A DNA stretch of 64,000 bases from Actinomycetota bacterium (GCA_014360655.1 JACIXC010000011.1:1-64000); one strand, 5' to 3'; shown: positions 1-64,000, counted from the first letter of the stretch. Numbers and translations: made by a program. The notes: a model not told the origin generated them from the sequence alone.

Positions 1-1
1 G

Positions 2-142
2 CTCAACGAGATCCTTTGCAGATGGAATTACGTGTACAATTACGTGAGACCACACCAGAGCCTGGGTTATCTCACCCCCATGGAGTTCCTGAAGGCGTGG
101 ATGGAGGAGAGCAAGGATAGGGATGATGTGTTCACCATGTAG
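2..142 (+). CDS. IS transposase, C-terminal end (partial at window edge)
   Basis: The open frame runs in from the window edge to a TAG at 140-142 and gives about 46 residues. It contains YNYVRPHQSLGYLTPMEF, the typical end of the integrase-core (rve_3) domain of IS3/IS481-type transposases. Only this end is visible, so the IS family, the upstream DDE residues and completeness cannot be judged. No inverted repeat was recognised after the stop. The element lies directly upstream of the ribosomal protein operon but ends about 200 bases before its promoter. Confidence 0.75.
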   Translation, partial: LNEILCRWNYVYNYVRPHQSLGYLTPMEFLKAWMEESKDRDDVFTM

Positions 143-338
143 TGAACCAGGACAGCCCTTGTGTTTCCCGTACGCGGCGTGCTAACCTATCTCCCTGTGC
201 CGGGCCTCCGGGTGCGTGGAGCCCCCGAGAAGGGCTGATGCGGCGGAGGTGCGCCGAAGACGGCCAGGGGAAACGCCGGGCACCGGGCTTCCCGCACAGT
301 GGAGACGCCGCCCCTGGGAGACGGTGAGGGGGCGGCGA

Positions 339-366
339 TTGCATTACCCCGGCGCAGCCGTATAAT
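339..366 (+). promoter_or_regulatory. Sigma-A type promoter of rplU-rpmA
   Basis: TTGCAT (339-344), a 16-base spacer and a perfect TATAAT (361-366) stand just before rplU. The ribosome binding site GGAGG is at 375-379, only about 8 bases after the likely transcription start. The leader is therefore very short and leaves no room for an L21-binding mRNA structure. Confidence 0.75.
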
Positions 367-387
367 ATTGCCCTGGAGGTAAACAGG

Positions 388-846
388 ATGTACGCAGTTA
401 TAGAAACGGGCGGCAAGCAGTACCGCGTGGAGAAAGGATCGCTCATCCGCGTGGAGAAACTCGACGTTCCCGAGGGCGAAAAGGTGGTCTTCGAGAGGGT
501 GCTCCTGGCCGGCGAAGCGGGTGAGGTGCTCGCGGGCAAGGACGCGGAGAAGGTCAGGGTGGAGGGGACGGTCGTCCGGCACGGCAAGGCGGGGAAGATA
601 ATCGTCTTCAAGTACCGGCCCAAGAAGGGATACCACCGCAAGAAGGGACACCGCCAGCCCTTCACCGAGGTGCTGGTGGAGAAGATAAGCGGCGGTCCGC
701 GCGGAACGGCGAGGAAGAAGAAGGCCGGGTCCGCGCCACCCGGCGCCAAGGAGGAAGCGGCGGGAGCCGCGGAGGCGAAGGGAGCGGCCGGGAAGGACCT
801 GGAAGGTAAGGCGGAGAAGGAGAAAACCCCCGAGGGGAGTGAGTGA
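388..846 (+). CDS. rplU: 50S ribosomal protein L21 with a charged C-terminal tail
   Basis: L21 binds 23S rRNA in the large ribosomal subunit. The start MYAVIETGGKQYRVEKG and the conserved stretch KYRPKKGYHRKKGHRQPFT (about residues 72-90) are diagnostic. The family is normally about 100-105 residues; this protein has 152. The extra 45 or so residues from about 107 are rich in Ala, Gly, Lys and Glu and look disordered. GGAGG at 375-379 sets the ATG start. rpmA follows after 3 bases, so the two are co-transcribed and probably translationally coupled. Confidence 0.97.
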   Translation: MYAVIETGGKQYRVEKGSLIRVEKLDVPEGEKVVFERVLLAGEAGEVLAGKDAEKVRVEGTVVRHGKAGKIIVFKYRPKKGYHRKKGHRQPFTEVLVEKISGGPRGTARKKKAGSAPPGAKEEAAGAAEAKGAAGKDLEGKAEKEKTPEGSE

Positions 847-849
847 GGG

Positions 850-1104
850 ATGTCCAGCAAGAAGGGCGTGGGAAGTTCCCGCAACGGGCGCGACAGCCAT
901 TCCAAGAGGTTGGGGATCAAGGGCTTCGGCGGGCAGTTCGTGAGCGGCGGGGCCATACTCGTGCGCCAGAGGGGGACCAGGGTCAAGCCGGGGCAGAACG
1001 TGGGAGTGGGCAAGGATTACACGCTCTATGCCAAGGTGGACGGTTACGTGAAGTACCACCGCTCCGGCGACCGCCATTACGTCAGCGTGATCCCCACGGG
1101 TTGA
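850..1104 (+). CDS. rpmA: 50S ribosomal protein L27
   Basis: L27 reaches the peptidyl-transferase centre through its N-terminus. The 84-residue product has the family signature: [20 protein letters not shown] at the start, then a Gly-rich beta barrel with [16 protein letters not shown]. The N-terminus is MSSKKG with no cleavable Firmicutes-type presequence. It follows rplU by 3 bases and is closed by a hairpin terminator at 1158-1179. Confidence 0.97.
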
Positions 1105-1157
1105 GGCGCGCTTGCGGCGGGCGTGGCGGCGGCCGCCCTCCCGCGGGCTTCCCGGGT

Positions 1158-1179
1158 CCCGGCTAAGCCGGGCCTTTTT
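1158..1179 (+). terminator. Rho-independent terminator after rpmA
   Basis: CCCGGC (1158-1163), loop TAA, GCCGGG (1167-1172) and then CC and five T's. It separates the ribosomal protein pair from obgE, although some read-through is likely since no strong promoter is seen before obgE. Confidence 0.75.
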
Positions 1180-1231
1180 ATTGTCCGTCGCGATGGGGGC
1201 GCGGCCGCGCCGGGCGAGGTGAGGTGTCGGC

Positions 1232-2512
1232 TTGTTCATCGACGAGGCTGAGATACGCGTACGAGGCGGTGACGGCGGTCACGGCTGCGTTAGCTTCCAC
1301 CGCGAGAAGTACCGTCCCCTGGGAGGCCCCGACGGGGGTGACGGCGGCAGGGGAGGATCCGTCATCCTGCGCGCGTCACCGAGCGTCAACACCCTGGTGG
1401 AATTCACGCGCCGGCGCCATTACCGTGCCGGAAGCGGGCGCAACGGCTCCGGCAACAACCGCCATGGGGCAGACGGCAAGGACCTCGTCCTGCAGGTCCC
1501 GGTCGGCACCCAGGTGAGGGACGAGCAGGGGCGTCTCCTCGCCGATCTCTCCTTCGCGGGCAGCGAGGCTGTGGTTGCGGCGGGGGGGCGCGGGGGAAGG
1601 GGAAACGCCGCTTTCGCCACCTCCACGCGTCGTGCCCCCGATTTCGCGGAGAAGGGGGAGCGCGGGGAGGAGAAGTGGATACGCCTGGAGTTGAAGCTTC
1701 TCGCCGACGTGGGGGTGGTCGGTCTCCCCAACGTGGGAAAATCCACCCTCATTGCGCGCGTATCTGCGGCCAGGCCGCGCATAGCCGACTACCCTTTCAC
1801 CACCCTCGAGCCGGCCCTCGGGGTGGTGAGCCTGGGAGAGGAGGGTAGCTTCGTCATGGCCGACCTTCCCGGCCTCATCGCCGGCGCGCACCAGGGCAGG
1901 GGCCTGGGGCTGCGTTTCCTGAGGCACGTGGAGAGGACGGCCGTCCTACTGCACCTGCTGGACGTCTCCGTGGCGGCGACGACGCCTCCCGCCGCGGCCC
2001 TGGAGACGATACTGGACGAGCTGCGGGAATACAGCCCCCGCCTGGTGGAGAAGCCGCAGGTGGTGGCGGGGAACAAGATCGACGTCGCCGACCCGGCCTA
2101 CCTGGAGGAGGCGAGGCGGGCGGCGGTGGAGCGCGGCTGGGAGTTCCACGCCGTGTCCGCCCTGACCGGGGAGGGGGTGGACGGTCTCATGTGGAGACTG
2201 GGCGGGATGGTGGAGAAGGCGCGCGGCGAAGCGGTATGCGGGGAACGGGATGAGAGGGTCGTCTATTCCTTTTCCCCTGAGCGTGAACCCGGTTTCAGGG
2301 TGATACGGGAGGAAATGGGCTTCCGTGTCGTGGGCGAGCAGGTGGAGCGCCTGGTGCGCAGGATGGACCTCTCCAACCCGCACGCGCTGGCCTACGTGCA
2401 GGAACGCCTGAGAAGGATGGGCGTGGAGGAAGAACTCCTCAAGGCGGGCGCCGCGGAGGGCGACGCGGTCATCATCGGTGACCGCGTCTTCGATTTTCTT
2501 CCCGGGAGGTGA
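1232..2512 (+). CDS. obgE: GTPase Obg/CgtA
   Basis: Obg is an essential GTPase that binds the 50S subunit and links ribosome assembly to stress and cell-cycle control. The 426 residues show the Gly-rich Obg fold (about 1-158), then the G domain with G1 VGLPNVGKS (about 163-171), G3 ADLPGL and G4 NKID (about 280), SAL at G5, and a C-terminal OCT domain (about 340-426). The start is TTG at 1232 within FIDEAEIRVRGGDGG, the correct family N-terminus. GAGGTGAGGTG lies upstream. Position after L21/L27 is the usual one. Confidence 0.96.
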   Translation: MFIDEAEIRVRGGDGGHGCVSFHREKYRPLGGPDGGDGGRGGSVILRASPSVNTLVEFTRRRHYRAGSGRNGSGNNRHGADGKDLVLQVPVGTQVRDEQGRLLADLSFAGSEAVVAAGGRGGRGNAAFATSTRRAPDFAEKGERGEEKWIRLELKLLADVGVVGLPNVGKSTLIARVSAARPRIADYPFTTLEPALGVVSLGEEGSFVMADLPGLIAGAHQGRGLGLRFLRHVERTAVLLHLLDVSVAATTPPAAALETILDELREYSPRLVEKPQVVAGNKIDVADPAYLEEARRAAVERGWEFHAVSALTGEGVDGLMWRLGGMVEKARGEAVCGERDERVVYSFSPEREPGFRVIREEMGFRVVGEQVERLVRRMDLSNPHALAYVQERLRRMGVEEELLKAGAAEGDAVIIGDRVFDFLPGR

Positions 2513-2575
2513 GGGGGCGCTGCGGCGGGCCCCTTCCGCGGCGCGGCGTGCAGGTGGCACACCACCGGAGGTAGA

Positions 2576-3850
2576 ATGATGGTAAAAAGAGGGACAGGCA
2601 GGCTCGCACCGGCGCCTCGCGGTCCCGCCTTCGATAGGAAGATAATGGAAATGGTGATGAGATCGGGTAAGAGAGGGCACGGTGACGATGCGGGGGAGAG
2701 GAAGCTCCCGCGCATAAGGCGCCTGGTGGTCAAGGTGGGGACCTACACCTTGAGCGACGCCTCGGGCAGGCTGGACCGCGGCCAGGTGCGCAACCTGGTG
2801 GAGCAGCTCGCTTCGCTGCGCGGTGAAGGTTACGAGGTCATACTGGTGTCCTCGGGGGCCATCGCCGCGGGGGTGGAGCTCCTCGGGCTCAAGGAACGTC
2901 CGCGGGACATCCCCTCCCTGCAGGCCGCCTCCTCCGTGGGACAGGGCTTGCTCCTGAGGACTTACGCGGACTTTTTCGCCGCCCACGGCCTGCTGGTCGG
3001 GCAGGTGCTCTTCACGCAGTACGATTTCGCCCACCGCCGCCAGTACCTGAACGCCCGCAACACCTTTCGCAGGCTCCTGGAGCAGGGGGTCGTCCCCCTG
3101 GTGAACGAGAACGACACCGTGGCCGTGGAGGAGATACGTTTCGGGGACAACGACCGCCTCGCGGCCCTGGTGGCGGTGCTCACCGGCGCGGATCTCATGG
3201 TGATGCTCTCCGACGTCGGGGGACTTTACAGCGCGGATCCGAGGCAAGACGGCGGTGCGAGGCTCATCCACGAGGTGGAGAACATCACCACCGCCATGTT
3301 CAAGGCGGCGGGCAAGGCGGGTGGGGAGCACTCCAGCGGGGGCATGGCCGCCAAGCTGGAGGCGGCGCGCATAGCCAGCGCGGCCGGGGTCGGGGTGATT
3401 ATCGCCGCGGGCAGGGAGCGAGACGTGCTGGCGCGCCTGCTGCGCGGCGAGAGGATCGGCACCTATTTCCACCCCTCGCCGAGGAGGATGCGCGGGCAGA
3501 AACACTGGATAGCCTTCGGCGCCAGCCCGCGGGGGTCCGTGGTCGTCGACGACGGGGCGCGCGAGGCCATCCTGCGAGGGGGCAAGAGCCTTCTGCCGGC
3601 GGGGGTGGTGGAGTGCAGGGGTGACTTCAACCCGGGGGACCCCGTGGAGGTGCTGGACCTCAGGGGGGAGAGGATCGCGCGCGGCCTTTGCGGGCTCTCC
3701 TCCCTTGACTTGAAGCGGGTGAAGGGATTGCGCACCGACCAGGCCACCTCCCTCCTGGGGGAGGCCTGCGAGGAGGTCATCCACCGTGATTACCTGGTGG
3801 TCATGGAAGGTAAGGAGAGCGGAAAGGACGGAGGAGATGTCAGCGCATAA
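2576..3850 (+). CDS. proB: Glutamate 5-kinase with PUA domain
   Basis: ProB phosphorylates glutamate in the first step of proline synthesis. The amino-acid kinase domain begins at about residue 50 with RLVVKVGT, followed by [16 protein letters not shown] and [16 protein letters not shown] domain occupies roughly the last 100 residues. GGAGG at 2567-2571 directly before ATG 2576 supports this start, which gives an unusual basic N-terminal extension of about 45 residues compared with most ProB proteins. A start at a later ATG is possible. It overlaps proA by 14 bases. Confidence 0.93.
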
Positions 3851-5162
3851 GGGTCAGGAGAGAGGCAAGGCCGCGATGGCCGCGGAGGACGCGCAGGGCC
3901 TCCAGGAGGATCCCGTGCAGGTCCTGGAGGAGATGGGACGCCGCGCCAGGGAAGCCGCCCTCAAGCTGGCGGTGGTGAACACGGAGAGCAAGAACCGCGC
4001 CCTCGTGGAGATGGCGGAAGCGCTGCGCTCGCGGCGCAAGGAAATCCTCGCTGCCAACGAGGAGGACCGAGCGGCGGGGAGGGAGAGCGGCATGAGCTCC
4101 GCCCTCATGGACAGGCTTACCCTCAACGATAAGCGCATAGAGGAGATGGCCACGGGCCTCCTGGAGGTCGCCGCCCTTCCCGACCCGGTGGGGGAGATCA
4201 TCTCCGGCTGGAGGCTGCCCAACGGCCTCGAGATACAGAAGGTGAGGGTTCCCCTGGGCGTGGTGGGCATCATCTACGAGGCACGGCCCAACGTCACCGT
4301 GGACGCCGCGGGGCTGTGCGTGAAGTCCGGCAACGCCGTGATACTGCGCGGCAGCTCCTCGGCCTTCCGTTCCAATCGCATCCTCACCGAGGTCATCGCC
4401 GCGGCCGCGGAGGCGGCCGGCCTCCCCGGCGGCTGCATACAGCTGGTGCCCTACGCGGACCGCGAGACGGCCAAGGCGCTCATGCGCATGCGCGATCACC
4501 TCGACGTGCTCATTCCCCGGGGCGGAGCGGGTCTCATCCGCACCGTGGTGGAGGAGAGCATGGTCCCCGTCATCGAGACGGGAGTGGGCAACTGCCACAC
4601 GTACGTGGATGCCTCGGCGGACCTGGACATGGCCCTGCGCATCGTGGTCAATGCCAAGTGCCAGCGGCCGGGGGTGTGCAACGCCATGGAGACCATGCTG
4701 GTGCACGAGGCGGTGGCGGACGAGTTCCTGCCCCGCGCGGCGCAGGAACTGCGCGAGCGGGGGGTGGTGCTGCGCGGCTGCCCGCGCACCAGGGAGATAT
4801 TGCCGGATGTCGAGGAGGCCACGGAGGCGGACTGGTACGAGGAATACCTCGACCTCATACTGGCCGTCAGGGTGGTGGCGGACGTGGACGAGGCCGTCGG
4901 CCATATCAACCGTTACGGGAGCAAGCACTCGGAAGCCATCGTGACGCGCGATTACGAGGCGGCGAGAAGCTTCGTCGCGCGGGTCGACGCCGCCGACGTG
5001 TACGTCAACGCCTCCACGCGTTTTACGGACGGCGGCCAGTTCGGGCTGGGGGCGGAGATCGGCATCTCCACGCAGAAGCTGCACGCGCGCGGCCCCATGA
5101 GCCTGCGGGAGCTGACCTCGAGCAAGTTCGTCATCTACGGCGACGGGCAGGTGCGGTCCTGA
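3837..5162 (+). CDS. proA: Gamma-glutamyl phosphate reductase
   Basis: ProA reduces glutamyl 5-phosphate with NADPH in proline synthesis. The aldehyde-dehydrogenase-like protein shows [17 protein letters not shown], the catalytic-Cys region [12 protein letters not shown] (around residue 280) and [19 protein letters not shown] near the C-terminus. ATG 3837 follows GGAGG closely and overlaps the end of proB. Another in-frame ATG at 3876 has AGAGG at a better distance, so the first 13 residues are uncertain. The nadD start lies one base after the stop. Confidence 0.94.
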
Positions 5163-5163
5163 G

Positions 5164-5793
5164 ATGGGTAGGCTGCGCGTCAAACGCATCGGCGTCATGG
5201 GGGGCACCTTCGACCCCATACACTACGGGCACCTGGTCACGGCGGAGGAGGCGCGCGAGCAGTTCGCCCTGGACCTGGTGGTCTTCATGCCCAGCGGCCA
5301 TCCTCCCCACAAGGAGGACCGGAAAAACCTCGACGCGGAGAGCCGCTACCTGATGACGGTGATCGCCACCGCCTCCCACCCCGGCTTCCAGGTCTCGCGC
5401 CTGGAGATCAACCGCCCCGGTCCCTCCTACACCATTGACACCGTGCGCGAGATGCACCGGATCTACGGGAAGAACACCGGCATCTTCTTCATCACCGGCG
5501 CCGACGCGGTGCTGGAAATACTTACCTGGAAGGAACCGGAAAGAATCCTCGCGGAATGCACCCTTATCGCCGCCACGCGGCCCGGTTACGACCTGAGCAG
5601 GCTGGAGGAGCTCCTGCCCGGGTTGGGAGGAGACGCGTCGAGCGACGGCCCCGGGGTGCGGGTGATGGAGATCCCCGCTCTGGCCATCTCCTCCACCGAT
5701 ATCCGCAGGAGGGTCAGCGAGGGAAGGTCCATACGCTACCTGGTCCCCGAGGGAGTGCGGGAGTTCATCGAGAAGAACGGGTTCTACAGGTGA
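5164..5793 (+). CDS. nadD: Nicotinate-nucleotide adenylyltransferase
   Basis: NadD makes deamido-NAD from nicotinate mononucleotide and ATP. The 209-residue protein has the nucleotidyltransferase motif GGTFDPIHYGH near residue 14, FMPSGHPPHK, and the C-terminal ISSTDIRRR motif. Position directly after proA and before an LCP gene and rsfS is the normal order in many Gram-positive genomes and indicates one transcript. Confidence 0.95.
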   Translation: MGRLRVKRIGVMGGTFDPIHYGHLVTAEEAREQFALDLVVFMPSGHPPHKEDRKNLDAESRYLMTVIATASHPGFQVSRLEINRPGPSYTIDTVREMHRIYGKNTGIFFITGADAVLEILTWKEPERILAECTLIAATRPGYDLSRLEELLPGLGGDASSDGPGVRVMEIPALAISSTDIRRRVSEGRSIRYLVPEGVREFIEKNGFYR

Positions 5794-5889
5794 GGGGCAT
5801 TCCGCCGCCCCGCGCGGGTGCGTTTTCGTGAGGGGTGAACGACGCCGCGGGCGTAAGGCCGCGCGGCGGAGGCGGCCGTCAAGGGAGAG

Positions 5890-7152
5890 GTGAACGAGGT
5901 AAGGGAGAACGTCGGGCGGGAAAAGGAAAAACCCTCGCGGCTGGCCCGCCTCCGGCAGAAGGAGGCGCGCGGCAGGCGCCGGCTGCTGCTGCTGGCGGTC
6001 GTGGTGGCGGTGATCGTCCTGGCGGTGGGCGCCGCCTGGGACATCCCCTACATAAACGCGGCCCGCGCCGCCGCCTCCTGGGTGAGGGAAAGGCTGCGGG
6101 GCGGAGGAGGGAGCGCCGACGCGGGAGAGCCGCCCTACCTTTTCTTCACCCATCCCGGCTCGGGCAAGGCCCTCTCCGGCGAGGTATCGGTTCTCTTGGG
6201 GATATACGGTGAGGACGGGGCAACGTCAGGGACCCTGCTGGGACTGTGCCTGGCGAGCTACCGCTGGGATGCGGGCTCGGTAAGCCTCTTTTTCGTACCC
6301 GGGGAGGCGGTGGCGTACAACGCCCGGGGAGAGAAGACCAGGTTGAGCGCGGTGCTGCGGGAGGAAGGCGGGGAGGACATACTGCGTTCCACGGTGCAGA
6401 ACATGACCGGAACCGATGTGGATTACCTGGTGCTGTGCTCGTTCCGCAGGGCGGTGGAGATACTCCAGGAGATGGACCTTCCGCCGCTCACGCTGCAGGA
6501 GGACACCCTCTTCGCCGATCCCCTCACGGGAGGGACGCAGCTCCTATTCGCGGGCCAGAAGGTGCGGGACGCCGACCGCCTGCTCTCGTACCTGCTCGCC
6601 GCGGATCGTGGCGGGGAGTGGGATGGCTATTACGCCGCGAGGGAGCGCGCGGAAGCATACCTGCCCGCTGCGCTGGAAGAGTTTTCCCTGCGGGGAGGGG
6701 ATCGCCTTGCGGATGAGCGCTTTCTCGGTGACGGGGCCCTGCGGCTCTCCCCGACCGCCGCTTCCCCGCAGAAGGACGCCCTCTACCTCTCCTCCATGCT
6801 GCAGGCGGCCGTGGACATGGGAAAGGAGGACCTCCCCTGCCGCGCGGTACCCCGTGTCGAGGTGCTCAACGGTTGCGGGGTTCCCGAGCTGGGGAGAAAG
6901 GTCGGGGAGAGGCTTTCATCGCTTGGAGTGCCCCTGGCGGGGACGGGCGGGAACGCCAAGGTGGTTGTTGACGGGGTGGAGGTTAACGACTTCAGCCATG
7001 ACGCGAGCCTCATCATCTGTCGCAGTGCCGACGAGCGGGCGAGGTCATACGCCCGTTACCTGGGGGTCCTGCTCTCCATCGACGAGGTGAGGCTGGAAGG
7101 CGGCCCCGGCCCCGAGCTGGTGATCATAGCCGGTCGCGACATGGCGCAGTGA
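5890..7152 (+). CDS. LCP (LytR-CpsA-Psr) family protein with LytR_C domain
   Basis: LCP proteins attach secondary wall polymers to peptidoglycan outside the membrane. This 420-residue protein has a basic cytoplasmic N-terminus, one membrane segment (about 31-50, LLLLAVVVAVIVLAVGAAW), an LCP-like central domain (GTLLGLCLASY, SLFFVPGEAVAY, GTDVDYLVLCSF) and a LytR_C domain from about 320 (VEVLNGCGVPELGRKV). The LCP motif is divergent: several canonical Arg residues are hard to place, so enzymatic activity is not certain. The start is GTG 5890. Confidence 0.8.
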   Translation: MNEVRENVGREKEKPSRLARLRQKEARGRRRLLLLAVVVAVIVLAVGAAWDIPYINAARAAASWVRERLRGGGGSADAGEPPYLFFTHPGSGKALSGEVSVLLGIYGEDGATSGTLLGLCLASYRWDAGSVSLFFVPGEAVAYNARGEKTRLSAVLREEGGEDILRSTVQNMTGTDVDYLVLCSFRRAVEILQEMDLPPLTLQEDTLFADPLTGGTQLLFAGQKVRDADRLLSYLLAADRGGEWDGYYAARERAEAYLPAALEEFSLRGGDRLADERFLGDGALRLSPTAASPQKDALYLSSMLQAAVDMGKEDLPCRAVPRVEVLNGCGVPELGRKVGERLSSLGVPLAGTGGNAKVVVDGVEVNDFSHDASLIICRSADERARSYARYLGVLLSIDEVRLEGGPGPELVIIAGRDMAQ

Positions 7153-7313
7153 GTCTTTGCGCGACGGCGTCGGCACGCTGTGCTAATCTTAGGTATGGGC
7201 CTGCATGTGCGGGCCCTTACAAAAGGCGCAAGGATACGAGACTGCCGCGCGGCTGGACCCCGGCGCAGTCAATGTGAGCCTGAAGGAGGTGGCAAGAGGC
7301 GGATAGCAAGGAG

Positions 7314-7670
7314 ATGGCCGTCACGGCGGCCCTGGCCGCTTATGACAAGAAGGCGCGCGACGTCCTGGTCATGGACATGAGGGAGGTCTTCATCCTCACG
7401 GATTACTTCGTCATCTGCAGCGGCAACACGGACCGCCAGGTGGCGAGCATACAGGAGTCCGTGGAGAGGAGGCTGGCGGAAAGGGGCGTCAAGCCCGCCA
7501 GGAGGGAGGGAGAACAACACCGGCGATGGGTCCTCCTCGATTACCTCGATATCGTGGTGCACATTTTCCGGCAGGAGGAAAGGGATTACTACGAGATCGA
7601 GAGGCTCTGGAAGGACGCCCCCCTCGTCGACTGGGAGATGGAAGGGGAACGGTCGGCTTCCGGCGGCTGA
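7314..7670 (+). CDS. rsfS: Ribosomal silencing factor RsfS
   Basis: RsfS binds L14 on the 50S subunit and blocks subunit joining during starvation. The 118-residue protein has the family motif TDYFVICSGNTDRQVASI and the later RRWVLLDYLDIVVHIF stretch. It ends the nadD-LCP-rsfS run. The ATG at 7314 is preceded by AAGGAG. The 160 bases before it contain no convincing promoter. Confidence 0.95.
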   Translation: MAVTAALAAYDKKARDVLVMDMREVFILTDYFVICSGNTDRQVASIQESVERRLAERGVKPARREGEQHRRWVLLDYLDIVVHIFRQEERDYYEIERLWKDAPLVDWEMEGERSASGG

Positions 7671-7800
7671 GGAGGGTTGCGGCCGTCTCGGGACAGCGGA
7701 AAGGGAGAGAGCGGCGGAGCGTGGTAGACGCGGGTGCCGTACCTTTTCTGGGGGCGCTATCCGGGTCGGGCGCAAGGCCATCCCCGGCGGCGAGCTTCGT

Positions 7801-7829
7801 TTGACGCTTTCCGGCGCAGTATTTATACT
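7801..7829 (+). promoter_or_regulatory. Promoter of tRNA-Ala
   Basis: TTGACG (7801-7806), a 17-base spacer and TATACT (7824-7829) lie 31 bases before the tRNA. This is close to the sigma-A consensus and is correctly spaced for a stable RNA gene. Confidence 0.75.
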
Positions 7830-7859
7830 TCATAAGGGCCTCTCCTGAGGCGAAGAAAA

Positions 7860-7934
7860 GGGGCCGTGGCGCAGTGGGAGCGCGCTACCTTGGCATGGTA
7901 GAGGTCACGGGTTCAAGTCCCGTCGGCTCCACCA
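7860..7934 (+). tRNA. tRNA-Ala (anticodon GGC)
   Basis: A full cloverleaf can be folded. The acceptor stem GGGGCCG (7860-7866) pairs with CGGCTCC (7924-7930). The D stem is GCGC/GCGC and the anticodon stem CTACC/GGTAG has loop TTGGCAT with anticodon GGC at 7892-7894. The T arm is ACGGG-TTCAAGT-CCCGT. The acceptor contains the G3-U70 pair that identifies alanine tRNAs. CCA is encoded at 7932-7934. Confidence 0.95.
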
Positions 7935-7940
7935 GCAGGA

Positions 7941-7971
7941 GACCGGGAAAGGCGGGAACGCCTTCCCGGTC
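7941..7971 (+). terminator. Hairpin after tRNA-Ala (possible terminator or processing structure)
   Basis: Arms 7941-7954 and 7959-7971 form a 13-bp stem with one bulged A and a GGAA loop. No U-tract follows directly, so it is a weak intrinsic terminator by sequence. It lies inside the first copy of a direct repeat (7945-7981). Confidence 0.45.
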
Positions 7972-8055
7972 CTCGTTCATGTTTGACGGCAATGCCGGCG
8001 ACGAGGGTGCGATACGGAAGGGAAAGGCGGCAAACCTTCCCGGTCCTCGTTCATG
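7945..8055. repeat. Imperfect 36-37 bp direct repeat downstream of the tRNA
   Basis: Copies at 7945-7981 and 8020-8055 share GGGAAAGGCGG, a short variable centre and the identical 21-base stretch at 7961-7981 and 8035-8055. Both copies can fold into a GGGAAAGG/CCTTCCC hairpin. They lie in the 332-base gap (7935-8266) between the tRNA and the first lipoprotein gene; no gene is visible in that gap. Confidence 0.7.
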
Positions 8056-8266
8056 GAACGGCAAGCGGCACGGCATCGCGGCTTGAGCGGAATGCCCCGA
8101 CGTGAGGGTAGGCCGGTCGCGGGCGCGGAGCGCACGGGGGCCCGGTGGAAGTGGACGGGAGGTGGCGAAGCCGTCATGATTAAGATGGGAAATCGGAAGC
8201 AGGGATGGTCGTTGGAGGAAGCCGGGACGGGGATGGCGGAGGCATGGGCCGAAAGGAGGAGATAAA

Positions 8267-8776
8267 TTGAAGAGAGCGGCGGTTCTCCTGCTCACCGCGG
8301 GCTTGCTCGCGGGCATGGTGGCGCTGGTGGGTTGCGGAGAAAAGAAGACCACCCTCGAGACCCCCGAGGGCAGGGTCGAGGTGAGCGAGGAGGGAGGAGG
8401 AAAGATAACCTACAGGACGGGGGAGGGCGAGGCCACCTACGAGCAGGCGACCGAGGTCCCCTCCGAAGAGGAGCTCGGGGCTCCCATCTATCCCGGCGCC
8501 GAGTTCAACGAGGAGGGCAGCGGCTCGGTGACCGGGAGCAGCGCGGAGGGAGAATACAGCTCGCTGGTAGCGGAATTCGATACCAGGGACGACTTCGACA
8601 AGGTCCATTCCTGGTACAAGGGAAAACTCGGCGAACCCCTTTACGTTGACAGCGAGGCGAGGGAGGCGAACTGGAGCAAGGTCGAGGGAGGCAGGGTGGT
8701 CTCCGTCTCCATCCAGGGGGAGGACGTCGGGGTGAAGATCATCATCTCCAGCACCTCCGCACCCCTGAGCCCTTAG
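8267..8776 (+). CDS. Lipoprotein of unknown function, paralogue of the 8970-9581 product
   Basis: The 169-residue product starts at TTG 8267 after AAAGGAGGAG. It has a basic N-terminus, a hydrophobic stretch and lipobox LVGC with Cys23, so it is exported and lipid-anchored. After an acidic linker it carries PSEEELGAPIYPGAEF, then GSVTG, an F-T-R-D-D-F segment and WYKGKLGEPLY, ending in a beta-rich segment. The same module occurs in the next gene. I do not recognise a named family. Confidence 0.75.
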   Translation: MKRAAVLLLTAGLLAGMVALVGCGEKKTTLETPEGRVEVSEEGGGKITYRTGEGEATYEQATEVPSEEELGAPIYPGAEFNEEGSGSVTGSSAEGEYSSLVAEFDTRDDFDKVHSWYKGKLGEPLYVDSEAREANWSKVEGGRVVSVSIQGEDVGVKIIISSTSAPLSP

Positions 8777-8969
8777 GGCGAACGAGGTGAACGCGTGTGC
8801 ATGACGTCCGTCCGCTTGGCCGGGTGACCGCGGCCCCCGCCGTGCCGGGACGTGATGCGGGACGGGTGGGCGGACGGGGCGTTGGAGGCCGGAGGCGCGC
8901 GGGTTACGATCCATGCGTGATGGGAAGACGGCGGCAGCGTTGATGATAAGAAGGGAGGAAGGAGGACCG

Positions 8970-9581
8970 ATGCGTGCGAGCGAACGCCAGGGCGGCAAGG
9001 TCATAGTCTGCCTCCTTGTCCTCTTCCTGATGGCGACCTGGCTCGCTTTCATCCCGGGTTGCGGGGGGAAGAAGGAACAGGACGGGACCGTCGAGGATGC
9101 CGCTCTGGAGGAGACGCCGGGAGAGGGAGGCGAAGAGGTCGCGCCATCCTCCGGGGAGGGAGCGGAAGGGGAAGGCGTTGATGTCCCAGCGGATGAGGCC
9201 GCCGGGGAGGGGCAGGTCGGCGAGGGGGAGGTTTCCTACCAGGTATACCAGGAGGCGCCCAGCGAGGATGAGCTCGGGGCTCCCATCTACCCCGGGGCCG
9301 CTTACGTCCCCGAAAGCGGCGGCAGCGTCAGCGGTGTCGCCCCGGAGGGAGAGTTCACCACCGTTGGAGGGGAGTTCCGCACGCAGGACCCGTTCGGGTT
9401 GGTGCTCGCCTGGTACCGTGAAAGGCTGGGCGAGCCCCTTTTCCTCGAGGAAAGCCAGTCCACGGCCACCTGGAGCAGAAGGGAAGGCGGCAATATGGTG
9501 CTGGTGGGGCTGCGCGGGGAGGCGTCCGGGACCACCATCTCCATCTACAACCTGCAGGGAAGCGAGGAGTTGTTGCCCTGA
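8970..9581 (+). CDS. Lipoprotein of unknown function, second copy of the module
   Basis: The 203-residue protein starts at ATG 8970 after AAGGAGG. Residues 10-30 are hydrophobic and end in the lipobox IPGC with Cys31. A Glu/Gly-rich linker (about 36-90) precedes the shared module: PSEDELGAPIYPGAAY, GSVSGV, F-R-T-Q-D-P-F, WYRERLGEPLFL and a final beta-rich stretch. Similarity to the neighbouring gene indicates an old tandem duplication with a longer linker. Upstream in-frame starts at 8913 or 8943 exist but lack a matching signal peptide. Confidence 0.75.
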   Translation: MRASERQGGKVIVCLLVLFLMATWLAFIPGCGGKKEQDGTVEDAALEETPGEGGEEVAPSSGEGAEGEGVDVPADEAAGEGQVGEGEVSYQVYQEAPSEDELGAPIYPGAAYVPESGGSVSGVAPEGEFTTVGGEFRTQDPFGLVLAWYRERLGEPLFLEESQSTATWSRREGGNMVLVGLRGEASGTTISIYNLQGSEELLP

Positions 9582-9689
9582 GGCGAGGGCGCGGCGGGAA
9601 GGGCACGCCGCGGCGGCGACGCTCGCGCATATCCCATGGGAACCCCACTTTGCAGGACCTTCATCCTGCGACCACATCCACGGTCCGAG

Positions 9690-9719
9690 TTGACGCTGCG
9701 GGAAGAGCGATAATATAGT
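9690..9719 (+). promoter_or_regulatory. Candidate promoter in the gap before the acyl-CoA ligase gene
   Basis: TTGACG (9690-9695), an 18-base spacer and TATAGT (9714-9719); an alternative -10 is TAATAT at 9711-9716. It lies about 320 bases before the ligase start inside a gene-free stretch (9582-10039). Otherwise that stretch shows only an AT-rich patch at 9911-9940 and no clear ORF. Confidence 0.45.
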
Positions 9720-10039
9720 ATTGACGCGTCAGCCGGAAGTCGTTTCGTGTCGTGGCGCACGGATGGTATCGCGCATCCTCTCGTATTAAGGATCAGGAGC
9801 AGGGAGGGCTGTCGGCCGCGAGGCGATGCGAGCCGGCGATCCCCCGAACCTCGTGGCCCTACTGCAAGGGGAGCCCGGGGAGGTCGCGGTCCGTTGCTTG
9901 CTTGCAAGCGAACATAATCGTAGAATATGTATAAATATTGATGGAGGAGAGAGCGGCCGGAGGTGCGAAGGGCTCACCGATGCGGGTACTAAGGCCGTTC
10001 GGTGAAGCCGCTTGAGAAAAGAAGGAGGGGGTTGCGCTC

Positions 10040-11881
10040 ATGGAATACCCGTGGTTCAAGGAATACGACCTCTGCGGCATACCGCACACGCTGGAACCCT
10101 ACCCGAACATCCCCACGCACGGCTTCCTGGACCAGGCGGCGGTGGAGCATCCCAAGATGGGCTGCGTGCAGCTCGGCCTGGAGATGACCTACGCGGAGGT
10201 CAAGGAACACGCCGATCGCCTGGCCAACGCGCTGGCCGACATGGGCGTGGGCAAAGGGGAACGGGTTATCACCCTCCTGCCGTCATCCATCCAGTTCGTG
10301 GTGGCGGACGCCGCCATCTCCAAGGCCGGCGCGGTGCACGTGCCCTGCAGCTTCCTGGAGGCGCGCGACACCCTGGCCCACAAGTGTCAGGAGAGTTCCC
10401 CGCGCGCCGTCATCTGCCTGGAGGAGCATCTGGCGATGGCGGAATACCTCAAGGAGTTCATGTCCGCGCCGAACATCATCATCACCAAGCTGGATGATTA
10501 TTCCAGCTCAACGTCGCCGCGCGGCGCCCTGCCGGACGTCATGTGGATGAGCGAGTTGATAGAGCAGGCCAGGCCACAGCCTCCCCGCGTGGACATCGAT
10601 CCCGCCCGCGACCTGGAGACCCTTCTCTTCACCGGCGGGACCACCGGCCTTCCCAAGGGGTGCATGCTCACCCATCGCAACATCGTGGCCAACGTGCTGC
10701 AGAACATCGCCGTCTTCGGGCCGGTCACCAAGGTTCTCAAGGGGAATATCAACGTGATCATGGGACTGCCCTTCTTCCACAGCTACGGGCACTGCATCAT
10801 GCACACCATGATCGGAGGCATGGGGGCCAACATGCTCATCGTCCCCGACCCGCGGGACGTGAAGGCCATGCTGGAGATCATGCGCAAGTACAACCCGGTG
10901 CTGCAGTTCGGGGTCCCAACCCAGTTCATGAAGATGCTCGAGGAGGACATCAAGTCCGCGAGGGTCATCGGCATCTCGGGATCGGCCGCCCTGCCGCCGA
11001 ACGTGCAGGAGAAGTTCGAGGAGTCCAGCGGCGGGGGGTATGTGTCCGAGGGTTACGGCCTCTCCGAGCTCTCCCCGGTGACCCACTTCAACGTCTCCAC
11101 CAACGTGCGCGTCATGGGGGGGCGCAAGGGCGTGAAGATACTCAACGTCGTCCTCTTCAACCCGGTGAGCATCGCCCTGACCAGGGCCCAGGCCAAGCTC
11201 CTCGGCCCCAAGGGCTTCGGGAAGATGTTCACGGGCATCATCAGCCTGCTGGCCAAGAGGTCCCGCAAGTCCGAGAAAACCCGCGTGGTGGAGAGGCGGG
11301 CCACCATCGGCATACCCCTGCCGGACACAGTGGTCAAGGTGGTGGAGGTGGACAGCGGCCGCCCGCTCACCTTCGAGGAACTCTACCGCGAGGGAAAGGT
11401 GGGCGAGATGCTCCTGAGCGGCCCGCAGCGCATGCTGGGCTACTGGCCGGAGCCGGGAAAGGGGCTGGACGAGGAGGGATTCGTCCACACCGGCGACGTG
11501 GTGAAGATGGACGAGAACGGGTACTTCGCCATCGTGGACCGCACCAAGGACATGGTCATCGTCTCAGGTTACAAGGTCTACACGCGGGAGGTGGACGACA
11601 TCCTCTACGACCATCCGGCCACCGAGATGGCGGCGACCATAGGGGTGCCCGACCCGGAGAGGGAGGGCAGCGAGCGCGTGTGGGTCTTCGTCAAGCTGAA
11701 GGAGGAATACAAGGGAAAGGTCAGCGAGGAGGACTACATCGACTACCTCAAGGAGAAGGTGGCGAAGTACGCCGTGCCGCGTGAGGTGGTCTTCGTGGAC
11801 GAGATGCCGCTCACCGAGGTCTTCAAGGTCAACAAGAAGGCCCTGCGCGAGATGCAGCTTCAGAAGATGCAGATGGAATAG
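10040..11881 (+). CDS. AMP-forming acyl-CoA ligase (long-chain fatty-acid-CoA ligase type)
   Basis: ANL-superfamily enzymes activate a carboxylic acid with ATP and form a CoA thioester. The 613-residue product shows the phosphate-binding loop LLFTGGTTGLPKG (about 194-206), the A5-type motif EGYGLSELSPVTH (about 335), HTGDVVKMDENG (about 482) and DRTKDMVIVSGYKVY, plus a C-terminal Lys in EVFKVNKKALRE (about 594-605). An insertion of about 50 residues follows the YGLSE region. The substrate cannot be read from sequence. It has its own terminator at 11902-11930. Confidence 0.88.
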   Translation: MEYPWFKEYDLCGIPHTLEPYPNIPTHGFLDQAAVEHPKMGCVQLGLEMTYAEVKEHADRLANALADMGVGKGERVITLLPSSIQFVVADAAISKAGAVHVPCSFLEARDTLAHKCQESSPRAVICLEEHLAMAEYLKEFMSAPNIIITKLDDYSSSTSPRGALPDVMWMSELIEQARPQPPRVDIDPARDLETLLFTGGTTGLPKGCMLTHRNIVANVLQNIAVFGPVTKVLKGNINVIMGLPFFHSYGHCIMHTMIGGMGANMLIVPDPRDVKAMLEIMRKYNPVLQFGVPTQFMKMLEEDIKSARVIGISGSAALPPNVQEKFEESSGGGYVSEGYGLSELSPVTHFNVSTNVRVMGGRKGVKILNVVLFNPVSIALTRAQAKLLGPKGFGKMFTGIISLLAKRSRKSEKTRVVERRATIGIPLPDTVVKVVEVDSGRPLTFEELYREGKVGEMLLSGPQRMLGYWPEPGKGLDEEGFVHTGDVVKMDENGYFAIVDRTKDMVIVSGYKVYTREVDDILYDHPATEMAATIGVPDPEREGSERVWVFVKLKEEYKGKVSEEDYIDYLKEKVAKYAVPREVVFVDEMPLTEVFKVNKKALREMQLQKMQME

Positions 11882-11901
11882 CCGGGCTTCAGGCAGCATG
11901 G

Positions 11902-11930
11902 GGCGGCGCGCACCCGGCGCGCCGCCTTTT
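11902..11930 (+). terminator. Terminator between convergent genes
   Basis: A perfect 10-bp stem, GGCGGCGCGC (11902-11911) and GCGCGCCGCC (11917-11926), with a 5-base loop and TTTT. It can end transcription of the ligase gene. On the other strand it lacks a U-run, so it may be one-directional. Confidence 0.75.
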
Positions 11931-12063
11931 CGTACGCGGGCGCCGTGGTCGGGGACAGCGGGAAGGGAAGGGAACGCGGGGCGTATGGAGGCGGAACAGG
12001 GCGAAAGATGTAGGGGAAGCGGGCAGGGATGGGGCTGGGGAGGAAAAGGCGGGAGGGGCTCCC

Positions 12064-12822
12064 TCAGTCGAGGAACCCGCTCTCCAGCACGCAGCGCCGC
12101 ACCGCCAGCAGGGCCGGGCAGGAGGGGATTTCCAGGAAGTCGGCGCCCCGGGCGTCGTGGTCTTTCACCGTGTCGTCCTCCGGGACATACCCCAGGAAGG
12201 GCAGGTCGCTGGAGGAGAGCAGGCGGGCGGCCTCCTCCTCGTCGCCGACGCGGTTGAGGAGCAGTCCCAGCTTGCGGTAGGCGACCGCCTGCGCGGCCAC
12301 CTCGCGTATGGATTCCGCCACGCGCAGGCCCTTTACGGTGACGTCGCTGACCAGGAGGAGATGGCTCACCGAGCGCATGACGCGGCGGTTCACCTGCTCC
12401 ACACCCGCCTCCGCGTCGATGAGGGTGAGGTGAAAATGGGAGGAGAGGGTCTCGATGGCCTCGCGCAGCAGGGTGTTCAGCTGGCAGTAGCAGCCCTCCT
12501 CCTCCGGCCTTCCCACCGAGAGGAAGGCGAGGTTCCCGTCCTCCTCCACTATCTCCATCATCTTGTAGTCGATGGAGGCCGCAAGGTCGACGCTGTCGGT
12601 GGCGCGTTCGCGCACCGCGTCGATGAGCTCGCTGCGCATATCGTTCACGGTGAGGCGCGGGAAGCGGCGCAGGGCCATGCCCAGCCCCACGGCGGGGTCG
12701 GCGTCCACCACCAGGTACCTGTGGCGCTCGTCCGCGCGCAGTTCGCGCGCGAGGAGCGCGGAGACGGTGGTCTTTCCCACCCCTCCCTTGCCGCACACGG
12801 CAAGGACCCGTTTACCGCTCAC
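12064..12822 (-). CDS. CooC-like P-loop ATPase (nickel-enzyme maturation type)
   Basis: CooC/AcsF proteins are MinD-type ATPases that help insert nickel into CO dehydrogenase or acetyl-CoA synthase. This 252-residue protein has the deviant Walker A GKGGVGKTT (11-19), DADP at about 40-43, and a Cys-x-Cys pair (C111, C113), the position where CooC dimers bind metal. LIDAEAGVEQVNRR is also typical of this group. GTG 12822 overlaps the stop of the AcsB-like gene (GTGA), so it is the last gene of a six-gene operon. The client enzyme is inferred, not shown. Confidence 0.82.
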   Translation of the reverse strand: MSGKRVLAVCGKGGVGKTTVSALLARELRADERHRYLVVDADPAVGLGMALRRFPRLTVNDMRSELIDAVRERATDSVDLAASIDYKMMEIVEEDGNLAFLSVGRPEEEGCYCQLNTLLREAIETLSSHFHLTLIDAEAGVEQVNRRVMRSVSHLLLVSDVTVKGLRVAESIREVAAQAVAYRKLGLLLNRVGDEEEAARLLSSSDLPFLGYVPEDDTVKDHDARGADFLEIPSCPALLAVRRCVLESGFLD

Positions 12823-13550
12823 CTGCCGCCCCCCTCGCCGCCGCGCTCCGCCTGCAGGCGGTCACGGATGCGGCGCAGCTCCACCACGCTGTCGCAGACC
12901 TCCACGTATTCGCAGGTATCGCAGTCGAAGTTCATCTCCTCGTACATCTTGATGAGGGCCTGCACGATGTCCATGACCATGTCGGCCGCCGCCGACAGCC
13001 CCTCGATGTCCTCCCGGGATGACGTCACCAGGAGCACCTCCGCGCCGCTCACGTAGGGCAGCGCCTTGAGGGCGCGGATGAGGGCGCTTCCCAGAATCCG
13101 CGCGTTGAAACCCCGGGCCAGGGCCTCCTTGCTCACCCGGCACCATATGCTCTGCCGTCCCGGGAAGATGCGGGTCATGAAGCCGCGCAGGCCAAGGTTA
13201 TAGGTCGCGTCGCGCAGCTCGCGGTAGCACTCGTACTCGTCGCGGAAGTCGCCCTCCACCATGACCACCTGCGCGAAAGGGACGGCGCGCGCCCGCAGCG
13301 CGGGGAAGTCGGGGCCCACCAGGGTGATGCGCCCGTCGACCACCCCCTGCTCGTCGTCCCAGAGGAGGAGGGAGCGGGAGGCCGTGCCCGGGTTGCCGAG
13401 CTCCAGCCCGGTGTCCTCGCTCAGGATCACCTGGGGGGAGGAGGCCAGGGGAAGCGCGGGGGTGTAGCGGTATTCCACGGCCTGCCCCATGGAATATTTT
13501 TCCTCGAGAAAGCGGCGTATCCCCTGCAGGGGTTCTGCGAAGAGTCCCAC
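12819..13550 (-). CDS. Short AcsB/CdhC-like protein (acetyl-CoA synthase beta-subunit homologue)
   Basis: The 243-residue product resembles the central part of the acetyl-CoA synthase/decarbonylase beta subunit. It has ITLVGPDFPAL (about 75-85), GFMTRIFPGRQSIWCRVSK (about 123-141), an aligned helix-strand run and a C-terminal Cys cluster C210-x2-C213-x5-C219, where the family begins its A-cluster cysteines. Real AcsB/CdhC proteins are two to three times longer, so most of the catalytic protein is missing. GTG 13550 with GGAG upstream is preferred over TTG 13568. Placement beside a CooC-like gene suggests nickel or Fe-S handling. Confidence 0.65.
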   Translation of the reverse strand: MGLFAEPLQGIRRFLEEKYSMGQAVEYRYTPALPLASSPQVILSEDTGLELGNPGTASRSLLLWDDEQGVVDGRITLVGPDFPALRARAVPFAQVVMVEGDFRDEYECYRELRDATYNLGLRGFMTRIFPGRQSIWCRVSKEALARGFNARILGSALIRALKALPYVSGAEVLLVTSSREDIEGLSAAADMVMDIVQALIKMYEEMNFDCDTCEYVEVCDSVVELRRIRDRLQAERGGEGGGR

Positions 13551-13551
13551 T

Positions 13552-14322
13552 TCACTCCGTTTCCGCAAGCAGGGCGGCGCCCACCGCCGCCGCCAGGCGC
13601 GTGTCCAGCGGGAAGGGTTGGTACTCGCCTTCCATGCGCTCGCGCACCAGGTCCACCACCGTCCTCACCCTGGCCACGCCGCCGGTGAAGGTGTAACGGT
13701 TCCCCATGCCGAAGCGGCGGGCCTGGGAGGTGACTATGCGCGCCACGGCGTCGCACAACCCGGCCACGATGTCCTGCGGCGACTCGCCGTTGTTGACGTG
13801 CGTTATGACCTCGCTCTCGACGAAGACCCCGCACTGGGAACTTATGGAAACACGTTTCGCGGCGCGCGAAGCCTCCTCGTCTATGCGCTCCACCGGGACA
13901 CCCACCGCGGCCGCCATCACCTCCAGGAACCGCCCGGACCCCGAGGCGCACTTGTCGTTGCGCATGAAGTCGACGACCTCGCCGTCCGCGTTGAGGAGCA
14001 GGGAGGTGATGCTCTGGCCCCCGATGTCCACCACCAGTTCCACGTCGGGAAGGAAGCAGCGGGCGGCCCAGCCGATGCAGGCGATCTCGTCCTCCAGGAA
14101 ATCGGCGTCCTGCAGGAGTTCCGCGCCGCTCCCCGTGCCCACGATGCCGTCCAGGTTGAAGCGGCTGACGCCCGCCTCGCGACATACCTCCTCGATGAGG
14201 TTTTCTATCTCGTCGGCGATGTTGCCCGTGGTCTCCACGATCCTGTAGGCCAGGAGGTTTTCGCCGTCCATGACGACGGCCTTGGAGAAGAGGCTCCCGA
14301 TGTCGCAGCCCAGCGTCTTCAT
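13552..14322 (-). CDS. Acyl-CoA dehydratase/reductase activator ATPase (BcrD/HgdC family), copy 2
   Basis: ASKHA-fold activators couple ATP hydrolysis to one-electron transfer from a bridging [4Fe-4S] cluster to an HgdB-type reductase. The 256 residues carry CDIGSLFSKAV (6-16), VGTGSG, DIGGQSIT (99-106), NDKCASGSGRF with C125 and SSQCGVFVESEV with C164, the two cluster ligands contributed by each subunit. A Gln-Ser pair replaces the Gln-Asp seen in copy 1. ATG overlaps the stop of copy 1 by 4 bases. Confidence 0.88.
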   Translation of the reverse strand: MKTLGCDIGSLFSKAVVMDGENLLAYRIVETTGNIADEIENLIEEVCREAGVSRFNLDGIVGTGSGAELLQDADFLEDEIACIGWAARCFLPDVELVVDIGGQSITSLLLNADGEVVDFMRNDKCASGSGRFLEVMAAAVGVPVERIDEEASRAAKRVSISSQCGVFVESEVITHVNNGESPQDIVAGLCDAVARIVTSQARRFGMGNRYTFTGGVARVRTVVDLVRERMEGEYQPFPLDTRLAAAVGAALLAETE

Positions 14323-15110
14323 CTCTCCCCTCCCATCTTGCGCGCGAGCACGGCCGCCCCCAGGGCGCCCACGATCTGCGGGTCCACCGGGCAGGGCACC
14401 ATCCTTACCCCCAGGATGCGCTCCAGTTCCGACTTCACGGCGCCGTTCTTGGCCACGCCCCCGGACATGGTCACCTCCGGCTCCACGCCCACGCGGCGGG
14501 CCAGCGCCGCGACCCTCTCCGCCATTGCCCGGTTGACGCTGGCGGCGATATCCGCCTTGTCCGTGCCGCGCTGCAGGTAGTGGAGGACCTCCGTCTCGCA
14601 GAAGATGCTGCAGCGGCTGGAGAGCCCCACCGGGTTGCGTGCCTTGAGGGAAAGGGTCCCCAGTTCATCCAGGGTGATGCCCAGGGTGCGGCACATGACC
14701 TCGAGGAAACGCCCGGTGCCGGCCGCGCACTTGTCGTTCATCACGAAGTCCTTGAGCTCGCCCGAGGCGTCCATGCGGATGACCTTGGCGTCCTGGCCCC
14801 CGATGTCGATGATGGTGCGCACCCCCGGCAGGAGCCACACGGCGCCCACGCCGTGGCAGGAGATCTCGCTCACGTTGGCGTGGGCGAGCCCCTTTGCCTG
14901 TACCTGTTCCCTGCCGTAGCCCGTGCTCACGATGTAGGAGATGTCCTGGTGCCGCAGCCCCAGCTCGGATAGGAGCATGCCCAGGACGGTCTCCGCCGAC
15001 TCCACCGGGTTCGGCCTCACCCCGATGCTCTTGCTCCCGGTTATCCTGCCGTTCTCCACCACCACCGCCTGGGCGGTCAGGGAGCCGACGTCTATGCCTC
15101 CGAACCTCAT
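14319..15110 (-). CDS. Acyl-CoA dehydratase/reductase activator ATPase (BcrA/HgdC family), copy 1
   Basis: Second member of the activator pair, 263 residues. Motifs are GIDVGSLTAQAVV, STGYGREQV (62-70), DIGGQDAKVI (102-111), NDKCAAGTGRFLE with C128, and SSRCSIFCETEV with C167 and an extra C171. GGVAKN near the C-terminus completes the nucleotide site. The two copies are clearly diverged, so they probably form a heterodimer, as BcrA and BcrD do in class I benzoyl-CoA reductase. GAGGTGAGGG precedes the ATG. A 104-base gap separates it from the upstream subunit gene. Confidence 0.9.
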   Translation of the reverse strand: MRFGGIDVGSLTAQAVVVENGRITGSKSIGVRPNPVESAETVLGMLLSELGLRHQDISYIVSTGYGREQVQAKGLAHANVSEISCHGVGAVWLLPGVRTIIDIGGQDAKVIRMDASGELKDFVMNDKCAAGTGRFLEVMCRTLGITLDELGTLSLKARNPVGLSSRCSIFCETEVLHYLQRGTDKADIAASVNRAMAERVAALARRVGVEPEVTMSGGVAKNGAVKSELERILGVRMVPCPVDPQIVGALGAAVLARKMGGER

Positions 15111-15214
15111 CCCTCACCTCCGATGGCCTTGCTCTCGCCGAAAGCTCCCCCCTACATTTTATCGTCACGCGGAACGGCGTGTCATGAGGGCGTACGGCGC
15201 GAAGAAGCGCACCT

Positions 15215-16633
15215 TCACGGCCTTTCCCTCGCGCGCCTGCGCCGCGTGACCACGTTGTCCACGAAGGAGGATATCTCCTCCTGCAGCACGCTTGTGGGCG
15301 TCATCCGCCGTATCCAGGAGTCCCCCTGCAGGCACAGCACGGGAGCGCCCGTGCGCCGGGTTATCTCCTTGCGCACCTGGTTGACGATGCTCCAGGTCTG
15401 CTTGCAGGCGTGGTGTCCCGAGTAGATGGCGCAGTTGGCGTTGAGGTCGCGGATGAAATGGGACATGTCCTCTATCCAGGAGAGGGACATGGAGTCCGCG
15501 CCCATCTGCCTGGTCATGGGATATTCGAACGAGGCCTCCGCCAGCCCGGCGAGCATGCTCTCCTTGCTTGTTGTATCCACGTGGCGTGGCTGGCAGAGGG
15601 AGAGGATGTCGTTGAGGTAGGTGATGCCGCGTTCCTCCATCCAGTTGAAGAAGCCGAGGAAGTCGAAGTAATACCCGATGTAAAGCCACATGCAGCGTGC
15701 CACTTCCTCCGGTGCCGGGTATGCCCCCTCCTCGCGGCGGCGGCGTGACAGCTCCACCATGGAGCGCATCATCTCCGCCGCCTGCGGCCTTCCCCAGCGC
15801 GTGAAGCGGGTGCCGTAGGTGAAAATGGAGAAGATGTTGGGCACGGGACAGGGGGAGAACTTCTTGAGGTCGTAGAGCTCGTAGTAGAGGTCGCTGGCGC
15901 GGTTGGCCTCCTCGAGCACCTCGCGCATGCGCCCCTCGTCCAGCTCCTCGCCGATCATCTCCTCCAGGCGGCGCATGAAGGCCATGAAGTAGCGGCGGTG
16001 CAGCTCCCTTCCCCGGGAGGTGGCCTCGGTGGGCTTTTCCAGGATGACCTGGGGGATGCCCATGTGGAGGGAGACGAACTCGTGGATCTTGGAGTTGGCG
16101 TCGCAGGCGCCGGGCGCGGACTGCACGATGATGTCCGGCTCGAAGTCGCGCCCGGTGAGGATGGACCCCAGCTCTATGGTGGAGGAGGAGCAGAGGTAAT
16201 CGGGGATCCCCAGGCCCATGGCATAGTCCCAGTACCTCTCGCCCTGGCCCTCCAGCACGGAGACCCCCAGGGTGGTCATGACCTCGCTGGTGAGGGGGAT
16301 GGCGTTGCGGAACAGGTAGATTATCTCGGGAGGGAAGTTGAAGGGCACCAGGACCACCTTGCGCCCCTCGGACTTCGCCCGCCGCACCTCCTGTACCCAT
16401 TCCCCGATCATCGCGATGAAGTCCAGGCTCACGTCGCGGAAGCGCGGGCAGAGGAGGGCGCGCATGGAGCGGGAAGTGTCCGGGGGCAGCACCCTGAGCA
16501 GCCCCTCCACCTCCTCGTCCGACATGCCGCGGGGAAGCTGCATGGCCACCTCCACGAGGCTCTCCACCCGTTCGAAGAGCCCTTCCGCTCCCCTCCGTGA
16601 CGTCGTGGGACCACCCTTGGCCATCTCTCTCAT
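15215..16633 (-). CDS. HgdB/BcrB-like 2-hydroxyacyl-CoA dehydratase family subunit (large)
   Basis: COG1775-type proteins hold a [4Fe-4S] or double-cubane cluster and receive electrons from the activator. The 472-residue product shows KVVLVPFNFPPEI (about 92-104), Cys148 in DYLCSSSTIEL, Cys177 in SAPGACDANS and two more Cys in NCAIYSGHHACKQTW (about 400-410), the spacing expected for cluster ligands. ATG 16633 overlaps the stop of the preceding subunit (ATGA), and GGAGAGG lies upstream. The substrate is unknown. Size matches BcrB/HgdB-type subunits. Confidence 0.85.
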   Translation of the reverse strand: MREMAKGGPTTSRRGAEGLFERVESLVEVAMQLPRGMSDEEVEGLLRVLPPDTSRSMRALLCPRFRDVSLDFIAMIGEWVQEVRRAKSEGRKVVLVPFNFPPEIIYLFRNAIPLTSEVMTTLGVSVLEGQGERYWDYAMGLGIPDYLCSSSTIELGSILTGRDFEPDIIVQSAPGACDANSKIHEFVSLHMGIPQVILEKPTEATSRGRELHRRYFMAFMRRLEEMIGEELDEGRMREVLEEANRASDLYYELYDLKKFSPCPVPNIFSIFTYGTRFTRWGRPQAAEMMRSMVELSRRRREEGAYPAPEEVARCMWLYIGYYFDFLGFFNWMEERGITYLNDILSLCQPRHVDTTSKESMLAGLAEASFEYPMTRQMGADSMSLSWIEDMSHFIRDLNANCAIYSGHHACKQTWSIVNQVRKEITRRTGAPVLCLQGDSWIRRMTPTSVLQEEISSFVDNVVTRRRRARERP

Positions 16634-17742
16634 CCCCCTATCCTCTCCAGGAAGGCCTGTATGCGCGTGCGTATGCGCCCCAGGTCGGCGCCCGACCCGT
16701 ACTCCTTCTCCAGCACCAGGACGGGTATCCCCGCCTCCTCCAGGTCCAGGCGCAGGCGCACGTTCTCCACGCCGTGCAGGTCGCAGAACTTGTTATGCAC
16801 CAGGACCGCCCCGTCCACGCGCGCCCGCCTCGCCGTACGCAACACGTAGTCGAGGCGCGTGGCGTAGTCGTCGAACATGCGGGGGCAGAGAAGGTGCTTC
16901 AGGTAGGCCTCGGCCAGCGCGTGAATGGGGTCGCCGGCGAGGCGCGGCAGGTTCCAGAAAGCCCTGGTGCCGTAACAGAGCGCGTCGCTCACCACTAGTC
17001 CCCCCACGTCCTCGATCTCCCCCACCAGCGCCAGCTCGTCCGTGGCGCTGCCGGCCAGCAGGAGGCGGGCGCGGTAGCCGCGGACCTCGTTCCTTTCGCT
17101 CTCTTCCAGGAATCGCGCCAGGTAGTCCTCGAACACCGCCGGCGGCAGGGAAGACTCGAGGAGGATGACGGCCATGGCCTGCCTGCCGGTGAGGGCGGGC
17201 CTCTCCCCCTCGCGCAGGGAGAAGAGCTCGCGCAGCTTTTCCCGCGTGCGGTTGCTCCTCTCCATGGCCTCCGCGAGGGAAGCGTCGCTTATATCGACCT
17301 GGAAGTGGCGTCCCAGCGCCTCGCGGAAGAGCTCCAGCTCCTCCGCGAAGAACTCCAGCGCCTCCTCGCTGACCGTGTGGGGAACCCGCAGGTAATGGAA
17401 GAACGCGGGATCCTTCGCGTACTGCCAGTCTTCGAACATGCCGCGCAGGTGGTCGCAGCCGTTGTTCTCCACCAGGCCGTCCAGGAAGTCGTAGGTGCCG
17501 TCGAGGCCCAGTTGCAGGCAGGCGCGGCAGAAGCCGCAGTTGAAGCGGGAGAGGTAAGCGTCGGCGAGCTCGCGCTCGGGCTTGCCCAGGGCCCTTATGC
17601 GGTAGGGGAGTATGCCCGCCGCGTCCATGATCTCCCGCGGCGTGGCCACGCAGGTATAGCCGACGATGCGACCTCCCGCCCGCCTCCATTCCTCGAGGTG
17701 GCTGTTCAGGATATCACCGGCCAGCCTGATGGCATCCTCCAT
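16630..17742 (-). CDS. HgdB/BcrC-like 2-hydroxyacyl-CoA dehydratase family subunit (small)
   Basis: The 370-residue first gene of the operon has YTCVATPREIMDAAGILPYR (30-48), a Cys cluster FNCGFCRACLQ (C69, C72, C75) and NGCDHLRG with C96, and VHNKFCDLHGVEN near residue 320. These are the cluster and fold motifs of the BcrC/HgdB superfamily. ATG 17742 with GGGAGGGAGAGG upstream is preferred over the 19-residue longer frame. Together with the next gene it gives two non-identical subunits, as in class I benzoyl-CoA reductase. Confidence 0.87.
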   Translation of the reverse strand: MEDAIRLAGDILNSHLEEWRRAGGRIVGYTCVATPREIMDAAGILPYRIRALGKPERELADAYLSRFNCGFCRACLQLGLDGTYDFLDGLVENNGCDHLRGMFEDWQYAKDPAFFHYLRVPHTVSEEALEFFAEELELFREALGRHFQVDISDASLAEAMERSNRTREKLRELFSLREGERPALTGRQAMAVILLESSLPPAVFEDYLARFLEESERNEVRGYRARLLLAGSATDELALVGEIEDVGGLVVSDALCYGTRAFWNLPRLAGDPIHALAEAYLKHLLCPRMFDDYATRLDYVLRTARRARVDGAVLVHNKFCDLHGVENVRLRLDLEEAGIPVLVLEKEYGSGADLGRIRTRIQAFLERIGG

Positions 17743-17862
17743 GCCTCTCCCTCCCTTCACGCCGCGCGGGCGCGGATGTGCCTGCCCGCGATGCGTCACG
17801 GCCTGCCTGGCCGCATGAGAAAGCGCCGCAGCCGAATTATCTCACGAGAATTGTATGAGCTC

Positions 17863-17892
17863 ATTTTATGTTTGCGCCATGACGCACAACAA
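17863..17892 (-). promoter_or_regulatory. Candidate promoter of the minus-strand reductase operon
   Basis: On the minus strand TTGTTG (17892-17887), an 18-base spacer and TAAAAT (17868-17863) lie about 120 bases before the first gene. The match is moderate. It is the most AT-rich part of the 375-base gap 17743-18117. Confidence 0.35.
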
Positions 17893-17908
17893 GTGGGGAT
17901 ATCCCGAC

Positions 17909-17982
17909 GGCGACGGTAGGGTTTTCCCGCCGGCGACGGTTTCCCTCCGGCGACGGTTTCCCTCCGGCGATGATTTCCCGCC
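17909..17982. repeat. Short tandem repeat, 17-bp unit
   Basis: Units beginning GGCGACGGT occur at 17909 (23 bases), 17932, 17949 and, with two changes, 17966. The central two are identical: GGCGACGGTTTCCCTCC. The array lies in the intergenic space between the reductase operon and the AIM24-like gene and shows no ribosome binding site or sensible ORF. Confidence 0.75.
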
Positions 17983-18117
17983 GGCCCCGGGACTCGCCCC
18001 CTGGGAGCCCCGCCTTGCCGCCTTGAGATACCGCGGGATAACGCGCGACGGGACGGAATCCGGGGCGTCGCCCGCCGACCCGATGGGCGTCCCGCTGCGC
18101 GGGCGGCCTCTCGAGGC

Positions 18118-19047
18118 CTATTGCTTGAGCAGGCCTCCCAGGATGCCTCCCGCAGGTCCGCTGCCCCCGGACTTCGGTTGCTGCAGGCTGGTCTTGGGGG
18201 CTTCCTCGCTCGGCTGCACCACCACGTAGCCATCCCCCTGGAAGGCGAGCTGGAAGAGCTCGCCGTGGGTGGAGCCGAATATCCCCTTGAGGCTGGTGAG
18301 GTTGGCGTCCATGTGTATGGTTGGGTTCAGGCTCTGCGACCAGGCGATGGTGGCGTTGGGGTCCGTGAAGGTGGGTTGGTCGGGGGTGACCCTGAGGGTC
18401 ATGGGCTCTCCCTTGGAGATGAGGGCGAGGTAGCCTGTGCCCTGCAGTTCCACGGTCCAGAGACCGCCCGAAAGCATCCCTGCGGCACCTTTTATCATCT
18501 TGATGTCCCACGAGATGCTGGGGGTGAAGGCCAGCAGGTTGAGGGCCTCCACGGTGATGGACTCGTTGTTGAGATAGAGGAGCACGATGTCGTTGGCGGC
18601 GTCTGCCAGGAAGAGGTCTCCCGTGCCCTGGGCCAGCATGAGGGTGAAGGATTCGCCGGAAATGGCCTTCTTCACCCACTTGTCAATACCGCCGCTGCCC
18701 TGGCGCGTGAAGCTTATCTGCCCCTGGTAGGCGATCATGGAACCGGCCTTGGCCAGCACCTGCCCCCCGCAGGCGGCCATGTTCACGCGCAACAGTTTCT
18801 TGCTCTGCAGGTTGAAGGCGTTGGGGCTCTCCACTTCCATGGACTCCTTGACCAGCGCCGCGAGGGAAGTGGGTGCGAGCTCGGGGCGAACGGCGGACGG
18901 CGACGGCGCGGCTGCCGCCGGCGGCGGCGCGGATGCGGCGGGAGCCGCGGCCGCGGCAGAGGCGGAAGCGTCCTTCAGTGACTGTCCGCAGAAACGGCAG
19001 AACGCCGCACTCTCCGGGTTATCCTGGTTACACCGGGGACACAACAT
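18118..19047 (-). CDS. AIM24-family protein with N-terminal zinc ribbon
   Basis: The 309-residue product begins with a zinc-ribbon, CPRCNQDNPESAAFCRFCG (Cys 3, 6, 17, 20), followed by an Ala/Pro-rich linker to about residue 60. An AIM24-type beta-rich domain then follows, with LLRVNMAACGGQVLAKAGSM, repeated hydrophobic strands, LQGTGYLALISKGEP and GDGYVVVQPSEE. The AIM24 domain is widespread in bacteria but has no firm molecular role. It ends in a Gly-rich tail. GGAGAGGAGG precedes the ATG. It is transcribed alone. Confidence 0.8.
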   Translation of the reverse strand: MLCPRCNQDNPESAAFCRFCGQSLKDASASAAAAAPAASAPPPAAAAPSPSAVRPELAPTSLAALVKESMEVESPNAFNLQSKKLLRVNMAACGGQVLAKAGSMIAYQGQISFTRQGSGGIDKWVKKAISGESFTLMLAQGTGDLFLADAANDIVLLYLNNESITVEALNLLAFTPSISWDIKMIKGAAGMLSGGLWTVELQGTGYLALISKGEPMTLRVTPDQPTFTDPNATIAWSQSLNPTIHMDANLTSLKGIFGSTHGELFQLAFQGDGYVVVQPSEEAPKTSLQQPKSGGSGPAGGILGGLLKQ

Positions 19048-19278
19048 CTCGAAAACCTCCTCTCCTTTCCGGATGGACCCATCAACTTCGCGTCGCTCCG
19101 TCGGCGCCGGTTATTATGTCGGCACGACGCGGGGCGGACTGGACACGCTCCGCATCGAAGCGCGACGCGGCGCCGGCGCCCGGCCGTGACGGCGCAAGCC
19201 TCTCCCTCGCGCAACTTCGCCCTCGCGGCGGTCACGGGGGCTGAACCACCGCACTGTGCAAGGGTCAAAACCCGTATC

Positions 19279-19860
19279 TCAGACCTCCGTGCTCGACCTC
19301 GCGAGCGTCCTGCCGTGGTTGTCGGTGAAGACGAAGACGAGCTCGCCGCGGGGGTCGAAGGCGCCGCGCTCCACCAGGACGAGATGGTACGGGCTGGTGA
19401 GGACCTGTGCCGTGAAGGCCCCCTCCTCGGGCTCGCTCACCTCGACCTCCACGCGCACCTCGCCGCCGAGCTGCTCGGCGCGCGCTATGGAAATGGCGTA
19501 TCCGGCGCTGTTCTTCGCCCCCTGCATTGCCGCCAGGACCAGGTAGCGCTCGAAGTCCACGTCCCGCTCCGGCAGCTGCAGGCCCGCCAGGTAGAGCAGG
19601 TTCTGGAGCTCCTCGTCCCCGCCGATGACCACGCATTCCGGGGCCTCGTCCTCCTGGTTCTGGTGGTCAAAACGCCCGTACTCGCTTGCGGTTCCCTGCG
19701 CCAGGGTCTGCATGGGGATCGCCCTGGCCTCCGCCGCCCGTGGCTCTCCCTCAACCGGGACCGCTTCGCCTCCCGTGCCCCCGCCGCAGCCGGCGGCGAG
19801 GAGAAGGGAGAGGCAGAGCGACAAGAACGTGCCGAGAAAGGTGCCTCCAGCCGGTCGCAT
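19279..19860 (-). CDS. Lipoprotein with PrcB-like C-terminal domain
   Basis: The 193-residue product has a hydrophobic signal (about 8-23) and lipobox LAAGC, so it should be anchored outside the membrane. The C-terminal 100 residues, with RYLVLAAMQGAKNSAGYAIS, a beta stretch and LTSPYHLVLVERG, match the PrcB_C pattern found in several secreted proteins. Function is unknown. Nothing in the neighbours defines a partner protease. Confidence 0.65.
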   Translation of the reverse strand: MRPAGGTFLGTFLSLCLSLLLAAGCGGGTGGEAVPVEGEPRAAEARAIPMQTLAQGTASEYGRFDHQNQEDEAPECVVIGGDEELQNLLYLAGLQLPERDVDFERYLVLAAMQGAKNSAGYAISIARAEQLGGEVRVEVEVSEPEEGAFTAQVLTSPYHLVLVERGAFDPRGELVFVFTDNHGRTLARSSTEV

Positions 19861-20140
19861 ACGTGCCTCACCTCACCGTTGCCGTCTCTGTTCCTCACCC
19901 CCTATTATGATGCATCTGCCGGGTGCGGGTAACCGGGCCGCGCAGAACGGCGGCGGAGGGCCCCCGCTTCCAAGTCTGCATGCATGGCAAGTCGGGGGCG
20001 AAAGCACGTGGCGGTGCGCGTGGCGCCGTCGGGGAGAAAAGGCCGCGCGGAGATTGTTCCCCGCGGAAATATGTTATTATTTATGCGGCATCGACGGCCG
20101 AGCCCGTGCAAGCCGGGAGGCGAGCCGTGAAGAACGCCGC

Positions 20141-20171
20141 TTGGTGGCCCGCAGGGCATGCGGTATATAAT
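20141..20171 (+). promoter_or_regulatory. Candidate promoter before the dehydrogenase-hydratase pair
   Basis: TTGGTG (20141-20146), a 19-base spacer and a perfect TATAAT (20166-20171). It would give a leader of about 140 bases. It lies within the 459-base divergent gap 19861-20319, whose other content is a second AT-rich patch at 20069-20085 and no gene. Confidence 0.45.
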
Positions 20172-20319
20172 CATATGGAGCTCACAGGGAGCCATTTCTG
20201 CCGCATGGCGGTAGCGGGTGGGATGAGCTAGCCCGGGCGTTTAACGCACGCCTGTGCATGAGAGTGCGAAGTCGGGGTCCAGGGGGCGCGTCCCCCGCAG
20301 TAAGGAAAGGAGAGGGTTT

Positions 20320-21231
20320 ATGTCGGAGGTAAGATTTGACGATCGAGTCGCAGTAGTGACCGGGGCCGGCGGCGGCCTGGGTAGGGAATATGCCCTGCTC
20401 CTTGCCAGCCGCGGCTGCAAGGTGGTGGTCAACGACCTGGGCGGCGCCATGGACGGCACGGGTTCGGGGACCACCGCCGCCGAGAAAGTGGTGCAGGAGA
20501 TCAAGGACGCCGGCGGGGAGGCCGTGCCCAACTTCGACAGCGTGGCGGACTGGGAGAGCGCGCAGAACATCATCAAGACCGCCATCGACAACTATGGGCG
20601 CATCGACATCCTCATCAACAATGCCGGCATCCTGCGCGACAAGAGCTTCCTGAAGATGGAGCTCGAGGACTACGAGAAGGTCATGGCCGTCCACCTCAAC
20701 GGGTCCTTCTACTGCTGCAAGGCGGCCTGGCCCTACATGAGGGACAACAACTACGGCCGCATCGTTTCCGCCGCCTCCGCCGCCGGCGTGTACGGGAACT
20801 TCGGCCAGGCCAACTACGGCGCCGCCAAGATGGGCATCATAGGCCTCACGCACGTCCTCAAGCAGGAGGGTGCGAAGTACAACATCAAGGCCAACGTCAT
20901 CGTCCCCATCGCCGGGACGCGCATGACGGCCACCGTGCTTCCTCCCAACATCGTCGAGATCCTGAAGCCCGAGTACGTCGCCCCCATGGTGGTGTGGGCC
21001 TGCTCCGAGAACTGCAATTTCTCCGGTTATACCTTCACCGCGGGTGCCGGGTACTTCAGCCGCACCGCCTTCATCGAGGGCCCGGGCGTCTATTTCGACA
21101 TCTCGCAGCCCATCACCCTCGAGATGATCGACGAGAACATCGACAAGATCGTCACCCTGGAGGGCGGCACCACCTTCGAGAACGCCGCCGAGCAGACCGC
21201 CAAGGCCCTTGCCAAGATGAACCTGGGCTGA
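20320..21231 (+). CDS. Short-chain dehydrogenase, (R)-3-hydroxyacyl-CoA dehydrogenase (MFE-2) type
   Basis: The 303-residue SDR enzyme has VVTGAGGGLGREYALLLASRG for NAD(P) binding, VNDLGG after strand 2, NNAGILRDKSF, and the catalytic Ser-Tyr-Lys set in SAASAAGVYGNFGQANYGAAK. The DLGGAMDGTGSG segment and the long C-terminal region are characteristic of the dehydrogenase part of multifunctional enzyme type 2, which acts on 3-hydroxyacyl-CoA. ATG 20320 follows AAAGGAGAGGG. The MaoC gene 53 bases downstream supplies the matching hydratase activity. Confidence 0.85.
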   Translation: MSEVRFDDRVAVVTGAGGGLGREYALLLASRGCKVVVNDLGGAMDGTGSGTTAAEKVVQEIKDAGGEAVPNFDSVADWESAQNIIKTAIDNYGRIDILINNAGILRDKSFLKMELEDYEKVMAVHLNGSFYCCKAAWPYMRDNNYGRIVSAASAAGVYGNFGQANYGAAKMGIIGLTHVLKQEGAKYNIKANVIVPIAGTRMTATVLPPNIVEILKPEYVAPMVVWACSENCNFSGYTFTAGAGYFSRTAFIEGPGVYFDISQPITLEMIDENIDKIVTLEGGTTFENAAEQTAKALAKMNLG

Positions 21232-21284
21232 CGCGAAGCGGGCGTGGCGCGTGAAGGCAAGCGTAGAGAGAGGGGGTTGAAAAC

Positions 21285-22133
21285 ATGCCTATCGACCTGT
21301 CGGTAATCGGAAAGGAGCTGCCGCCCCTCGCTTACAACTACACCACCAGGGACGTCATCCTCTACGCCCTGGGAGTGGGAGCGGGCCTGCGGCCCGAGGA
21401 GCTGAAGTTCGTCTACGAGAACGGGCTCGAGGTGCTGCCCACCTTCGGCGTCATACCGCCTTTCCCGGCCCTCATGGGCCTGGTGGGCGTGGAGGGCATC
21501 GACATCAACCTGGTCATGCTCCTCCACGGGGAGCAGTACATGGAGGTGCGGCGCCATCCCATCCCCGTGCAGGGCAGCCTGACCTCCAAGCCGAAGATCG
21601 CCGCCGTCTACGACAAGACCAAGGGAGCCCTCATCGAGCTGGACGTGGACACGGTGGACGAGAACGGCGAGGTGATCTTCTTCAACAAGTTCGGCACCTT
21701 CATCCGCGGTGAGGGCGGCTTTGGGGGCGAGCGCGGCCCCGAGCCCGGCAACGAGCCTCCGGACAGGGCGCCCGACAAGGTGGTGGAGGAGGCCACCCTG
21801 CCCACGCAGGCGATGATCTACCGTCTCTCGGGCGACTACAACCCGCTGCACATCGATCCCAACATCGCGGCCATGGCGGGGTACGATAAGCCCATCCTGC
21901 ACGGGCTCTGCACCTTCGGTTTCGTCGGCCGGGCGGTGCTGCGCGAGTTCTGCGGCGACGATCCCAAGAAGTTCAAGGCCATCAAGGTGCGCTTCAGCCG
22001 CCACGTCTTCCCGGGCGAGACCATCGTCACCGAGATGTGGAAGGAATCCGACGACAAGATCATCGTGCGGGCCTCCACCAAGGAGCGCGGCGAGTACTGC
22101 CTTACCAACGCCGCCGTGTGGCTCAACCCGTAA
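21285..22133 (+). CDS. MaoC-like (R)-specific enoyl-CoA hydratase (hydratase 2)
   Basis: The 282-residue protein is a double-hotdog hydratase 2. The catalytic Asp/His motif occurs in LSGDYNPLHIDPNIAAMAGY with HGLCTFG after it. The N-terminal half is a degenerate hotdog starting VIGKELPPLAYNYTTRD. Such enzymes interconvert trans-2-enoyl-CoA and (R)-3-hydroxyacyl-CoA. With the adjacent SDR it makes two of the activities of an MFE-2 enzyme on separate chains. A terminator follows at 22155-22184. Confidence 0.9.
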   Translation: MPIDLSVIGKELPPLAYNYTTRDVILYALGVGAGLRPEELKFVYENGLEVLPTFGVIPPFPALMGLVGVEGIDINLVMLLHGEQYMEVRRHPIPVQGSLTSKPKIAAVYDKTKGALIELDVDTVDENGEVIFFNKFGTFIRGEGGFGGERGPEPGNEPPDRAPDKVVEEATLPTQAMIYRLSGDYNPLHIDPNIAAMAGYDKPILHGLCTFGFVGRAVLREFCGDDPKKFKAIKVRFSRHVFPGETIVTEMWKESDDKIIVRASTKERGEYCLTNAAVWLNP

Positions 22134-22154
22134 GCACGAAACGGACGCACGAGA

Positions 22155-22184
22155 AGGGGGCGGGGAATCCCGCCCCCTCTTTCT
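22155..22184 (+). terminator. Terminator after the MaoC gene
   Basis: AGGGGGCGGG (22155-22164), loop GAAT and CCCGCCCCCT (22169-22178) form a perfect 10-bp stem followed by a pyrimidine/T-rich tail. It sits between convergent genes. Confidence 0.75.
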
Positions 22185-22224
22185 ATCTTTCCCGGCCTAC
22201 GAAACGGGGAGTGCCATGGGGGCA

Positions 22225-23226
22225 TCATCCCTGGGGGACGAAGCCCTCCTCGCGAACCGCCACCAGCGAGATGGCCTCCTCGGGACAGGTGACCATGCAC
22301 AGCCCGCACCCCATGCACTTCTCCGGGTCCACGACGCTCACCTGCGCCCCCTCCTCGCCGCCGAGCGAGAGGGCGTCGAAGAAGCAGCGCTCCAGGCAGG
22401 TACCGCAACCGCTGCATTTCTGCGTGTCCACCTGCGCCTGGAAACGGCTGGGATCGCAGAGGTTTATGCCCTTCGAGATGAGGGTGAAGGACATGCAGCA
22501 GTCGTCGCAGCAGTTGCATATGAAATGGAAATCCTTGGACCGGTTCATGGTCACGTGTACCAGGCCGGCTTCCTCGGCCTCGCGGATGATGCGCAACGCC
22601 TCATCCACGTCCACCTCGCGGCCGCTGCCCCTCTCCAGGGTATACTCGGCCGCCTTCCCCACCTGCAGGCATACCTCGACGGGTTTGCCGCACTTTCCGT
22701 CGATGAGGCGGCAGGTGCACTTGGTCACCGCCAGCCTTCCGGCGCCGCGTATGATCGCCTCCACGTCGTCGAAGGCAAGGATGCGCGAGCGCGCATCCAC
22801 CGGCTGCTGCACGGTGATCACGCGCGAGAAGGGCTTCGGCAGCAACTGCGAGACCATGCGTGCGAATTCGGGCCACTCCTCGGCCATGAAGCGCTTCCAG
22901 AGCCGGTGATACTCCTCTGGCGCCTCCGGCCAGAGGATGGAGGCGTCGTGGAACTGCGCTATGTCGCGGCACATGCGATATACGGTGCCCTCCGGTCTTT
23001 GCGACTTGAAGACCAGGCCCTTGCGGAAGAGGACGGAAAGCCTTTCCTCCATCTCGCCCGCGTCCACCCCGAGTTTCTGCGCCAGCTCCTCCGCCGTACC
23101 CGGGGTGGCAAGAAGCGTTCGCGCCTCCTCCTCGTCGGCGATCATGCGGAAGAGCTCGGGTATGAGCTTGCTCTGGGGCATGAGCACGCGGGTGGCGAGC
23201 TGCTGGTAGAGGTCCTCTTCGTTCAT
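22225..23226 (-). CDS. 4Fe-4S ferredoxin protein with N-terminal helical/winged-helix region
   Basis: The 333-residue protein has a Met/Glu-rich N-terminal part resembling a winged helix (about 35-85, with ATPGTAEELAQKLGVDAGEM), a middle Cys-rich part (CTCRLIDGKCGKPVEVC; CNCCDDCC) and two C-terminal 4Fe-4S clusters, CSGCGTCLERC and CMGCGLCMVTCP. This arrangement fits a family of electron-transfer proteins common in strict anaerobes, whose partner is unknown. ATG 23226 is chosen for its AAAGGGG upstream; the longer frame has no such signal. Confidence 0.8.
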   Translation of the reverse strand: MNEEDLYQQLATRVLMPQSKLIPELFRMIADEEEARTLLATPGTAEELAQKLGVDAGEMEERLSVLFRKGLVFKSQRPEGTVYRMCRDIAQFHDASILWPEAPEEYHRLWKRFMAEEWPEFARMVSQLLPKPFSRVITVQQPVDARSRILAFDDVEAIIRGAGRLAVTKCTCRLIDGKCGKPVEVCLQVGKAAEYTLERGSGREVDVDEALRIIREAEEAGLVHVTMNRSKDFHFICNCCDDCCMSFTLISKGINLCDPSRFQAQVDTQKCSGCGTCLERCFFDALSLGGEEGAQVSVVDPEKCMGCGLCMVTCPEEAISLVAVREEGFVPQG

Positions 23227-23508
23227 CTTGTACCCCTTTCCTCCATCCTCCGCTGTCGATACTGCCGCCCACATTATACCCCGCGGGAGAGAACGTTTCC
23301 GACAGGCACGGCCTGCAGCCCCCGGTGCCCTCCGTGCGTGCGTTAAGTAATACGAGGCAGGTGGTGGTGCCGCTCGCCTGTGACGTGCCGCGGCGTCGCC
23401 GACAGCGGGTCCGCCGCGCCGGGACCGTCACGACACGAGCGGCGGAGGCCTCGCGCTCTTTTCAGCCCGCGGCACGGTCGTACGGGAGGATCGTGGCCGG
23501 AACGGGCG

Positions 23509-24042
23509 TCAGTGGCCGTGGCTCTCCTGCGGCGGCACCTGTGTCTCCGTTTCCGGCGCCGCTCCGTGGTCGGCCTCCGTTTCGCCCTCGTGCTCCGCGG
23601 CGCCCTCCCCGGCATTCTCGCCGTCGCTTTCCTCGCCGTGCGCGGACGCGGCTTCCTCGCCGTGTTCACCGCTTGCGGGGAGTAGGGCGTCCGCCGCCTC
23701 GCGGCAGGCGCCGGAGAGGTTGCGCAAGAGTTCCAGCAGGCTGGATTGCAGCTCCTCGCGTCCCGCAGGGACCCTCACGTGCGAGAGTTCCCGCGCGCCC
23801 TCCTCGAGCAGGTCGGCCATCTGCGACCATGCTTCTGCAGCCCGCTCTCCTTCTTCCGCGTGGTCCTCACGGGCTATCCCCGCGACGACATCCTGCAGCT
23901 TCCCGGAGAGGCGCTCGCTCAGCTCGTGGATCTCCCTCTCGTAGGAATCATCCGATGCGCTTCCGCAGCCGGCAAGAAGGAAGATAGAGAGCGCCGCGCA
24001 AAGGAGAAAGAGAGCGCTCGCCCTCACGCCCTTTTTTCCCAT
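23509..24042 (-). CDS. Small lipoprotein with His/Glu-rich C-terminus
   Basis: The 177-residue product starts at ATG 24042 and has a signal (about 7-26) with lipobox LLAGC. A helical middle part (about 34-120) is followed by an acidic tail containing repeated His residues (GEHGEE, SAHGEE, AEHEGE, ADHG and a final SHGH). The tail could bind metal ions, but this is only a composition argument. No family is recognised. It is divergent from the PHA operon. Confidence 0.7.
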   Translation of the reverse strand: MGKKGVRASALFLLCAALSIFLLAGCGSASDDSYEREIHELSERLSGKLQDVVAGIAREDHAEEGERAAEAWSQMADLLEEGARELSHVRVPAGREELQSSLLELLRNLSGACREAADALLPASGEHGEEAASAHGEESDGENAGEGAAEHEGETEADHGAAPETETQVPPQESHGH

Positions 24043-24351
24043 CGTCCGTTCACCCCTTCTCATGCGTCCTCGCAACCCGGCCTGGGTCATAGACCCGGCT
24101 TGGGCCATAGTATACATGATGCGGGGTGGTAGCGGGGAATGACGCGGGGCGGGAGCGGGGCCCGGCGGATGCGCGGAGAGGGGCTCCCGGGTGCAGCTTG
24201 CTCGTGTTTGCGCCGGGCCGGGCGGTGGAATCATATCTAAAGGATGTCGCAGGGACCGTGAAGCCCGGGAAAGAGTCTAAACAAACCGAGGTTACTGCCG
24301 AATATATATGGAGTGGTCAGCGGCTTTGTCCGCCGGAGGAAAGGGGGAGAA
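24043..24351. other. Divergent intergenic region before the PHA operon
   Basis: This 309-base region holds a 17-base direct repeat, CCCGGCYTGGGYCATAG, at about 24076-24092 and 24095-24111. AT-rich patches occur near 24112-24118 and 24303-24309, but no well-spaced -35/-10 pair was found for either gene. No further ORF is supported. Confidence 0.5.
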
Positions 24352-24615
24352 ATGGATCCCAAGATGATGCAAAAGATGATGCTGGAGGGGATGCGTACCG
24401 CCATGCGCATGTCTTTCGACACCATCTCCTCCCTGCAGGAGCAGATGGAGAAGATGTGGAGGATGTTCCTCGAGCAGAGCGGGGACCTGCAGAAGGAGGG
24501 CGAGAAGGTCCTCGCCGAATGGCTGGAGAACCTGCGCAAGGGGCGGGAAGAGGTGCGGCGCAACCTGGAGGACGGTTTGCGCAAGATGGAGGAGATCCTG
24601 GGGAAGGAGCAGTGA
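24352..24615 (+). CDS. Small helical protein, phasin-like, in PHA operon
   Basis: The 87-residue product starts at ATG 24352 after AAGGGGGAG. It is almost entirely amphipathic helix: MDPKMMQKMMLEGM, then ISSLQEQMEKMWRMFLEQS and a Glu/Lys/Arg heptad-like end. It has no Cys or membrane segment. Position directly before phaE and phaC suggests a granule-associated or synthase-associated helix protein (phasin or PhaE-like), but identity rests on context and composition. Confidence 0.65.
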   Translation: MDPKMMQKMMLEGMRTAMRMSFDTISSLQEQMEKMWRMFLEQSGDLQKEGEKVLAEWLENLRKGREEVRRNLEDGLRKMEEILGKEQ

Positions 24616-24665
24616 CCGGCGTCCCGCGCCGGTGTCGGTCCCGGGTCGGGGGTGAGGAGGAGAAG

Positions 24666-25817
24666 ATGGAAGAGAAGGGTCCCGCGCCGTTCGACTGGAC
24701 GGATGCCTGGGGCAGGTGGCAGAAGATGCAGGCTGAGGCCTACCGGGCGTGGATGGAGAGCTGGGGAGCTGCGCTATCCGGCTGGTTCTCCGGCCGGCCC
24801 GGCGCCGGCGAAGGGGGCGGAGAGGGTTCGGCGCAGGACGCCCTCTCCATATACCGGCGCTGGATGGATAACATGCGGGACATGGTGGACAGGTTCGTCC
24901 CGCCCGCGTCGGGGGTGGGACCGGAGACCTTTGCCAGGATGTTCCACGGCGCCGAGGTCTATTCCCGTCTCCATTCGCTCTGGATACAGATGTACGAGGA
25001 CTACCGCAAGGCGGCGGGCGAGGGCGGCGCTTACGACCCCGAGGCCGTGCGCGACCTGCTCGCGAGGTGGGGGGAGAGGTACCGCGAGATCGTGAACGAG
25101 GTGTTCGCCCCCGCCCTGCCGGAGCAGTTGCGGTGGATCGCCGAGCTTTACAGCGGGGATATACCCCTCACGGCCGGGGGCTTCATGCTGCACCTCTGGG
25201 CGCCCTGGGCGGGTTTCGCGCAGCGCATGGCGTCGAGGGGTGTGAACATGAAACAACCCTCGCCGCGGGAGGCGGTGGAGGTGTACGAGGAGTGGAGAAG
25301 GGCCTACGAGGAGAGCTTCGGCCGCCTGCTGCGGGCTCCCGTTATGGGCTACTACCGGGAATCCATGGAGAAATATACCAAGACCATGGATTCCCTCAAC
25401 GAGTTCGGCATCGTGCTCGCGCAGTTCTACGCCTACCTGCAGGGGGCGGGGGCCATGGGCTTCGAGAAGCTGCAGGAACGCCTGGCGGACATGGAAGGCA
25501 AGGGCGGGGGCGAACCCATGTCCTTCCGCGACTTTTACCGCCTATGGTGGCAGACCAACGAGGACATCTACGTGGAGCTCTTCCGCAGCGAGGAGTTCGC
25601 GCGCCTCCTGGGCCAGCTGGTGGACAAGGGCATGCAGTTCCGGGCCGCCTTCCGGGCTTACGTGGAGGAAGCCACCAAGGAGCTGCCCTTCCCCAACCGC
25701 ACGGAGATGGATTATCTCTACAGGACGGTGGACCGGCTGAAGCGCGAGGTGAGGCTCCTGAAGAGGGAGTTGGGCGGGTTGAAGGGCGGGGAAAAGCCCG
25801 CCGCGGGGGAGGGATGA
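24666..25817 (+). CDS. phaE: Class III PHA synthase subunit PhaE
   Basis: PhaE has no catalytic residues; it binds PhaC and is needed for polymerisation of (R)-3-hydroxyacyl-CoA. The 383-residue protein has the typical Trp-rich N-terminus (FDWTDAWGRWQKMQAEAYRA), a long helical middle and a C-terminal coiled coil (YLYRTVDRLKREVRLLKREL, about 350-370). GGTGAGGAGG precedes ATG 24666. Its stop overlaps the phaC start (ATGA), so the pair is translationally coupled. Confidence 0.85.
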   Translation: MEEKGPAPFDWTDAWGRWQKMQAEAYRAWMESWGAALSGWFSGRPGAGEGGGEGSAQDALSIYRRWMDNMRDMVDRFVPPASGVGPETFARMFHGAEVYSRLHSLWIQMYEDYRKAAGEGGAYDPEAVRDLLARWGERYREIVNEVFAPALPEQLRWIAELYSGDIPLTAGGFMLHLWAPWAGFAQRMASRGVNMKQPSPREAVEVYEEWRRAYEESFGRLLRAPVMGYYRESMEKYTKTMDSLNEFGIVLAQFYAYLQGAGAMGFEKLQERLADMEGKGGGEPMSFRDFYRLWWQTNEDIYVELFRSEEFARLLGQLVDKGMQFRAAFRAYVEEATKELPFPNRTEMDYLYRTVDRLKREVRLLKRELGGLKGGEKPAAGEG

Positions 25818-26998
25818 TCATGTTCCGGGAATTCCTCGATCCCAGTTTTTTCCTGAGCGAGCTTGAGGAGGTGAACCGCAAGCTGGTGAAGGGCGCCGAG
25901 ATACTCACCTCCATCCCCGAGGTGGACGTGGAGCCCACCCCCAAGGAGAAGGTCTTCGAGGAGGACAAGCTGCAGCTCTTCCATTACCTGCCGGGAGGCG
26001 AGGTGCGCTGCGAGGTGCCCCTGCTCATCTGCTATGCACTGGTAAACCGCCAGTACATGATGGACCTGCAGTCGGACCGCAGCCTCATCCGCAACCTGCT
26101 GGGCCAGGGGCTGGACATCTACATCATCGACTGGGGATACCCGGACCACGGTGACCGCTACGTCACACTGGACGATTACATCGACGTCTACCTGAACGAC
26201 TGCGTGGACTTCGTGCGCGAGCGCACGGGGTGCGAGAAGATAAACCTGCTGGGGGTGTGCCAGGGAGGCACCTTCACCGTCATCTATTCAGCCCTCTACC
26301 CGGAGAAGATACGCAACCTCATCACCATGGTCACCCCCATAGATTTCCACACCACGGACGGCCTACTCAACGTGTGGAGCAGGTACATGAACATCGACAA
26401 CATGGTGGACACGATGGGCATCATCCCGGGCGAGTTCATGAACGTGGGCTTTCTCATGCTCAAGCCCTTCCAGCTCATGGTGGACAAGTACGTGGGCCTC
26501 ATGGACAACCTGGACGACCCGGCCACGGTGGCAAACTTCGTGCGCATGGAGAAGTGGATCTTCGACAGCCCCGCACAGGCGGGGGAGGCGTACCGCAAGT
26601 TCCTGAAGGACCTCTACCAGGAGAACAAGCTGGTTAGGGGCGAGCTGGAGATCGGCGGCAGGCGCGTGGACCTGAAGAGGGTAACCATGCCGCTGCTGAA
26701 CATCTACGCCACCGAGGACCACCTGGTGCCGCCCGCCTGCTCCCTCCCGTTGAACGACCTGGTGGGGAGCGAGGACAAGACCCTGTACAGCTTTCCCGGA
26801 GGACATATCGGCATCTACGTGAGCTCGCGTTCCCAGAAGGAGCTGGCGCCGCGGGTGGCGTCCTGGCTCCTGGAGCGCTGCCCGCGGACGGTTGGGGTCG
26901 GCCGGGGGAGCGTGAAGGGGCCCGCGGCGGGAAAGGCGCGGACGGCCGGGAAGAAGGCGACGAAGGTCACGGCGAAGAAGGCGCCCGGGAAGCGCTAG
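25814..26998 (+). CDS. phaC: Class III PHA synthase catalytic subunit PhaC
   Basis: PhaC polymerises (R)-3-hydroxyacyl-CoA into polyhydroxyalkanoate granules. The alpha/beta-hydrolase fold has the nucleophile in LLGVCQGGTF (C149), the catalytic Asp in YATEDHLVPP (about 303) and the His in FPGGHIGIY (about 329). DIYIIDWGYPDHGDR is also typical of class III enzymes. The last 30 residues are an Ala/Lys-rich tail absent from most PhaC proteins. An alternative ATG is two codons downstream. Confidence 0.95.
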   Translation: MIMFREFLDPSFFLSELEEVNRKLVKGAEILTSIPEVDVEPTPKEKVFEEDKLQLFHYLPGGEVRCEVPLLICYALVNRQYMMDLQSDRSLIRNLLGQGLDIYIIDWGYPDHGDRYVTLDDYIDVYLNDCVDFVRERTGCEKINLLGVCQGGTFTVIYSALYPEKIRNLITMVTPIDFHTTDGLLNVWSRYMNIDNMVDTMGIIPGEFMNVGFLMLKPFQLMVDKYVGLMDNLDDPATVANFVRMEKWIFDSPAQAGEAYRKFLKDLYQENKLVRGELEIGGRRVDLKRVTMPLLNIYATEDHLVPPACSLPLNDLVGSEDKTLYSFPGGHIGIYVSSRSQKELAPRVASWLLERCPRTVGVGRGSVKGPAAGKARTAGKKATKVTAKKAPGKR

Positions 26999-27413
26999 GC
27001 GCCCCGGCGCCCCCGGCCGGGGCGATGGGGCTGCCGGGCAAGGGACCGCCCGGGGGGCGTTGCGCGCGTCACGGCAGCCGCTTTAAGGGTCTCGCGTGGG
27101 CGGTTGTGATGGTAGCGTGTCCCGCTCTCCCTCTCGTGCGGATATCATGCCGGCGGCACTTGAAACGAGGTCCGCACTCGCGTACGGGTCGTGATCGCGG
27201 ATCGGGGATGCGCGAAGTGGGGCGGCACTTGAAACGGAGCCCTTTCCTCGCGTACAAATATTGTGTAGCGGCTCCCGCGCGACGCAGTTGACCTCGGGCG
27301 CAAGCAAGGCCGCACGGGGAAGCACGGCACGGGGAGGGGGACGAAAGGCGCCGGCCGCGCGGGAAATCCTCCCGCAGGTAACCCGTCCATGCGCGCATGA
27401 GGGGAATGGGCTT
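26999..27413. other. Intergenic region between phaC and the sensor kinase
   Basis: This 415-base region holds an inverted repeat without T-run (27000-27007/27017-27024) just after phaC and two copies of GGCGGCACTTGAAACG at 27152-27167 and 27221-27236. The rest, up to the kinase start, shows no supported gene. Confidence 0.6.
27160..27258 (+). promoter_or_regulatory. Duplicated promoter-like element before the sensor kinase
   Basis: TTGAAA at 27160-27165 is followed after 17 bases by TAC at 27183. A second TTGAAA at 27229-27234 is followed after 18 bases by TACAAA (27253-27258). Both lie in a repeated context, GGCGGCACTTGAAACG...CTCGCGTAC. The second copy is the better promoter candidate. Confidence 0.4.
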
Positions 27414-28538
27414 TTGGAAAAGAACGCCGCCCGCAAGACGGCCGCTTTCGGGCAGATCGTTGGAAGAAGGCTGCGCCTCCCGCTTGTGTCTGCCCTGTGC
27501 GCCGTATGCTTTTTCCTCCTCTACTGGTTCCATTTCCTGCGGCGCAGCGATATCGTGTTCACCCATTTTTTCTACGTTCCCATCGTGCTCGGCGCCATGT
27601 GGTGGGACTGGAGGGGATACGCCGTCGCCCTCATCCTCACGCTGGCCCTGGTGGTGACCCACCTTCTCGGCGGGGTGGAGGAAGCCCTGTGGCCGGACCT
27701 GGCACGCTCCGCCTCCTTCCTGACGGTGGGCGCGGCGGTGGCCGCTTTGAGCCGCCGCCAGAGAAGGCTCCGGGGCGAGATCGCCGCCCATGCCCGCGAT
27801 CTGGAGGAGGCGGTGGAGCGGCGCACGAGGCAGCTGCACGAGAAGAACCGCGAGTTGGAGGCCTATGCCCACACCATCTCCCACGACCTTACGGCCCCCC
27901 TGGTGGTCATCCAGGGTTACGTGGAACTGCTGCAGGAGAAGGGCCACGAATCCCTGGGAGAGGAGGGGATGGCATACCTGCAGAGCATTGAGAAGGCGGC
28001 GGAGCGCATGCGGCGCATGACCAGATCCCTCCTGGATTACGCGCGGGCGGGGACAGCGGGCGGCGAAGAAACGGCCGATGCCGGGGAGGTGCTGGGGGAG
28101 GTTTTGGCGGAGAGGTCGCTCGACCTGGAAAGGGGAGGGGTGAAGGTGGAGGTCGCCGGGGACCTCCCGCGCGTAAGGACTAACCCCGACCGGCTGCAGC
28201 AGGTCTTCGCCAACCTCCTCGACAACGCCCTGAAATACGGAGGGGACAACCCGCATCCGCGCATCGCGGTGGGATGGCGCCCGGAGGGCGGGATGGCGTG
28301 TTTCTCCTTCCATGATAACGGGGTTGGCATCGACGAGGGGGACCTGGAGGAGGTCTTTCAGCCCTTCCGCCGTCTCTCCAACCGGGGGGAACCGGGACTG
28401 GGCATAGGCCTTTCCACCGTGAAGCGGCTGGTGGAAGGGTGGGGCGGTCGCGTGTGGGCGGACTCCTCGCCGGGCGAGGGGAGCACCTTCTACTTCACCG
28501 TTCCGCTTTGCGATGCCGTGGATGGCGGAGAGGAGTAG
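27414..28538 (+). CDS. Membrane sensor histidine kinase
   Basis: The N-terminus has three to four hydrophobic segments (about 20-100), with short loops and no visible large extracellular sensor. A coiled linker follows, then the HisKA box AYAHTISHDLTAPLVVIQGY with the phosphorylated His, N box NLLDNALKYGGD, G1 DNGVGID and G2 GLGIGLSTVKRL. Start TTG 27414 with GAGGGG is preferred; a much longer frame begins at 27261 but lacks a ribosome binding site. A response regulator lies at 29889, separated by a minus-strand gene, so pairing is plausible but not proven. Confidence 0.88.
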   Translation: MEKNAARKTAAFGQIVGRRLRLPLVSALCAVCFFLLYWFHFLRRSDIVFTHFFYVPIVLGAMWWDWRGYAVALILTLALVVTHLLGGVEEALWPDLARSASFLTVGAAVAALSRRQRRLRGEIAAHARDLEEAVERRTRQLHEKNRELEAYAHTISHDLTAPLVVIQGYVELLQEKGHESLGEEGMAYLQSIEKAAERMRRMTRSLLDYARAGTAGGEETADAGEVLGEVLAERSLDLERGGVKVEVAGDLPRVRTNPDRLQQVFANLLDNALKYGGDNPHPRIAVGWRPEGGMACFSFHDNGVGIDEGDLEEVFQPFRRLSNRGEPGLGIGLSTVKRLVEGWGGRVWADSSPGEGSTFYFTVPLCDAVDGGEE

Positions 28539-28759
28539 CCACGCCGGGGGCGCCGACGTCACGGGCGGCTGCCTGCGGGAGCGCGCGGGTTGTCGGCCGG
28601 AGCGTTATCGGACGCCCGTATCGCGCGGCCGCGGAACTGCACGGGAAAAGGGTCGGCCGCCGCGTTTTCCACCCCGCGCGTTTCGGGGCGCACCTACAGG
28701 CATGTTTTCCGGAAGATAATCGCGTTGCGACCCCCTAACACGCGTGACCCCCGGGACGT

Positions 28760-29623
28760 TCATGTATCCGCATGCGTGCTTACCGCATCCGTGTCTTCGG
28801 GACCGCGGCCGCAGAGCAGGGGGAGGAACGTCTCCAGGAAACGCCCCAGGTTGGCCAGCGCCAGGTCCCTGCCCCGCAGCAGCTCCTGCGCCCGTGAGAT
28901 GACCCCGGGGTCGCTGACCGATAGGTGGAAACGTTTCTCCCAGAGGTTACGCCGGGACTGGCCCCGGTAGCGGAGGAGCTTTTCCATGCCCACGAAATCG
29001 TGTCCCAGCTCGTCGCTGATGGCGCGGACGGCCATGCAGGGCACATCGGCCTGCATGGCCACCTGGGCGGCTGCGGCTCCCTCCATCTCCACGGCCAGCG
29101 CCTGGAAGACTTCCCCAAGATGGGAGCGCAGTTCCGGGTCAAGGACCACCTGGTCGCAGGTGAGGACCGGACCCAGGTGAAAGGGAAGGCCCGCCGCCCG
29201 GGCGGCGTCCGCCGCGAGCTCGAGCAGCCAATGCGGGGAGGTGAAGGTGGGGGAAAAGGCCACGCGCCCCTCCTCGTAGACTCCCGGGCCCGTGTTCCCG
29301 AAGCCGCCGGAGTGCGCCACTCCCACGTCACCGGGCAGCAGCGCGGTGGACAGCACAAGATCGCCGGCCCCGGTACGGGGAGTAAGCGCTCCCGCGGTGC
29401 CGCAGACCAGCAGGACCCACGGCCGGTACCTTTCCAGGAGGAGCATGGTCCCCGCGGCGGCCGCCACCTTGCCCACGCCGCATGTGAGCACGATTACCTC
29501 CTCGCCCGCGAACTCGCTCCGCTGCAGCCGCATGTGTCGCGGGGAGTCGCAGGAAACCGGCTCGGGGAGCGGAGGCGAGACGATGGAGGCCTCCTTCGGC
29601 GTGGCGAAAAGCAGTGCGATCAT
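28760..29623 (-). CDS. Nucleoside phosphorylase (MTA/SAH nucleosidase, PNP-UDP family)
   Basis: The 287-residue protein belongs to the PNP/UDP phosphorylase superfamily. It shows CGVGKVAAAAG near residue 49, VCGTAGAL (about 73), the substrate motif AVEMEGAAAAQVA (about 180), and ISDELGHDF with the catalytic Asp. Length and the short C-terminal extension resemble futalosine hydrolase or MTA/SAH nucleosidase proteins, but the substrate is not settled by sequence. It is transcribed alone. Confidence 0.82.
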   Translation of the reverse strand: MIALLFATPKEASIVSPPLPEPVSCDSPRHMRLQRSEFAGEEVIVLTCGVGKVAAAAGTMLLLERYRPWVLLVCGTAGALTPRTGAGDLVLSTALLPGDVGVAHSGGFGNTGPGVYEEGRVAFSPTFTSPHWLLELAADAARAAGLPFHLGPVLTCDQVVLDPELRSHLGEVFQALAVEMEGAAAAQVAMQADVPCMAVRAISDELGHDFVGMEKLLRYRGQSRRNLWEKRFHLSVSDPGVISRAQELLRGRDLALANLGRFLETFLPLLCGRGPEDTDAVSTHADT

Positions 29624-29888
29624 ACTCGTACCCCTTCCCTCGCGTTATCCCTGACCACATTAGGTTAACACAGGATGGAAGAATCGGGCGGGCGGGGAGG
29701 AAGGCCGTAACCGTCCTTTGCCGGAAGCCCGCGAGGTGTCCCGTGACCGTGGGCGGAGTGGATGCGGACCGCGGTGGTTACCCGGAACGATGCCGGGCCG
29801 GGAGATCCGCCGGAGGTGACGCTAAAGCCGGGGGGAGGTTGCGGACGAGAAATAACCGTGAGGAATCTGTCTTTTGGAGGTTGGCCGT

Positions 29889-30338
29889 ATGGCGGAGAAG
29901 GTCCTTATCGTAGACGACGACGCGACCATGGTAAACCTCCTCGCCACCGTTCTCGAGTTCGAGGGGTACGAGACTCGCAAGGCTCTTTCCGGAAAGGAAG
30001 CCCTGGAAAGCATAAACGGCGACCCCCCCGACGTCGTCCTCCTGGATATCATGATGCCGGGCATGGACGGCTTCGAGGTCCTGGCCAGGCTGCGGGGGGA
30101 TGTGAAGACGGAGAGGCTTCCCGTGATCATGCTCACGGCGAGGACGGAAGACAGGGACATCTTCGAGGGATGGAGGCGGGGGGCGGACGAGTACGTGACC
30201 AAGCCCTTCGATCCGCGTGAGCTGGTTCAGGCCATAAGGAGGGTGCTCGACCGTTCGTACGAGGAGAGGCTGGAGGAGCGGGCGCGTCACGTCGATTTCC
30301 TCCTGCAGCTGATACAGAAGATAGACGACCACGAGTGA
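29889..30338 (+). CDS. Response regulator, receiver domain only
   Basis: The 149-residue protein is one CheY-like receiver: IVDDD (acidic pocket, residues 7-11), LLDIMMPGMDGFEVLARL with the phosphorylated Asp, MLTART and KPFD with the conserved Lys. A short helical tail after about residue 123 has no DNA-binding domain. TTTTGGAGG precedes ATG 29889. It could receive phosphate from the kinase at 27414-28538. Confidence 0.92.
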   Translation: MAEKVLIVDDDATMVNLLATVLEFEGYETRKALSGKEALESINGDPPDVVLLDIMMPGMDGFEVLARLRGDVKTERLPVIMLTARTEDRDIFEGWRRGADEYVTKPFDPRELVQAIRRVLDRSYEERLEERARHVDFLLQLIQKIDDHE

Positions 30339-30392
30339 GAATCCCGGGGGGCGGGAAGGAGCCGCCGCGTCCTTGCCGCGGCTCCACCGCGG

Positions 30393-30956
30393 TCATTCCC
30401 ATCCTCCCTCGCAGAGCTCGCGGAACAGCTCCGGGTCTTCCGCCAGCTCACGCAGGGCGCGCAGCTCGTGCACCCGTAGCCTGCGCGCCGCCTGCCGCAC
30501 GTGGGCAAGGGCCGCCTCCCTTACCTTGCGGTGGGTCTGCGGGTAGAGTTCCCGCACCGCCATGTCAATTGCGTCCTCGAGCGAGAAGCCGGCCTGGCGC
30601 TTGCGTTGTGCGAGGGAGAAGACACGCGGGAAGTTGGCGATGACCTCCGATCGGCCCGTGCCGCCCCGGTTCGGGCCGGAAGGGGTGACCCTCCTGGCGC
30701 GCAGGGCCTCGACCAGCTCACCGTCTTCCGCCAGCTCGCGCAGGGCGCGCAGCGTGCCCCATCCCCTCTCCTCCTTCAGCCTTTCGAGAATGCACTGCGC
30801 CTCGTCCAGGACGTCCCTGTAGGCAAGGGGATACCTCTCCCGCGCGCATGATTCCAGGGAGTTCCGGATGGACGCGCCCTTTCCCACCAGGGTGAGGGAC
30901 CGCGAGAAAAGGTCCCTGTAATCGACGTTATCGACCAGGTGGATCTCATCGTCCAT
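30393..30956 (-). CDS. Unrecognised protein with an internal tandem duplication
   Basis: The 187-residue protein contains two similar halves. About residues 40-84 (RERYPLAYRDVLDEAQCILE then TLRALRELAEDGEL) resemble about 134-180 (RELYPQTHRKVREAALAHVR then ELRALRELAEDPEL). Both halves are helical. The middle has a Pro/Gly-rich linker. No family is recognised and there is no signal or membrane segment. A hairpin without T-run (30359-30366/30379-30386) lies between it and the converging response regulator gene. Confidence 0.6.
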   Translation of the reverse strand: MDDEIHLVDNVDYRDLFSRSLTLVGKGASIRNSLESCARERYPLAYRDVLDEAQCILERLKEERGWGTLRALRELAEDGELVEALRARRVTPSGPNRGGTGRSEVIANFPRVFSLAQRKRQAGFSLEDAIDMAVRELYPQTHRKVREAALAHVRQAARRLRVHELRALRELAEDPELFRELCEGGWE

Positions 30957-31150
30957 GATGCCATCTTACCATCGCTTACCCGCTATCGACCATGCGCGGC
31001 CAAAAGGCGATAATTAGGGGCGACGATCGGGGGCGACGCGGATAAGGCGGGAACGCCGCGGACGGCGGGGCCGGCCTGCGCGGCGCATCCAATGAGGAGC
31101 GAGCGGGTAAGACCGCCGGTCGCCGGTGAAGTGCTGGAGGTGCCGAGGAC

Positions 31151-32152
31151 ATGGGCGAGAGTGGAGCGGGACGCGGCGGCCGCAGGGCCCTGGTGCTTCT
31201 TTCCGGGGGACTGGACTCCATGCTCGCCGCGGAGCTGTTGCGGCGTTGCGGCGTCGAGGTGGTCGGCATCGCCTTCACCAGCCCCTTTTTCGGGAGCGCG
31301 AAGGCGGAGAAGGCCGCGGCATACCTCGGCCTTCCCCTGGTGGTCAGGGATATCACCGGGCCGCACCTGGAGGTGGTGAAGGCGCCCCGCTTCGGATACG
31401 GGAGGAACCTCAACCCCTGCATCGACTGCCACGCCCTCATGGTGGCGCAGGCCCTCGCGATGCTGCGGGAGCTCGAAGCCCACTTCATAGCCACGGGCGA
31501 GGTCTTGGGTGAGAGGCCGAAATCGCAGAACCGCAGAGCGCTCGACCTGGTGGCGAGCGCCTCGGGAGCGGGGGAGCTCCTGCTGCGCCCCCTATCGGCG
31601 CGCCTCCTTCCCGAGACGCTGCCGGAACGGGAGGGCTGGGTGCGGCGGGAGGAAATGCTGGATATCAGCGGGCGCTCGCGCCGCCGCCAGATGGAGCTGG
31701 CCGAGGCCTGGGGGATACGGGAGTACGAGACGCCCGCAGGGGGCTGCCTGCTCACCGACCCCGGCTTCAGCTCCCGCCTCCGGGAGCTCCTGGGCAGGGT
31801 CCCGGAGTGCGACCGCCGGGACGTGGAGCTGATCAAGCTGGGTCGGCAGGTGTGGAGAGGGAAGACGTTGCTGGTGCTGGGGCGCAGGCACGAGGAGAAC
31901 CTGCTCCTGCAGGAGACGGCCCTACCGAGCGACGTCCTGTGCAGGGAAAGGGATAGGCCCGGCCCCACCGCCCTCTTGAGGACCTTCCCGCGCGGGGCTT
32001 CCCCCAGTCCCGGCGACCTCGCCGAGGCCGCCCGCCTGCTGGGGATATATGGTAAAGGAAAGACACCCCTCGAGGTCGCCGATATTGTGGTCTACGACGG
32101 CGGGGAGCTGCCCGGGGATGACGGTGGCGGGCAGGCGGCGGGAGGCGCCTGA
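31151..32152 (+). CDS. PP-loop ATPase, ThiI/MnmA-like tRNA thiolation family
   Basis: The 333-residue protein has the PP-loop SGGLDSMLAAELL near the N-terminus, NPCIDCHALMV with a C-x2-C pair, TGEVLGERPKSQNRRAL and ETPAGGCLLTDP with a further Cys. These match the ThiI/MnmA-like group, in which ATP adenylates a uridine and a Cys persulfide donates sulfur. It lacks the N-terminal THUMP domain of classical ThiI and carries a C-terminal extension of about 120 residues. Confidence 0.75.
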   Translation: MGESGAGRGGRRALVLLSGGLDSMLAAELLRRCGVEVVGIAFTSPFFGSAKAEKAAAYLGLPLVVRDITGPHLEVVKAPRFGYGRNLNPCIDCHALMVAQALAMLRELEAHFIATGEVLGERPKSQNRRALDLVASASGAGELLLRPLSARLLPETLPEREGWVRREEMLDISGRSRRRQMELAEAWGIREYETPAGGCLLTDPGFSSRLRELLGRVPECDRRDVELIKLGRQVWRGKTLLVLGRRHEENLLLQETALPSDVLCRERDRPGPTALLRTFPRGASPSPGDLAEAARLLGIYGKGKTPLEVADIVVYDGGELPGDDGGGQAAGGA

Positions 32153-32201
32153 CGGCGGCGGGAAAACACGCACGGGGCCCATTTCCCGTACATGTGATAT
32201 A

Positions 32202-32230
32202 TTGCACAAGATATATAACTGTACTATAAT
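32202..32230 (+). promoter_or_regulatory. Promoter of leuS
   Basis: TTGCAC (32202-32207), a 17-base spacer and perfect TATAAT (32225-32230). The leader to the leuS start is about 150 bases. It can form several GC-rich hairpins, but the conserved T-box sequence was not found. Confidence 0.75.
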
Positions 32231-32385
32231 GGCGGCGCGCGGGAAGGGAGCAGGCGCGCAACCGCTTGCGCCGGTCCGCCGCATAAATTAACGTATCGTT
32301 TAGACGGCCCGCGGCGGCACGGGAGGCGATCGGGGCGTTGGGGGCTGTAAAGGTTTGACGAGACAGACTGCGGCGAGAGGTGAGC

Positions 32386-34863
32386 ATGGAGGAGAGATAC
32401 GACTTCGCCCGCCTGGAGGAGAAGTGGGTGAAGCGCTGGGAGGAAAGCGACCTCTACGGCGCCGTGGAGGAGCCGGGAAGGGAGAAGAAGTATGTCCTGG
32501 TGATGTTCCCCTACCCCTCCGGTCCGGCGCACATGGGCCACGTGGCCAACTACAACCTCGGCGACGTGCTTGCGCGTTACCTGCGCCGGTGCGGCGTCAA
32601 CGTCCTTCATCCCATGGGCTGGGACGGTTTCGGGCTTCCCGCGGAGAACGCCGCCATCCGCTCGGGCGTCCATCCCGCCAGGTACACCTGGGACAACATC
32701 GCCCTCCTCAAGGAGGGCCTGCGGCGCCTCGGCTATTCCTACGACTGGGACCGCGAGCTGGCCACCTGTGACCCGGAATACTACCGCTGGACGCAGTGGT
32801 TTTTCCTGAAGTTCTACGAGAAGGGGTTGGCCTACAAGGCGCTGGCCTGGGCCAACTGGTGCCCGAGCTGCCGCACCGTGCTTGCCAACGAACAGGTGGT
32901 ATCCGGGCGCTGCGAGCGTTGCGACACCCTGGTGGAGCAGAAGGCCCTCTCGCAGTGGTTCTTCCGCATCACGGAGTACGCGGAGCGGCTCCTGGCCGAC
33001 ATGGAGCAGCTCTCGGGCTGGCCGGAGAACGTGCTCGCCATGCAGCGCAACTGGATCGGGCGTTCCGAGGGATGCGAGGTGGTCTTCCGCCTGAAGGAAA
33101 GCGGCCGGGAGATACCCATCTTCACCACCAGGCCCGACACGCTGTGGGGGGTCACCTTCTTTTTGCTGGCGCCGGAGCATCCCCTGGTGGACGAGCTCAC
33201 GCGGGGGACTCCCTACGAGGCGGAGGTGGCCGCCTTCCGCGAGAGGCTGCGCGGCGTCTCCGCCATCGAGCGCACCTCCCTGGAGAGCGAGAAGGACGGC
33301 GTCTTCATCGGGGCGCACGTCGTCAACCCCGTGAACGGGGAGGAGGTGCCCGTGTGGACCGCCAATTTCGTGCTCATGGAATACGGGACGGGAGCGGTGA
33401 TGGCGGTGCCCGCCCACGACCAGAGGGACTTCGAGTTCGCGCGCAAGTACGGCCTTCCCGTCCGCGTGGTCATCCAGCCTCCGGGAGGGGAGCTGCATCC
33501 CGACGAGATGGAGGAGGCCTACGTGGATCCCGGCACCATGGTGAACTCCGGCCCCTTCGAGGGGTGGGACAGCGAGGAAGGCAGGGTGCGCGGGGTGCCC
33601 GATCTCCTGGAGGAAAAGGGATGGGGGAGAAGGACCGTGAACTACCGGCTGCGCGACTGGCTCATCTCGCGCCAGCGCTACTGGGGGGTCCCCATCCCCA
33701 TCGTCTACTGCGGGCGCTGCGGCACGGTCCCCGTGCCCGAGGAGGACCTTCCCGTGCTCCTGCCGGAGGACGTGCAGTTCATCTTCGAGGGCCCCTCTCC
33801 ACTCGAGCGCTCGCAGGAGTTCAGGAACACCGTCTGTCCTCGCTGCGGGGGAGCCGCGGAGAGGGAGACGGACACCATGGATACCTTTGTCGATTCCTCC
33901 TGGTACTATATCCGTTACGCGAGCCCGCGGGAGAAAGAACGGCCCTTCGACCCCGAGGCGGTGCGCTACTGGCTGCCCGTCGACCAGTACATCGGGGGCG
34001 TGGAGCACGCCATCATGCACTTGCTCTACTCGCGCTTCTTCACCAAGGTCCTCAAGGACCTGGGGCTGGTGGATTTCGACGAGCCCTTCAGCAACCTGCT
34101 GTGCCAGGGCATGGTGGTCCTGGGCGGGGCCAAGATGAGCAAGTCCAAGGGCAACGTGATCACCCCGGAGGAGTTCATCGAGAAGTACGGCGCGGACACC
34201 CTGCGGCTCTTCATCCTCTTCCTGGGTCCCCCCGAGGCGGACAAGGAATGGAGCGATGCGGGGATCGAGGGAGCCCATCGCTTCCTGCACCGCGTCTGGA
34301 GGCTGGTGTATCGTTACCTTGACGTGCTCACCTTCAAGACGCAGCCCGTCCCGGAGGATGCCCAGGTGCTCAAGCGCCTCTCCCACCTCACCCACCGCAC
34401 CATCAAGAAGGTCACCGAGGACATAGAGCGCTTCGCCTTCAACACGGCAATAGCCGCCATCATGGAGTTCACCAACGGCCTCTACAGGGAGATAGAGGAA
34501 TCACCCGACGCCTTCAACACCTTCGAGGGTCACGAGGCCATCCGCTCCCTGGTGCTGCTCCTGGCGCCCTTCGCCCCCTTCATCGCCGAGGAGCTCTGGC
34601 AGGAACTGGGAGGGGAGTTCAGCGTGCACACGCAACCGTGGCCGGAGTACGATCCCCGGCTGGCCAGGTCCGAGCGCATCACGCTGGTGGCCCAGGTGGA
34701 CGGGAAGGTGAGGGACCGCATCGAGGTGGACGCGGACATGCCCAGCGAGGAGATGAAACGCGTCGCCCTGGCCTCCATGCGGGTTCAGAGCCACCTCGAG
34801 GGCAGGCAGGTCACCAAGATCATCGTCGTCCCCGGGAAGCTGGTGAACATCGTCACCGGCTGA
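32386..34863 (+). CDS. leuS: Leucyl-tRNA synthetase
   Basis: LeuRS charges tRNA-Leu. The 825-residue enzyme has the HIGH-type motif [11 protein letters not shown] (about 42-52), the KMSKS loop (about 582-586), a CP1 editing domain ([30 protein letters not shown]) and a zinc-like Cys set in [18 protein letters not shown]. The C-terminal domain ends in [15 protein letters not shown]. Start ATG 32386 follows GAGAGG; a GTG two codons upstream is possible. comEA follows after 45 bases. Confidence 0.96.
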
Positions 34864-34908
34864 GGGTTCACCCATTTTCCGCAGACCGTATCGAAAGCAC
34901 TTCAGAGC

Positions 34909-35505
34909 ATGCTGGAGAAGATCGCAGATCTCCTTGACAGGCTGTCCGCGCTGCCCCACTGGCAGCTCGCCTTCATCGCCGTGCTGGCGGTGGGCGTGCT
35001 GGCGGGGGGCTTTTTCCTCCTGCGCCCCGCGCCGCGGCCACGTGGCGAGCTGCACGTGGCGGGGGAGGAAGCGGCCGCGGAACCCCGCGTCCTGACCGTG
35101 CACGTGGCGGGGGCAGTGGCACGGCCGGGCGTGGTGCGGCTGCAGGAAGGGGCCCGGGTGCTGGATGCCGTGGAGGGGGCGGGAGGGCCGCTCCCGGAAG
35201 CCGACCTCGACGCGCTGAACCTCGCCCAACCGGTGCAGGACGGCCAGAAGATAAGCGTTCCCCGCAAGGGAGAGAACGGGGGGTCGACCCAGGGCGAGGG
35301 AGGCAAGTCGAGCGGCAAGGTGAACATCAACACGGCGGACGCGGACGAGCTGGAAAAACTTCCCGGCATCGGCCCGACCCTGGCGGAGCGCATAGTCTCC
35401 TACCGCGAGAACAACGGCGGTTTCAGGAGCGTCGAGGACTTGAAGAAGGTATCGGGCATCGGCGAAAAGAAATTCGCCGAGCTCAGGGACCTGGTGGAGA
35501 TCTAG
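34909..35505 (+). CDS. comEA: ComEA, DNA-binding competence protein
   Basis: ComEA binds double-stranded DNA at the membrane during uptake. The 198-residue protein has one membrane segment (about 20-38), an SLBB-type domain (VHVAGAVARPGVVRLQEGAR, from about 64) and a C-terminal helix-hairpin-helix pair, KVNINTADADELEKLPGIG and VSGIGEKKFAELRDLV. It is followed by comEC, the usual arrangement. Confidence 0.93.
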   Translation: MLEKIADLLDRLSALPHWQLAFIAVLAVGVLAGGFFLLRPAPRPRGELHVAGEEAAAEPRVLTVHVAGAVARPGVVRLQEGARVLDAVEGAGGPLPEADLDALNLAQPVQDGQKISVPRKGENGGSTQGEGGKSSGKVNINTADADELEKLPGIGPTLAERIVSYRENNGGFRSVEDLKKVSGIGEKKFAELRDLVEI

Positions 35506-35581
35506 GAGGGAAGCGCGCGGGCGCTTTCTCCGGCGGCGAGAGCGGCTTTTTCTTTTTACATGTGGCTGGGGAACGGGGGAG

Positions 35582-37888
35582 ATGCGGGGGACGTGCACGC
35601 CTCGGGAACTTTTCTACCGCGCCAGGCTCCTGGTGCTCGCCTCCGCGCTCATACTGGGGGGAGCGGTGGGCAATGCGGGCGGCATTGACTTCATCTGGAT
35701 ATTATTACCATCCGTTATTATGCTCCTCCTGGCCGCGGTGGCGCGGCTGCATGGCAAGACCCTTTGTTTCCTCCTCCTCGCGCTCCTCCTGGTGCACGTG
35801 GGGGTGGCGGTAGGGTTCCGCGACCGCTCGAGGCTGGACGGCAGGCGCGGGAAATCGGGTTACGTCACCCTGACCGGGCACGTTGAGGTGGGCAATCGTG
35901 GTTCCTCCAGCGGAGAGGTCATGGTGCTGCGGGTGGAGGAAAGCGGGGAAAGCGCCCTCGCCCGCGAGGGGGAGCGCTACCTCTTTCACCTCCCGGATCA
36001 GGGTGCGGAGGCGCCGCGCTGGGGAGACGTGGTGGAGGCGCATGGCTACCTGAGGATCTTCGACACCGTCAGTGGAGGGATATCGGGGACCCTTTGGGCG
36101 CAGTCGGTGGAGCGCAGGGGAACGCGTGCGAGCCTACTCCTGCGCGCGGCCCTGGCCTTCCGGGGGCGGGTGGGGGAGGTAACGGTCTCCCTCCCGGAGG
36201 GGGAAGCCGCCCTGGCAAGGGGCATGGTGCTCGGGGACTACCACGGCCTCGGCTCGCGCGACCTCCTTTCCCTGCGCGCCTCGGGACTCATCCACGTCTG
36301 CGCCGCATCGGGCCTGCACGTGGGCATGCTGGTGGCGGGGCTTCTGTGGGCATGGAGGAAGCTCTCCGCCTCAAGGAGGGGCGCCTTCTTCCTTACCCTG
36401 CCCCTGCTACTGACCTATGCCCTGGCCACCGGCTTGTCCGTCCCCGTGTTGCGGGCTTCGCTTCTGGCACTCACGGCGGGGGCATCTTTTCTGCTGGGAC
36501 GGGATTACGATTCTCTCTCCGCCATGGGGTCGGCCGCGCTTGTGCTTTTCCTGCGGGACTCCAACATCGCGACCTCCACCAGTTTCCAGCTCTCCTTCGC
36601 GGCCGCCCTGGGCGTGGTGCTTCTCTTCCGGCCCCTTGGAGGCTTGGTGGCATCGGGCGGATCCCCGCTTGCGGCGGTGTTGGCCACTACCCTGGCCGCG
36701 CAGCTCGCGGTGGCGCCGGTGTTGCTCCACTCCTTCGGTGAGGTGTCCCTCCTGGCCCCCTTGAGCAACCTCCTGGTGCTCCCCCTCCTCCCCCTCCTCA
36801 TGGGCGCCTCGCTGCTCGGGACGCTGTTCTCCTGGTTATGGATGCCCCTGGCCCGCCTGTTGATGCTGGCGGCTTACCCCGTTGCCAGGTGGACCCTGCT
36901 GGTGGCGCGGGTCGTCGCCGGGCAGCGCTGGGCCATGGTGCGCCTGTTTTCCTTCAACGCGGCCTGGATGCTCCTCTATTATCCAGCGCTTCTCGCGGCT
37001 TTCCTGGCGGAGGGAAAGATCAGGCGTCGGGGACGGGTCCTGCTGGTGGCGCTGGTCTCGCTCGCCCTGTTCGCGGGGCTGCACCTGCATTTGCCCCTGC
37101 ACGCCGCGGCCGGCGGCGCCAGCATAACCTTTTTCGACGTGGGACAGGGGGATTCCGCCCTGATCCAGGCGGAGTCGGGCGCCACCGTGCTGGTGGACGG
37201 TGGGAAGGACGAGTGGAGGCTGGAGCAGGAGTTGCGCGAGAGGGACATAAGGTACCTTGACGTCATCGCCGTGAGCCACCCGGAGGCCGATCACGCGGGC
37301 GGGCTGGGCGCGGCGTTCAAGGTGTGCGGCGTGGGTCTGGTCCTGCACCCGCCCCTCGCGGATGGCGAGGCGGCGGAGGCGGGATTCCTTGCCCGGGCGG
37401 AGGAGATGGGGGTGCCCACGCGCCCCATGTCGGAGGGCATGGTCCTCGAGCTGGCGGAGGTGAGGCTGGAGGCCATGGCACCGCCCTCTCCCCCGGACGC
37501 GGAAATTCCCCTCAACGACCGCTCGCTGGTGTTGAAGGTATCCCTTCCGGGACTGGAGGCGGTGATGCCCGGCGACGTGGAGGAGGCGGGAGAGGAGAAC
37601 CTCATGCGCGGGAACCCTCCCGGGAGCTTATCCTGCGACCTGCTCAAGGTGCCGCATCACGGGGGCTACGCGGAGACGGGTGAGGAGTTCTTCCGCCTGC
37701 TGCGCCCCTCCGTTGCCGTCATCAGCGTGGGAGCCGACAACCCCTACGGCCATCCCGCCTCCGGGACGCTGCAGGCCCTGCGCCGCCTGGGGTGCGACGT
37801 TTATCGCACCGATGAGCGCGGTGATATAGTTATTCGTGTGGATGGGGAAGGAAGGGGATACTGGGTGGAGTGCGAGAGGGGACCCTGA
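35582..37888 (+). CDS. comEC: ComEC/Rec2 DNA-uptake channel with metallo-beta-lactamase domain
   Basis: ComEC transports single-stranded DNA across the membrane. The 768-residue protein has multiple hydrophobic segments, the competence domain with LIHVCAASGLHVGMLVAGL and a C-terminal metallo-hydrolase domain from about residue 510: FFDVGQGDSALIQ, SHPEADHAGGLGA (metal-ligand motif) and VPHHGG. GGGGGAG precedes ATG 35582. Together with comEA it makes natural transformation possible if a type IV pilus exists elsewhere. Confidence 0.94.
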   Translation: MRGTCTPRELFYRARLLVLASALILGGAVGNAGGIDFIWILLPSVIMLLLAAVARLHGKTLCFLLLALLLVHVGVAVGFRDRSRLDGRRGKSGYVTLTGHVEVGNRGSSSGEVMVLRVEESGESALAREGERYLFHLPDQGAEAPRWGDVVEAHGYLRIFDTVSGGISGTLWAQSVERRGTRASLLLRAALAFRGRVGEVTVSLPEGEAALARGMVLGDYHGLGSRDLLSLRASGLIHVCAASGLHVGMLVAGLLWAWRKLSASRRGAFFLTLPLLLTYALATGLSVPVLRASLLALTAGASFLLGRDYDSLSAMGSAALVLFLRDSNIATSTSFQLSFAAALGVVLLFRPLGGLVASGGSPLAAVLATTLAAQLAVAPVLLHSFGEVSLLAPLSNLLVLPLLPLLMGASLLGTLFSWLWMPLARLLMLAAYPVARWTLLVARVVAGQRWAMVRLFSFNAAWMLLYYPALLAAFLAEGKIRRRGRVLLVALVSLALFAGLHLHLPLHAAAGGASITFFDVGQGDSALIQAESGATVLVDGGKDEWRLEQELRERDIRYLDVIAVSHPEADHAGGLGAAFKVCGVGLVLHPPLADGEAAEAGFLARAEEMGVPTRPMSEGMVLELAEVRLEAMAPPSPPDAEIPLNDRSLVLKVSLPGLEAVMPGDVEEAGEENLMRGNPPGSLSCDLLKVPHHGGYAETGEEFFRLLRPSVAVISVGADNPYGHPASGTLQALRRLGCDVYRTDERGDIVIRVDGEGRGYWVECERGP

Positions 37889-38107
37889 GGGCGTTATGCC
37901 GGCCCGGGGCGTGGCCCCGTGGAGGCGACAATCGTAAGCGGCCGTTGCCGCGAAGGGAAGGCCCCGCTCAACTAAGGGGAAGCGGGCCCTGCCGGTGGGG
38001 GAGGAACCGGGGAAGGTCCTGTCGCGCGTGGCCGAAGGAGTGGCCCACGGGTTACTCCCGGGAATCGGTTACATGGAATTATATGGTAACTAACGGGAGA
38101 AAGCTTC

Positions 38108-39094
38108 ATGGATAAGGGGAAGGCCCTGCTCATCTACGGCGACCAGGCCCTGCTGGTGGAGGAGGAGCTGAAGAAGGTACTCGCGCGCATCGGCAAGGAG
38201 GTAGACCCCGAGTTCAACCTCGATTTCTTCCGGGCCGGCGAGGACAGGCTCGAGGAAGCACTGCGCGCCGCCGAGACCCTGCCCTTCGCTTCCGGCTGGA
38301 GGTACGTGGTGGTGAAGGAGGCACAGAGGTTGACTCCCGCGGAGATCAAGAGCCTGGTCCGCTACCTCGAGGATCCACCCGAGAGCGCGACGCTCATCCT
38401 CGTGGGCGTGGGATTGAAAGACGGTTCCTCCCTGGTGAAAGAGGTGGGAAAGCGGGGCAGGGTGAGGAAGGCCTCCCTCTCGCGCAGGGAGATCCCCCTC
38501 TGGATCAAGGGCCGCTTCGAGGAGAGGGGATTGCGCGTGAACGGCAGGGCCCTTTCCTACCTGCTGGAATCGCTGGGGGAGGACCTGATGGCCATAGAGG
38601 CCGCGGTGGAGAAGATATCCCTGTTTCACGAGGGTCGCGGCATGGTGGAGCTGGACGAGGTGGTGTCCCTGGTCTCGCCCTCGGCGGAGAGGACCGTTTA
38701 CGAGCTTGTGGACAGGGTGGCGGTGGGGGATGCCGACCAGGCCTTGAAGATCCTGCGCCGCCTACTGCAGCAGGGGGAGAGGGCGGGGAACGTGCTTTAC
38801 GCCCTGGAAGCCCATTTCCTGCGCCTGTTGCTCTACAGGGCCCTGCGGGAGGAGGGACGCACAGACCAGGAGATAGCCTCACGAATGGACCTCACGGGCA
38901 GTCGCCAGTGGGTGATCGAAAGGAAACTACGCCCGCAGTCCGCCACCTTCGACGAGGAGCGTTTGCGCGAGGCGCTCACGCTGCTCATCGAGGCGGAGTA
39001 CGACATGAAGACGGGCCGCCTGGGGGAGCAGGACGTCCTCCTGCGGGTCACCGCCTCGCTGTGCGGCATCCCCGCTTCCCGGCGCGGGGGCTGA
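38108..39094 (+). CDS. holA: DNA polymerase III subunit delta
   Basis: HolA opens the sliding clamp within the clamp loader. The 328-residue product has the AAA+-like delta fold: LLIYGDQALLVEEEL at the N-terminus, ATLILVGVG, LVKEVGKRGRV and IPLWIKGRFEERGLRV, then the all-helical C-terminal domain. The start is ATG 38108 after GGGAGAAAGC. The commonly linked rpsT does not follow; the RHS island begins instead. Confidence 0.9.
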   Translation: MDKGKALLIYGDQALLVEEELKKVLARIGKEVDPEFNLDFFRAGEDRLEEALRAAETLPFASGWRYVVVKEAQRLTPAEIKSLVRYLEDPPESATLILVGVGLKDGSSLVKEVGKRGRVRKASLSRREIPLWIKGRFEERGLRVNGRALSYLLESLGEDLMAIEAAVEKISLFHEGRGMVELDEVVSLVSPSAERTVYELVDRVAVGDADQALKILRRLLQQGERAGNVLYALEAHFLRLLLYRALREEGRTDQEIASRMDLTGSRQWVIERKLRPQSATFDEERLREALTLLIEAEYDMKTGRLGEQDVLLRVTASLCGIPASRRGG

Positions 39095-39529
39095 TCCCGC
39101 CCCGGGGAACATGGCCCTCGCTCGGGCCGGGATGACGCAGGGGGCTACCACCTTCACCGTTGAGGAGACCACGCTTGACCGGCAAACCGGCCCATGTTCC
39201 CACAAGCACGCTCCCGCGTCACGTAAGTCATCTGCGCAATGAAACGTGGACGCCATCTTCTCTCGTGGCGAGGAGCGAAGCGACGAAGCCATATCACGAT
39301 AAAGAAAGCCGCTCATACCGGTGAAACCGCCGCGTGAACACACGCGCCCACCGTGTTACCTGCAAGGAAGCGGTCCATGTAACCGGGACATGGCGTTGAC
39401 TTCCAGGAGGCCTGGGCGCGGAGAGGCCACCTGAGCGGTTTGATCGTGTGCCCCTCACCGGGTGGTCGATGAGCATGCGAGGTGGTAAAGGGCCAGGGTT
39501 TCCATTCAAAAAAAGAATATTAAGCCCAT
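39095..39529. other. Gene-free stretch at left edge of the RHS island
   Basis: These 435 bases contain no supported ORF. A long interrupted inverted repeat occurs near 39100-39124 (GGAACATGGCCC... against GGCCCATGTTCCC at 39189-39201). From 39521 a TAA stop precedes the RHS frame, and RHS homology starts abruptly at 39530. Confidence 0.55.
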
Positions 39530-40735
39530 GCCCAGACCGACCACAGGAAAGACCCCGGGGAGACCACCCACCCCTTCCGCTCCCCGAGGGGGGACGTCCT
39601 GGCCCTCCTGGACCGGGCCGGGAACCCCACCCGGACCTACGCCTACTCCCCCTACGGGGAGACGGAGGAGGGATACGCAGAAGAAGGCACCCCCTTCCTC
39701 TTCCAGGACGACTACCTGGACCCCGGAACCTCCCTCTACCACATGCAGGCCCGCTGGTACGACCCGGCCTCCTCCTCCTTCCTCTCCCCCGACCCGGAGA
39801 TGGGGGAGGCTTCCGACCCCCAGGCAAGGCTCCCCTACGCCTACTGCGGAGGAGACCCGGTGTACAACTCCGACCCGGAAGGAAAGACCCCCAGGGACCT
39901 CGCCCTGGCCATGCGTAACCCCGCCCTGGCCGGGATGATCATGAAGAACCGGGCCCTCATGCTCGCCATCCTCTTGAAGCCCGGCAGCGGAAGGAAAGGC
40001 TCCTTTCTGGGCGGCCTCCTCGGCAACAGGAGAAGGGCGGAGGAGAAAGCGGCAAGATCCAATGGCGGTCCTCAAGCAAACAACATCGAAACGCAGTTTC
40101 TGCGGAATATCCCGGGACTTCCGGAAAGAATCTTGGGAAATGCCGAAAGACCCAGCCAGGAGAAAACAACCGGTATATGCAAGGACGAAAGGGGCATTGT
40201 ATTTGTCACTTACTCCTCCGGCGACAAAACGGTAACAATTAATCTCGGAGATCCCTATGTGAAGGAAGGAATTGTAAATACACAATATAAATGGTACCAA
40301 TACGCAACAGATATATTTAAGAGTATTTTCCGAAGCTACAGGGTATTTCCACTCGGCAGAAGATTTACTTACAGAGCCACGCTGATGTATGAAAGTGCAA
40401 GCAGCTCATTAAAGCTCGTTGTGGAAACCAGCACTGAGCCTGGAGGGGGATCCCACAGCCCCTATGGCAATGTGGAGGTGCTTCAGCATACGGATGTCGT
40501 AACCAGGGAAGGGAGAAGGTACGAAATGTCCCCCCTTGATCCCGGAACACGCATCGTACCACCTGGAGATATCAGCGGGCGGGCCAATTACCATTCCTAT
40601 ATCATAGAAGTGACACCCGAAGATATGCCCTTCCGCATCTATTCATACAACTTGTATTCTTGGGATCAAGGTATAAATTTTAAGGGAACAGCTGGTTTGG
40701 AAGAGATAGGATACGAAGTTCTGCCCAGGGGGTAA
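39530..40735 (+). pseudogene. Orphan RHS C-terminal cassette A (no own start)
   Basis: The frame is open from 39524 but is preceded by TAA and has no initiation signal; the first internal ATG is 39743. It holds the end of the RHS core (RSPRGDVLALLDRAGNP, RWYDPASSSFLSPDPE, YAYCGGDPVYNSDPE), then a shared connector (PRDLALAMRNPALAGMIMKN) up to about 40052. A distinct C-terminal domain of about 225 residues follows that is not recognised. The core is nearly identical DNA to the main RHS gene (45191-45535). It is best read as a silent cassette for recombination. Confidence 0.75.
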
Positions 40736-40894
40736 TGGGAACGTAAGCACATATTTCTGTAGAGAAGAAAGCAGAAGAGCATCCAGATTCTGGTACGTTC
40801 TTGAAAACGCACAAGGCACTATTGCCTGAAAGTTACAGCAAAGCCTGATGAGGCAATACAAACTTGGCATAATATTTTAACAAGGGAGGTTGCC

Positions 40895-41353
40895 ATGAAA
40901 GAAGATGCAAATGCATGGTTCCGGTCAACCCGTGATTCCTTAAGAAGCAAGAAGGGGCTTGCGATGACGGCAATGGGGGTCCTTTTAATAATTATCGGGG
41001 CGGTGATTCCAATAGAATATGATTTCTATGGCCAACCGCGCAGTTTCTTGAACAATGCGAAAGCCCTTTTTATCCTTGTGGCAATATTGCTTTTTCTCGT
41101 GGTTCTCTCTGCTTTGTCCTTATACATGCAGAATGTAAGGATTTCGAAATACTTTGCCCTAGGCTTCTTGTTCCTCTCAATCCTTCTTGCGATTGCTGGC
41201 ACTGTTGAAACGGTGGCCTGGACTGCAGGGGTTATCGATAAGACAATTGATACCGGATTAGGGCTTTATTTCATGTATATTGGTACGCTAGCAATTCTTG
41301 CTGGATCGGTAGCGGTTTTCCGAGAGTCTAGAAAGCTGCCTGAATCCGCATGA
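40895..41353 (+). CDS. Four-helix membrane protein, candidate immunity protein of cassette A
   Basis: The 152-residue product has four hydrophobic segments (about 22-40, 57-77, 86-110 and 125-142). GGGAGGTTGCC precedes the ATG. Its base composition is clearly AT-richer than the core genes, as for other genes after the cassettes. Immunity to the cassette A end is inferred from position only. No family is recognised. Confidence 0.6.
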   Translation: MKEDANAWFRSTRDSLRSKKGLAMTAMGVLLIIIGAVIPIEYDFYGQPRSFLNNAKALFILVAILLFLVVLSALSLYMQNVRISKYFALGFLFLSILLAIAGTVETVAWTAGVIDKTIDTGLGLYFMYIGTLAILAGSVAVFRESRKLPESA

Positions 41354-41425
41354 GATATTTATATTTGGCCAGCCACCCTTTCTTGCAAGATACAGGGAGA
41401 TAGGCATGATCTCTTTACTGCTCAT

Positions 41426-44400
41426 TTGCATGAATATGGAAGCCCCCATGCGGCCTCGGTGAACAGCCTCGACGGGTCCGCCTACTACGTCAACCGCCAT
41501 ATCTACGACGAGCTGGGGCGCCTTGCGGAGACGGAGTACGCTATCCCCGCGGCTTCCTACGACCCGGGCACCTATGACCGGGGATGCAACCTGGGCATGA
41601 AGGAGGTGCGCTACGAGGACTACAACCTCCTGGGGCAGCCCACGCGCATAATCGAGTACCTGAAGGACGGAGGCGTCTACAGGGTGGCCAAGGTCACCGA
41701 GAGGGCCTTCTCCCCCCAAGGGGACCTGGCCTCCGAGACGGTCAGAGATGGGGCAGACGTGATCTGCTCCCTTGTCACCTACGAATACGATCCCCAGGGC
41801 AGGATGACCCTCGAGCGTAAGTGGCGCAATGATGCGGAGGCCCAGGAGCGAAGGCTCTCCTACGTGAACGAGGGGATATCCCGCTTCAAGCCCGCATGCG
41901 AATACCTCTCCCACCACCGGGAGGGAAGCACCGTCTACTACGAGAAAAGGACCACCACCTTCTTCTACGACGGGCAGACGGCGGCGGAGACCTCGGCCGA
42001 GCTGGGCCACTTCTCCGGGAGCGGCTTCGTCGTGGACGACTCCTCGCAGAAGCTCACCGTTTCCTATTCCTACCACGGGGGAGGAACCCAGGCGGGGAGG
42101 CTCCACGAGAAGGTGACCACGGGCCCCAGGGAGCTGGGAGAGGGAGGCGCCCTCATCTCGGGCGAGCTGGAGCGCCGCCGCTACGCCTGGAACCTGAACG
42201 GCCTGCCGGCATACGAGTGCCTGGTGGTGGGAGGCGCCGAGGTGAACAAGAGCGTCTACGGCTACGACTCCCTCTTCCGCGAGACAGCCCGCTTCGAGCA
42301 GGTGACCTACGCCCGGGGAGACGGGACCCTGGAGACGCGCCAGGTGGTGACCAAGTACGCCTATGACCCCTCCGGCAACCGCACCCTGGAAAGGCCCCCC
42401 GGCTCCGGCCCCGGAACCCGCAGGGAATACGACCTTGCGGGAAGGGTGGTGAAGGAGACTGACCCCTCGGGCGCGGTGAAGCGCTACTCCTACGACCTTG
42501 CCGGGAACCTCACCGGCGAGATAGTGGAGAAATGGGAGGGCGGGGAGATCGTGACCACCCACGCCTACGACGCCCTCTCCCGCGAGGTTATGGTCACCCG
42601 CCCCAACCCGGACGACCCCTCCTCGCCCATCCTCACCTCCTACTCCTACGGGGCCAACGCCAAGCGTGCCGAGACCTACGAGGAGAAGAACCCCTCCCTG
42701 AAAAAGGCCGTGGACTACCTCTACGACCCCCTGGGAAGGCTCCTCTCGGAGAAGAGGCATTACGAGGGCGGGGTGGCGGAGACCCTCCGCGCCTACGACC
42801 GCTGCGGCAACGAGGTCTCCCTGAGGGAGCCCGACACGGCGGAGAAGGTGAAGGAGTACGACCTGGCGGGGAGGCTGCTCAAGGTCACCGCGAGGGGCGT
42901 GGACCTGGGGGAGAGGGACGGGCAGGGAGAGCCCATGCTGCGCGACCTCACCCTGGAGGAATACGCCTACGACCCCGCGGGGAGGAAGGCCTCCTCCCGC
43001 GCCCCATATGGCTCGGGGGCATCCTGGGAGGGCACCCTCACCACCTACGCCTACGACGGCCTTTCCCGGGAGCTGCGGGTTACGCAGGAGCTGGAGGGCG
43101 AAAACGCCGTCACCTCCCACGCCTGGGAATACGAGGTGGTGGGGGCGGGGGCGGCCGTCTCCCACGCCGTCGTCTCCCCCGAGGGCCTTCTGACCGAGAT
43201 GCTCATCGACCAGCGGGGAAGGGAGATAAAAAGGACCCTGCGCCCCGAGGGCTACCCCGCCCGCGAGATCTGGACCGCCATCGGCGAGTACGGGGAGGCG
43301 GACGGCGACAACCTGAGGGTGGAGACCTCCCACGGTCCCGCCCCGGACGCCTGGACCAGGAGGGAATACGACGCCGCGGGGAGGGTGGCGCGCGTAAGCG
43401 ACGCCGCGGGAGGGGAGGCCGCCAGGACCTACAACGAGCGGGGCCTCCTCACCCGCGAGACGGTCAGGGTGGACGAGGACACCACCGCCGTGACCTGCCA
43501 CGCCTACGACGACCTGGCGCGCGAGACCATGACCTGCCGGGGCTACAACGGCCAGGGGAACCCCATGGAGCCCCGCTACTTCGCCTACGACATCTTCGGG
43601 AGAAAGGTCTCCGAGTGGGACGCCGCGAGCGCGGGCCGCCCCGCCGCCTTCTCCTACGACCTCCTGGACCACCTCACGGCGGAGGCCCGGCCCATAGACG
43701 GGGACACCGTCCTCGTCAAGAACTACAAAAGGGACCGGGCGGGAAGGATGCTCTCCCTCTCCCTGGCCACGGATACCACCCCGGTCAGGGAGATCACCTA
43801 CTCGGGCCTGGGCCACCCCCTCGCCGTCGTCTCCCACCCCGGCCCCGCGGAGGACATCACCGTCACCTACGCCTGGGACGCCGCGGGGAGGATGACCAGG
43901 GAGACCGACGGGGCGGGCAACGCCTGGACCTACGCCTACAACCGCCTGGGCCTGCTCGCCGAGTCCCGCGACCCCCTCTACGACGAGGAAACCCACCCCT
44001 ACGCCGCCAGGATGGCCTACGACCGGGAGGGGAGGATGACCGCGAGCGTGGTCTCCGACGGGGCGACCGCCCCGGACATCGTCTCCTCCCTCTCCCTCAC
44101 CTGGCTCCCCACCGGGGAGGTGGACACCCGCTCCTTCTCGGACGGGGCGGGGGGATACGCGCAGGAGGACTACGAATACGACGACTACGGCAGGCTCACC
44201 TCCGTCTCCTGCCCCTCCGGGGTCACCCTCTCCTACTCCGACTACGACCCCTGCTCCCGCCCCCGCGCCCTCACCTTCGCCATGGGCGGAAAGACCTACT
44301 CGCAGACCCTCTCCTACACCGAGGGAGGGGCGCTCTCCTCCGTTACCCTGCCCGCGGGCACCACCTCCTACGGCTACGACGACCAGGGACGCCTGGCCCA

Positions 44401-46357
44401 CGCCGAGGGCCCGCAGGGCTCCTTCTACCGCTTCCACTACGACTGCCGCGGCCTGCTCCAGGCCCTCTCCCTCCCGGGGGAGGCGGGGGAGATGGCCTGG
44501 ACCTACACCCTGGACGGGAGGCCCTCCTCCGTGTCCCTGACCCCGCGGGGGGAGGCCTCCCCCTCCGCCTCCCTCTCCTACTCCTACGACGCATACGGTA
44601 AAGTGGTGACCATGACGAGGCACATGGAGACCGCCGACCCCGCCTCGGGGACCTACGCCTACGCCTACGACCGCCTGGGCAGGCTCACGGGGGCGGATGG
44701 CCCCTCCGCCATGCCCGACTATTCCTACGCCTACGACCCCCGGGGGCCGCTGTCGCGAAAGACCGAGACCCCGCCGGCGGGGGACCCCGTCGTGACCGCC
44801 TACGCCTACGACGCCGCGGGAAGGCTCTCCTTCGAATACCGTCCCTCGGACCCGGCCGCCCACCTCACCGACTACTCCTGGGACCCCGCGGGGAGGATGG
44901 TCTCGGCCTCGGGCGAGCGCGGCATCTCCTCCCTTGCCTGGGACGGCCTCTCCCGCCTGGTCTCCGCCGCCACCCCCGGGGACGGGGGCACGGAGAGGGT
45001 CTCCTCCTACGCCTACGACCACCTGGGAAGGATGCTCGCAAGGGAGGAGAGGGAAGACGGCGCCTCCTCCTCCACCCTCCTTCTGCCCTTCGCCCTCACC
45101 CGGGAGACCGCGGCCCTCTACGACCCGGAGGGGGAGGGACCCGGCGCCCTCCTCTTCTCCTTCCTCTCCGGCCCCTCCGGCACCCGCCTTGCCCAGACCG
45201 ACCACAGGAAAGACCCCGGGGAGACCACCCACCCCTTCCGCTCCCCCCGCGGGGACGTCCTGGCCCTCCTGGACCGGGACGGGAACCCCACCCGGACCTA
45301 CGCCTACTCCCCCTACGGGGAGACGGAGGAGGGATACTCAGAAGAAGGCACCCCCTTCCTCTTCCAGGACGACTACCTGGACCCTGAGACCTCCCTCTAC
45401 CACATGCAGGCCCGCTGGTACGACCCCTGCTCCTCCTCCTTCCTCTCCCCCGACCCGGAGATGGGGGAGGCTTCCGACCCCCAGGCAAGGCTCCCCTACG
45501 CCTACTGCGCGGGAGACCCGGTATACAACTCCGACCCCTCGGGCAGGAGGCTCATCGAGGGCGAGGACGAGTCGGGCAGGATGATCACCTGGGCACCCAC
45601 CTCGTTCCTGCGGAAATATACCGCCGGGCGCGGGGAGACCATGAGCGGTTACTACAGAAGGAAGACGCAGGAGCGCAACATAAGGAAAGCCCTAGCAAAG
45701 GCCACAGCCGCCCTGACAGGACTCGCCCGGCCTTCCGATCTCTCCGAGCAGACAATCGCCGGCCTCACGGCGGCGGGGATAGACCCCTTGTCGTTCAAGA
45801 GGCACATGTTCTCCCAACTGCAGGAAGCCGTGGAAGACGGTCGCCTTGGCAAGGTACATAGCATGGTCATCGACATGGGGGAATCCCACCTCTTCACCGA
45901 GCAGGACCTGAGGTACTTCCTCTCCCGCACGAACATGAACCGGGCCATGCAGGAGGCCTACGTGCAGGTCTTCCACGAGGCCGAACAAGGGGCCTTCGAT
46001 ACCCCATACCTGGATTTCGTAGGTGCTTGGCGGTCAGGCAGGCTATCGCTCAACCTGACCGCTAACCTCGGATTTGTGGAATTCAACATCAACATATCAC
46101 ATAGAGGTTGGGATACTGACATGGCATGGTGCGCCAGCGTTCCAGGTGCATCCTTTACGGCCTCGTATGATCCATATCCTGAGAAGAAGATCATAAGGGC
46201 GCAAAGTATGCATGCCGGATATTTCGCGGGCGGAGGTGTGGAATTCGTTACCTACGAAGATGGATGCACGGGTATCATCGTGAGCGGTGGAGCAACATGG
46301 GGATTTGATCTTGGATGGCGTGGAAATCCTAGACATCTTGATGAGTTAGAGAGATAA
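41426..46357 (+). CDS. RHS/YD-repeat protein, 5'-truncated, with variable C-terminal domain (main copy B)
   Basis: The 1643-residue protein is built mostly of YD repeats (motifs such as YDLAGRVVKETDP and YAYDPAGRK) to about residue 1245. The conserved RHS core follows (about 1255-1371, ending YAYCAGDPVYNSDPSG), then a 270-residue C-terminal domain with LFTEQDLRYFLSRTN, GFVEFNINISHRGWD and GIIVSGGATWGF that I do not recognise. Starts such as TTG 41426 give no signal peptide or TcB-type N-terminus, and the frame is open back only to 41354, so the secretion end appears lost. RHS proteins form shells around a toxic C-terminal piece. Confidence 0.85.
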   Translation: MHEYGSPHAASVNSLDGSAYYVNRHIYDELGRLAETEYAIPAASYDPGTYDRGCNLGMKEVRYEDYNLLGQPTRIIEYLKDGGVYRVAKVTERAFSPQGDLASETVRDGADVICSLVTYEYDPQGRMTLERKWRNDAEAQERRLSYVNEGISRFKPACEYLSHHREGSTVYYEKRTTTFFYDGQTAAETSAELGHFSGSGFVVDDSSQKLTVSYSYHGGGTQAGRLHEKVTTGPRELGEGGALISGELERRRYAWNLNGLPAYECLVVGGAEVNKSVYGYDSLFRETARFEQVTYARGDGTLETRQVVTKYAYDPSGNRTLERPPGSGPGTRREYDLAGRVVKETDPSGAVKRYSYDLAGNLTGEIVEKWEGGEIVTTHAYDALSREVMVTRPNPDDPSSPILTSYSYGANAKRAETYEEKNPSLKKAVDYLYDPLGRLLSEKRHYEGGVAETLRAYDRCGNEVSLREPDTAEKVKEYDLAGRLLKVTARGVDLGERDGQGEPMLRDLTLEEYAYDPAGRKASSRAPYGSGASWEGTLTTYAYDGLSRELRVTQELEGENAVTSHAWEYEVVGAGAAVSHAVVSPEGLLTEMLIDQRGREIKRTLRPEGYPAREIWTAIGEYGEADGDNLRVETSHGPAPDAWTRREYDAAGRVARVSDAAGGEAARTYNERGLLTRETVRVDEDTTAVTCHAYDDLARETMTCRGYNGQGNPMEPRYFAYDIFGRKVSEWDAASAGRPAAFSYDLLDHLTAEARPIDGDTVLVKNYKRDRAGRMLSLSLATDTTPVREITYSGLGHPLAVVSHPGPAEDITVTYAWDAAGRMTRETDGAGNAWTYAYNRLGLLAESRDPLYDEETHPYAARMAYDREGRMTASVVSDGATAPDIVSSLSLTWLPTGEVDTRSFSDGAGGYAQEDYEYDDYGRLTSVSCPSGVTLSYSDYDPCSRPRALTFAMGGKTYSQTLSYTEGGALSSVTLPAGTTSYGYDDQGRLAHAEGPQGSFYRFHYDCRGLLQALSLPGEAGEMAWTYTLDGRPSSVSLTPRGEASPSASLSYSYDAYGKVVTMTRHMETADPASGTYAYAYDRLGRLTGADGPSAMPDYSYAYDPRGPLSRKTETPPAGDPVVTAYAYDAAGRLSFEYRPSDPAAHLTDYSWDPAGRMVSASGERGISSLAWDGLSRLVSAATPGDGGTERVSSYAYDHLGRMLAREEREDGASSSTLLLPFALTRETAALYDPEGEGPGALLFSFLSGPSGTRLAQTDHRKDPGETTHPFRSPRGDVLALLDRDGNPTRTYAYSPYGETEEGYSEEGTPFLFQDDYLDPETSLYHMQARWYDPCSSSFLSPDPEMGEASDPQARLPYAYCAGDPVYNSDPSGRRLIEGEDESGRMITWAPTSFLRKYTAGRGETMSGYYRRKTQERNIRKALAKATAALTGLARPSDLSEQTIAGLTAAGIDPLSFKRHMFSQLQEAVEDGRLGKVHSMVIDMGESHLFTEQDLRYFLSRTNMNRAMQEAYVQVFHEAEQGAFDTPYLDFVGAWRSGRLSLNLTANLGFVEFNINISHRGWDTDMAWCASVPGASFTASYDPYPEKKIIRAQSMHAGYFAGGGVEFVTYEDGCTGIIVSGGATWGFDLGWRGNPRHLDELER

Positions 46358-46402
46358 TATCGTCAACCCGCAATATTTAATGATAAGGTGGTGCTATAAA
46401 GC

Positions 46403-46819
46403 ATGCAGAAGGTCAAGATCGAGAGCGAGGAAGCTAAGCTCAGGGAATATGTATCTATACAGTTGAAGGACACATCCATAATATTAAGTCAAGGATATGC
46501 TACTTTGATGGGTTGGCGAGGGCCAAAACGCTGTTTTGTTTGCATCACTAATTCGCAGATTATTATTCTTTGGCTGGCAAAACGTTATAGCGAATACCAG
46601 GAAATGGATTATATAGATTATGAAGACATTGTTGCCGTGCGGTATAAGCTTGGCCTAATTATTCCTTTGATCGTATCGAAGATTTATAACCAAAAACCTT
46701 TTACGCCGCGACTGCGCATTTGCACAACTGATGGGAACCGACTATCATTTGCATTTGATAATCAGGATATTGCAAAGAAAATATATACAGAGCTTAGGGG
46801 AAGAATATCGAATTCATAG
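46403..46819 (+). CDS. PH-like domain protein, candidate immunity protein of copy B
   Basis: The 138-residue product starts at ATG 46403 after AAGGTGGTG. It shows alternating strands (VCITNSQIIILWL, DIVAVRYKLGLIIPLI, LRICTTDGNRLSFAF) and a final helix DIAKKIYTELR, the pattern of a bacterial PH-like fold. It is AT-rich and lies 45 bases after the RHS stop, so it is the natural immunity candidate. Function is inferred from position. Confidence 0.6.
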   Translation: MQKVKIESEEAKLREYVSIQLKDTSIILSQGYATLMGWRGPKRCFVCITNSQIIILWLAKRYSEYQEMDYIDYEDIVAVRYKLGLIIPLIVSKIYNQKPFTPRLRICTTDGNRLSFAFDNQDIAKKIYTELRGRISNS

Positions 46820-46885
46820 GGAACGGATTAAGGCACAAGGAGATGAGCACAGCAAAGCCCCCTCTTCTCCGGAGCTTTCTGGGAG

Positions 46886-48655
46886 CTACGCCTACGACCG
46901 CCTGGGCAGGCTCACGGGGGCGGATGGCCCCTCCGCCATGCCCGACTATTCCTACGCCTACGACCCCCGGGGGCCGCTGTCGCGAAAGACCGAGACCCCG
47001 CCGGCGGGGGACCCCGTCGTGACCGCCTACGCCTACGACGCCGCGGGAAGGCTCTCCTTCGAATACCGTCCCTCGGACCCGGCCGCCCACCTCACCGACT
47101 ACTCCTGGGACCCCGCGGGGAGGATGGTCTCGGCCTCGGGCGAGCGCGGCATCTCCTCCCTTGCCTGGGACGGCCTCTCCCGCCTGGTCTCCGCCGCCAC
47201 CCCCGGGGACGGGGGCACGGAGAGGGTCTCCTCCTACGCCTACGACCACCTGGGAAGGATGCTCGCAAGGGAGGAGAGGGAAGACGGCGCCTCCTCCTCC
47301 ACCCTCCTTCTGCCCTTCGCCCTCACCCGGGAGACCGCGGCCCTCTACGACCCGGAGGGGGAGGGACCCGGCGCCCTCCTCTTCTCCTTCCTCTCCGGCC
47401 CCTCCGGCACCCGCCTTGCCCAGACCGACCACAGGAAAGACCCCGGGGAGACCACCCACCCCTTCCGCTCCCCCCGCGGGGACGTCCTGGCCCTCCTGGA
47501 CCGGGACGGGAACCCCACCCGGACCTACGCCTACTCCCCCTACGGGGAGACGGAGGAGGGATACTCAGAAGAAGGCACCCCCTTCCTCTTCCAGGACGAC
47601 TACCTGGACCCTGAGACCTCCCTCTACCACATGCAGGCCCGCTGGTACGACCCCTGCTCCTCCTCCTTCCTCTCCCCCGACCCGGAGATGGGGGAGGCGC
47701 AGGACCCCCAGGCAAGGCTCCCCTACGCCTACTGCGCGGGAGACCCGGTGTACAACTCCGACCCCTCTGGCAGGACCTACATGGGGGACGAGGATGATGA
47801 GATCAACAAGACCCCCCTGGGAAGGCTCGCCGCGCTCCTGGGATACTCTTCAGTTGCCGCCATGCTCATGGGCCAAAGCGAAGGCAACAAGCGCCCGCTG
47901 GCACAGGCCGTACGCGAGAAGATAAACAAGATAAAAGCTGAAAAGAGAGCGGGAAAGAGCGCTGCTGCCCCCAACCCGGAAGGGACGTATATTGGTCCGC
48001 GCGAGCGGACGATATTTGAACCCGATTACGATCGGTATTTCTGGCATGATCCCTGGTTCTTTGAAAACGAGCCGAAACATGAAAGTTACCCCAACACCTA
48101 CACGGAATGGAAGTCGGTTCCCGTGAACACCTCCTCGCGAGACTGGAGGACATCACTCCGTCTCCTTTCGGCAATCGCTAAGGGCGTAGTCGCAGTATTT
48201 GCAGCGGGGGTAGGTCTTTACCAGGGTGCACTCGATGTGGGAGCTTCCGCCATCGAGGATGTCGGTTATGCCGTCACCTATTTCCAGCCGGTGGGCATCG
48301 CCTGGTGCCCCTATTTCTACGCGCCGAGGAGGGGTGGCATAAGTTCTTAGCCGAAATTACCCCAGACGCCGAAATAACTCATTACCCTATGGGCCCCAGC
48401 GATACCTATACCAAGGAACCCTTCAAACAATACCCGCGCGAAACCGACTATGCCTACGAATTGCCCCCCGGGACGCGTATCATCGTCTACCAGGGCCTGG
48501 AGGATTTCCTAAACCCCTACGGCAACCCTAAGAATGTTGTCGCCTATGCCTATCCGCCAAGCTTCACCCCGGACGAAACAGGGGTGCAGGAGAAGATGTC
48601 ACAGAACCCCAGTTTCATCGTACAGCCCGATGGCTCGCTGTTGAGGGTAAACTGA
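46886..48655 (+). pseudogene. Orphan RHS cassette C with a frameshift in the variable end
   Basis: From 46886 to about 47773 the DNA copies 44659-45546 of the main RHS gene with very few changes (YD repeats and core). It then switches to GRTYMGDEDDE and a different end. The frame that follows stops at 48348-48350 after APRRGGISS, while another frame starting in PRRG-like DNA (GWHKFLAEITPDAEIT...) continues to 48655. The two join if one G is added in GGAGGGGTGG (about 48328-48337). A helix-rich hydrophobic segment (LLSAIAKGVVAVFAAGVG) lies before the break. Confidence 0.75.
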
Positions 48656-48676
48656 TCAATAACGGAGGTTGATAAG

Positions 48677-49381
48677 ATGAGAATAAAGTGGCATAAAAGG
48701 GGAATCCCTGTCCTCTTGGCGATAGTTATGGTTATTTTACCCATGGCGCTAATGAATAGTTGCTCCAAGCATCAGGATTTAAGCAATGAGGCTCAAGTAT
48801 CAACAGAGGATATATTGTTAAAATGCGTTGATGCCATGAGAGAAAAGAAGAGTATGAAAATCATTAGTGAACAATGGTTCAGAAGTAATGGAGATATAGG
48901 TATTCAGAAGAAATCAGAAGTATATAGGACCTTTCCAGAAACCAGCCATACTGTCTACGAGCATGAGGGGCCAATCTACCCCGATGATATTGTTGAGGTA
49001 TGGCGCTTCGGGAAAGAGAAATATGTGCGTTATGGTGACGAAAGGATCGAAACTTCAATAGCAGAAGACAATGACATTTTCCCCGAGCTGAAACTATTAG
49101 AGATGGCCCAAGAAGCAGAATTTGAAAGAGTAGAAAACTTAGAAGGTGTAAATTGCTATGTAATTAACGCTAAAATGCCCCATGATTTAGTGGATGTTCG
49201 CAACGGTTATCTGCTCGCAAAATTCTATATTGATGAAAGAGACTATCTCCTAAGGAGATTGATAGTGGAAGACTACCCGATTAGATATTTTGACCAAGCC
49301 TATGATGACAGCTATGTGCAGTATTTGGACATATCGTATTCGGAATACGATCGCAGATTTGAGATAGTGCCACCCAAATGA
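48677..49381 (+). CDS. AT-rich lipoprotein, candidate partner of cassette C
   Basis: The 234-residue product has a basic, hydrophobic signal peptide (about 7-26) ending MNSC, a weak lipobox. The mature part is a mixed alpha/beta protein with DAMREKKSMKIISE and a later GVNCYVINAKMP stretch, a pattern similar to the LppX/LolA-like fold, though homology is uncertain. It follows cassette C by 21 bases. GGAGG is at 48664-48668. Immunity is inferred from position. Confidence 0.6.
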   Translation: MRIKWHKRGIPVLLAIVMVILPMALMNSCSKHQDLSNEAQVSTEDILLKCVDAMREKKSMKIISEQWFRSNGDIGIQKKSEVYRTFPETSHTVYEHEGPIYPDDIVEVWRFGKEKYVRYGDERIETSIAEDNDIFPELKLLEMAQEAEFERVENLEGVNCYVINAKMPHDLVDVRNGYLLAKFYIDERDYLLRRLIVEDYPIRYFDQAYDDSYVQYLDISYSEYDRRFEIVPPK

Positions 49382-49418
49382 GCGCCTTGTATTCTAGCTT
49401 TTCCAAAGAGCAAAGTGT

Positions 49419-50942
49419 TGCTGCTACTCGTACTACCCCTGCTCCCGCCCCCTCACCCTCCCCCTTGCTCCCGCGGGGGAGGGGACGCCCACCTCCTCCC
49501 TCTCCCACTCCTGCGACCCTTATGGCAGAATAGAGTCCATGGAAAGGGAGAGGGGAGGGAAGGATAGGGCTTCGGTCACCCGCGTCCACGTTCAAGGGGA
49601 CTGGATGGTAGAACGTTGCCCCTTCATCTCCGACCCCTCCGGCACCCGCCTTGCCCAGACCGACCACACGAAAGACCCCGGGGAGAGAACCCACCCCTTC
49701 CGCTCCCCCCGCGGGGACGTCCTGGCCCTCCTGGACCGGGACGGGAACCCCACCCGGACCTACGCCTACTCCCCCTACGGGGAGACGGAGGAGGGATACG
49801 CGGAAGAAGGCACCCCCTTCCTCTTCCAGGACGACTACCTGGACCCCGGAACCTCCCTCTACCACATGCAGGCCCGCTGGTACGACCCGGCCTCCTCCTC
49901 CTTCCTCTCCCCCGACCCGGAGATGGGGGAGGCTTCCGACCCCCAGGCAAGGCTCCCCTACGCCTACTGCGGAGGAGACCCGGTGTACAACTCCGACCCG
50001 GAAGGAAAGACCCCCAGGGACCTCGCCCTGGCCATGCGTAACCCCGCCCTGGCCGGGATGATCATGAAGAACCGGGCCCTCATGCTCGCCATCCTCTTGA
50101 AGCCCGGCAGCGGAAGGAAAGGCTCCTTTCTGGGCGGCCTCCTCGGCAACAGGAGAAGGGCGGAGGAGAAAGCGGAGAGGTCCGGTTGGCCCCTGATAGA
50201 TGTGAAGCCTCGCACGCAGGAACAACTAAACGCCCCCTTCATACCCAACGAGATAGCGGGAAGGTTCGGAAAAGCGGAGTTGTCTTTCATATGGATGTGG
50301 GCACTGGGCACGGGAAGGGGAGAAAGGCTGGACCCCTTCCTCAAGCTTCTTGGGGTTGAAAAGGAGGGGGGAGAGACCATACCCGAGTTCCTCGCAAACA
50401 TCGCCGGCGGCAAGGGGACATTCCTGAATAGAGTGCGAGTCAATTTCACCATGCTTTCCTTTCAGGAGAAGATCCTTGTCAGCTCCTTTTACAACCCGAT
50501 GACCCAGGAGCTGGACATAGAGAAGTTCGGGGCCATAACCGAGTTCTGCATGATGCGGGAGGTATACGACATAAAGCAACTTACCGAGGAATCCTGGGCG
50601 GGTAGAACACCTGTTTTGGGTTGGCTGTTCCGTAAAGCCATGACTCCCGCAAGGTGGGTAGAGTCCACCCTGACCCACCGGGCCGTGAACATCACCTACG
50701 GGCCCACCACTCTGCGCAAGATGATGCAAGCAGCACAACTCCTGAACTATGCGGTGGTGGAAAAAGATAGGTGGGAGGAAGCAGCCGCACAAATAAGCAC
50801 GCTTGGAGACTCCCCCAGTACAGGCGGAGTGCTTTTCAACGACCCCGTGTATCGACGTTTTGAAAATACTGTGCTCAGTGTTACCGCCGATTGGGCATCT
50901 GAACTCTTTAAGGTGTTCTATAAAGAGGGCAAGTTGGACTGA
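49419..50942 (+). pseudogene. Orphan RHS cassette D
   Basis: RHS-derived sequence begins at about 49419 (a shortened remnant resembling CSRPRALTF and SLSYSYDAYGK of the main gene). An ORF from ATG 49539 runs to 50942 through the core (RSPRGDVLALLDRDGNP, YAYCGGDPVYNSDPE), the same connector as cassette A (PRDLALAMRNPALAGMIMKN, shared to 50175) and a new end of about 255 residues. That end is mostly helical with LIDVKPRTQEQLNAPF and YKEGKLD. No secretion end is present. Confidence 0.75.
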
Positions 50943-50962
50943 TTGAGATAAGGGGTGATCTG

Positions 50963-51991
50963 ATGATGTCTTATATGAATAGGGATAGAAGGTTTATTGC
51001 AATCATCCTTATGTTCATCCTTGCTTATTCCTGTACGGCGATGGCGGCATGCGGGGGATTAGGAAAGAAATCTTCCGGCTATACATGGGAAAAGGTGCTT
51101 GAAAACCAGGGGTTAAGCCTCGTTGATATATCGATTCTTGACGAAAGCAATATCTGGGCCATCGATTGGGTGGATGAGGTAAATGGCTTATTTTCAAAAG
51201 CACCATTCTTTAATGGCAAAGGGTGGGATAAACAGTATTCATTTGAAGGTTCAATGTTAACCGATATATATATCTGTGACGTGCCCAACATTTGGGCTGT
51301 AGGAAGCTACAAGTTAGAAGAAGGCTTATACCCAGGAAGGATATTTTCTTATGACGGGCAATGTTGGCAGATGAGATTTGAAACTCAAGATAAATCAGGG
51401 CTGATAAGCGTAATCGTCTTAGATGAGAATCACGTTTGGGCGGCCGGAAAAGGCATCTATTTCTTCAATGGGTCGGAGTGGTCAAAGCAGTTTGAGTCAG
51501 CCGAGCGGCTTCAAAGCATTTATGCCCTGGATGCTGACGACGCTTGGGCGGTCAGCGAAAGCGGGATGATCTATCACTTCGACGGTTCCTCCTGGAGCGA
51601 ACAGCAGAGGCTGCATTTCCCCAATGAGAGATTCTTTATATCCCACGCACGGATGCATGCGCTTGATGAAAGTCACGCATGGGCAGCCCTCTACGACACG
51701 GAATCGGAGATAACCAGGATATTCTTCTTCGACGGCTCGTCCTGGGAGGAGCAGCTGGAACTGCCCAGGACCATGGTGGTCACGGGGATACATGCGCTGG
51801 ACGAAAAACATGTCTGGGCGAGCTGCGGCAACGCCTTTGGCAAGCAATGCCCCATCCTCTTCTTCGATGGAAGGGAGTGGAGCATACAGGAAGAGTGCGA
51901 CGAGTCCCTGATAGGAATAAAAGCATTAAGCGAGGATGAGATTCTTGCCGTGGGGGAAAGCGGAAGCATCTACAAGGGCAGGAAGGATTAA
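50963..51991 (+). CDS. Lipoprotein with repeated beta-propeller-like motif, candidate partner of cassette D
   Basis: The 342-residue protein has a hydrophobic N-terminus with possible lipobox Cys (MAACGG). It then carries repeats of about 40 residues with the pattern LDE-x-HVWA(A/V)G and I-x-FFDGSSWSEQ, at least five times (for example ILDESNIWAID, VLDENHVWAAG, ALDESHAWAAL, ALDEKHVWASC). Such repeats suggest a beta-propeller. It is AT-rich and follows cassette D by 20 bases. Role is inferred. Confidence 0.65.
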   Translation: MMSYMNRDRRFIAIILMFILAYSCTAMAACGGLGKKSSGYTWEKVLENQGLSLVDISILDESNIWAIDWVDEVNGLFSKAPFFNGKGWDKQYSFEGSMLTDIYICDVPNIWAVGSYKLEEGLYPGRIFSYDGQCWQMRFETQDKSGLISVIVLDENHVWAAGKGIYFFNGSEWSKQFESAERLQSIYALDADDAWAVSESGMIYHFDGSSWSEQQRLHFPNERFFISHARMHALDESHAWAALYDTESEITRIFFFDGSSWEEQLELPRTMVVTGIHALDEKHVWASCGNAFGKQCPILFFDGREWSIQEECDESLIGIKALSEDEILAVGESGSIYKGRKD

Positions 51992-52035
51992 GGCCGTCAA
52001 TGCTCATCACGGCAGGAAAGCAAAATGGGCATCCC

Positions 52036-52830
52036 AATCCTGCGACCCCTGTGGCAGGATAGAGTCCATGGAAAGAGAGTGGGGAGGGAAGGACAGGGCT
52101 TCGGTCGCCCGCGTTCACGTTCAGAGGGGACTGGATGGTAGAACGCCGCCCCTTCCTCTCCGACCCCTCCGGCACCCGCCTTGCCCAGACCGACCACACG
52201 AAAGACCCCGCGGAGACCACCCACCCCTTCCGCTCCCCCCGCGGGGACGTCCTGGCCCTCCTGGACCGGGCCGGGAACCCCACCCGGGCCTACGCCTACT
52301 CCCCCTACGGGGAGACGGAGGAGGGATACTCAGAAGAAGGCACCCCCTTCCTCTTCCAGGACGACTACCTGGACCCCGCCACCTCCCTCTACAACATGCA
52401 GGCCCGCTGGTACGACCCCTGCTCCTCCTCCTTCCTCTCCCCCGACCCGGAGATGGGGGAGGCGCAGGACCCCCAGGCAAGGCTCCCCTACGCCTACTGC
52501 GGAGGAGACCCGGTGTACAACTCCGACCCCTCTGGCAGGACCTACATGGGGGACGAGGGCTGGCTGGCCCAGGGGTATTCCCCCGAGATCGCCCTGGGCC
52601 TGGCCGTAACCGGCATGCCCATCCCCCTCAAGATAAACATGGACCAGGACATGGCGATAACCTTCTCCGTGAAGAACGGCAGAAAAGCCCGGGCAAAGGC
52701 GCAGAGGTCCTCTCAGCCCCCCTCCCCGCGTTACGGCTGGCAGGAGCTTTCCCGCCTCAACCCGGGATATATGCTGATCACCTACGCCTTCGACAGGCTG
52801 GGCAGAGCGAATAAGAGACACGGGCATTGA
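52036..52830 (+). pseudogene. Orphan RHS cassette E, truncated
   Basis: The segment copies the start of cassette D (TGCGACCCCTGTGGCAGGATAGAGTCCATGG against 49512 onward), but the frame from 52066 is broken by one extra base near 52120. An in-frame ATG is at 52135. Core motifs RSPRGDVLALLDRAGNP and YAYCGGDPVYNSDPSG lead to GRTYMGDEGWLAQ, a junction like cassette C, then a short end that finishes in a YD-like stretch, ITYAFDRLGRANKR. No partner gene follows; argC is next. Confidence 0.7.
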
Positions 52831-52863
52831 CATGACGTAAGCTCGCATATCCATGGCTGGGGC

Positions 52864-52894
52864 TTGACATGAGGACATAAATATGCATTATAAT
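52864..52894 (+). promoter_or_regulatory. Promoter of the arg operon
   Basis: A perfect TTGACA (52864-52869), a 19-base spacer and TATAAT (52889-52894). A second TATAAT at 52899-52904 is too far. Transcription would start near 52901, just before GGGAG at 52911-52915 and the GTG at 52924. Confidence 0.7.
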
Positions 52895-52897
52895 GCA
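52884..52897. promoter_or_regulatory. Putative ArgR operator (ARG-box-like palindrome)
   Basis: TGCATTATAATGCA is a perfect 14-base palindrome covering the -10 of the argC promoter. It resembles ArgR binding boxes (TGnATnnnnATnCA type). A partial second copy, TGCAATATAATGTA, begins 10 bases later at 52894. The argR gene is in the same operon. Confidence 0.6.
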
Positions 52898-52923
52898 ATA
52901 TAATGTAGATGGGAGTGATAATC

Positions 52924-53958
52924 GTGAAAGTAGGAATCATAGGCGCATCCGGGTATACAGGCGCTGAATTGATGCGCATCCTCTTCATGCACCCGCATAT
53001 CGAGATTGCTTACATAACAGCGCATACTTATGCAGAGAATAAGGTAGCTGACCTTTATCCCCACCTGCATCCCCTGGGCGGCCTCGACTTCCAGGAGTTC
53101 GACGCCGCCAAGGCGCTGGAGGCGGCCGACCTCCATTTCGTGGCGCTTCCGCACGGGAAGGCCATGGAAGTGGTCCCTTCCCTTCTGGAGGGAGGCGCAA
53201 GGGTGGTGGACCTCTCGGCGGACTACCGCCTGAGGGATCCCGGGCTCTACGAATCATGGTACGGGATCGCCCACACCTCGCCGAGCCTTCTCGCGGAGGC
53301 GGTCTACGGACTGCCGGAGCTGGCCGCTGACAAGATAGCGGGTGCGAGCCTGGTCGCCGTTCCGGGCTGCTACCCCACTGCCGCCCTCCTGGCGCTGGCG
53401 CCACTGGTCGCACGGGGATACGACCTGGAAGGGGCGGTCATCGACGCCAAGTCAGGGGTTTCCGGCGCCGGCAGGACCCTCTCTCTCGCCGCGCATTTCG
53501 CCCAGGCGGAGGGAAGCGTGAAGCCTTACGGCGTGGGCTCCCACCGCCATATGCCGGAGATCGAGAACGTGTTGGGCGCCCTTGCCGGGAAAGAGGTGAA
53601 GGTGGTCTTCGTGCCCCATCTCGTGCCCATGAGCCGCGGCATCCTGGCCACGTGCTACGTGCGGACGGCGGGCGGCATCACGGAGCGGGAGGTGGAGGAG
53701 GCCTACCGGGAGTTCTACGGCGGTTCCCCGTTCGTCGTCTTGCTGGAGAGGGGCCGCTTTCCCGAGACCAAGTGCGTCGCGGGCAGCAATTACTGCCACC
53801 TGGGATGGCACCTGGACGAAGCGAGGATGACGCTGACCGTGGCCGCGGCCATCGACAACCTGGTGAAGGGGGCGTCCGGGCAGGCGGTGCAGTGCATGAA
53901 CCTCATGCTGGGATACGAGGAGGCGACCGGGCTCGGGGCCCTGGGAATATTTCCCTGA
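52924..53958 (+). CDS. argC: N-acetyl-gamma-glutamyl-phosphate reductase
   Basis: ArgC reduces N-acetylglutamyl phosphate in arginine synthesis. The 344-residue protein has GIIGASGYTGAELMR for NADPH, VDLSADYRL, the active-site Cys in AVPGCYPTAALLAL and GVSGAGR. GTG 52924 has GGGAG at 52911-52915 and is preferred over the ATG at 52909. The first 40 codons are AT-richer than the rest, next to the RHS island. It is the first gene of an argCJBDFRGH cluster. Confidence 0.94.
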   Translation: MKVGIIGASGYTGAELMRILFMHPHIEIAYITAHTYAENKVADLYPHLHPLGGLDFQEFDAAKALEAADLHFVALPHGKAMEVVPSLLEGGARVVDLSADYRLRDPGLYESWYGIAHTSPSLLAEAVYGLPELAADKIAGASLVAVPGCYPTAALLALAPLVARGYDLEGAVIDAKSGVSGAGRTLSLAAHFAQAEGSVKPYGVGSHRHMPEIENVLGALAGKEVKVVFVPHLVPMSRGILATCYVRTAGGITEREVEEAYREFYGGSPFVVLLERGRFPETKCVAGSNYCHLGWHLDEARMTLTVAAAIDNLVKGASGQAVQCMNLMLGYEEATGLGALGIFP

Positions 53959-54007
53959 GAGCTGTTTGGCGCGCCGAAGAGAGGCCCGGTGAATAAAGAG
54001 AGGCCCG

Positions 54008-55216
54008 GTGAAGAGAGTTGGTGACGGGAGCATGACCGTGGATCATCTTGAGCAGCAAGGCGGGGTGTGCGCACCGCAGGGCTTTCTGGCCGCTGGGGCG
54101 TCCTGCGGCCTGAAGGCGAGCGGCGACCTCGACCTGTGCCTAATCGTCTGCGAGGAACGTTGTCCCGCGGCGGGAGTCTTCACCCGCAACGCGTTCCGCG
54201 CGGCCCCCGTGCTGCTGACCATGAAGAACCTGGAGGACGGTTACCTGCAGGCGGTGGTGGCCAACAGCGGCAACGCCAATGCCTGGACGGGCGAACGCGG
54301 CCGCGAAGACGCCGCCCTCATGGCGGCCCTGGCGGCGGAATGCCTGGGCATCCCGGCGGAAGACGTTGCCGTGGCCTCCACGGGGGTGATCGGGAGTCAC
54401 CTGGATATGGAAAAGATTAACAGAGGCATCCGGGCGGCGGCGTCCGGCCTGAAGCGCGATGGCAGCCACGAGGCGGCGAAGGCAATAATGACCACGGACA
54501 AGGGCCCCAAAGAGGCGGCGGTGAGCTTCGGCGGTTTCACGGTGGGGGGCATCGCCAAGGGGGCGGGAATGATCCGTCCCGAAATGGCCACCATGCTGGC
54601 CTTCCTGACGACCGATGCGAAGACATCCCCTCCGGAGCTCGCCGAGGGCCTGCGCAGGGCGGTGGACCGCACCTTCAACCGCATCACCGTGGACGGGTGC
54701 ACCAGCACCAACGACATGGTGGTGGCCATGGCCAGCGGCAGGTCCGGGGTATCTCTGGGCGCGGAGGAGGTGGCGGAGGCGTTCCTGCCCGTTTGTTCTC
54801 GCCTCGCGCGCGCCATCGTCAGGGATGGAGAGGGGGCCACGCGCCTCATCGTGGTGCGCGTGCACGGGGCGCGCGACCTGGAGGAAGCGCTGCTGGCCGC
54901 CAGGGCGGTGTCGGAATCCCCCCTGGTGAAGACGGCGTTCTTCGGCCGTGATCCCAACTGGGGGCGCGTGGTGCAGGCGCTGGGAGCGGCCATACGCGAC
55001 CTTGACGAGGCCGGTGTAAGGGTCCTCTTCGGCGGCCTGGAGGTTGCCGGGGGCGGACATCCCGTGCACGCGGACGAGGCAGGCTTGAAGAAGGTCATGT
55101 CGTCCGAGGAGGTGGAGCTGGACATTCACCTGGGCAGGGGGGATGCGGAGGAGGAGGTACTTACCTGCGACCTCGGTTACGAATACGTGAGGATAAACGC
55201 GGAGTACCACACCTGA
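54008..55216 (+). CDS. argJ: Bifunctional ornithine acetyltransferase/N-acetylglutamate synthase
   Basis: ArgJ recycles the acetyl group between N-acetylornithine and glutamate. The 402-residue protein shows ANSGNANAWTG, MTTDKGPK, the self-cleavage/nucleophile motif MATMLAFLTTDA with its Thr, VDGCTSTNDMV and GRDPNWGR. GTG 54008 is preceded by AGAGGCCC. A 14-base direct repeat, GAGAGGCCCGGTGA, occurs at 53980 and 53999, so a second possible ribosome site lies upstream. An ATG at 54032 lacks a good site. Confidence 0.94.
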   Translation: MKRVGDGSMTVDHLEQQGGVCAPQGFLAAGASCGLKASGDLDLCLIVCEERCPAAGVFTRNAFRAAPVLLTMKNLEDGYLQAVVANSGNANAWTGERGREDAALMAALAAECLGIPAEDVAVASTGVIGSHLDMEKINRGIRAAASGLKRDGSHEAAKAIMTTDKGPKEAAVSFGGFTVGGIAKGAGMIRPEMATMLAFLTTDAKTSPPELAEGLRRAVDRTFNRITVDGCTSTNDMVVAMASGRSGVSLGAEEVAEAFLPVCSRLARAIVRDGEGATRLIVVRVHGARDLEEALLAARAVSESPLVKTAFFGRDPNWGRVVQALGAAIRDLDEAGVRVLFGGLEVAGGGHPVHADEAGLKKVMSSEEVELDIHLGRGDAEEEVLTCDLGYEYVRINAEYHT

Positions 55217-55252
55217 GGCGGCAGTCGGCGGAAGAGGCGCACGAGGAAACGG

Positions 55253-56167
55253 GTGGTGAAAGGCGACCCAAAGGAGAAGGAGATGAAAGCGGCCAAGGAA
55301 AAGGCGAGGGTGCTCATGGAGGCGCTCCCCTACATCAAGGAATATTACGGCAAGACGGTGGTGGTGAAGTTCGGCGGCAACGCCATGGAGAACGAGGCGC
55401 TCAAGGAGAGCTTCGCCTCCGACATCGTGCTCATGCGCTACGTGGGCATCAACCCGGTCATCGTGCACGGCGGTGGGCCGCAGGTGAGCGAGTACATGGA
55501 GAAACTCTCGCTCGAGGTGCAGTTCGTGGACGGCCACCGGGTCACCGACGCCGCCGCCATGGAGGTGGCCAAGATGGTCCTGGTGGGGAAGGTGAACAAG
55601 GAGATCGTGTCCCTCATCAACGGGCACGGCACCCTCGCGGTGGGCCTGTCCGGCGAGGACGGGAACCTCATCATCGCCGCCAAGCGCCGGCACCGGGCGG
55701 AAAAGGGGGACGTGGACCTGGGTTTCGTGGGAGAGGTGAAGAAGATCAACCCGGGGATACTGCACAACCTCATACGGGATGAGTACATCCCCGTGGTGGC
55801 GAGCATCGGGGTGGACGAGTCCGGCCAAAGCTACAACATCAACGCCGACCTGGTGGCGGGGGCGCTGGCCGGAGCCCTGCGGGCGGACAAGCTCATCTAC
55901 CTTACCGACGTGGACGGGATCTACCGTGACCTGCAGGACAGGAAGAGCCTCATACCGGAACTGGATGTGGCGGAGGCCGGGGAATTGGCGCAAAGCGGCA
56001 TCCTGAGCAGCGGCATGCTGCCGAAACTCGAGAGCTGCGTGGAGGCAGTGCGCGCGGGAGTGCGCCGGGCCCACATCATCAACGGCACGGTGGAACACGC
56101 GCTTCTCCTGGAGCTCTTCACCGATGCCGGCATAGGGACCATGGTGCGCGCGGGGTCGGATGGGTGA
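55253..56167 (+). CDS. argB: N-acetylglutamate kinase
   Basis: ArgB phosphorylates N-acetylglutamate and is the usual target of arginine feedback. The 304 residues show VVVKFGGNAM, VIVHGGGPQVS, DGHRVTD, LAVGLSGEDG and INADLVAGALAGAL with YLTDVDGIY, all typical. Start GTG 55253 or a later ATG at 55283 cannot be separated. A segment with repeated CTAARGACGAACGG lies between argB and argD (about 56251-56291). Confidence 0.94.
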   Translation: MVKGDPKEKEMKAAKEKARVLMEALPYIKEYYGKTVVVKFGGNAMENEALKESFASDIVLMRYVGINPVIVHGGGPQVSEYMEKLSLEVQFVDGHRVTDAAAMEVAKMVLVGKVNKEIVSLINGHGTLAVGLSGEDGNLIIAAKRRHRAEKGDVDLGFVGEVKKINPGILHNLIRDEYIPVVASIGVDESGQSYNINADLVAGALAGALRADKLIYLTDVDGIYRDLQDRKSLIPELDVAEAGELAQSGILSSGMLPKLESCVEAVRAGVRRAHIINGTVEHALLLELFTDAGIGTMVRAGSDG

Positions 56168-56337
56168 TGCGAGACGGGAGCCCGGACGGAACGGGGACCT
56201 GGTAAGAACAGGAAGAGGGTAAAAGGGAACCGTGAAAGCCAAACGGCTGCCAAGGCTAAAGACGAACGGCGACAAAGGCTAAGGACGAACGGGAACCGAA
56301 CAGGAATAGAGGGAACCAGGACAAGAAGGAGCATCTG

Positions 56338-57531
56338 ATGTACGACCTGGAGTGGGTTGAGAAAACGGACGCTGAATGCCTCATGTCGACCTACCGCCGA
56401 CTGCCGGTTCTCTTCGTCAGGGGGCACGGCACCCGGCTCTGGGACCACGAGGGGAAGGAGTACGTGGACTTCGTCTCCGGGCTCGGGCCCTGCGTGGCAG
56501 GTCACTGTCACGCCGAGATAATCGCCGCGGTGGCCCGCCAGGCGTCCCAGCTCATCCACGTTTCCAACCTTTACCATACGTTGCCCCAGGCCGAGCTGGC
56601 GGAGATGCTCACGCGCCTCACCTTCGCCGACCGGGTTTTCTTCTGCAACAGCGGCACTGAGGCCAACGAGGCCGCCATCAAGCTGGCCAGGAAGTACATG
56701 CGCACGGTGCGCGGCGAGGACCGCTACAAGGTCATCTCCGCCCTGAGGTCCTTCCACGGGCGCACCTACGGTTCCCTCGCGGCCACGGGTCAGCCCGAGA
56801 AGGCGGAGCCTTTCCGGCCCTTGCTCGAAGGTTTCGTGCACGTCCCTTTCAACGACGAGGATGCCCTGAGGGACGCGGTGGACGAAAGCACGTGCGCGGT
56901 GCTGCTGGAGCCGGTGCAGGGAGAGGGAGGGGTATACGTGGCCGAGCCCTCCTTCCTCGAGGCGGCGAGGGAAGCCTGCAACGAAAAGGGAGCGCTCCTC
57001 ATCCTTGACGAGGTGCAGACCGGCATGGGACGGACGGGCACCCTGTTCGCCCACGAGCAGTTCGGGGTGCTGCCCGACATGATGGTGGTGGCCAAGGGGC
57101 TGGCCGGCGGCCTGCCCATCGGAGCCCTGCTGGCCACGGAGGAGGTGTCCAGGGGTTTCTCGCCCGGGGATCACGGGAGCACCTTCGGCGGTAACCCGGT
57201 AGTGTGCGCCGCAGCGCTGGCCGTGCTCACCGTGCTGCGAGAGGAACAACTGGTGGAGAACGCCGCGCGCGTGGGACGGCATTTCATCGCACGCCTGCGC
57301 GAGCTGCAGGGAAAGGCCGCATGCGTGGCCGACGTGCGCGGTCTCGGGCTCATGCTCGCCGTGGAGCTGGAGGGGAAGGACGCCGCGCAGGTGGCCCTTT
57401 CCTGCCTGGAGAGGGGATACGTGGTGAACAACATCGGGGAGAGGATACTGCGTTTCCTGCCGCCCCTCTCCGTCTCCACCCGGGAGGTGGACGGCCTCGT
57501 CGCCGTGCTGGAGGAGCTGCTGAGATCTTGA
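56338..57531 (+). CDS. argD: Acetylornithine aminotransferase
   Basis: ArgD is a PLP-dependent class III aminotransferase converting N-acetylglutamate semialdehyde to N-acetylornithine. The 397-residue product has FCNSGTEANEAAIKLARKY, FHGRTYGSLAATGQP, the Asp in LILDEVQTGMGRTG and the PLP Lys in VVAKGLAGGLPIGA. The ATG at 56338 follows AAGGAG. argF starts 49 bases later. Confidence 0.93.
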   Translation: MYDLEWVEKTDAECLMSTYRRLPVLFVRGHGTRLWDHEGKEYVDFVSGLGPCVAGHCHAEIIAAVARQASQLIHVSNLYHTLPQAELAEMLTRLTFADRVFFCNSGTEANEAAIKLARKYMRTVRGEDRYKVISALRSFHGRTYGSLAATGQPEKAEPFRPLLEGFVHVPFNDEDALRDAVDESTCAVLLEPVQGEGGVYVAEPSFLEAAREACNEKGALLILDEVQTGMGRTGTLFAHEQFGVLPDMMVVAKGLAGGLPIGALLATEEVSRGFSPGDHGSTFGGNPVVCAAALAVLTVLREEQLVENAARVGRHFIARLRELQGKAACVADVRGLGLMLAVELEGKDAAQVALSCLERGYVVNNIGERILRFLPPLSVSTREVDGLVAVLEELLRS

Positions 57532-57580
57532 GGGCGGTCATATCAGGAAGAAGAGAGGTCGGATCGGAAAGAGAAAAAAG

Positions 57581-58513
57581 GTGAGGGAAGTGGTTCTCAA
57601 GGGAAGGGATTTTCTAAGCGTTGCCGACCTGGGGGCGGAGGAGCTGCTCCTCCTGCTCGAGGAGGCGGCGGCCTTCAAACGCTCCCTGCGCGAGGGGAAC
57701 GTGGTGCGCGGCCTGCGGGGGAAGATGGTGGCCCTCGTGTTCCAGAAGCCCTCGACGCGCACGCGGGTGTCCTTCGAGGCCGCGGTGCACCACCTGGGAG
57801 GACACCCGTTGACGCTCAACGCTTCCGAGCTGCAGCTGGGAAGGGGTGAGACCATCGGCGACACGGGAAAGGTTCTCTCGCGCTACGTGCACGCCATAAC
57901 CCTGCGTACCTTCGCCCACCGGGAGGTGGAGGAGCTGGCGGAGGCGGCGACGGTGCCGGTGATCAACGCCCTGACCGACCTGGAGCATCCCTGCCAGATC
58001 CTGGCAGACCTCCTCACGGTGAAGGAGCATTTCGGCGACCTGCGGGGTCTGCGCCTGACCTACCTGGGGGACGGGAACAACGTCGCCAATTCCCTGGCCC
58101 TGGGTTGCGCCCTGGCGGGGATGTACTATATCGCCGCCTGTCCGGCCGGCCACGCCCCCGACGCCGCCGTGCTGGCACGGGCCCGCGCCCTGGGGGGCGA
58201 GGACGCGGTGCGGGTGGTGGAGGACCCGGAGGAGGCGGTGAGCGGCGCCCACGTCCTCTACACGGACGTGTGGTTCTCCATGGGGCAGGACAGGGAGCCG
58301 GGCAAGGAGGCGAGCCTGCGTCCCTACCAGCTCAACGCGGAGTTGTTGGAGCGGGCGGCACCGGAGGCGGTGGTCATGCACTGCCTTCCCGCGCACAGGG
58401 GAGAGGAGATCACCGACGAGGTCATCGACGGGCCGCGTTCCCTGGTCTGGGACCAGGCTGAGAACCGCATGCACGCACAGGCGGCCCTGCTCCATCTCCT
58501 TGTCGGGGAATGA
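57581..58513 (+). CDS. argF: Ornithine carbamoyltransferase
   Basis: ArgF makes citrulline from ornithine and carbamoyl phosphate. The 310-residue protein has the carbamoyl-phosphate motif FQKPSTRTRVSFE, LRTFAH, LTDLEHPCQ, the ornithine loop DVWFSMGQ and the C-terminal HCLPAHRGEE. Start GTG 57581 or GTG 57590; AGGTGAGG at 57579-57586 better serves 57590. argR begins 9 bases after the stop. Confidence 0.95.
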   Translation: MREVVLKGRDFLSVADLGAEELLLLLEEAAAFKRSLREGNVVRGLRGKMVALVFQKPSTRTRVSFEAAVHHLGGHPLTLNASELQLGRGETIGDTGKVLSRYVHAITLRTFAHREVEELAEAATVPVINALTDLEHPCQILADLLTVKEHFGDLRGLRLTYLGDGNNVANSLALGCALAGMYYIAACPAGHAPDAAVLARARALGGEDAVRVVEDPEEAVSGAHVLYTDVWFSMGQDREPGKEASLRPYQLNAELLERAAPEAVVMHCLPAHRGEEITDEVIDGPRSLVWDQAENRMHAQAALLHLLVGE

Positions 58514-58522
58514 GGGGAGAAC

Positions 58523-58969
58523 TTGGACAGGAAGCGCAGGAGAGAGCTGATCCGGGAGCTGATCGAGAGCAACAGCCCCTCCAGCCAGGCCGAGTTGGTG
58601 GAGTTGCTTTCCAGGAGGGGCGTGGTGGTCGACCAGTCCACCGTGTCAAGGGACCTGAAGGAGATGGGTGCCGTGCGCCTTCCCGGGGGTAGGTACGCCC
58701 TGCCCGAGGCGGGAGAGGCGCCAGCGGACGAGCGCGAGCTGGCGCGTGGCCTGCGCGAGTTCGTCCTCTCAGTCGAGGCCAGCGGCAACCTGGTGGTGTT
58801 GCGCACCGCTCCCGGGAACGCGCATGCCATGGCGGTTATCCTGGACCGGGCGCGCCTTCCGCAGGTGGCGGGGACGGTGGCCGGCGACGACACCATCCTG
58901 GTGGTGGTGAGGGAGGGCTTCCGGGCGGCGGACATGGCGCGGGAACTGCGCGGGCAGGGCGGGCTGTGA
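58523..58969 (+). CDS. argR: Arginine repressor ArgR
   Basis: ArgR is a hexameric arginine-dependent regulator. The 148-residue product has an N-terminal winged helix (QAELVELLSRRG and VDQSTVSRDLKEMGAVRLPG) and a C-terminal arginine-binding domain with GNAHAMAVILDR and AGDDTILVVVRE. Start TTG 58523 after GAGGGGAG. The palindrome at 52884-52897 is its likely operator, giving autoregulation of the operon. Confidence 0.93.
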   Translation: MDRKRRRELIRELIESNSPSSQAELVELLSRRGVVVDQSTVSRDLKEMGAVRLPGGRYALPEAGEAPADERELARGLREFVLSVEASGNLVVLRTAPGNAHAMAVILDRARLPQVAGTVAGDDTILVVVREGFRAADMARELRGQGGL

Positions 58970-59207
58970 GCGGCCGTCGCCGGTAGATGAAGGGCGTGAG
59001 GCCCCGCACGGCTCCGCGCGTGCCGGGTCGGCGGCGCGGCGTAGGCAGCGAGGCGGCGGGCTGTTATCCTTTGATAATGAGTCGCGTCATATCGTGAGCG
59101 GGGCGAGCGAGCTCCTTCCGGAGCGGCGAGTCATTTGCTCGCGTTGGAAAGAGGGGCCACGGTGTGCGGCACCGGGCGGCGAGGACTTCAAGCGAGGCGA
59201 AGGGATC

Positions 59208-60434
59208 ATGAAGGAAACGGTGATACTGGCCTACTCGGGAGGATTGGACACCTCGGTGGCCATCAGGTGGCTGCAGGAAAGGTACGGCATGGAGGTGGTG
59301 GCCCTGGCCGCCGACCTCGGGCAGCCGGGAGACCTGGAGGAGGTCAGGCGGAAAGCGCTCGAGATCGGAGCCGTGGACGCCGTGAACCTGGACCTGCGCG
59401 GAGCGTTCGCCGAGGATTACGTGCTCCCGGCGCTGAAGGCCAACGCCCTCTACGAGGGGAAGTACCCCCTGGCGACCTCGCTCGCCCGTCCACTCATAGC
59501 GGCGGCGCTTGTGGAGGAAGCGCGAAAACGGGGAGCCACGGCGGTGGCCCACGGATGCACGGGAAAGGGAAACGACCAGGTGCGCTTCGACCTCACGGTG
59601 ATGGCGCTGGGGCCGGACCTGCGCATCATCGCCCCCCTGCGGGAATGGAACATGTCCCGCGAGGAGGAGATCGAGTACGCGCGCGAGCGCGGCATACCCG
59701 TTCCTGTGACCATGGAGAGCCCCTACTCCGTGGACGAGAACTTGTGGGGGCGCAGTTGTGAGGCGGGCATACTCGAGGACCCCACCGTGGAACCCCCCGA
59801 GGACGCCTTCGCGTGGACGGTATCCCCCGCGCAGGCCCCGGATGAGCCGCGCTACGTCGAGATCTCTTTCGCGGGCGGGAGGCCGGTGGCCTTGGACGGG
59901 GAGGAGCTGGGGCTGGTGGAGCTCATACAGCGCCTCAACCGCCTGGGCGGCGAGCACGGGGTGGGCAGGATCGACATGGTCGAGAACCGGCTGGTGGGCA
60001 TCAAGTCGCGCGAGATATACGAGGCGCCGGCGGCGTCCATCCTCATCGAGGCCCACCGCGCCCTCGAGGCCCTGACCCTTACCCGGGAGACCATGCATTT
60101 CAAGCCGTTGCTGGAGGGGAAGTTCGCGGAGCTGGTCTATTTCGGGCTCTGGCACGATCCCCTGCGTTCCGCCCTTGCGGCAGCGGTGGAGGCCACCCAG
60201 GGAGTGGTCTCGGGCGAGGTGAGGGTGAAGCTCTTCAAGGGGAGCTGCACGGTGGTGGGGAGGAGCTCGCCCTGCTCGCTGTACGATTATTCCCTTGCCA
60301 CATACGACCGCGCCGACGCCTTCAGCCACCGCGCGAGCGAGGGTTTCATCGAATTGTGGGGCCTGCCCCTGAAGGTGTGGGGGAGAAAGCAGGGCGAGGG
60401 CGGTAGCGGCGCCGGGGAGGGCGGCCGGGAATGA
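59208..60434 (+). CDS. argG: Argininosuccinate synthase
   Basis: ArgG joins citrulline and aspartate using ATP. The 408-residue protein has the ATP loop AYSGGLDTSVAI near residue 8, AHGCTGKGNDQVRF, and SPYSVDENLWGRS. ATG 59208 follows GAAGGG; the frame extends upstream to 59094 but without a suitable site. A 238-base gap separates it from argR and contains no clear promoter. The last 15 residues are Gly/Glu-rich. Confidence 0.95.
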   Translation: MKETVILAYSGGLDTSVAIRWLQERYGMEVVALAADLGQPGDLEEVRRKALEIGAVDAVNLDLRGAFAEDYVLPALKANALYEGKYPLATSLARPLIAAALVEEARKRGATAVAHGCTGKGNDQVRFDLTVMALGPDLRIIAPLREWNMSREEEIEYARERGIPVPVTMESPYSVDENLWGRSCEAGILEDPTVEPPEDAFAWTVSPAQAPDEPRYVEISFAGGRPVALDGEELGLVELIQRLNRLGGEHGVGRIDMVENRLVGIKSREIYEAPAASILIEAHRALEALTLTRETMHFKPLLEGKFAELVYFGLWHDPLRSALAAAVEATQGVVSGEVRVKLFKGSCTVVGRSSPCSLYDYSLATYDRADAFSHRASEGFIELWGLPLKVWGRKQGEGGSGAGEGGRE

Positions 60435-60532
60435 GCGTGCGTGCCGCTTTGCGGCGAATGGAGGGAAGAGCGGGGCTTACGGAGGCGGTTCCCGCGTGCC
60501 GCTCGAGTCTGTCGGGCAAGGAGTGAGAGCCG

Positions 60533-61918
60533 ATGAAACTCTGGGGAGGAAGGTTCGAGAAGGAGACCGAGGGAATGGTGCACGAGTTCACCTCCTCGCT
60601 TTCTTTCGACCGTAGGCTCGCGCCCTACGACCTGAGGGTCAGCGAGGCGCACGCCCTGGCCCTGCGGGAATGCGGCGTGCTCTCTCGCGAGGAGTGCGAG
60701 GTCGTGGTTGACGCCCTGCGGCGCATGAGGAAGGAGCTGGAGGAGGGCACCTTCCCCTTCCGGGATGACGAGGACGTGCACACCGCGGTGGAGAGGGTAC
60801 TGGTGGAGAGGCTGGGCGAGACGGGGGCCAAGCTGCGTACCGGGCGGAGTCGCAATGACCAGGTGGCGGCGGACCTGCGCCTCTACCTCATGGACGAGAG
60901 CGACGCGCTCTGCCGGCGGCTCGTGGACCTCATGTCGTGTCTCCTGGACAAGGCGGAGGAGAACCTCGGCGCGGTCATGCCCGGATACACGCACCTGCAA
61001 CCGGCGCAGCCTGTGCTGCTCTCCCATCACCTGCTGGCCTACTGCGAGATGTTCGGGAGGGACCTTGAAAGGCTGGAGCAGTCCCGCTCGCGCATGGACC
61101 GCTGCCCGCTGGGAAGCGGGGCCCTTGCCGGGGTGACCTTCGCCATCGACCGCGCGTTGCTGGCCGAGGAAGCGGGTTTCTGCGACGTGACCGCCAATTC
61201 CATGGACGCCGTGAGCGACCGCGATTTCGTCGCCGATTTCCTCTACGCGGGCGCTCTCATCGCCGTGCACCTCAGCCGGCTTGCCGAGGAGATGGTGCTC
61301 TGGGCCAACCCGCGCTTCGCCTTCCTCGTCCTGGACGAGGCCTATGCCACGGGCTCCTCCCTCATGCCCCAGAAGGCGAACCCGGACGTGGCGGAACTGG
61401 TGCGTGGGAAGGCGGGGAGGATGGTCGCACACCTCGTCTCCCTCCTCGTCATGCTCAAGGGGCAGCCCCTTGCCTACAACCGCGACCTGCAGGAGGACAA
61501 GGAAGCGGTCTTCGACGCCGCCGACCAGCTGCGCTCCATGCTGGAGGTCATGACAGGCGCCATGCGCACGGCCGCCTTCGACAGGGAGAGGATGGCGGAG
61601 GCGGCGCGCGAGGGGTACCTGAACGCCACGGACCTCGCGGATTACCTCGTGGGCAAGGGTATCCCCTTCCTGCGCGCCCACGAGATCGCCGGCAGGGCTG
61701 TGAGGGTCTGCCTGCGGAAGGGCGTGAGCCTGGAGGAGCTTCCCCTGGAGGATTACCAGGAACTGGAAGATAGCATCGGGGAGGACGTGTACCGGCGTCT
61801 TGCCCTCGAAGCGTGCGTGAGCGCCAGGGACGTTCCCGGCGGCACCGCGCCGCCGCGCGTTGAGGAGGCCCTGGCGGAGGCCCGCCGTCGTCTTGAGAAG
61901 AGGCGGCACCGCCGCTGA
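60533..61918 (+). CDS. argH: Argininosuccinate lyase
   Basis: ArgH cleaves argininosuccinate to arginine and fumarate, completing the pathway. The 461-residue product starts KLWGGRFEKETEG and has RTGRSRNDQVA, GYTHLQPAQPV and the signature loop GSSLMPQKANPDVAEL. ATG 60533 follows GGAGTGAGAG. It is the last gene of the cluster. Confidence 0.96.
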   Translation: MKLWGGRFEKETEGMVHEFTSSLSFDRRLAPYDLRVSEAHALALRECGVLSREECEVVVDALRRMRKELEEGTFPFRDDEDVHTAVERVLVERLGETGAKLRTGRSRNDQVAADLRLYLMDESDALCRRLVDLMSCLLDKAEENLGAVMPGYTHLQPAQPVLLSHHLLAYCEMFGRDLERLEQSRSRMDRCPLGSGALAGVTFAIDRALLAEEAGFCDVTANSMDAVSDRDFVADFLYAGALIAVHLSRLAEEMVLWANPRFAFLVLDEAYATGSSLMPQKANPDVAELVRGKAGRMVAHLVSLLVMLKGQPLAYNRDLQEDKEAVFDAADQLRSMLEVMTGAMRTAAFDRERMAEAAREGYLNATDLADYLVGKGIPFLRAHEIAGRAVRVCLRKGVSLEELPLEDYQELEDSIGEDVYRRLALEACVSARDVPGGTAPPRVEEALAEARRRLEKRRHRR

Positions 61919-61971
61919 GCGTCCCTTGCGGCCGATGCCGGCCGTTTGCGCATTTATCCTGCTTCCGGCCC

Positions 61972-62215
61972 CTTCTTCCGGCGGCCGGGCCGCCGGGTAA
62001 CGGTCTCGCTCGACACCGCGTGCCTTTCTCATAAATCCGAGACCTTGGGAAAGGCGTCCTCGCTGCGACCGACCCGGTCGTTCCCGGCCTTTGTTGGGTA
62101 CGTGTCCGTCCTTCTTCCAGCCCGGGGCCTCGGGGTAACGTTTCCCTCGACAACGCGTTCCATCCACGTGCTTCCGGGCTCCCGGCAAAGGCCTCCTCGC
62201 TATGGCCGACCCCTT
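61972..62215. repeat. Imperfect direct repeat of about 105 bp downstream of argH
   Basis: Copies at about 61972-62078 and 62110-62215 share GGTAACGGTCTCGCTCGACACCGCGT-like and AAAGGCSTCCTCGCTRYGRCCGACCC-like blocks with an offset of 137-138 bases. They fill part of the 573-base gap 61919-62491 after argH. No ORF with a ribosome site is seen there. Confidence 0.6.
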
Positions 62216-62382
62216 TGCTCCCCGGGACGGGTGGGTCGCGGAAAAGCGGGGCAGGCAGTTGCCTTCCGCCCACACACGGTCCCGGCGTGCGGGTCAGTTT
62301 ATCGGGGTCTTGCGGAGGAGACTGGCGGGAGGGATGCGCGGAAAGTCCATCGGAAGGCATATTTCATGGCAGGTAAACGGTA

Positions 62383-62388
62383 TATACT
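62383..62388 (+). promoter_or_regulatory. Possible -10 element before the PolX gene
   Basis: TATACT lies about 100 bases before the PolX start in the only AT-rich part of the gap. No matching -35 was found (only TTTCAT at 62362-62367), so it is weak. Confidence 0.3.
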
Positions 62389-62491
62389 AATTGGGGCGGC
62401 GGAGCGATGGTGGATAAGGCCGGGTCGGCAGGAAGGGCCTGAGCATGTGCTGGTAAAGATTGGGATATCGGGCGGGGGAAAGACGTAGCGC

Positions 62492-64000
62492 TTGACGGAC
62501 ATGGGAAAAGTCGACGAGCTGGTGAAGGCCTTCGAGGAGATGGCGGAGCTCTCCGATATCAAGGGGGAGGTCCGCTTCAAGGTGAACGCGTACCACCGCG
62601 CCGCGGAGGTGGTGCGCGAGCACGGGGAGGAGCTCCTGCAGCTCGACGACGTGAAGGAGCTGCGCAGGTACAAGGGCATAGGCGAAGGGATCGCCAAGAA
62701 GATCCTCGAGTTCAAGCGCACGGGGACCATCTCGAAGCTGGAGGAGCTCAAGGAGGAGATACCCGTTGAGCTCATCTCCCTCCTCCAGGTGCCCAACCTG
62801 GGACCCAAGCGCGCTAAGCTGGTCTACGACGAGCTGGGGGTGCGCACCATCGAGGAGCTGGAGGAGGCGGCGGAAGCCCACCGGCTGGCCGAGTTGTACG
62901 GCATGGGGCCCAAGGCCGAGCAGAATATCCTCGAGGGCATACGACACCTGCGCACCACCACCGGCCGCCTCCCGCTCCACCAGGCCCATCGCATACAGGA
63001 GGAGATCATCTCGCAGCTGCGGGAACGCATTTCCGGGATCGCCCTGAGCGCGGCGGGAAGCCTGCGGCGCATGAAGGAGACCATCGGGGACATCGACATC
63101 CTGGCCGGTGCGCGGGATACCGCGCCGGTCATGGAGGCCTTCTGCACCCTTCCCGGGGTGGAGAGGGTCCTCCTGCGGGGGGATACCAAGAGCTCCGTGC
63201 AGACGTCGGACGGCCTCCAGGTCGACCTGCGCGTGGTGCTCCCGGAGGAATACGGGGCGGCCCTGCAGTACTTCACCGGCTCCAAGGAGCACAACGTGAA
63301 GGTGCGGGAGATCGCCAAGAAGGCGGGCAAGAAGATAAACGAGTACGGGGTCTTCCGCGTCAAGGACGGGCGCAGGCTGGCAGGGAAGACGGAAGAGGAG
63401 GTCTACCGGGCGCTGGGCATGGCCTGCCCGCCCCCCGAGCTGCGCGAGAACAGGGGAGAGGTGGAAGCGGCGCTGCAGGGCACGCTGCCTGACCTGGTGG
63501 AGCTCACGGACATCAGGGGCGACCTCCACGCGCACAGCGAGGCCAGCGACGGCATCGCGAGCCTCGAGGAGATGCGCGCTGCGGCGGAGGCCCTCGGCTA
63601 CCGCTACCTGGCCATAACCGATCACGCGCGAAACCTGAGGGTGGCCAACGGGCTGGAGAGGGAGAGGCTGCTGCGACAGGTCGAGGAGATAAGGGAATTG
63701 AACGCAAGGGGCGATTCGCCGGTCACCCTCCTCTCCGGCAGCGAGCTGAACATCGGCAACGAGGGCGAGCTCGATTACGACGATGAGGTCCTTTCGCGGC
63801 TGGACGTGGTGATCGCATCGGTGCACGGCGGTTTCCGGCAGTCGCGGGAGCAGGTCACGCGGCGCATCCTCGCGGCGGTGCGCAACCCGCACGTGAAGAT
63901 CATCGCCCACCCCACGGGAAGGCTTATCGGGCAGCGAGCCCCCTACGAGGTGGACCTGGCGGCGGTGATGCGGGAGGCGGCGGAGACGGGGACCGCGCTC
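62492..64000 (+). CDS. polX: PolX-type DNA polymerase/3'-5' exonuclease with PHP domain (partial, cut by window end)
   Basis: Family-X polymerase with a C-terminal PHP nuclease domain; used in base-excision repair. About 503 residues are visible. Two helix-hairpin-helix parts (YKGIGEGIAKKI, VPNLGPKRAKLVY) precede the polymerase motif GSLRRMKETIGDIDIL. The PHP domain begins at about residue 340 with DLHAHSEASDG, then ITDHARN, GSELNI, ASVHGGF and IAHPTGR. Start TTG 62492 or ATG 62501. The 3' end is outside the window. Confidence 0.93.
   Translation, partial: MTDMGKVDELVKAFEEMAELSDIKGEVRFKVNAYHRAAEVVREHGEELLQLDDVKELRRYKGIGEGIAKKILEFKRTGTISKLEELKEEIPVELISLLQVPNLGPKRAKLVYDELGVRTIEELEEAAEAHRLAELYGMGPKAEQNILEGIRHLRTTTGRLPLHQAHRIQEEIISQLRERISGIALSAAGSLRRMKETIGDIDILAGARDTAPVMEAFCTLPGVERVLLRGDTKSSVQTSDGLQVDLRVVLPEEYGAALQYFTGSKEHNVKVREIAKKAGKKINEYGVFRVKDGRRLAGKTEEEVYRALGMACPPPELRENRGEVEAALQGTLPDLVELTDIRGDLHAHSEASDGIASLEEMRAAAEALGYRYLAITDHARNLRVANGLERERLLRQVEEIRELNARGDSPVTLLSGSELNIGNEGELDYDDEVLSRLDVVIASVHGGFRQSREQVTRRILAAVRNPHVKIIAHPTGRLIGQRAPYEVDLAAVMREAAETGTAL

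Follow-up and report, generated by a model that had tools for sequence, protein, structure and literature searches.

Why are genes for a putative ATP-driven reductase packed together with genes for proteins that resemble acetyl-CoA synthase (ACS) and the ATPase CooC? This question is raised by a six-gene block on the minus strand (positions 12064–17742) of the window, i.e., the 64-kb stretch of DNA from an Actinomycetota bacterium that has been analysed here. Enzymes of the benzoyl-CoA reductase (BCR)/HAD family carry out reductions that are among the lowest in potential known in biology, and few of them have an assigned substrate.

Layout of the six-gene block

We have found all six genes where the initial annotation had placed them, each with its own profile matches, in the order HgdB_C-HgdB_B-ASK1-ASK2-CdhCL-CooCL (Table 1). 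The proteins were assigned by Pfam and NCBIfam profiles, and CooCL was also assigned by its closest solved structure, the CooC of Carboxydothermus. The reductase genes had been described as tightly packed with the CooC-like and ACS-like genes, and this is indeed so: three of the gene junctions are 4-base overlaps, ASK2 and CdhCL abut, and a single gap of 104 bases lies between HgdB_B and ASK1. Upstream of ASK1, this gap contains a weak sigma-70-like match, which we do not take as a sign of function. The GC3 of the six genes (0.90–0.93) is usual for coding DNA in this genome. The proposed similarity to the subunit set of class I BCR also holds, in that the genes follow the BcrCBAD order and HgdB_C matches best to BzdN and to the double-cubane-cluster protein DCCP.

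Table 1 Features of the block and its surroundings in the window.
Feature	Position	Strand	Evidence or remark
HgdB_C (BzdN/BcrC-type subunit, 370 aa)	16630..17742	-	HGD-D 1e-82; BzdN 8s02_B 4.6e-56
HgdB_B (divergent BcrB/BzdO/HadB-type catalytic subunit, 472 aa)	15215..16633	-	HGD-D 8.5e-42; three-cysteine predicted [4Fe-4S] site
HgdB_B Cys177 codon (= BzdO Cys128)	16103..16105	-	profile alignment; invariant
ASK1 (ASKHA ATPase/activator, BcrA/HgdC type, 263 aa)	14319..15110	-	BcrAD_BadFG 1.4e-61; CoA_E_activ above cut-off
ASK2 (second, non-identical ASKHA activator, BcrD type, 256 aa)	13552..14322	-	BcrAD_BadFG 3.5e-44; CoA_E_activ above cut-off
CdhCL (mini acetyl-CoA-synthase-like protein, 243 aa, GTG start)	12819..13550	-	CdhC PF03598 2.7e-12
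CdhCL CxxCx5C motif (Cys216, Cys219, Cys225; 249-aa ORF numbering)	12894..12923	-	invariant, n=24 homologues
CooCL (CooC-family deviant-Walker-A ATPase, 252 aa)	12064..12822	-	CooC 3kje 3.8e-13, closest solved structure
CooCL GCYC motif (CooC dimer-interface CxC metal site)	12484..12495	-	invariant, n=22 homologues
AMP-binding acyl-CoA ligase, context only	10040..11881	+	adjoins the block in most of the family's genomes
SDR dehydrogenase and MFE-2/MaoC-type hydratase (beta-oxidation-like), context only	20254..22133	+	syntenic in the family

Cluster ligands and active site of the putative reductase

In BzdN, the [8Fe-9S] double cubane is held by Cys36, Cys73, Cys100, Cys263, Cys293 and Cys327 (PMC11971306). 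Among solved structures, that of BzdN comes closest to HgdB_C, and all six ligands are matched in the alignment by Cys31, Cys69, Cys96, Cys256, Cys286 and Cys320 of HgdB_C, each of which is kept in at least 30 of the 31 homologues (the exception is a fragment). That is, HgdB_C has the cysteine set of an N/C-type subunit of class I BCR, and from these ligand positions it is predicted to carry the double cubane.

The catalytic [4Fe-4S]-OH2 cluster of BzdO is bound by Cys95, Cys128 and Cys380 (PMC11971306). In the 34 homologues of HgdB_B, exactly three cysteines are invariant, namely 148, 177 and 410. Cys177 corresponds to BzdO Cys128 in the profile alignment and Cys148 sits at the position of Cys95, while Cys410 is matched to the third ligand cysteine by the alignments to HadB and MbdO, not to BzdO itself. 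We have built AF2 structure models for CdhCL and HgdB_B, and the HgdB_B model (pLDDT 86) matches HadB with a TM of 0.85 (normalised by target) and BzdO with a TM of 0.75. By its cysteines and its fold, HgdB_B thus has the features of an O/B-type subunit. Of the BzdO active-site residues Trp46, Glu65 and His131, the one tested is His131, in a profile alignment that begins at residue 83: it is replaced by an invariant Asn180, three residues past Cys177. The substrate pocket is therefore predicted to differ from that of benzoyl-CoA reductase, and because of this replacement the substrate is not necessarily aromatic.

As for the activators, Cys128 and Cys167 are invariant in ASK1 (n=21 homologues), as are Cys125 and Cys164 in ASK2, so that two distinct ASKHA proteins with the cysteines for a shared [4Fe-4S] cluster are present, as in class I BCR. 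Judged from these residues, the component set for an ATP-driven double-cubane reductase is complete.

The scores against curated families place the system outside the named enzymes. HgdB_C obtains 176 bits against the BCR equivalog (cut-off 454) and 178.6 bits against the DCCP double_cubane equivalog (cut-off 350), and HgdB_B obtains 13 bits against its BCR equivalog (cut-off 487). HgdB_B is much more divergent than HgdB_C. Actually, all the BCR, HAD and DCCP equivalog scores in NCBIfam are far below the curated cut-offs, including those for HadB/HadC, which agrees with the earlier expectation that the HgdB-like proteins stand outside any known dehydratase clade with an assigned substrate; this placement against BcrABCD, HgdABC and DCCP is based on curated profile scores and ligand sets. 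Since His131 is replaced and the equivalog scores fall short, we do not file the system as a benzoyl-CoA reductase, and regard it as a predicted member of the class I BCR/HAD type.

CdhCL and CooCL

The sequence match of CdhCL to ACS is limited to the middle domain, the region of ACS that is tied to CoA and ferredoxin binding. The AF2 model of CdhCL (pLDDT 89) matches only ACS among the PDB structures. By hhalign against the ACS proteins of these genomes (98.6% probability, E 1e-14), the alignment extends into the A-cluster, where NFDCDTCEY---VEVC of CdhCL is set against FYSCTLCQSFAPTHVC of ACS. The three cysteines of CdhCL, invariant in 24 homologues, correspond to the first three Fe-S ligands of the A-cluster. 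The ACS set comprises four Fe-S cysteines and the CGC motif, which forms the distal nickel site; CdhCL has neither the fourth cysteine nor CGC, and the N-terminal domain of ACS is missing as well. Because only the middle domain and three A-cluster cysteines remain, CdhCL cannot be a working acetyl-CoA synthase.

GKGGVGKT and GCYC are invariant in the 22 homologues of CooCL, i.e., it has both the deviant Walker A motif and the dimer-interface CxC of CooC. In CooC, this interface holds Zn or Ni, with Cys112 and Cys114 as the ligands (PMC6006190).

In a scan of genome contigs with a single CdhCL sequence, only close relatives were returned together with a few archaeal matches of 27–33% identity, which look like true CdhC; a scan of viral contigs with CdhCL found no relatives. 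At two loci, CdhCL-CooCL is followed by genes for a CbbQ/NorQ-type AAA ATPase and a VWA protein, and MoxR/CoxE-type genes occur near HgdB loci of the kind seen on contig C3 (see below). Such pairs are known from metal-site maturation, and by this analogy these neighbours may point to metal insertion, which we take as side evidence.

A ten-gene operon conserved in two phyla

By neighbour clustering and annotation, the complete order is ACADb-ACADa-X3S-X3L-C-B-ASK1-ASK2-CdhCL-CooCL. The operon of six genes first described is thus real in its genes and too short in its extent, since the two HgdB-type genes, the two ASKHA genes and the ACS-like and CooC-like genes make up the 3' portion of a unit of ten. 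ACADb and ACADa are acyl-CoA dehydrogenase-like proteins, whose highest score, a weak one, is with cyclohexane-1-carbonyl-CoA dehydrogenase. X3S and X3L are helical proteins of two families that have no usable match in Pfam or NCBIfam. Only some copies of X3L show a clear hydrophobic tail at the C-terminus, which is why we make no case for anchoring in the membrane.

All ten genes are found in order in another genome of the same family, and four further loci have near-complete versions. They are also found in order in a genome of another phylum, the one to which a 'Bacillota' MAG in our comparison belongs. In the window's genome (2.97 Mb, 99.96% complete), the upstream genes are located elsewhere, on contigs C18 and C3, each time with a C/B pair of their own; the C18 locus has the ACADs, X3S, X3L, HgdB_C and two HgdB_B. 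The shorter order HgdB_C, HgdB_B (1–3 copies), ASK1, ASK2, CdhCL, CooCL recurs in most of the CdhCL-bearing genomes of the class. It had been asked whether the six genes form a conserved block in other genomes, and they do so both in genomes of the class and in a second phylum. As the same order occurs in two phyla, a chance juxtaposition is rejected. In a quick tree, the CdhCL proteins of the two genomes from the other phylum nest inside the class, beside one of its families (f2), which fits a transfer of the whole unit to that phylum.

CCG/HdrD-like and MetV-like genes on C18 were considered as a clue to the pathway and dropped, as they are in no other compared locus. Many C/B loci are adjoined by PocR-domain kinases and response regulators, which suggest that these loci are induced by a small organic compound. 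The hosts of the gene set are little-known anaerobic actinobacteria.

Co-occurrence and copy number

We have sampled 794 genomes from two phyla (396 Actinomycetota and 398 of the other phylum), with a CdhCL-type match defined as a full-length match with E < 1e-90. Among the Actinomycetota, such matches are confined to this class, the next ones being true ACS (~730 aa, less than 65 bits); in the other phylum, just two genomes have CdhCL. The HgdB_B family is found in 25 Actinomycetota genomes and two of the other phylum. Of the 31 genomes of the class, 24 have both CdhCL and HgdB_B, one has HgdB_B only, none has CdhCL only, and six have neither (Fisher's test, p ~1e-5, uncorrected for shared ancestry). 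For the 794 genomes, the corresponding numbers are 26, 1 and 0, with neither in the rest, and the sole HgdB_B-only genome is 82% complete.

The copy numbers differ between the two parts. The C and B genes are multi-copy, with 1–6 HgdB_B per genome, while CdhCL is always present once, and CdhCL and CooCL, both single-copy, are sometimes apart from C/B. For instance, in several genomes of two genera, ASK2-CdhCL-CooCL or CdhCL-CooCL stays at the ancestral site and HgdB_C-HgdB_B-ASK1-ASK2-HgdB_B lies elsewhere. One CdhCL for up to six HgdB_B, together with the separate loci, speaks for CdhCL and CooCL as accessory proteins that are shared in trans by several reductases, not as fixed subunits of a single one.

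The initial annotation had noted the absence of CO dehydrogenase genes. This is correct for the window and does not extend to the genome, which has a true CODH/ACS on contig C2 with its own CooC.

Proposed function and alternatives

We tentatively propose that the product of the operon is an acyl-CoA reductase of the class I BCR kind, which is driven by ATP and works at low potential, together with a metal-maturation module of its own built from CODH/ACS parts, a reading to which we give slightly less than an even chance. As known for the family, ferredoxin would reduce the ASK1/ASK2 heterodimer, and ATP hydrolysis would raise the electrons to a very low potential. The electrons would gather on the predicted double cubane of HgdB_C and pass to a putative [4Fe-4S] cluster with an open iron site in HgdB_B, where a CoA-thioester would be reduced. 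The paired ACAD-like proteins and the two helical proteins, encoded in the same unit, may feed or consume acyl-CoA. CooCL, as a nickel-type metallochaperone ATPase, and CdhCL would be a shared, sub-stoichiometric maturation pair, in which the three cysteines of CdhCL may receive nickel or a different metal from CooCL, and CdhCL may pass the metal or an Fe-S unit on to the reductase or activator. If this is true, parts of CODH/ACS (a truncated ACS with part of the A-cluster site, plus a metallochaperone of the CooC kind) have been put to use outside the Wood-Ljungdahl pathway, and in uncultured anaerobes the operon points to a candidate metal-dependent reductase that is new and can be tested directly.

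The main weakness of the maturation part is that recombinant BzdNO from E. coli contains its double cubane (PMC11971306), i.e., such clusters need no dedicated CooC/ACS-like helper. CdhCL and CooCL must then have a task that is peculiar to this system, or else CdhCL must be a redox or CoA-binding subunit; its three-cysteine site could hold an Fe-S cluster for electron transfer instead. This leads to an alternative that is rather unlikely: the reductase is the same, and CdhCL works as one of its subunits, binding CoA or acting as the entry point for electrons; it would have a [4Fe-4S] cluster on three cysteines, serviced by CooCL, and would dock substrate or ferredoxin. The retained ACS middle domain, the three invariant cysteines and the tight linkage in the operon are all consistent with it, whereas the single CdhCL gene next to several HgdB_B per genome, and its occasional separation from the C/B genes, are not what a subunit would show.

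It is also conceivable, though unlikely, that the HgdB-type reductase itself carries or depends on a Ni-containing Fe-S centre, with CooCL and CdhCL inserting nickel or supplying a Ni-Fe-S unit, and with an acyl-CoA substrate and the paired acyl-CoA dehydrogenase. We know of no nickel-dependent member of the BCR/HAD family, and this one would be the first. The initial annotation had suggested a nickel/Fe-S partner that the reductase needs or reduces, and we regard such a partner as conjecture.

Improbable, in our opinion, is a module of 2-hydroxyacyl-CoA dehydratase and acyl-CoA dehydrogenase that, apart from its extra accessory genes, would resemble the reductive Stickland branch (Had/Fld). 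It draws on the linked acyl-CoA dehydrogenase genes and on the modelled fold of HgdB_B, which appears to resemble the dehydratase subunit HadB, its best match, at least as closely as BzdO and in this respect speaks against the reductase part of our proposal. However, in the alignment the dehydratase subunit HadC ([4Fe-5S] type) is without two of the six double-cubane cysteines of HgdB_C, the activators are two and non-identical instead of one, neither a CoA-transferase nor EtfAB is among the ten operon genes, and the HadB/HadC cut-offs are missed by far.

We consider it quite improbable that the system is an ordinary aromatic class I benzoyl-CoA reductase with CdhCL and CooCL as passengers. 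The subunit set and its order, the closeness of HgdB_C to BzdN and the weak best scores of the ACADs would fit, but the equivalog cut-offs are widely missed for both C and B, the His131 of BzdO is an invariant Asn, and the near-perfect co-occurrence of CdhCL and HgdB_B speaks against passengers. It is very improbable that CdhCL and CooCL lie here by accident as spare parts of CODH/ACS maturation: a true ACS is present in 24 of the 26 CdhCL genomes, but it has a separate neighbourhood with its own CooC-like gene, two genomes (one of them 98% complete) have CdhCL with no ACS detected, and many ACS genomes have no CdhCL, which instead tracks the HgdB_B family.

Comparison with known systems

All six window proteins are members of known superfamilies; it is their assembly that seems new. 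In the literature, judged mainly from titles and abstracts, we have found no description of this gene combination, and within that scope the earlier statement that no system of exactly this composition had been described still stands.

With class I BCR (BzdNOPQ, BcrCBAD, MbdONPQ), the system shares two HgdB-type subunits and two ASKHA activators in the order C-B-A-D, six [8Fe-9S] ligands in C and three [4Fe-4S] ligands in B as read from the sequences. Unlike in class I BCR, HgdB_B is very divergent, with Asn in place of the active-site His and equivalog cut-offs missed, and the genes are linked to ACADs, two helical proteins, CdhCL and CooCL. DCCP/DCCP-R has the double-cubane cysteines and an ASKHA-driven, ATP-dependent reduction, the latter being predicted here from the genes; it is a homodimer, whereas two different subunits and two different activators are encoded here. 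HadBC/HgdAB with HadI/HgdC are similar in the fold of HgdB_B, in the ASKHA activator and in a nearby acyl-CoA dehydrogenase, and different in that HgdB_C has six cluster cysteines instead of four and that the activators are two.

The isoprene reductase operon of Acetobacterium wieringae, in which a proposed reductase comes with its own nickel chaperones HypA/HypB, is an analogy only, for nickel chaperones outside the classical nickel enzymes; its oxidoreductase is unrelated, and the chaperones are HypA/HypB, not CooC (PMC10134865). Compared with AcsB/CdhC, CdhCL has 243 aa instead of about 730: it keeps the fold of the middle domain and A-cluster cysteines one to three, and the N-terminal domain, fourth cysteine and CGC are absent. 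CooCL, finally, resembles the nickel-insertion ATPases CooC/AcsF in its deviant Walker A, its CYC motif and a DxEAGxExxNR stretch, and differs from them in that its gene is found with a BCR-type reductase instead of with CODH/ACS.

Invariable components of the ten-gene unit

X3S and X3L, two protein families of about 150 and 550 aa, respectively, are invariable components of the ten-gene unit that also carries the benzoyl-CoA-reductase-like subunits HgdB_C and HgdB_B (L015, L058, L114, L117 and L154). Both appear to be mostly helical, and searches of Pfam and NCBIfam returned no usable match for either of them. At the loci of the type found on contig C3 of G000, the genome containing the window, we have observed an additional small protein family (cluster 25).

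Genomic neighbourhood

Genes adjoining the compared loci are collected in the table. The CCG/HdrD-like and MetV-like genes at L015, the contig C18 locus of G000, were not found at the other loci compared. The AAA ATPase and VWA protein at L063, which lies on one contig with L118, are possibly a metal-insertion partner pair. Since several more distant HGD-D loci are also present, G000 is unusually rich in HgdB-type enzymes.

Neighbouring genes and further HGD-D loci
Feature	Location	Context
PocR-domain histidine kinase and response regulator	L015 13117-15875; L114-L118; L120	Recurrently adjoin HgdB_C/HgdB_B loci
Metallophosphoesterase (P21)	L056, L059-L062, L065, L066	After the CooC-family ATPase gene (CooCL); seen in f4 and f5, two of the class's families
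Protein of the AIM24 family, carrying a zinc ribbon at its N terminus	Window 18118-19047	Upstream of six-gene block; syntenic in family
CCG/HdrD-like Fe-S protein and MetV-like protein (PF12225)	L015 (G000:C18:14000-33000) 7800-9752	Between HgdB_C and two HgdB_B copies
CbbQ/NorQ-type AAA ATPase and VWA protein	L063 11770-14516	Immediately downstream of CdhCL-CooCL
MoxR-type AAA ATPase and CoxE-like VWA genes	L013 398-2875; also L129, L130	Adjoin C3-type ACAD-X3-HgdB_C-HgdB_B cluster
Additional, more distant HGD-D loci	G000 C9:46233, C13:14325-16593, C17:54660-56906, C2:82026	

Comparison with true acetyl-CoA synthase

Genomes G026 (98% complete) and G020 possess CdhCL, the mini acetyl-CoA-synthase-like protein, but yielded no detectable C-terminal domain of a true acetyl-CoA synthase.
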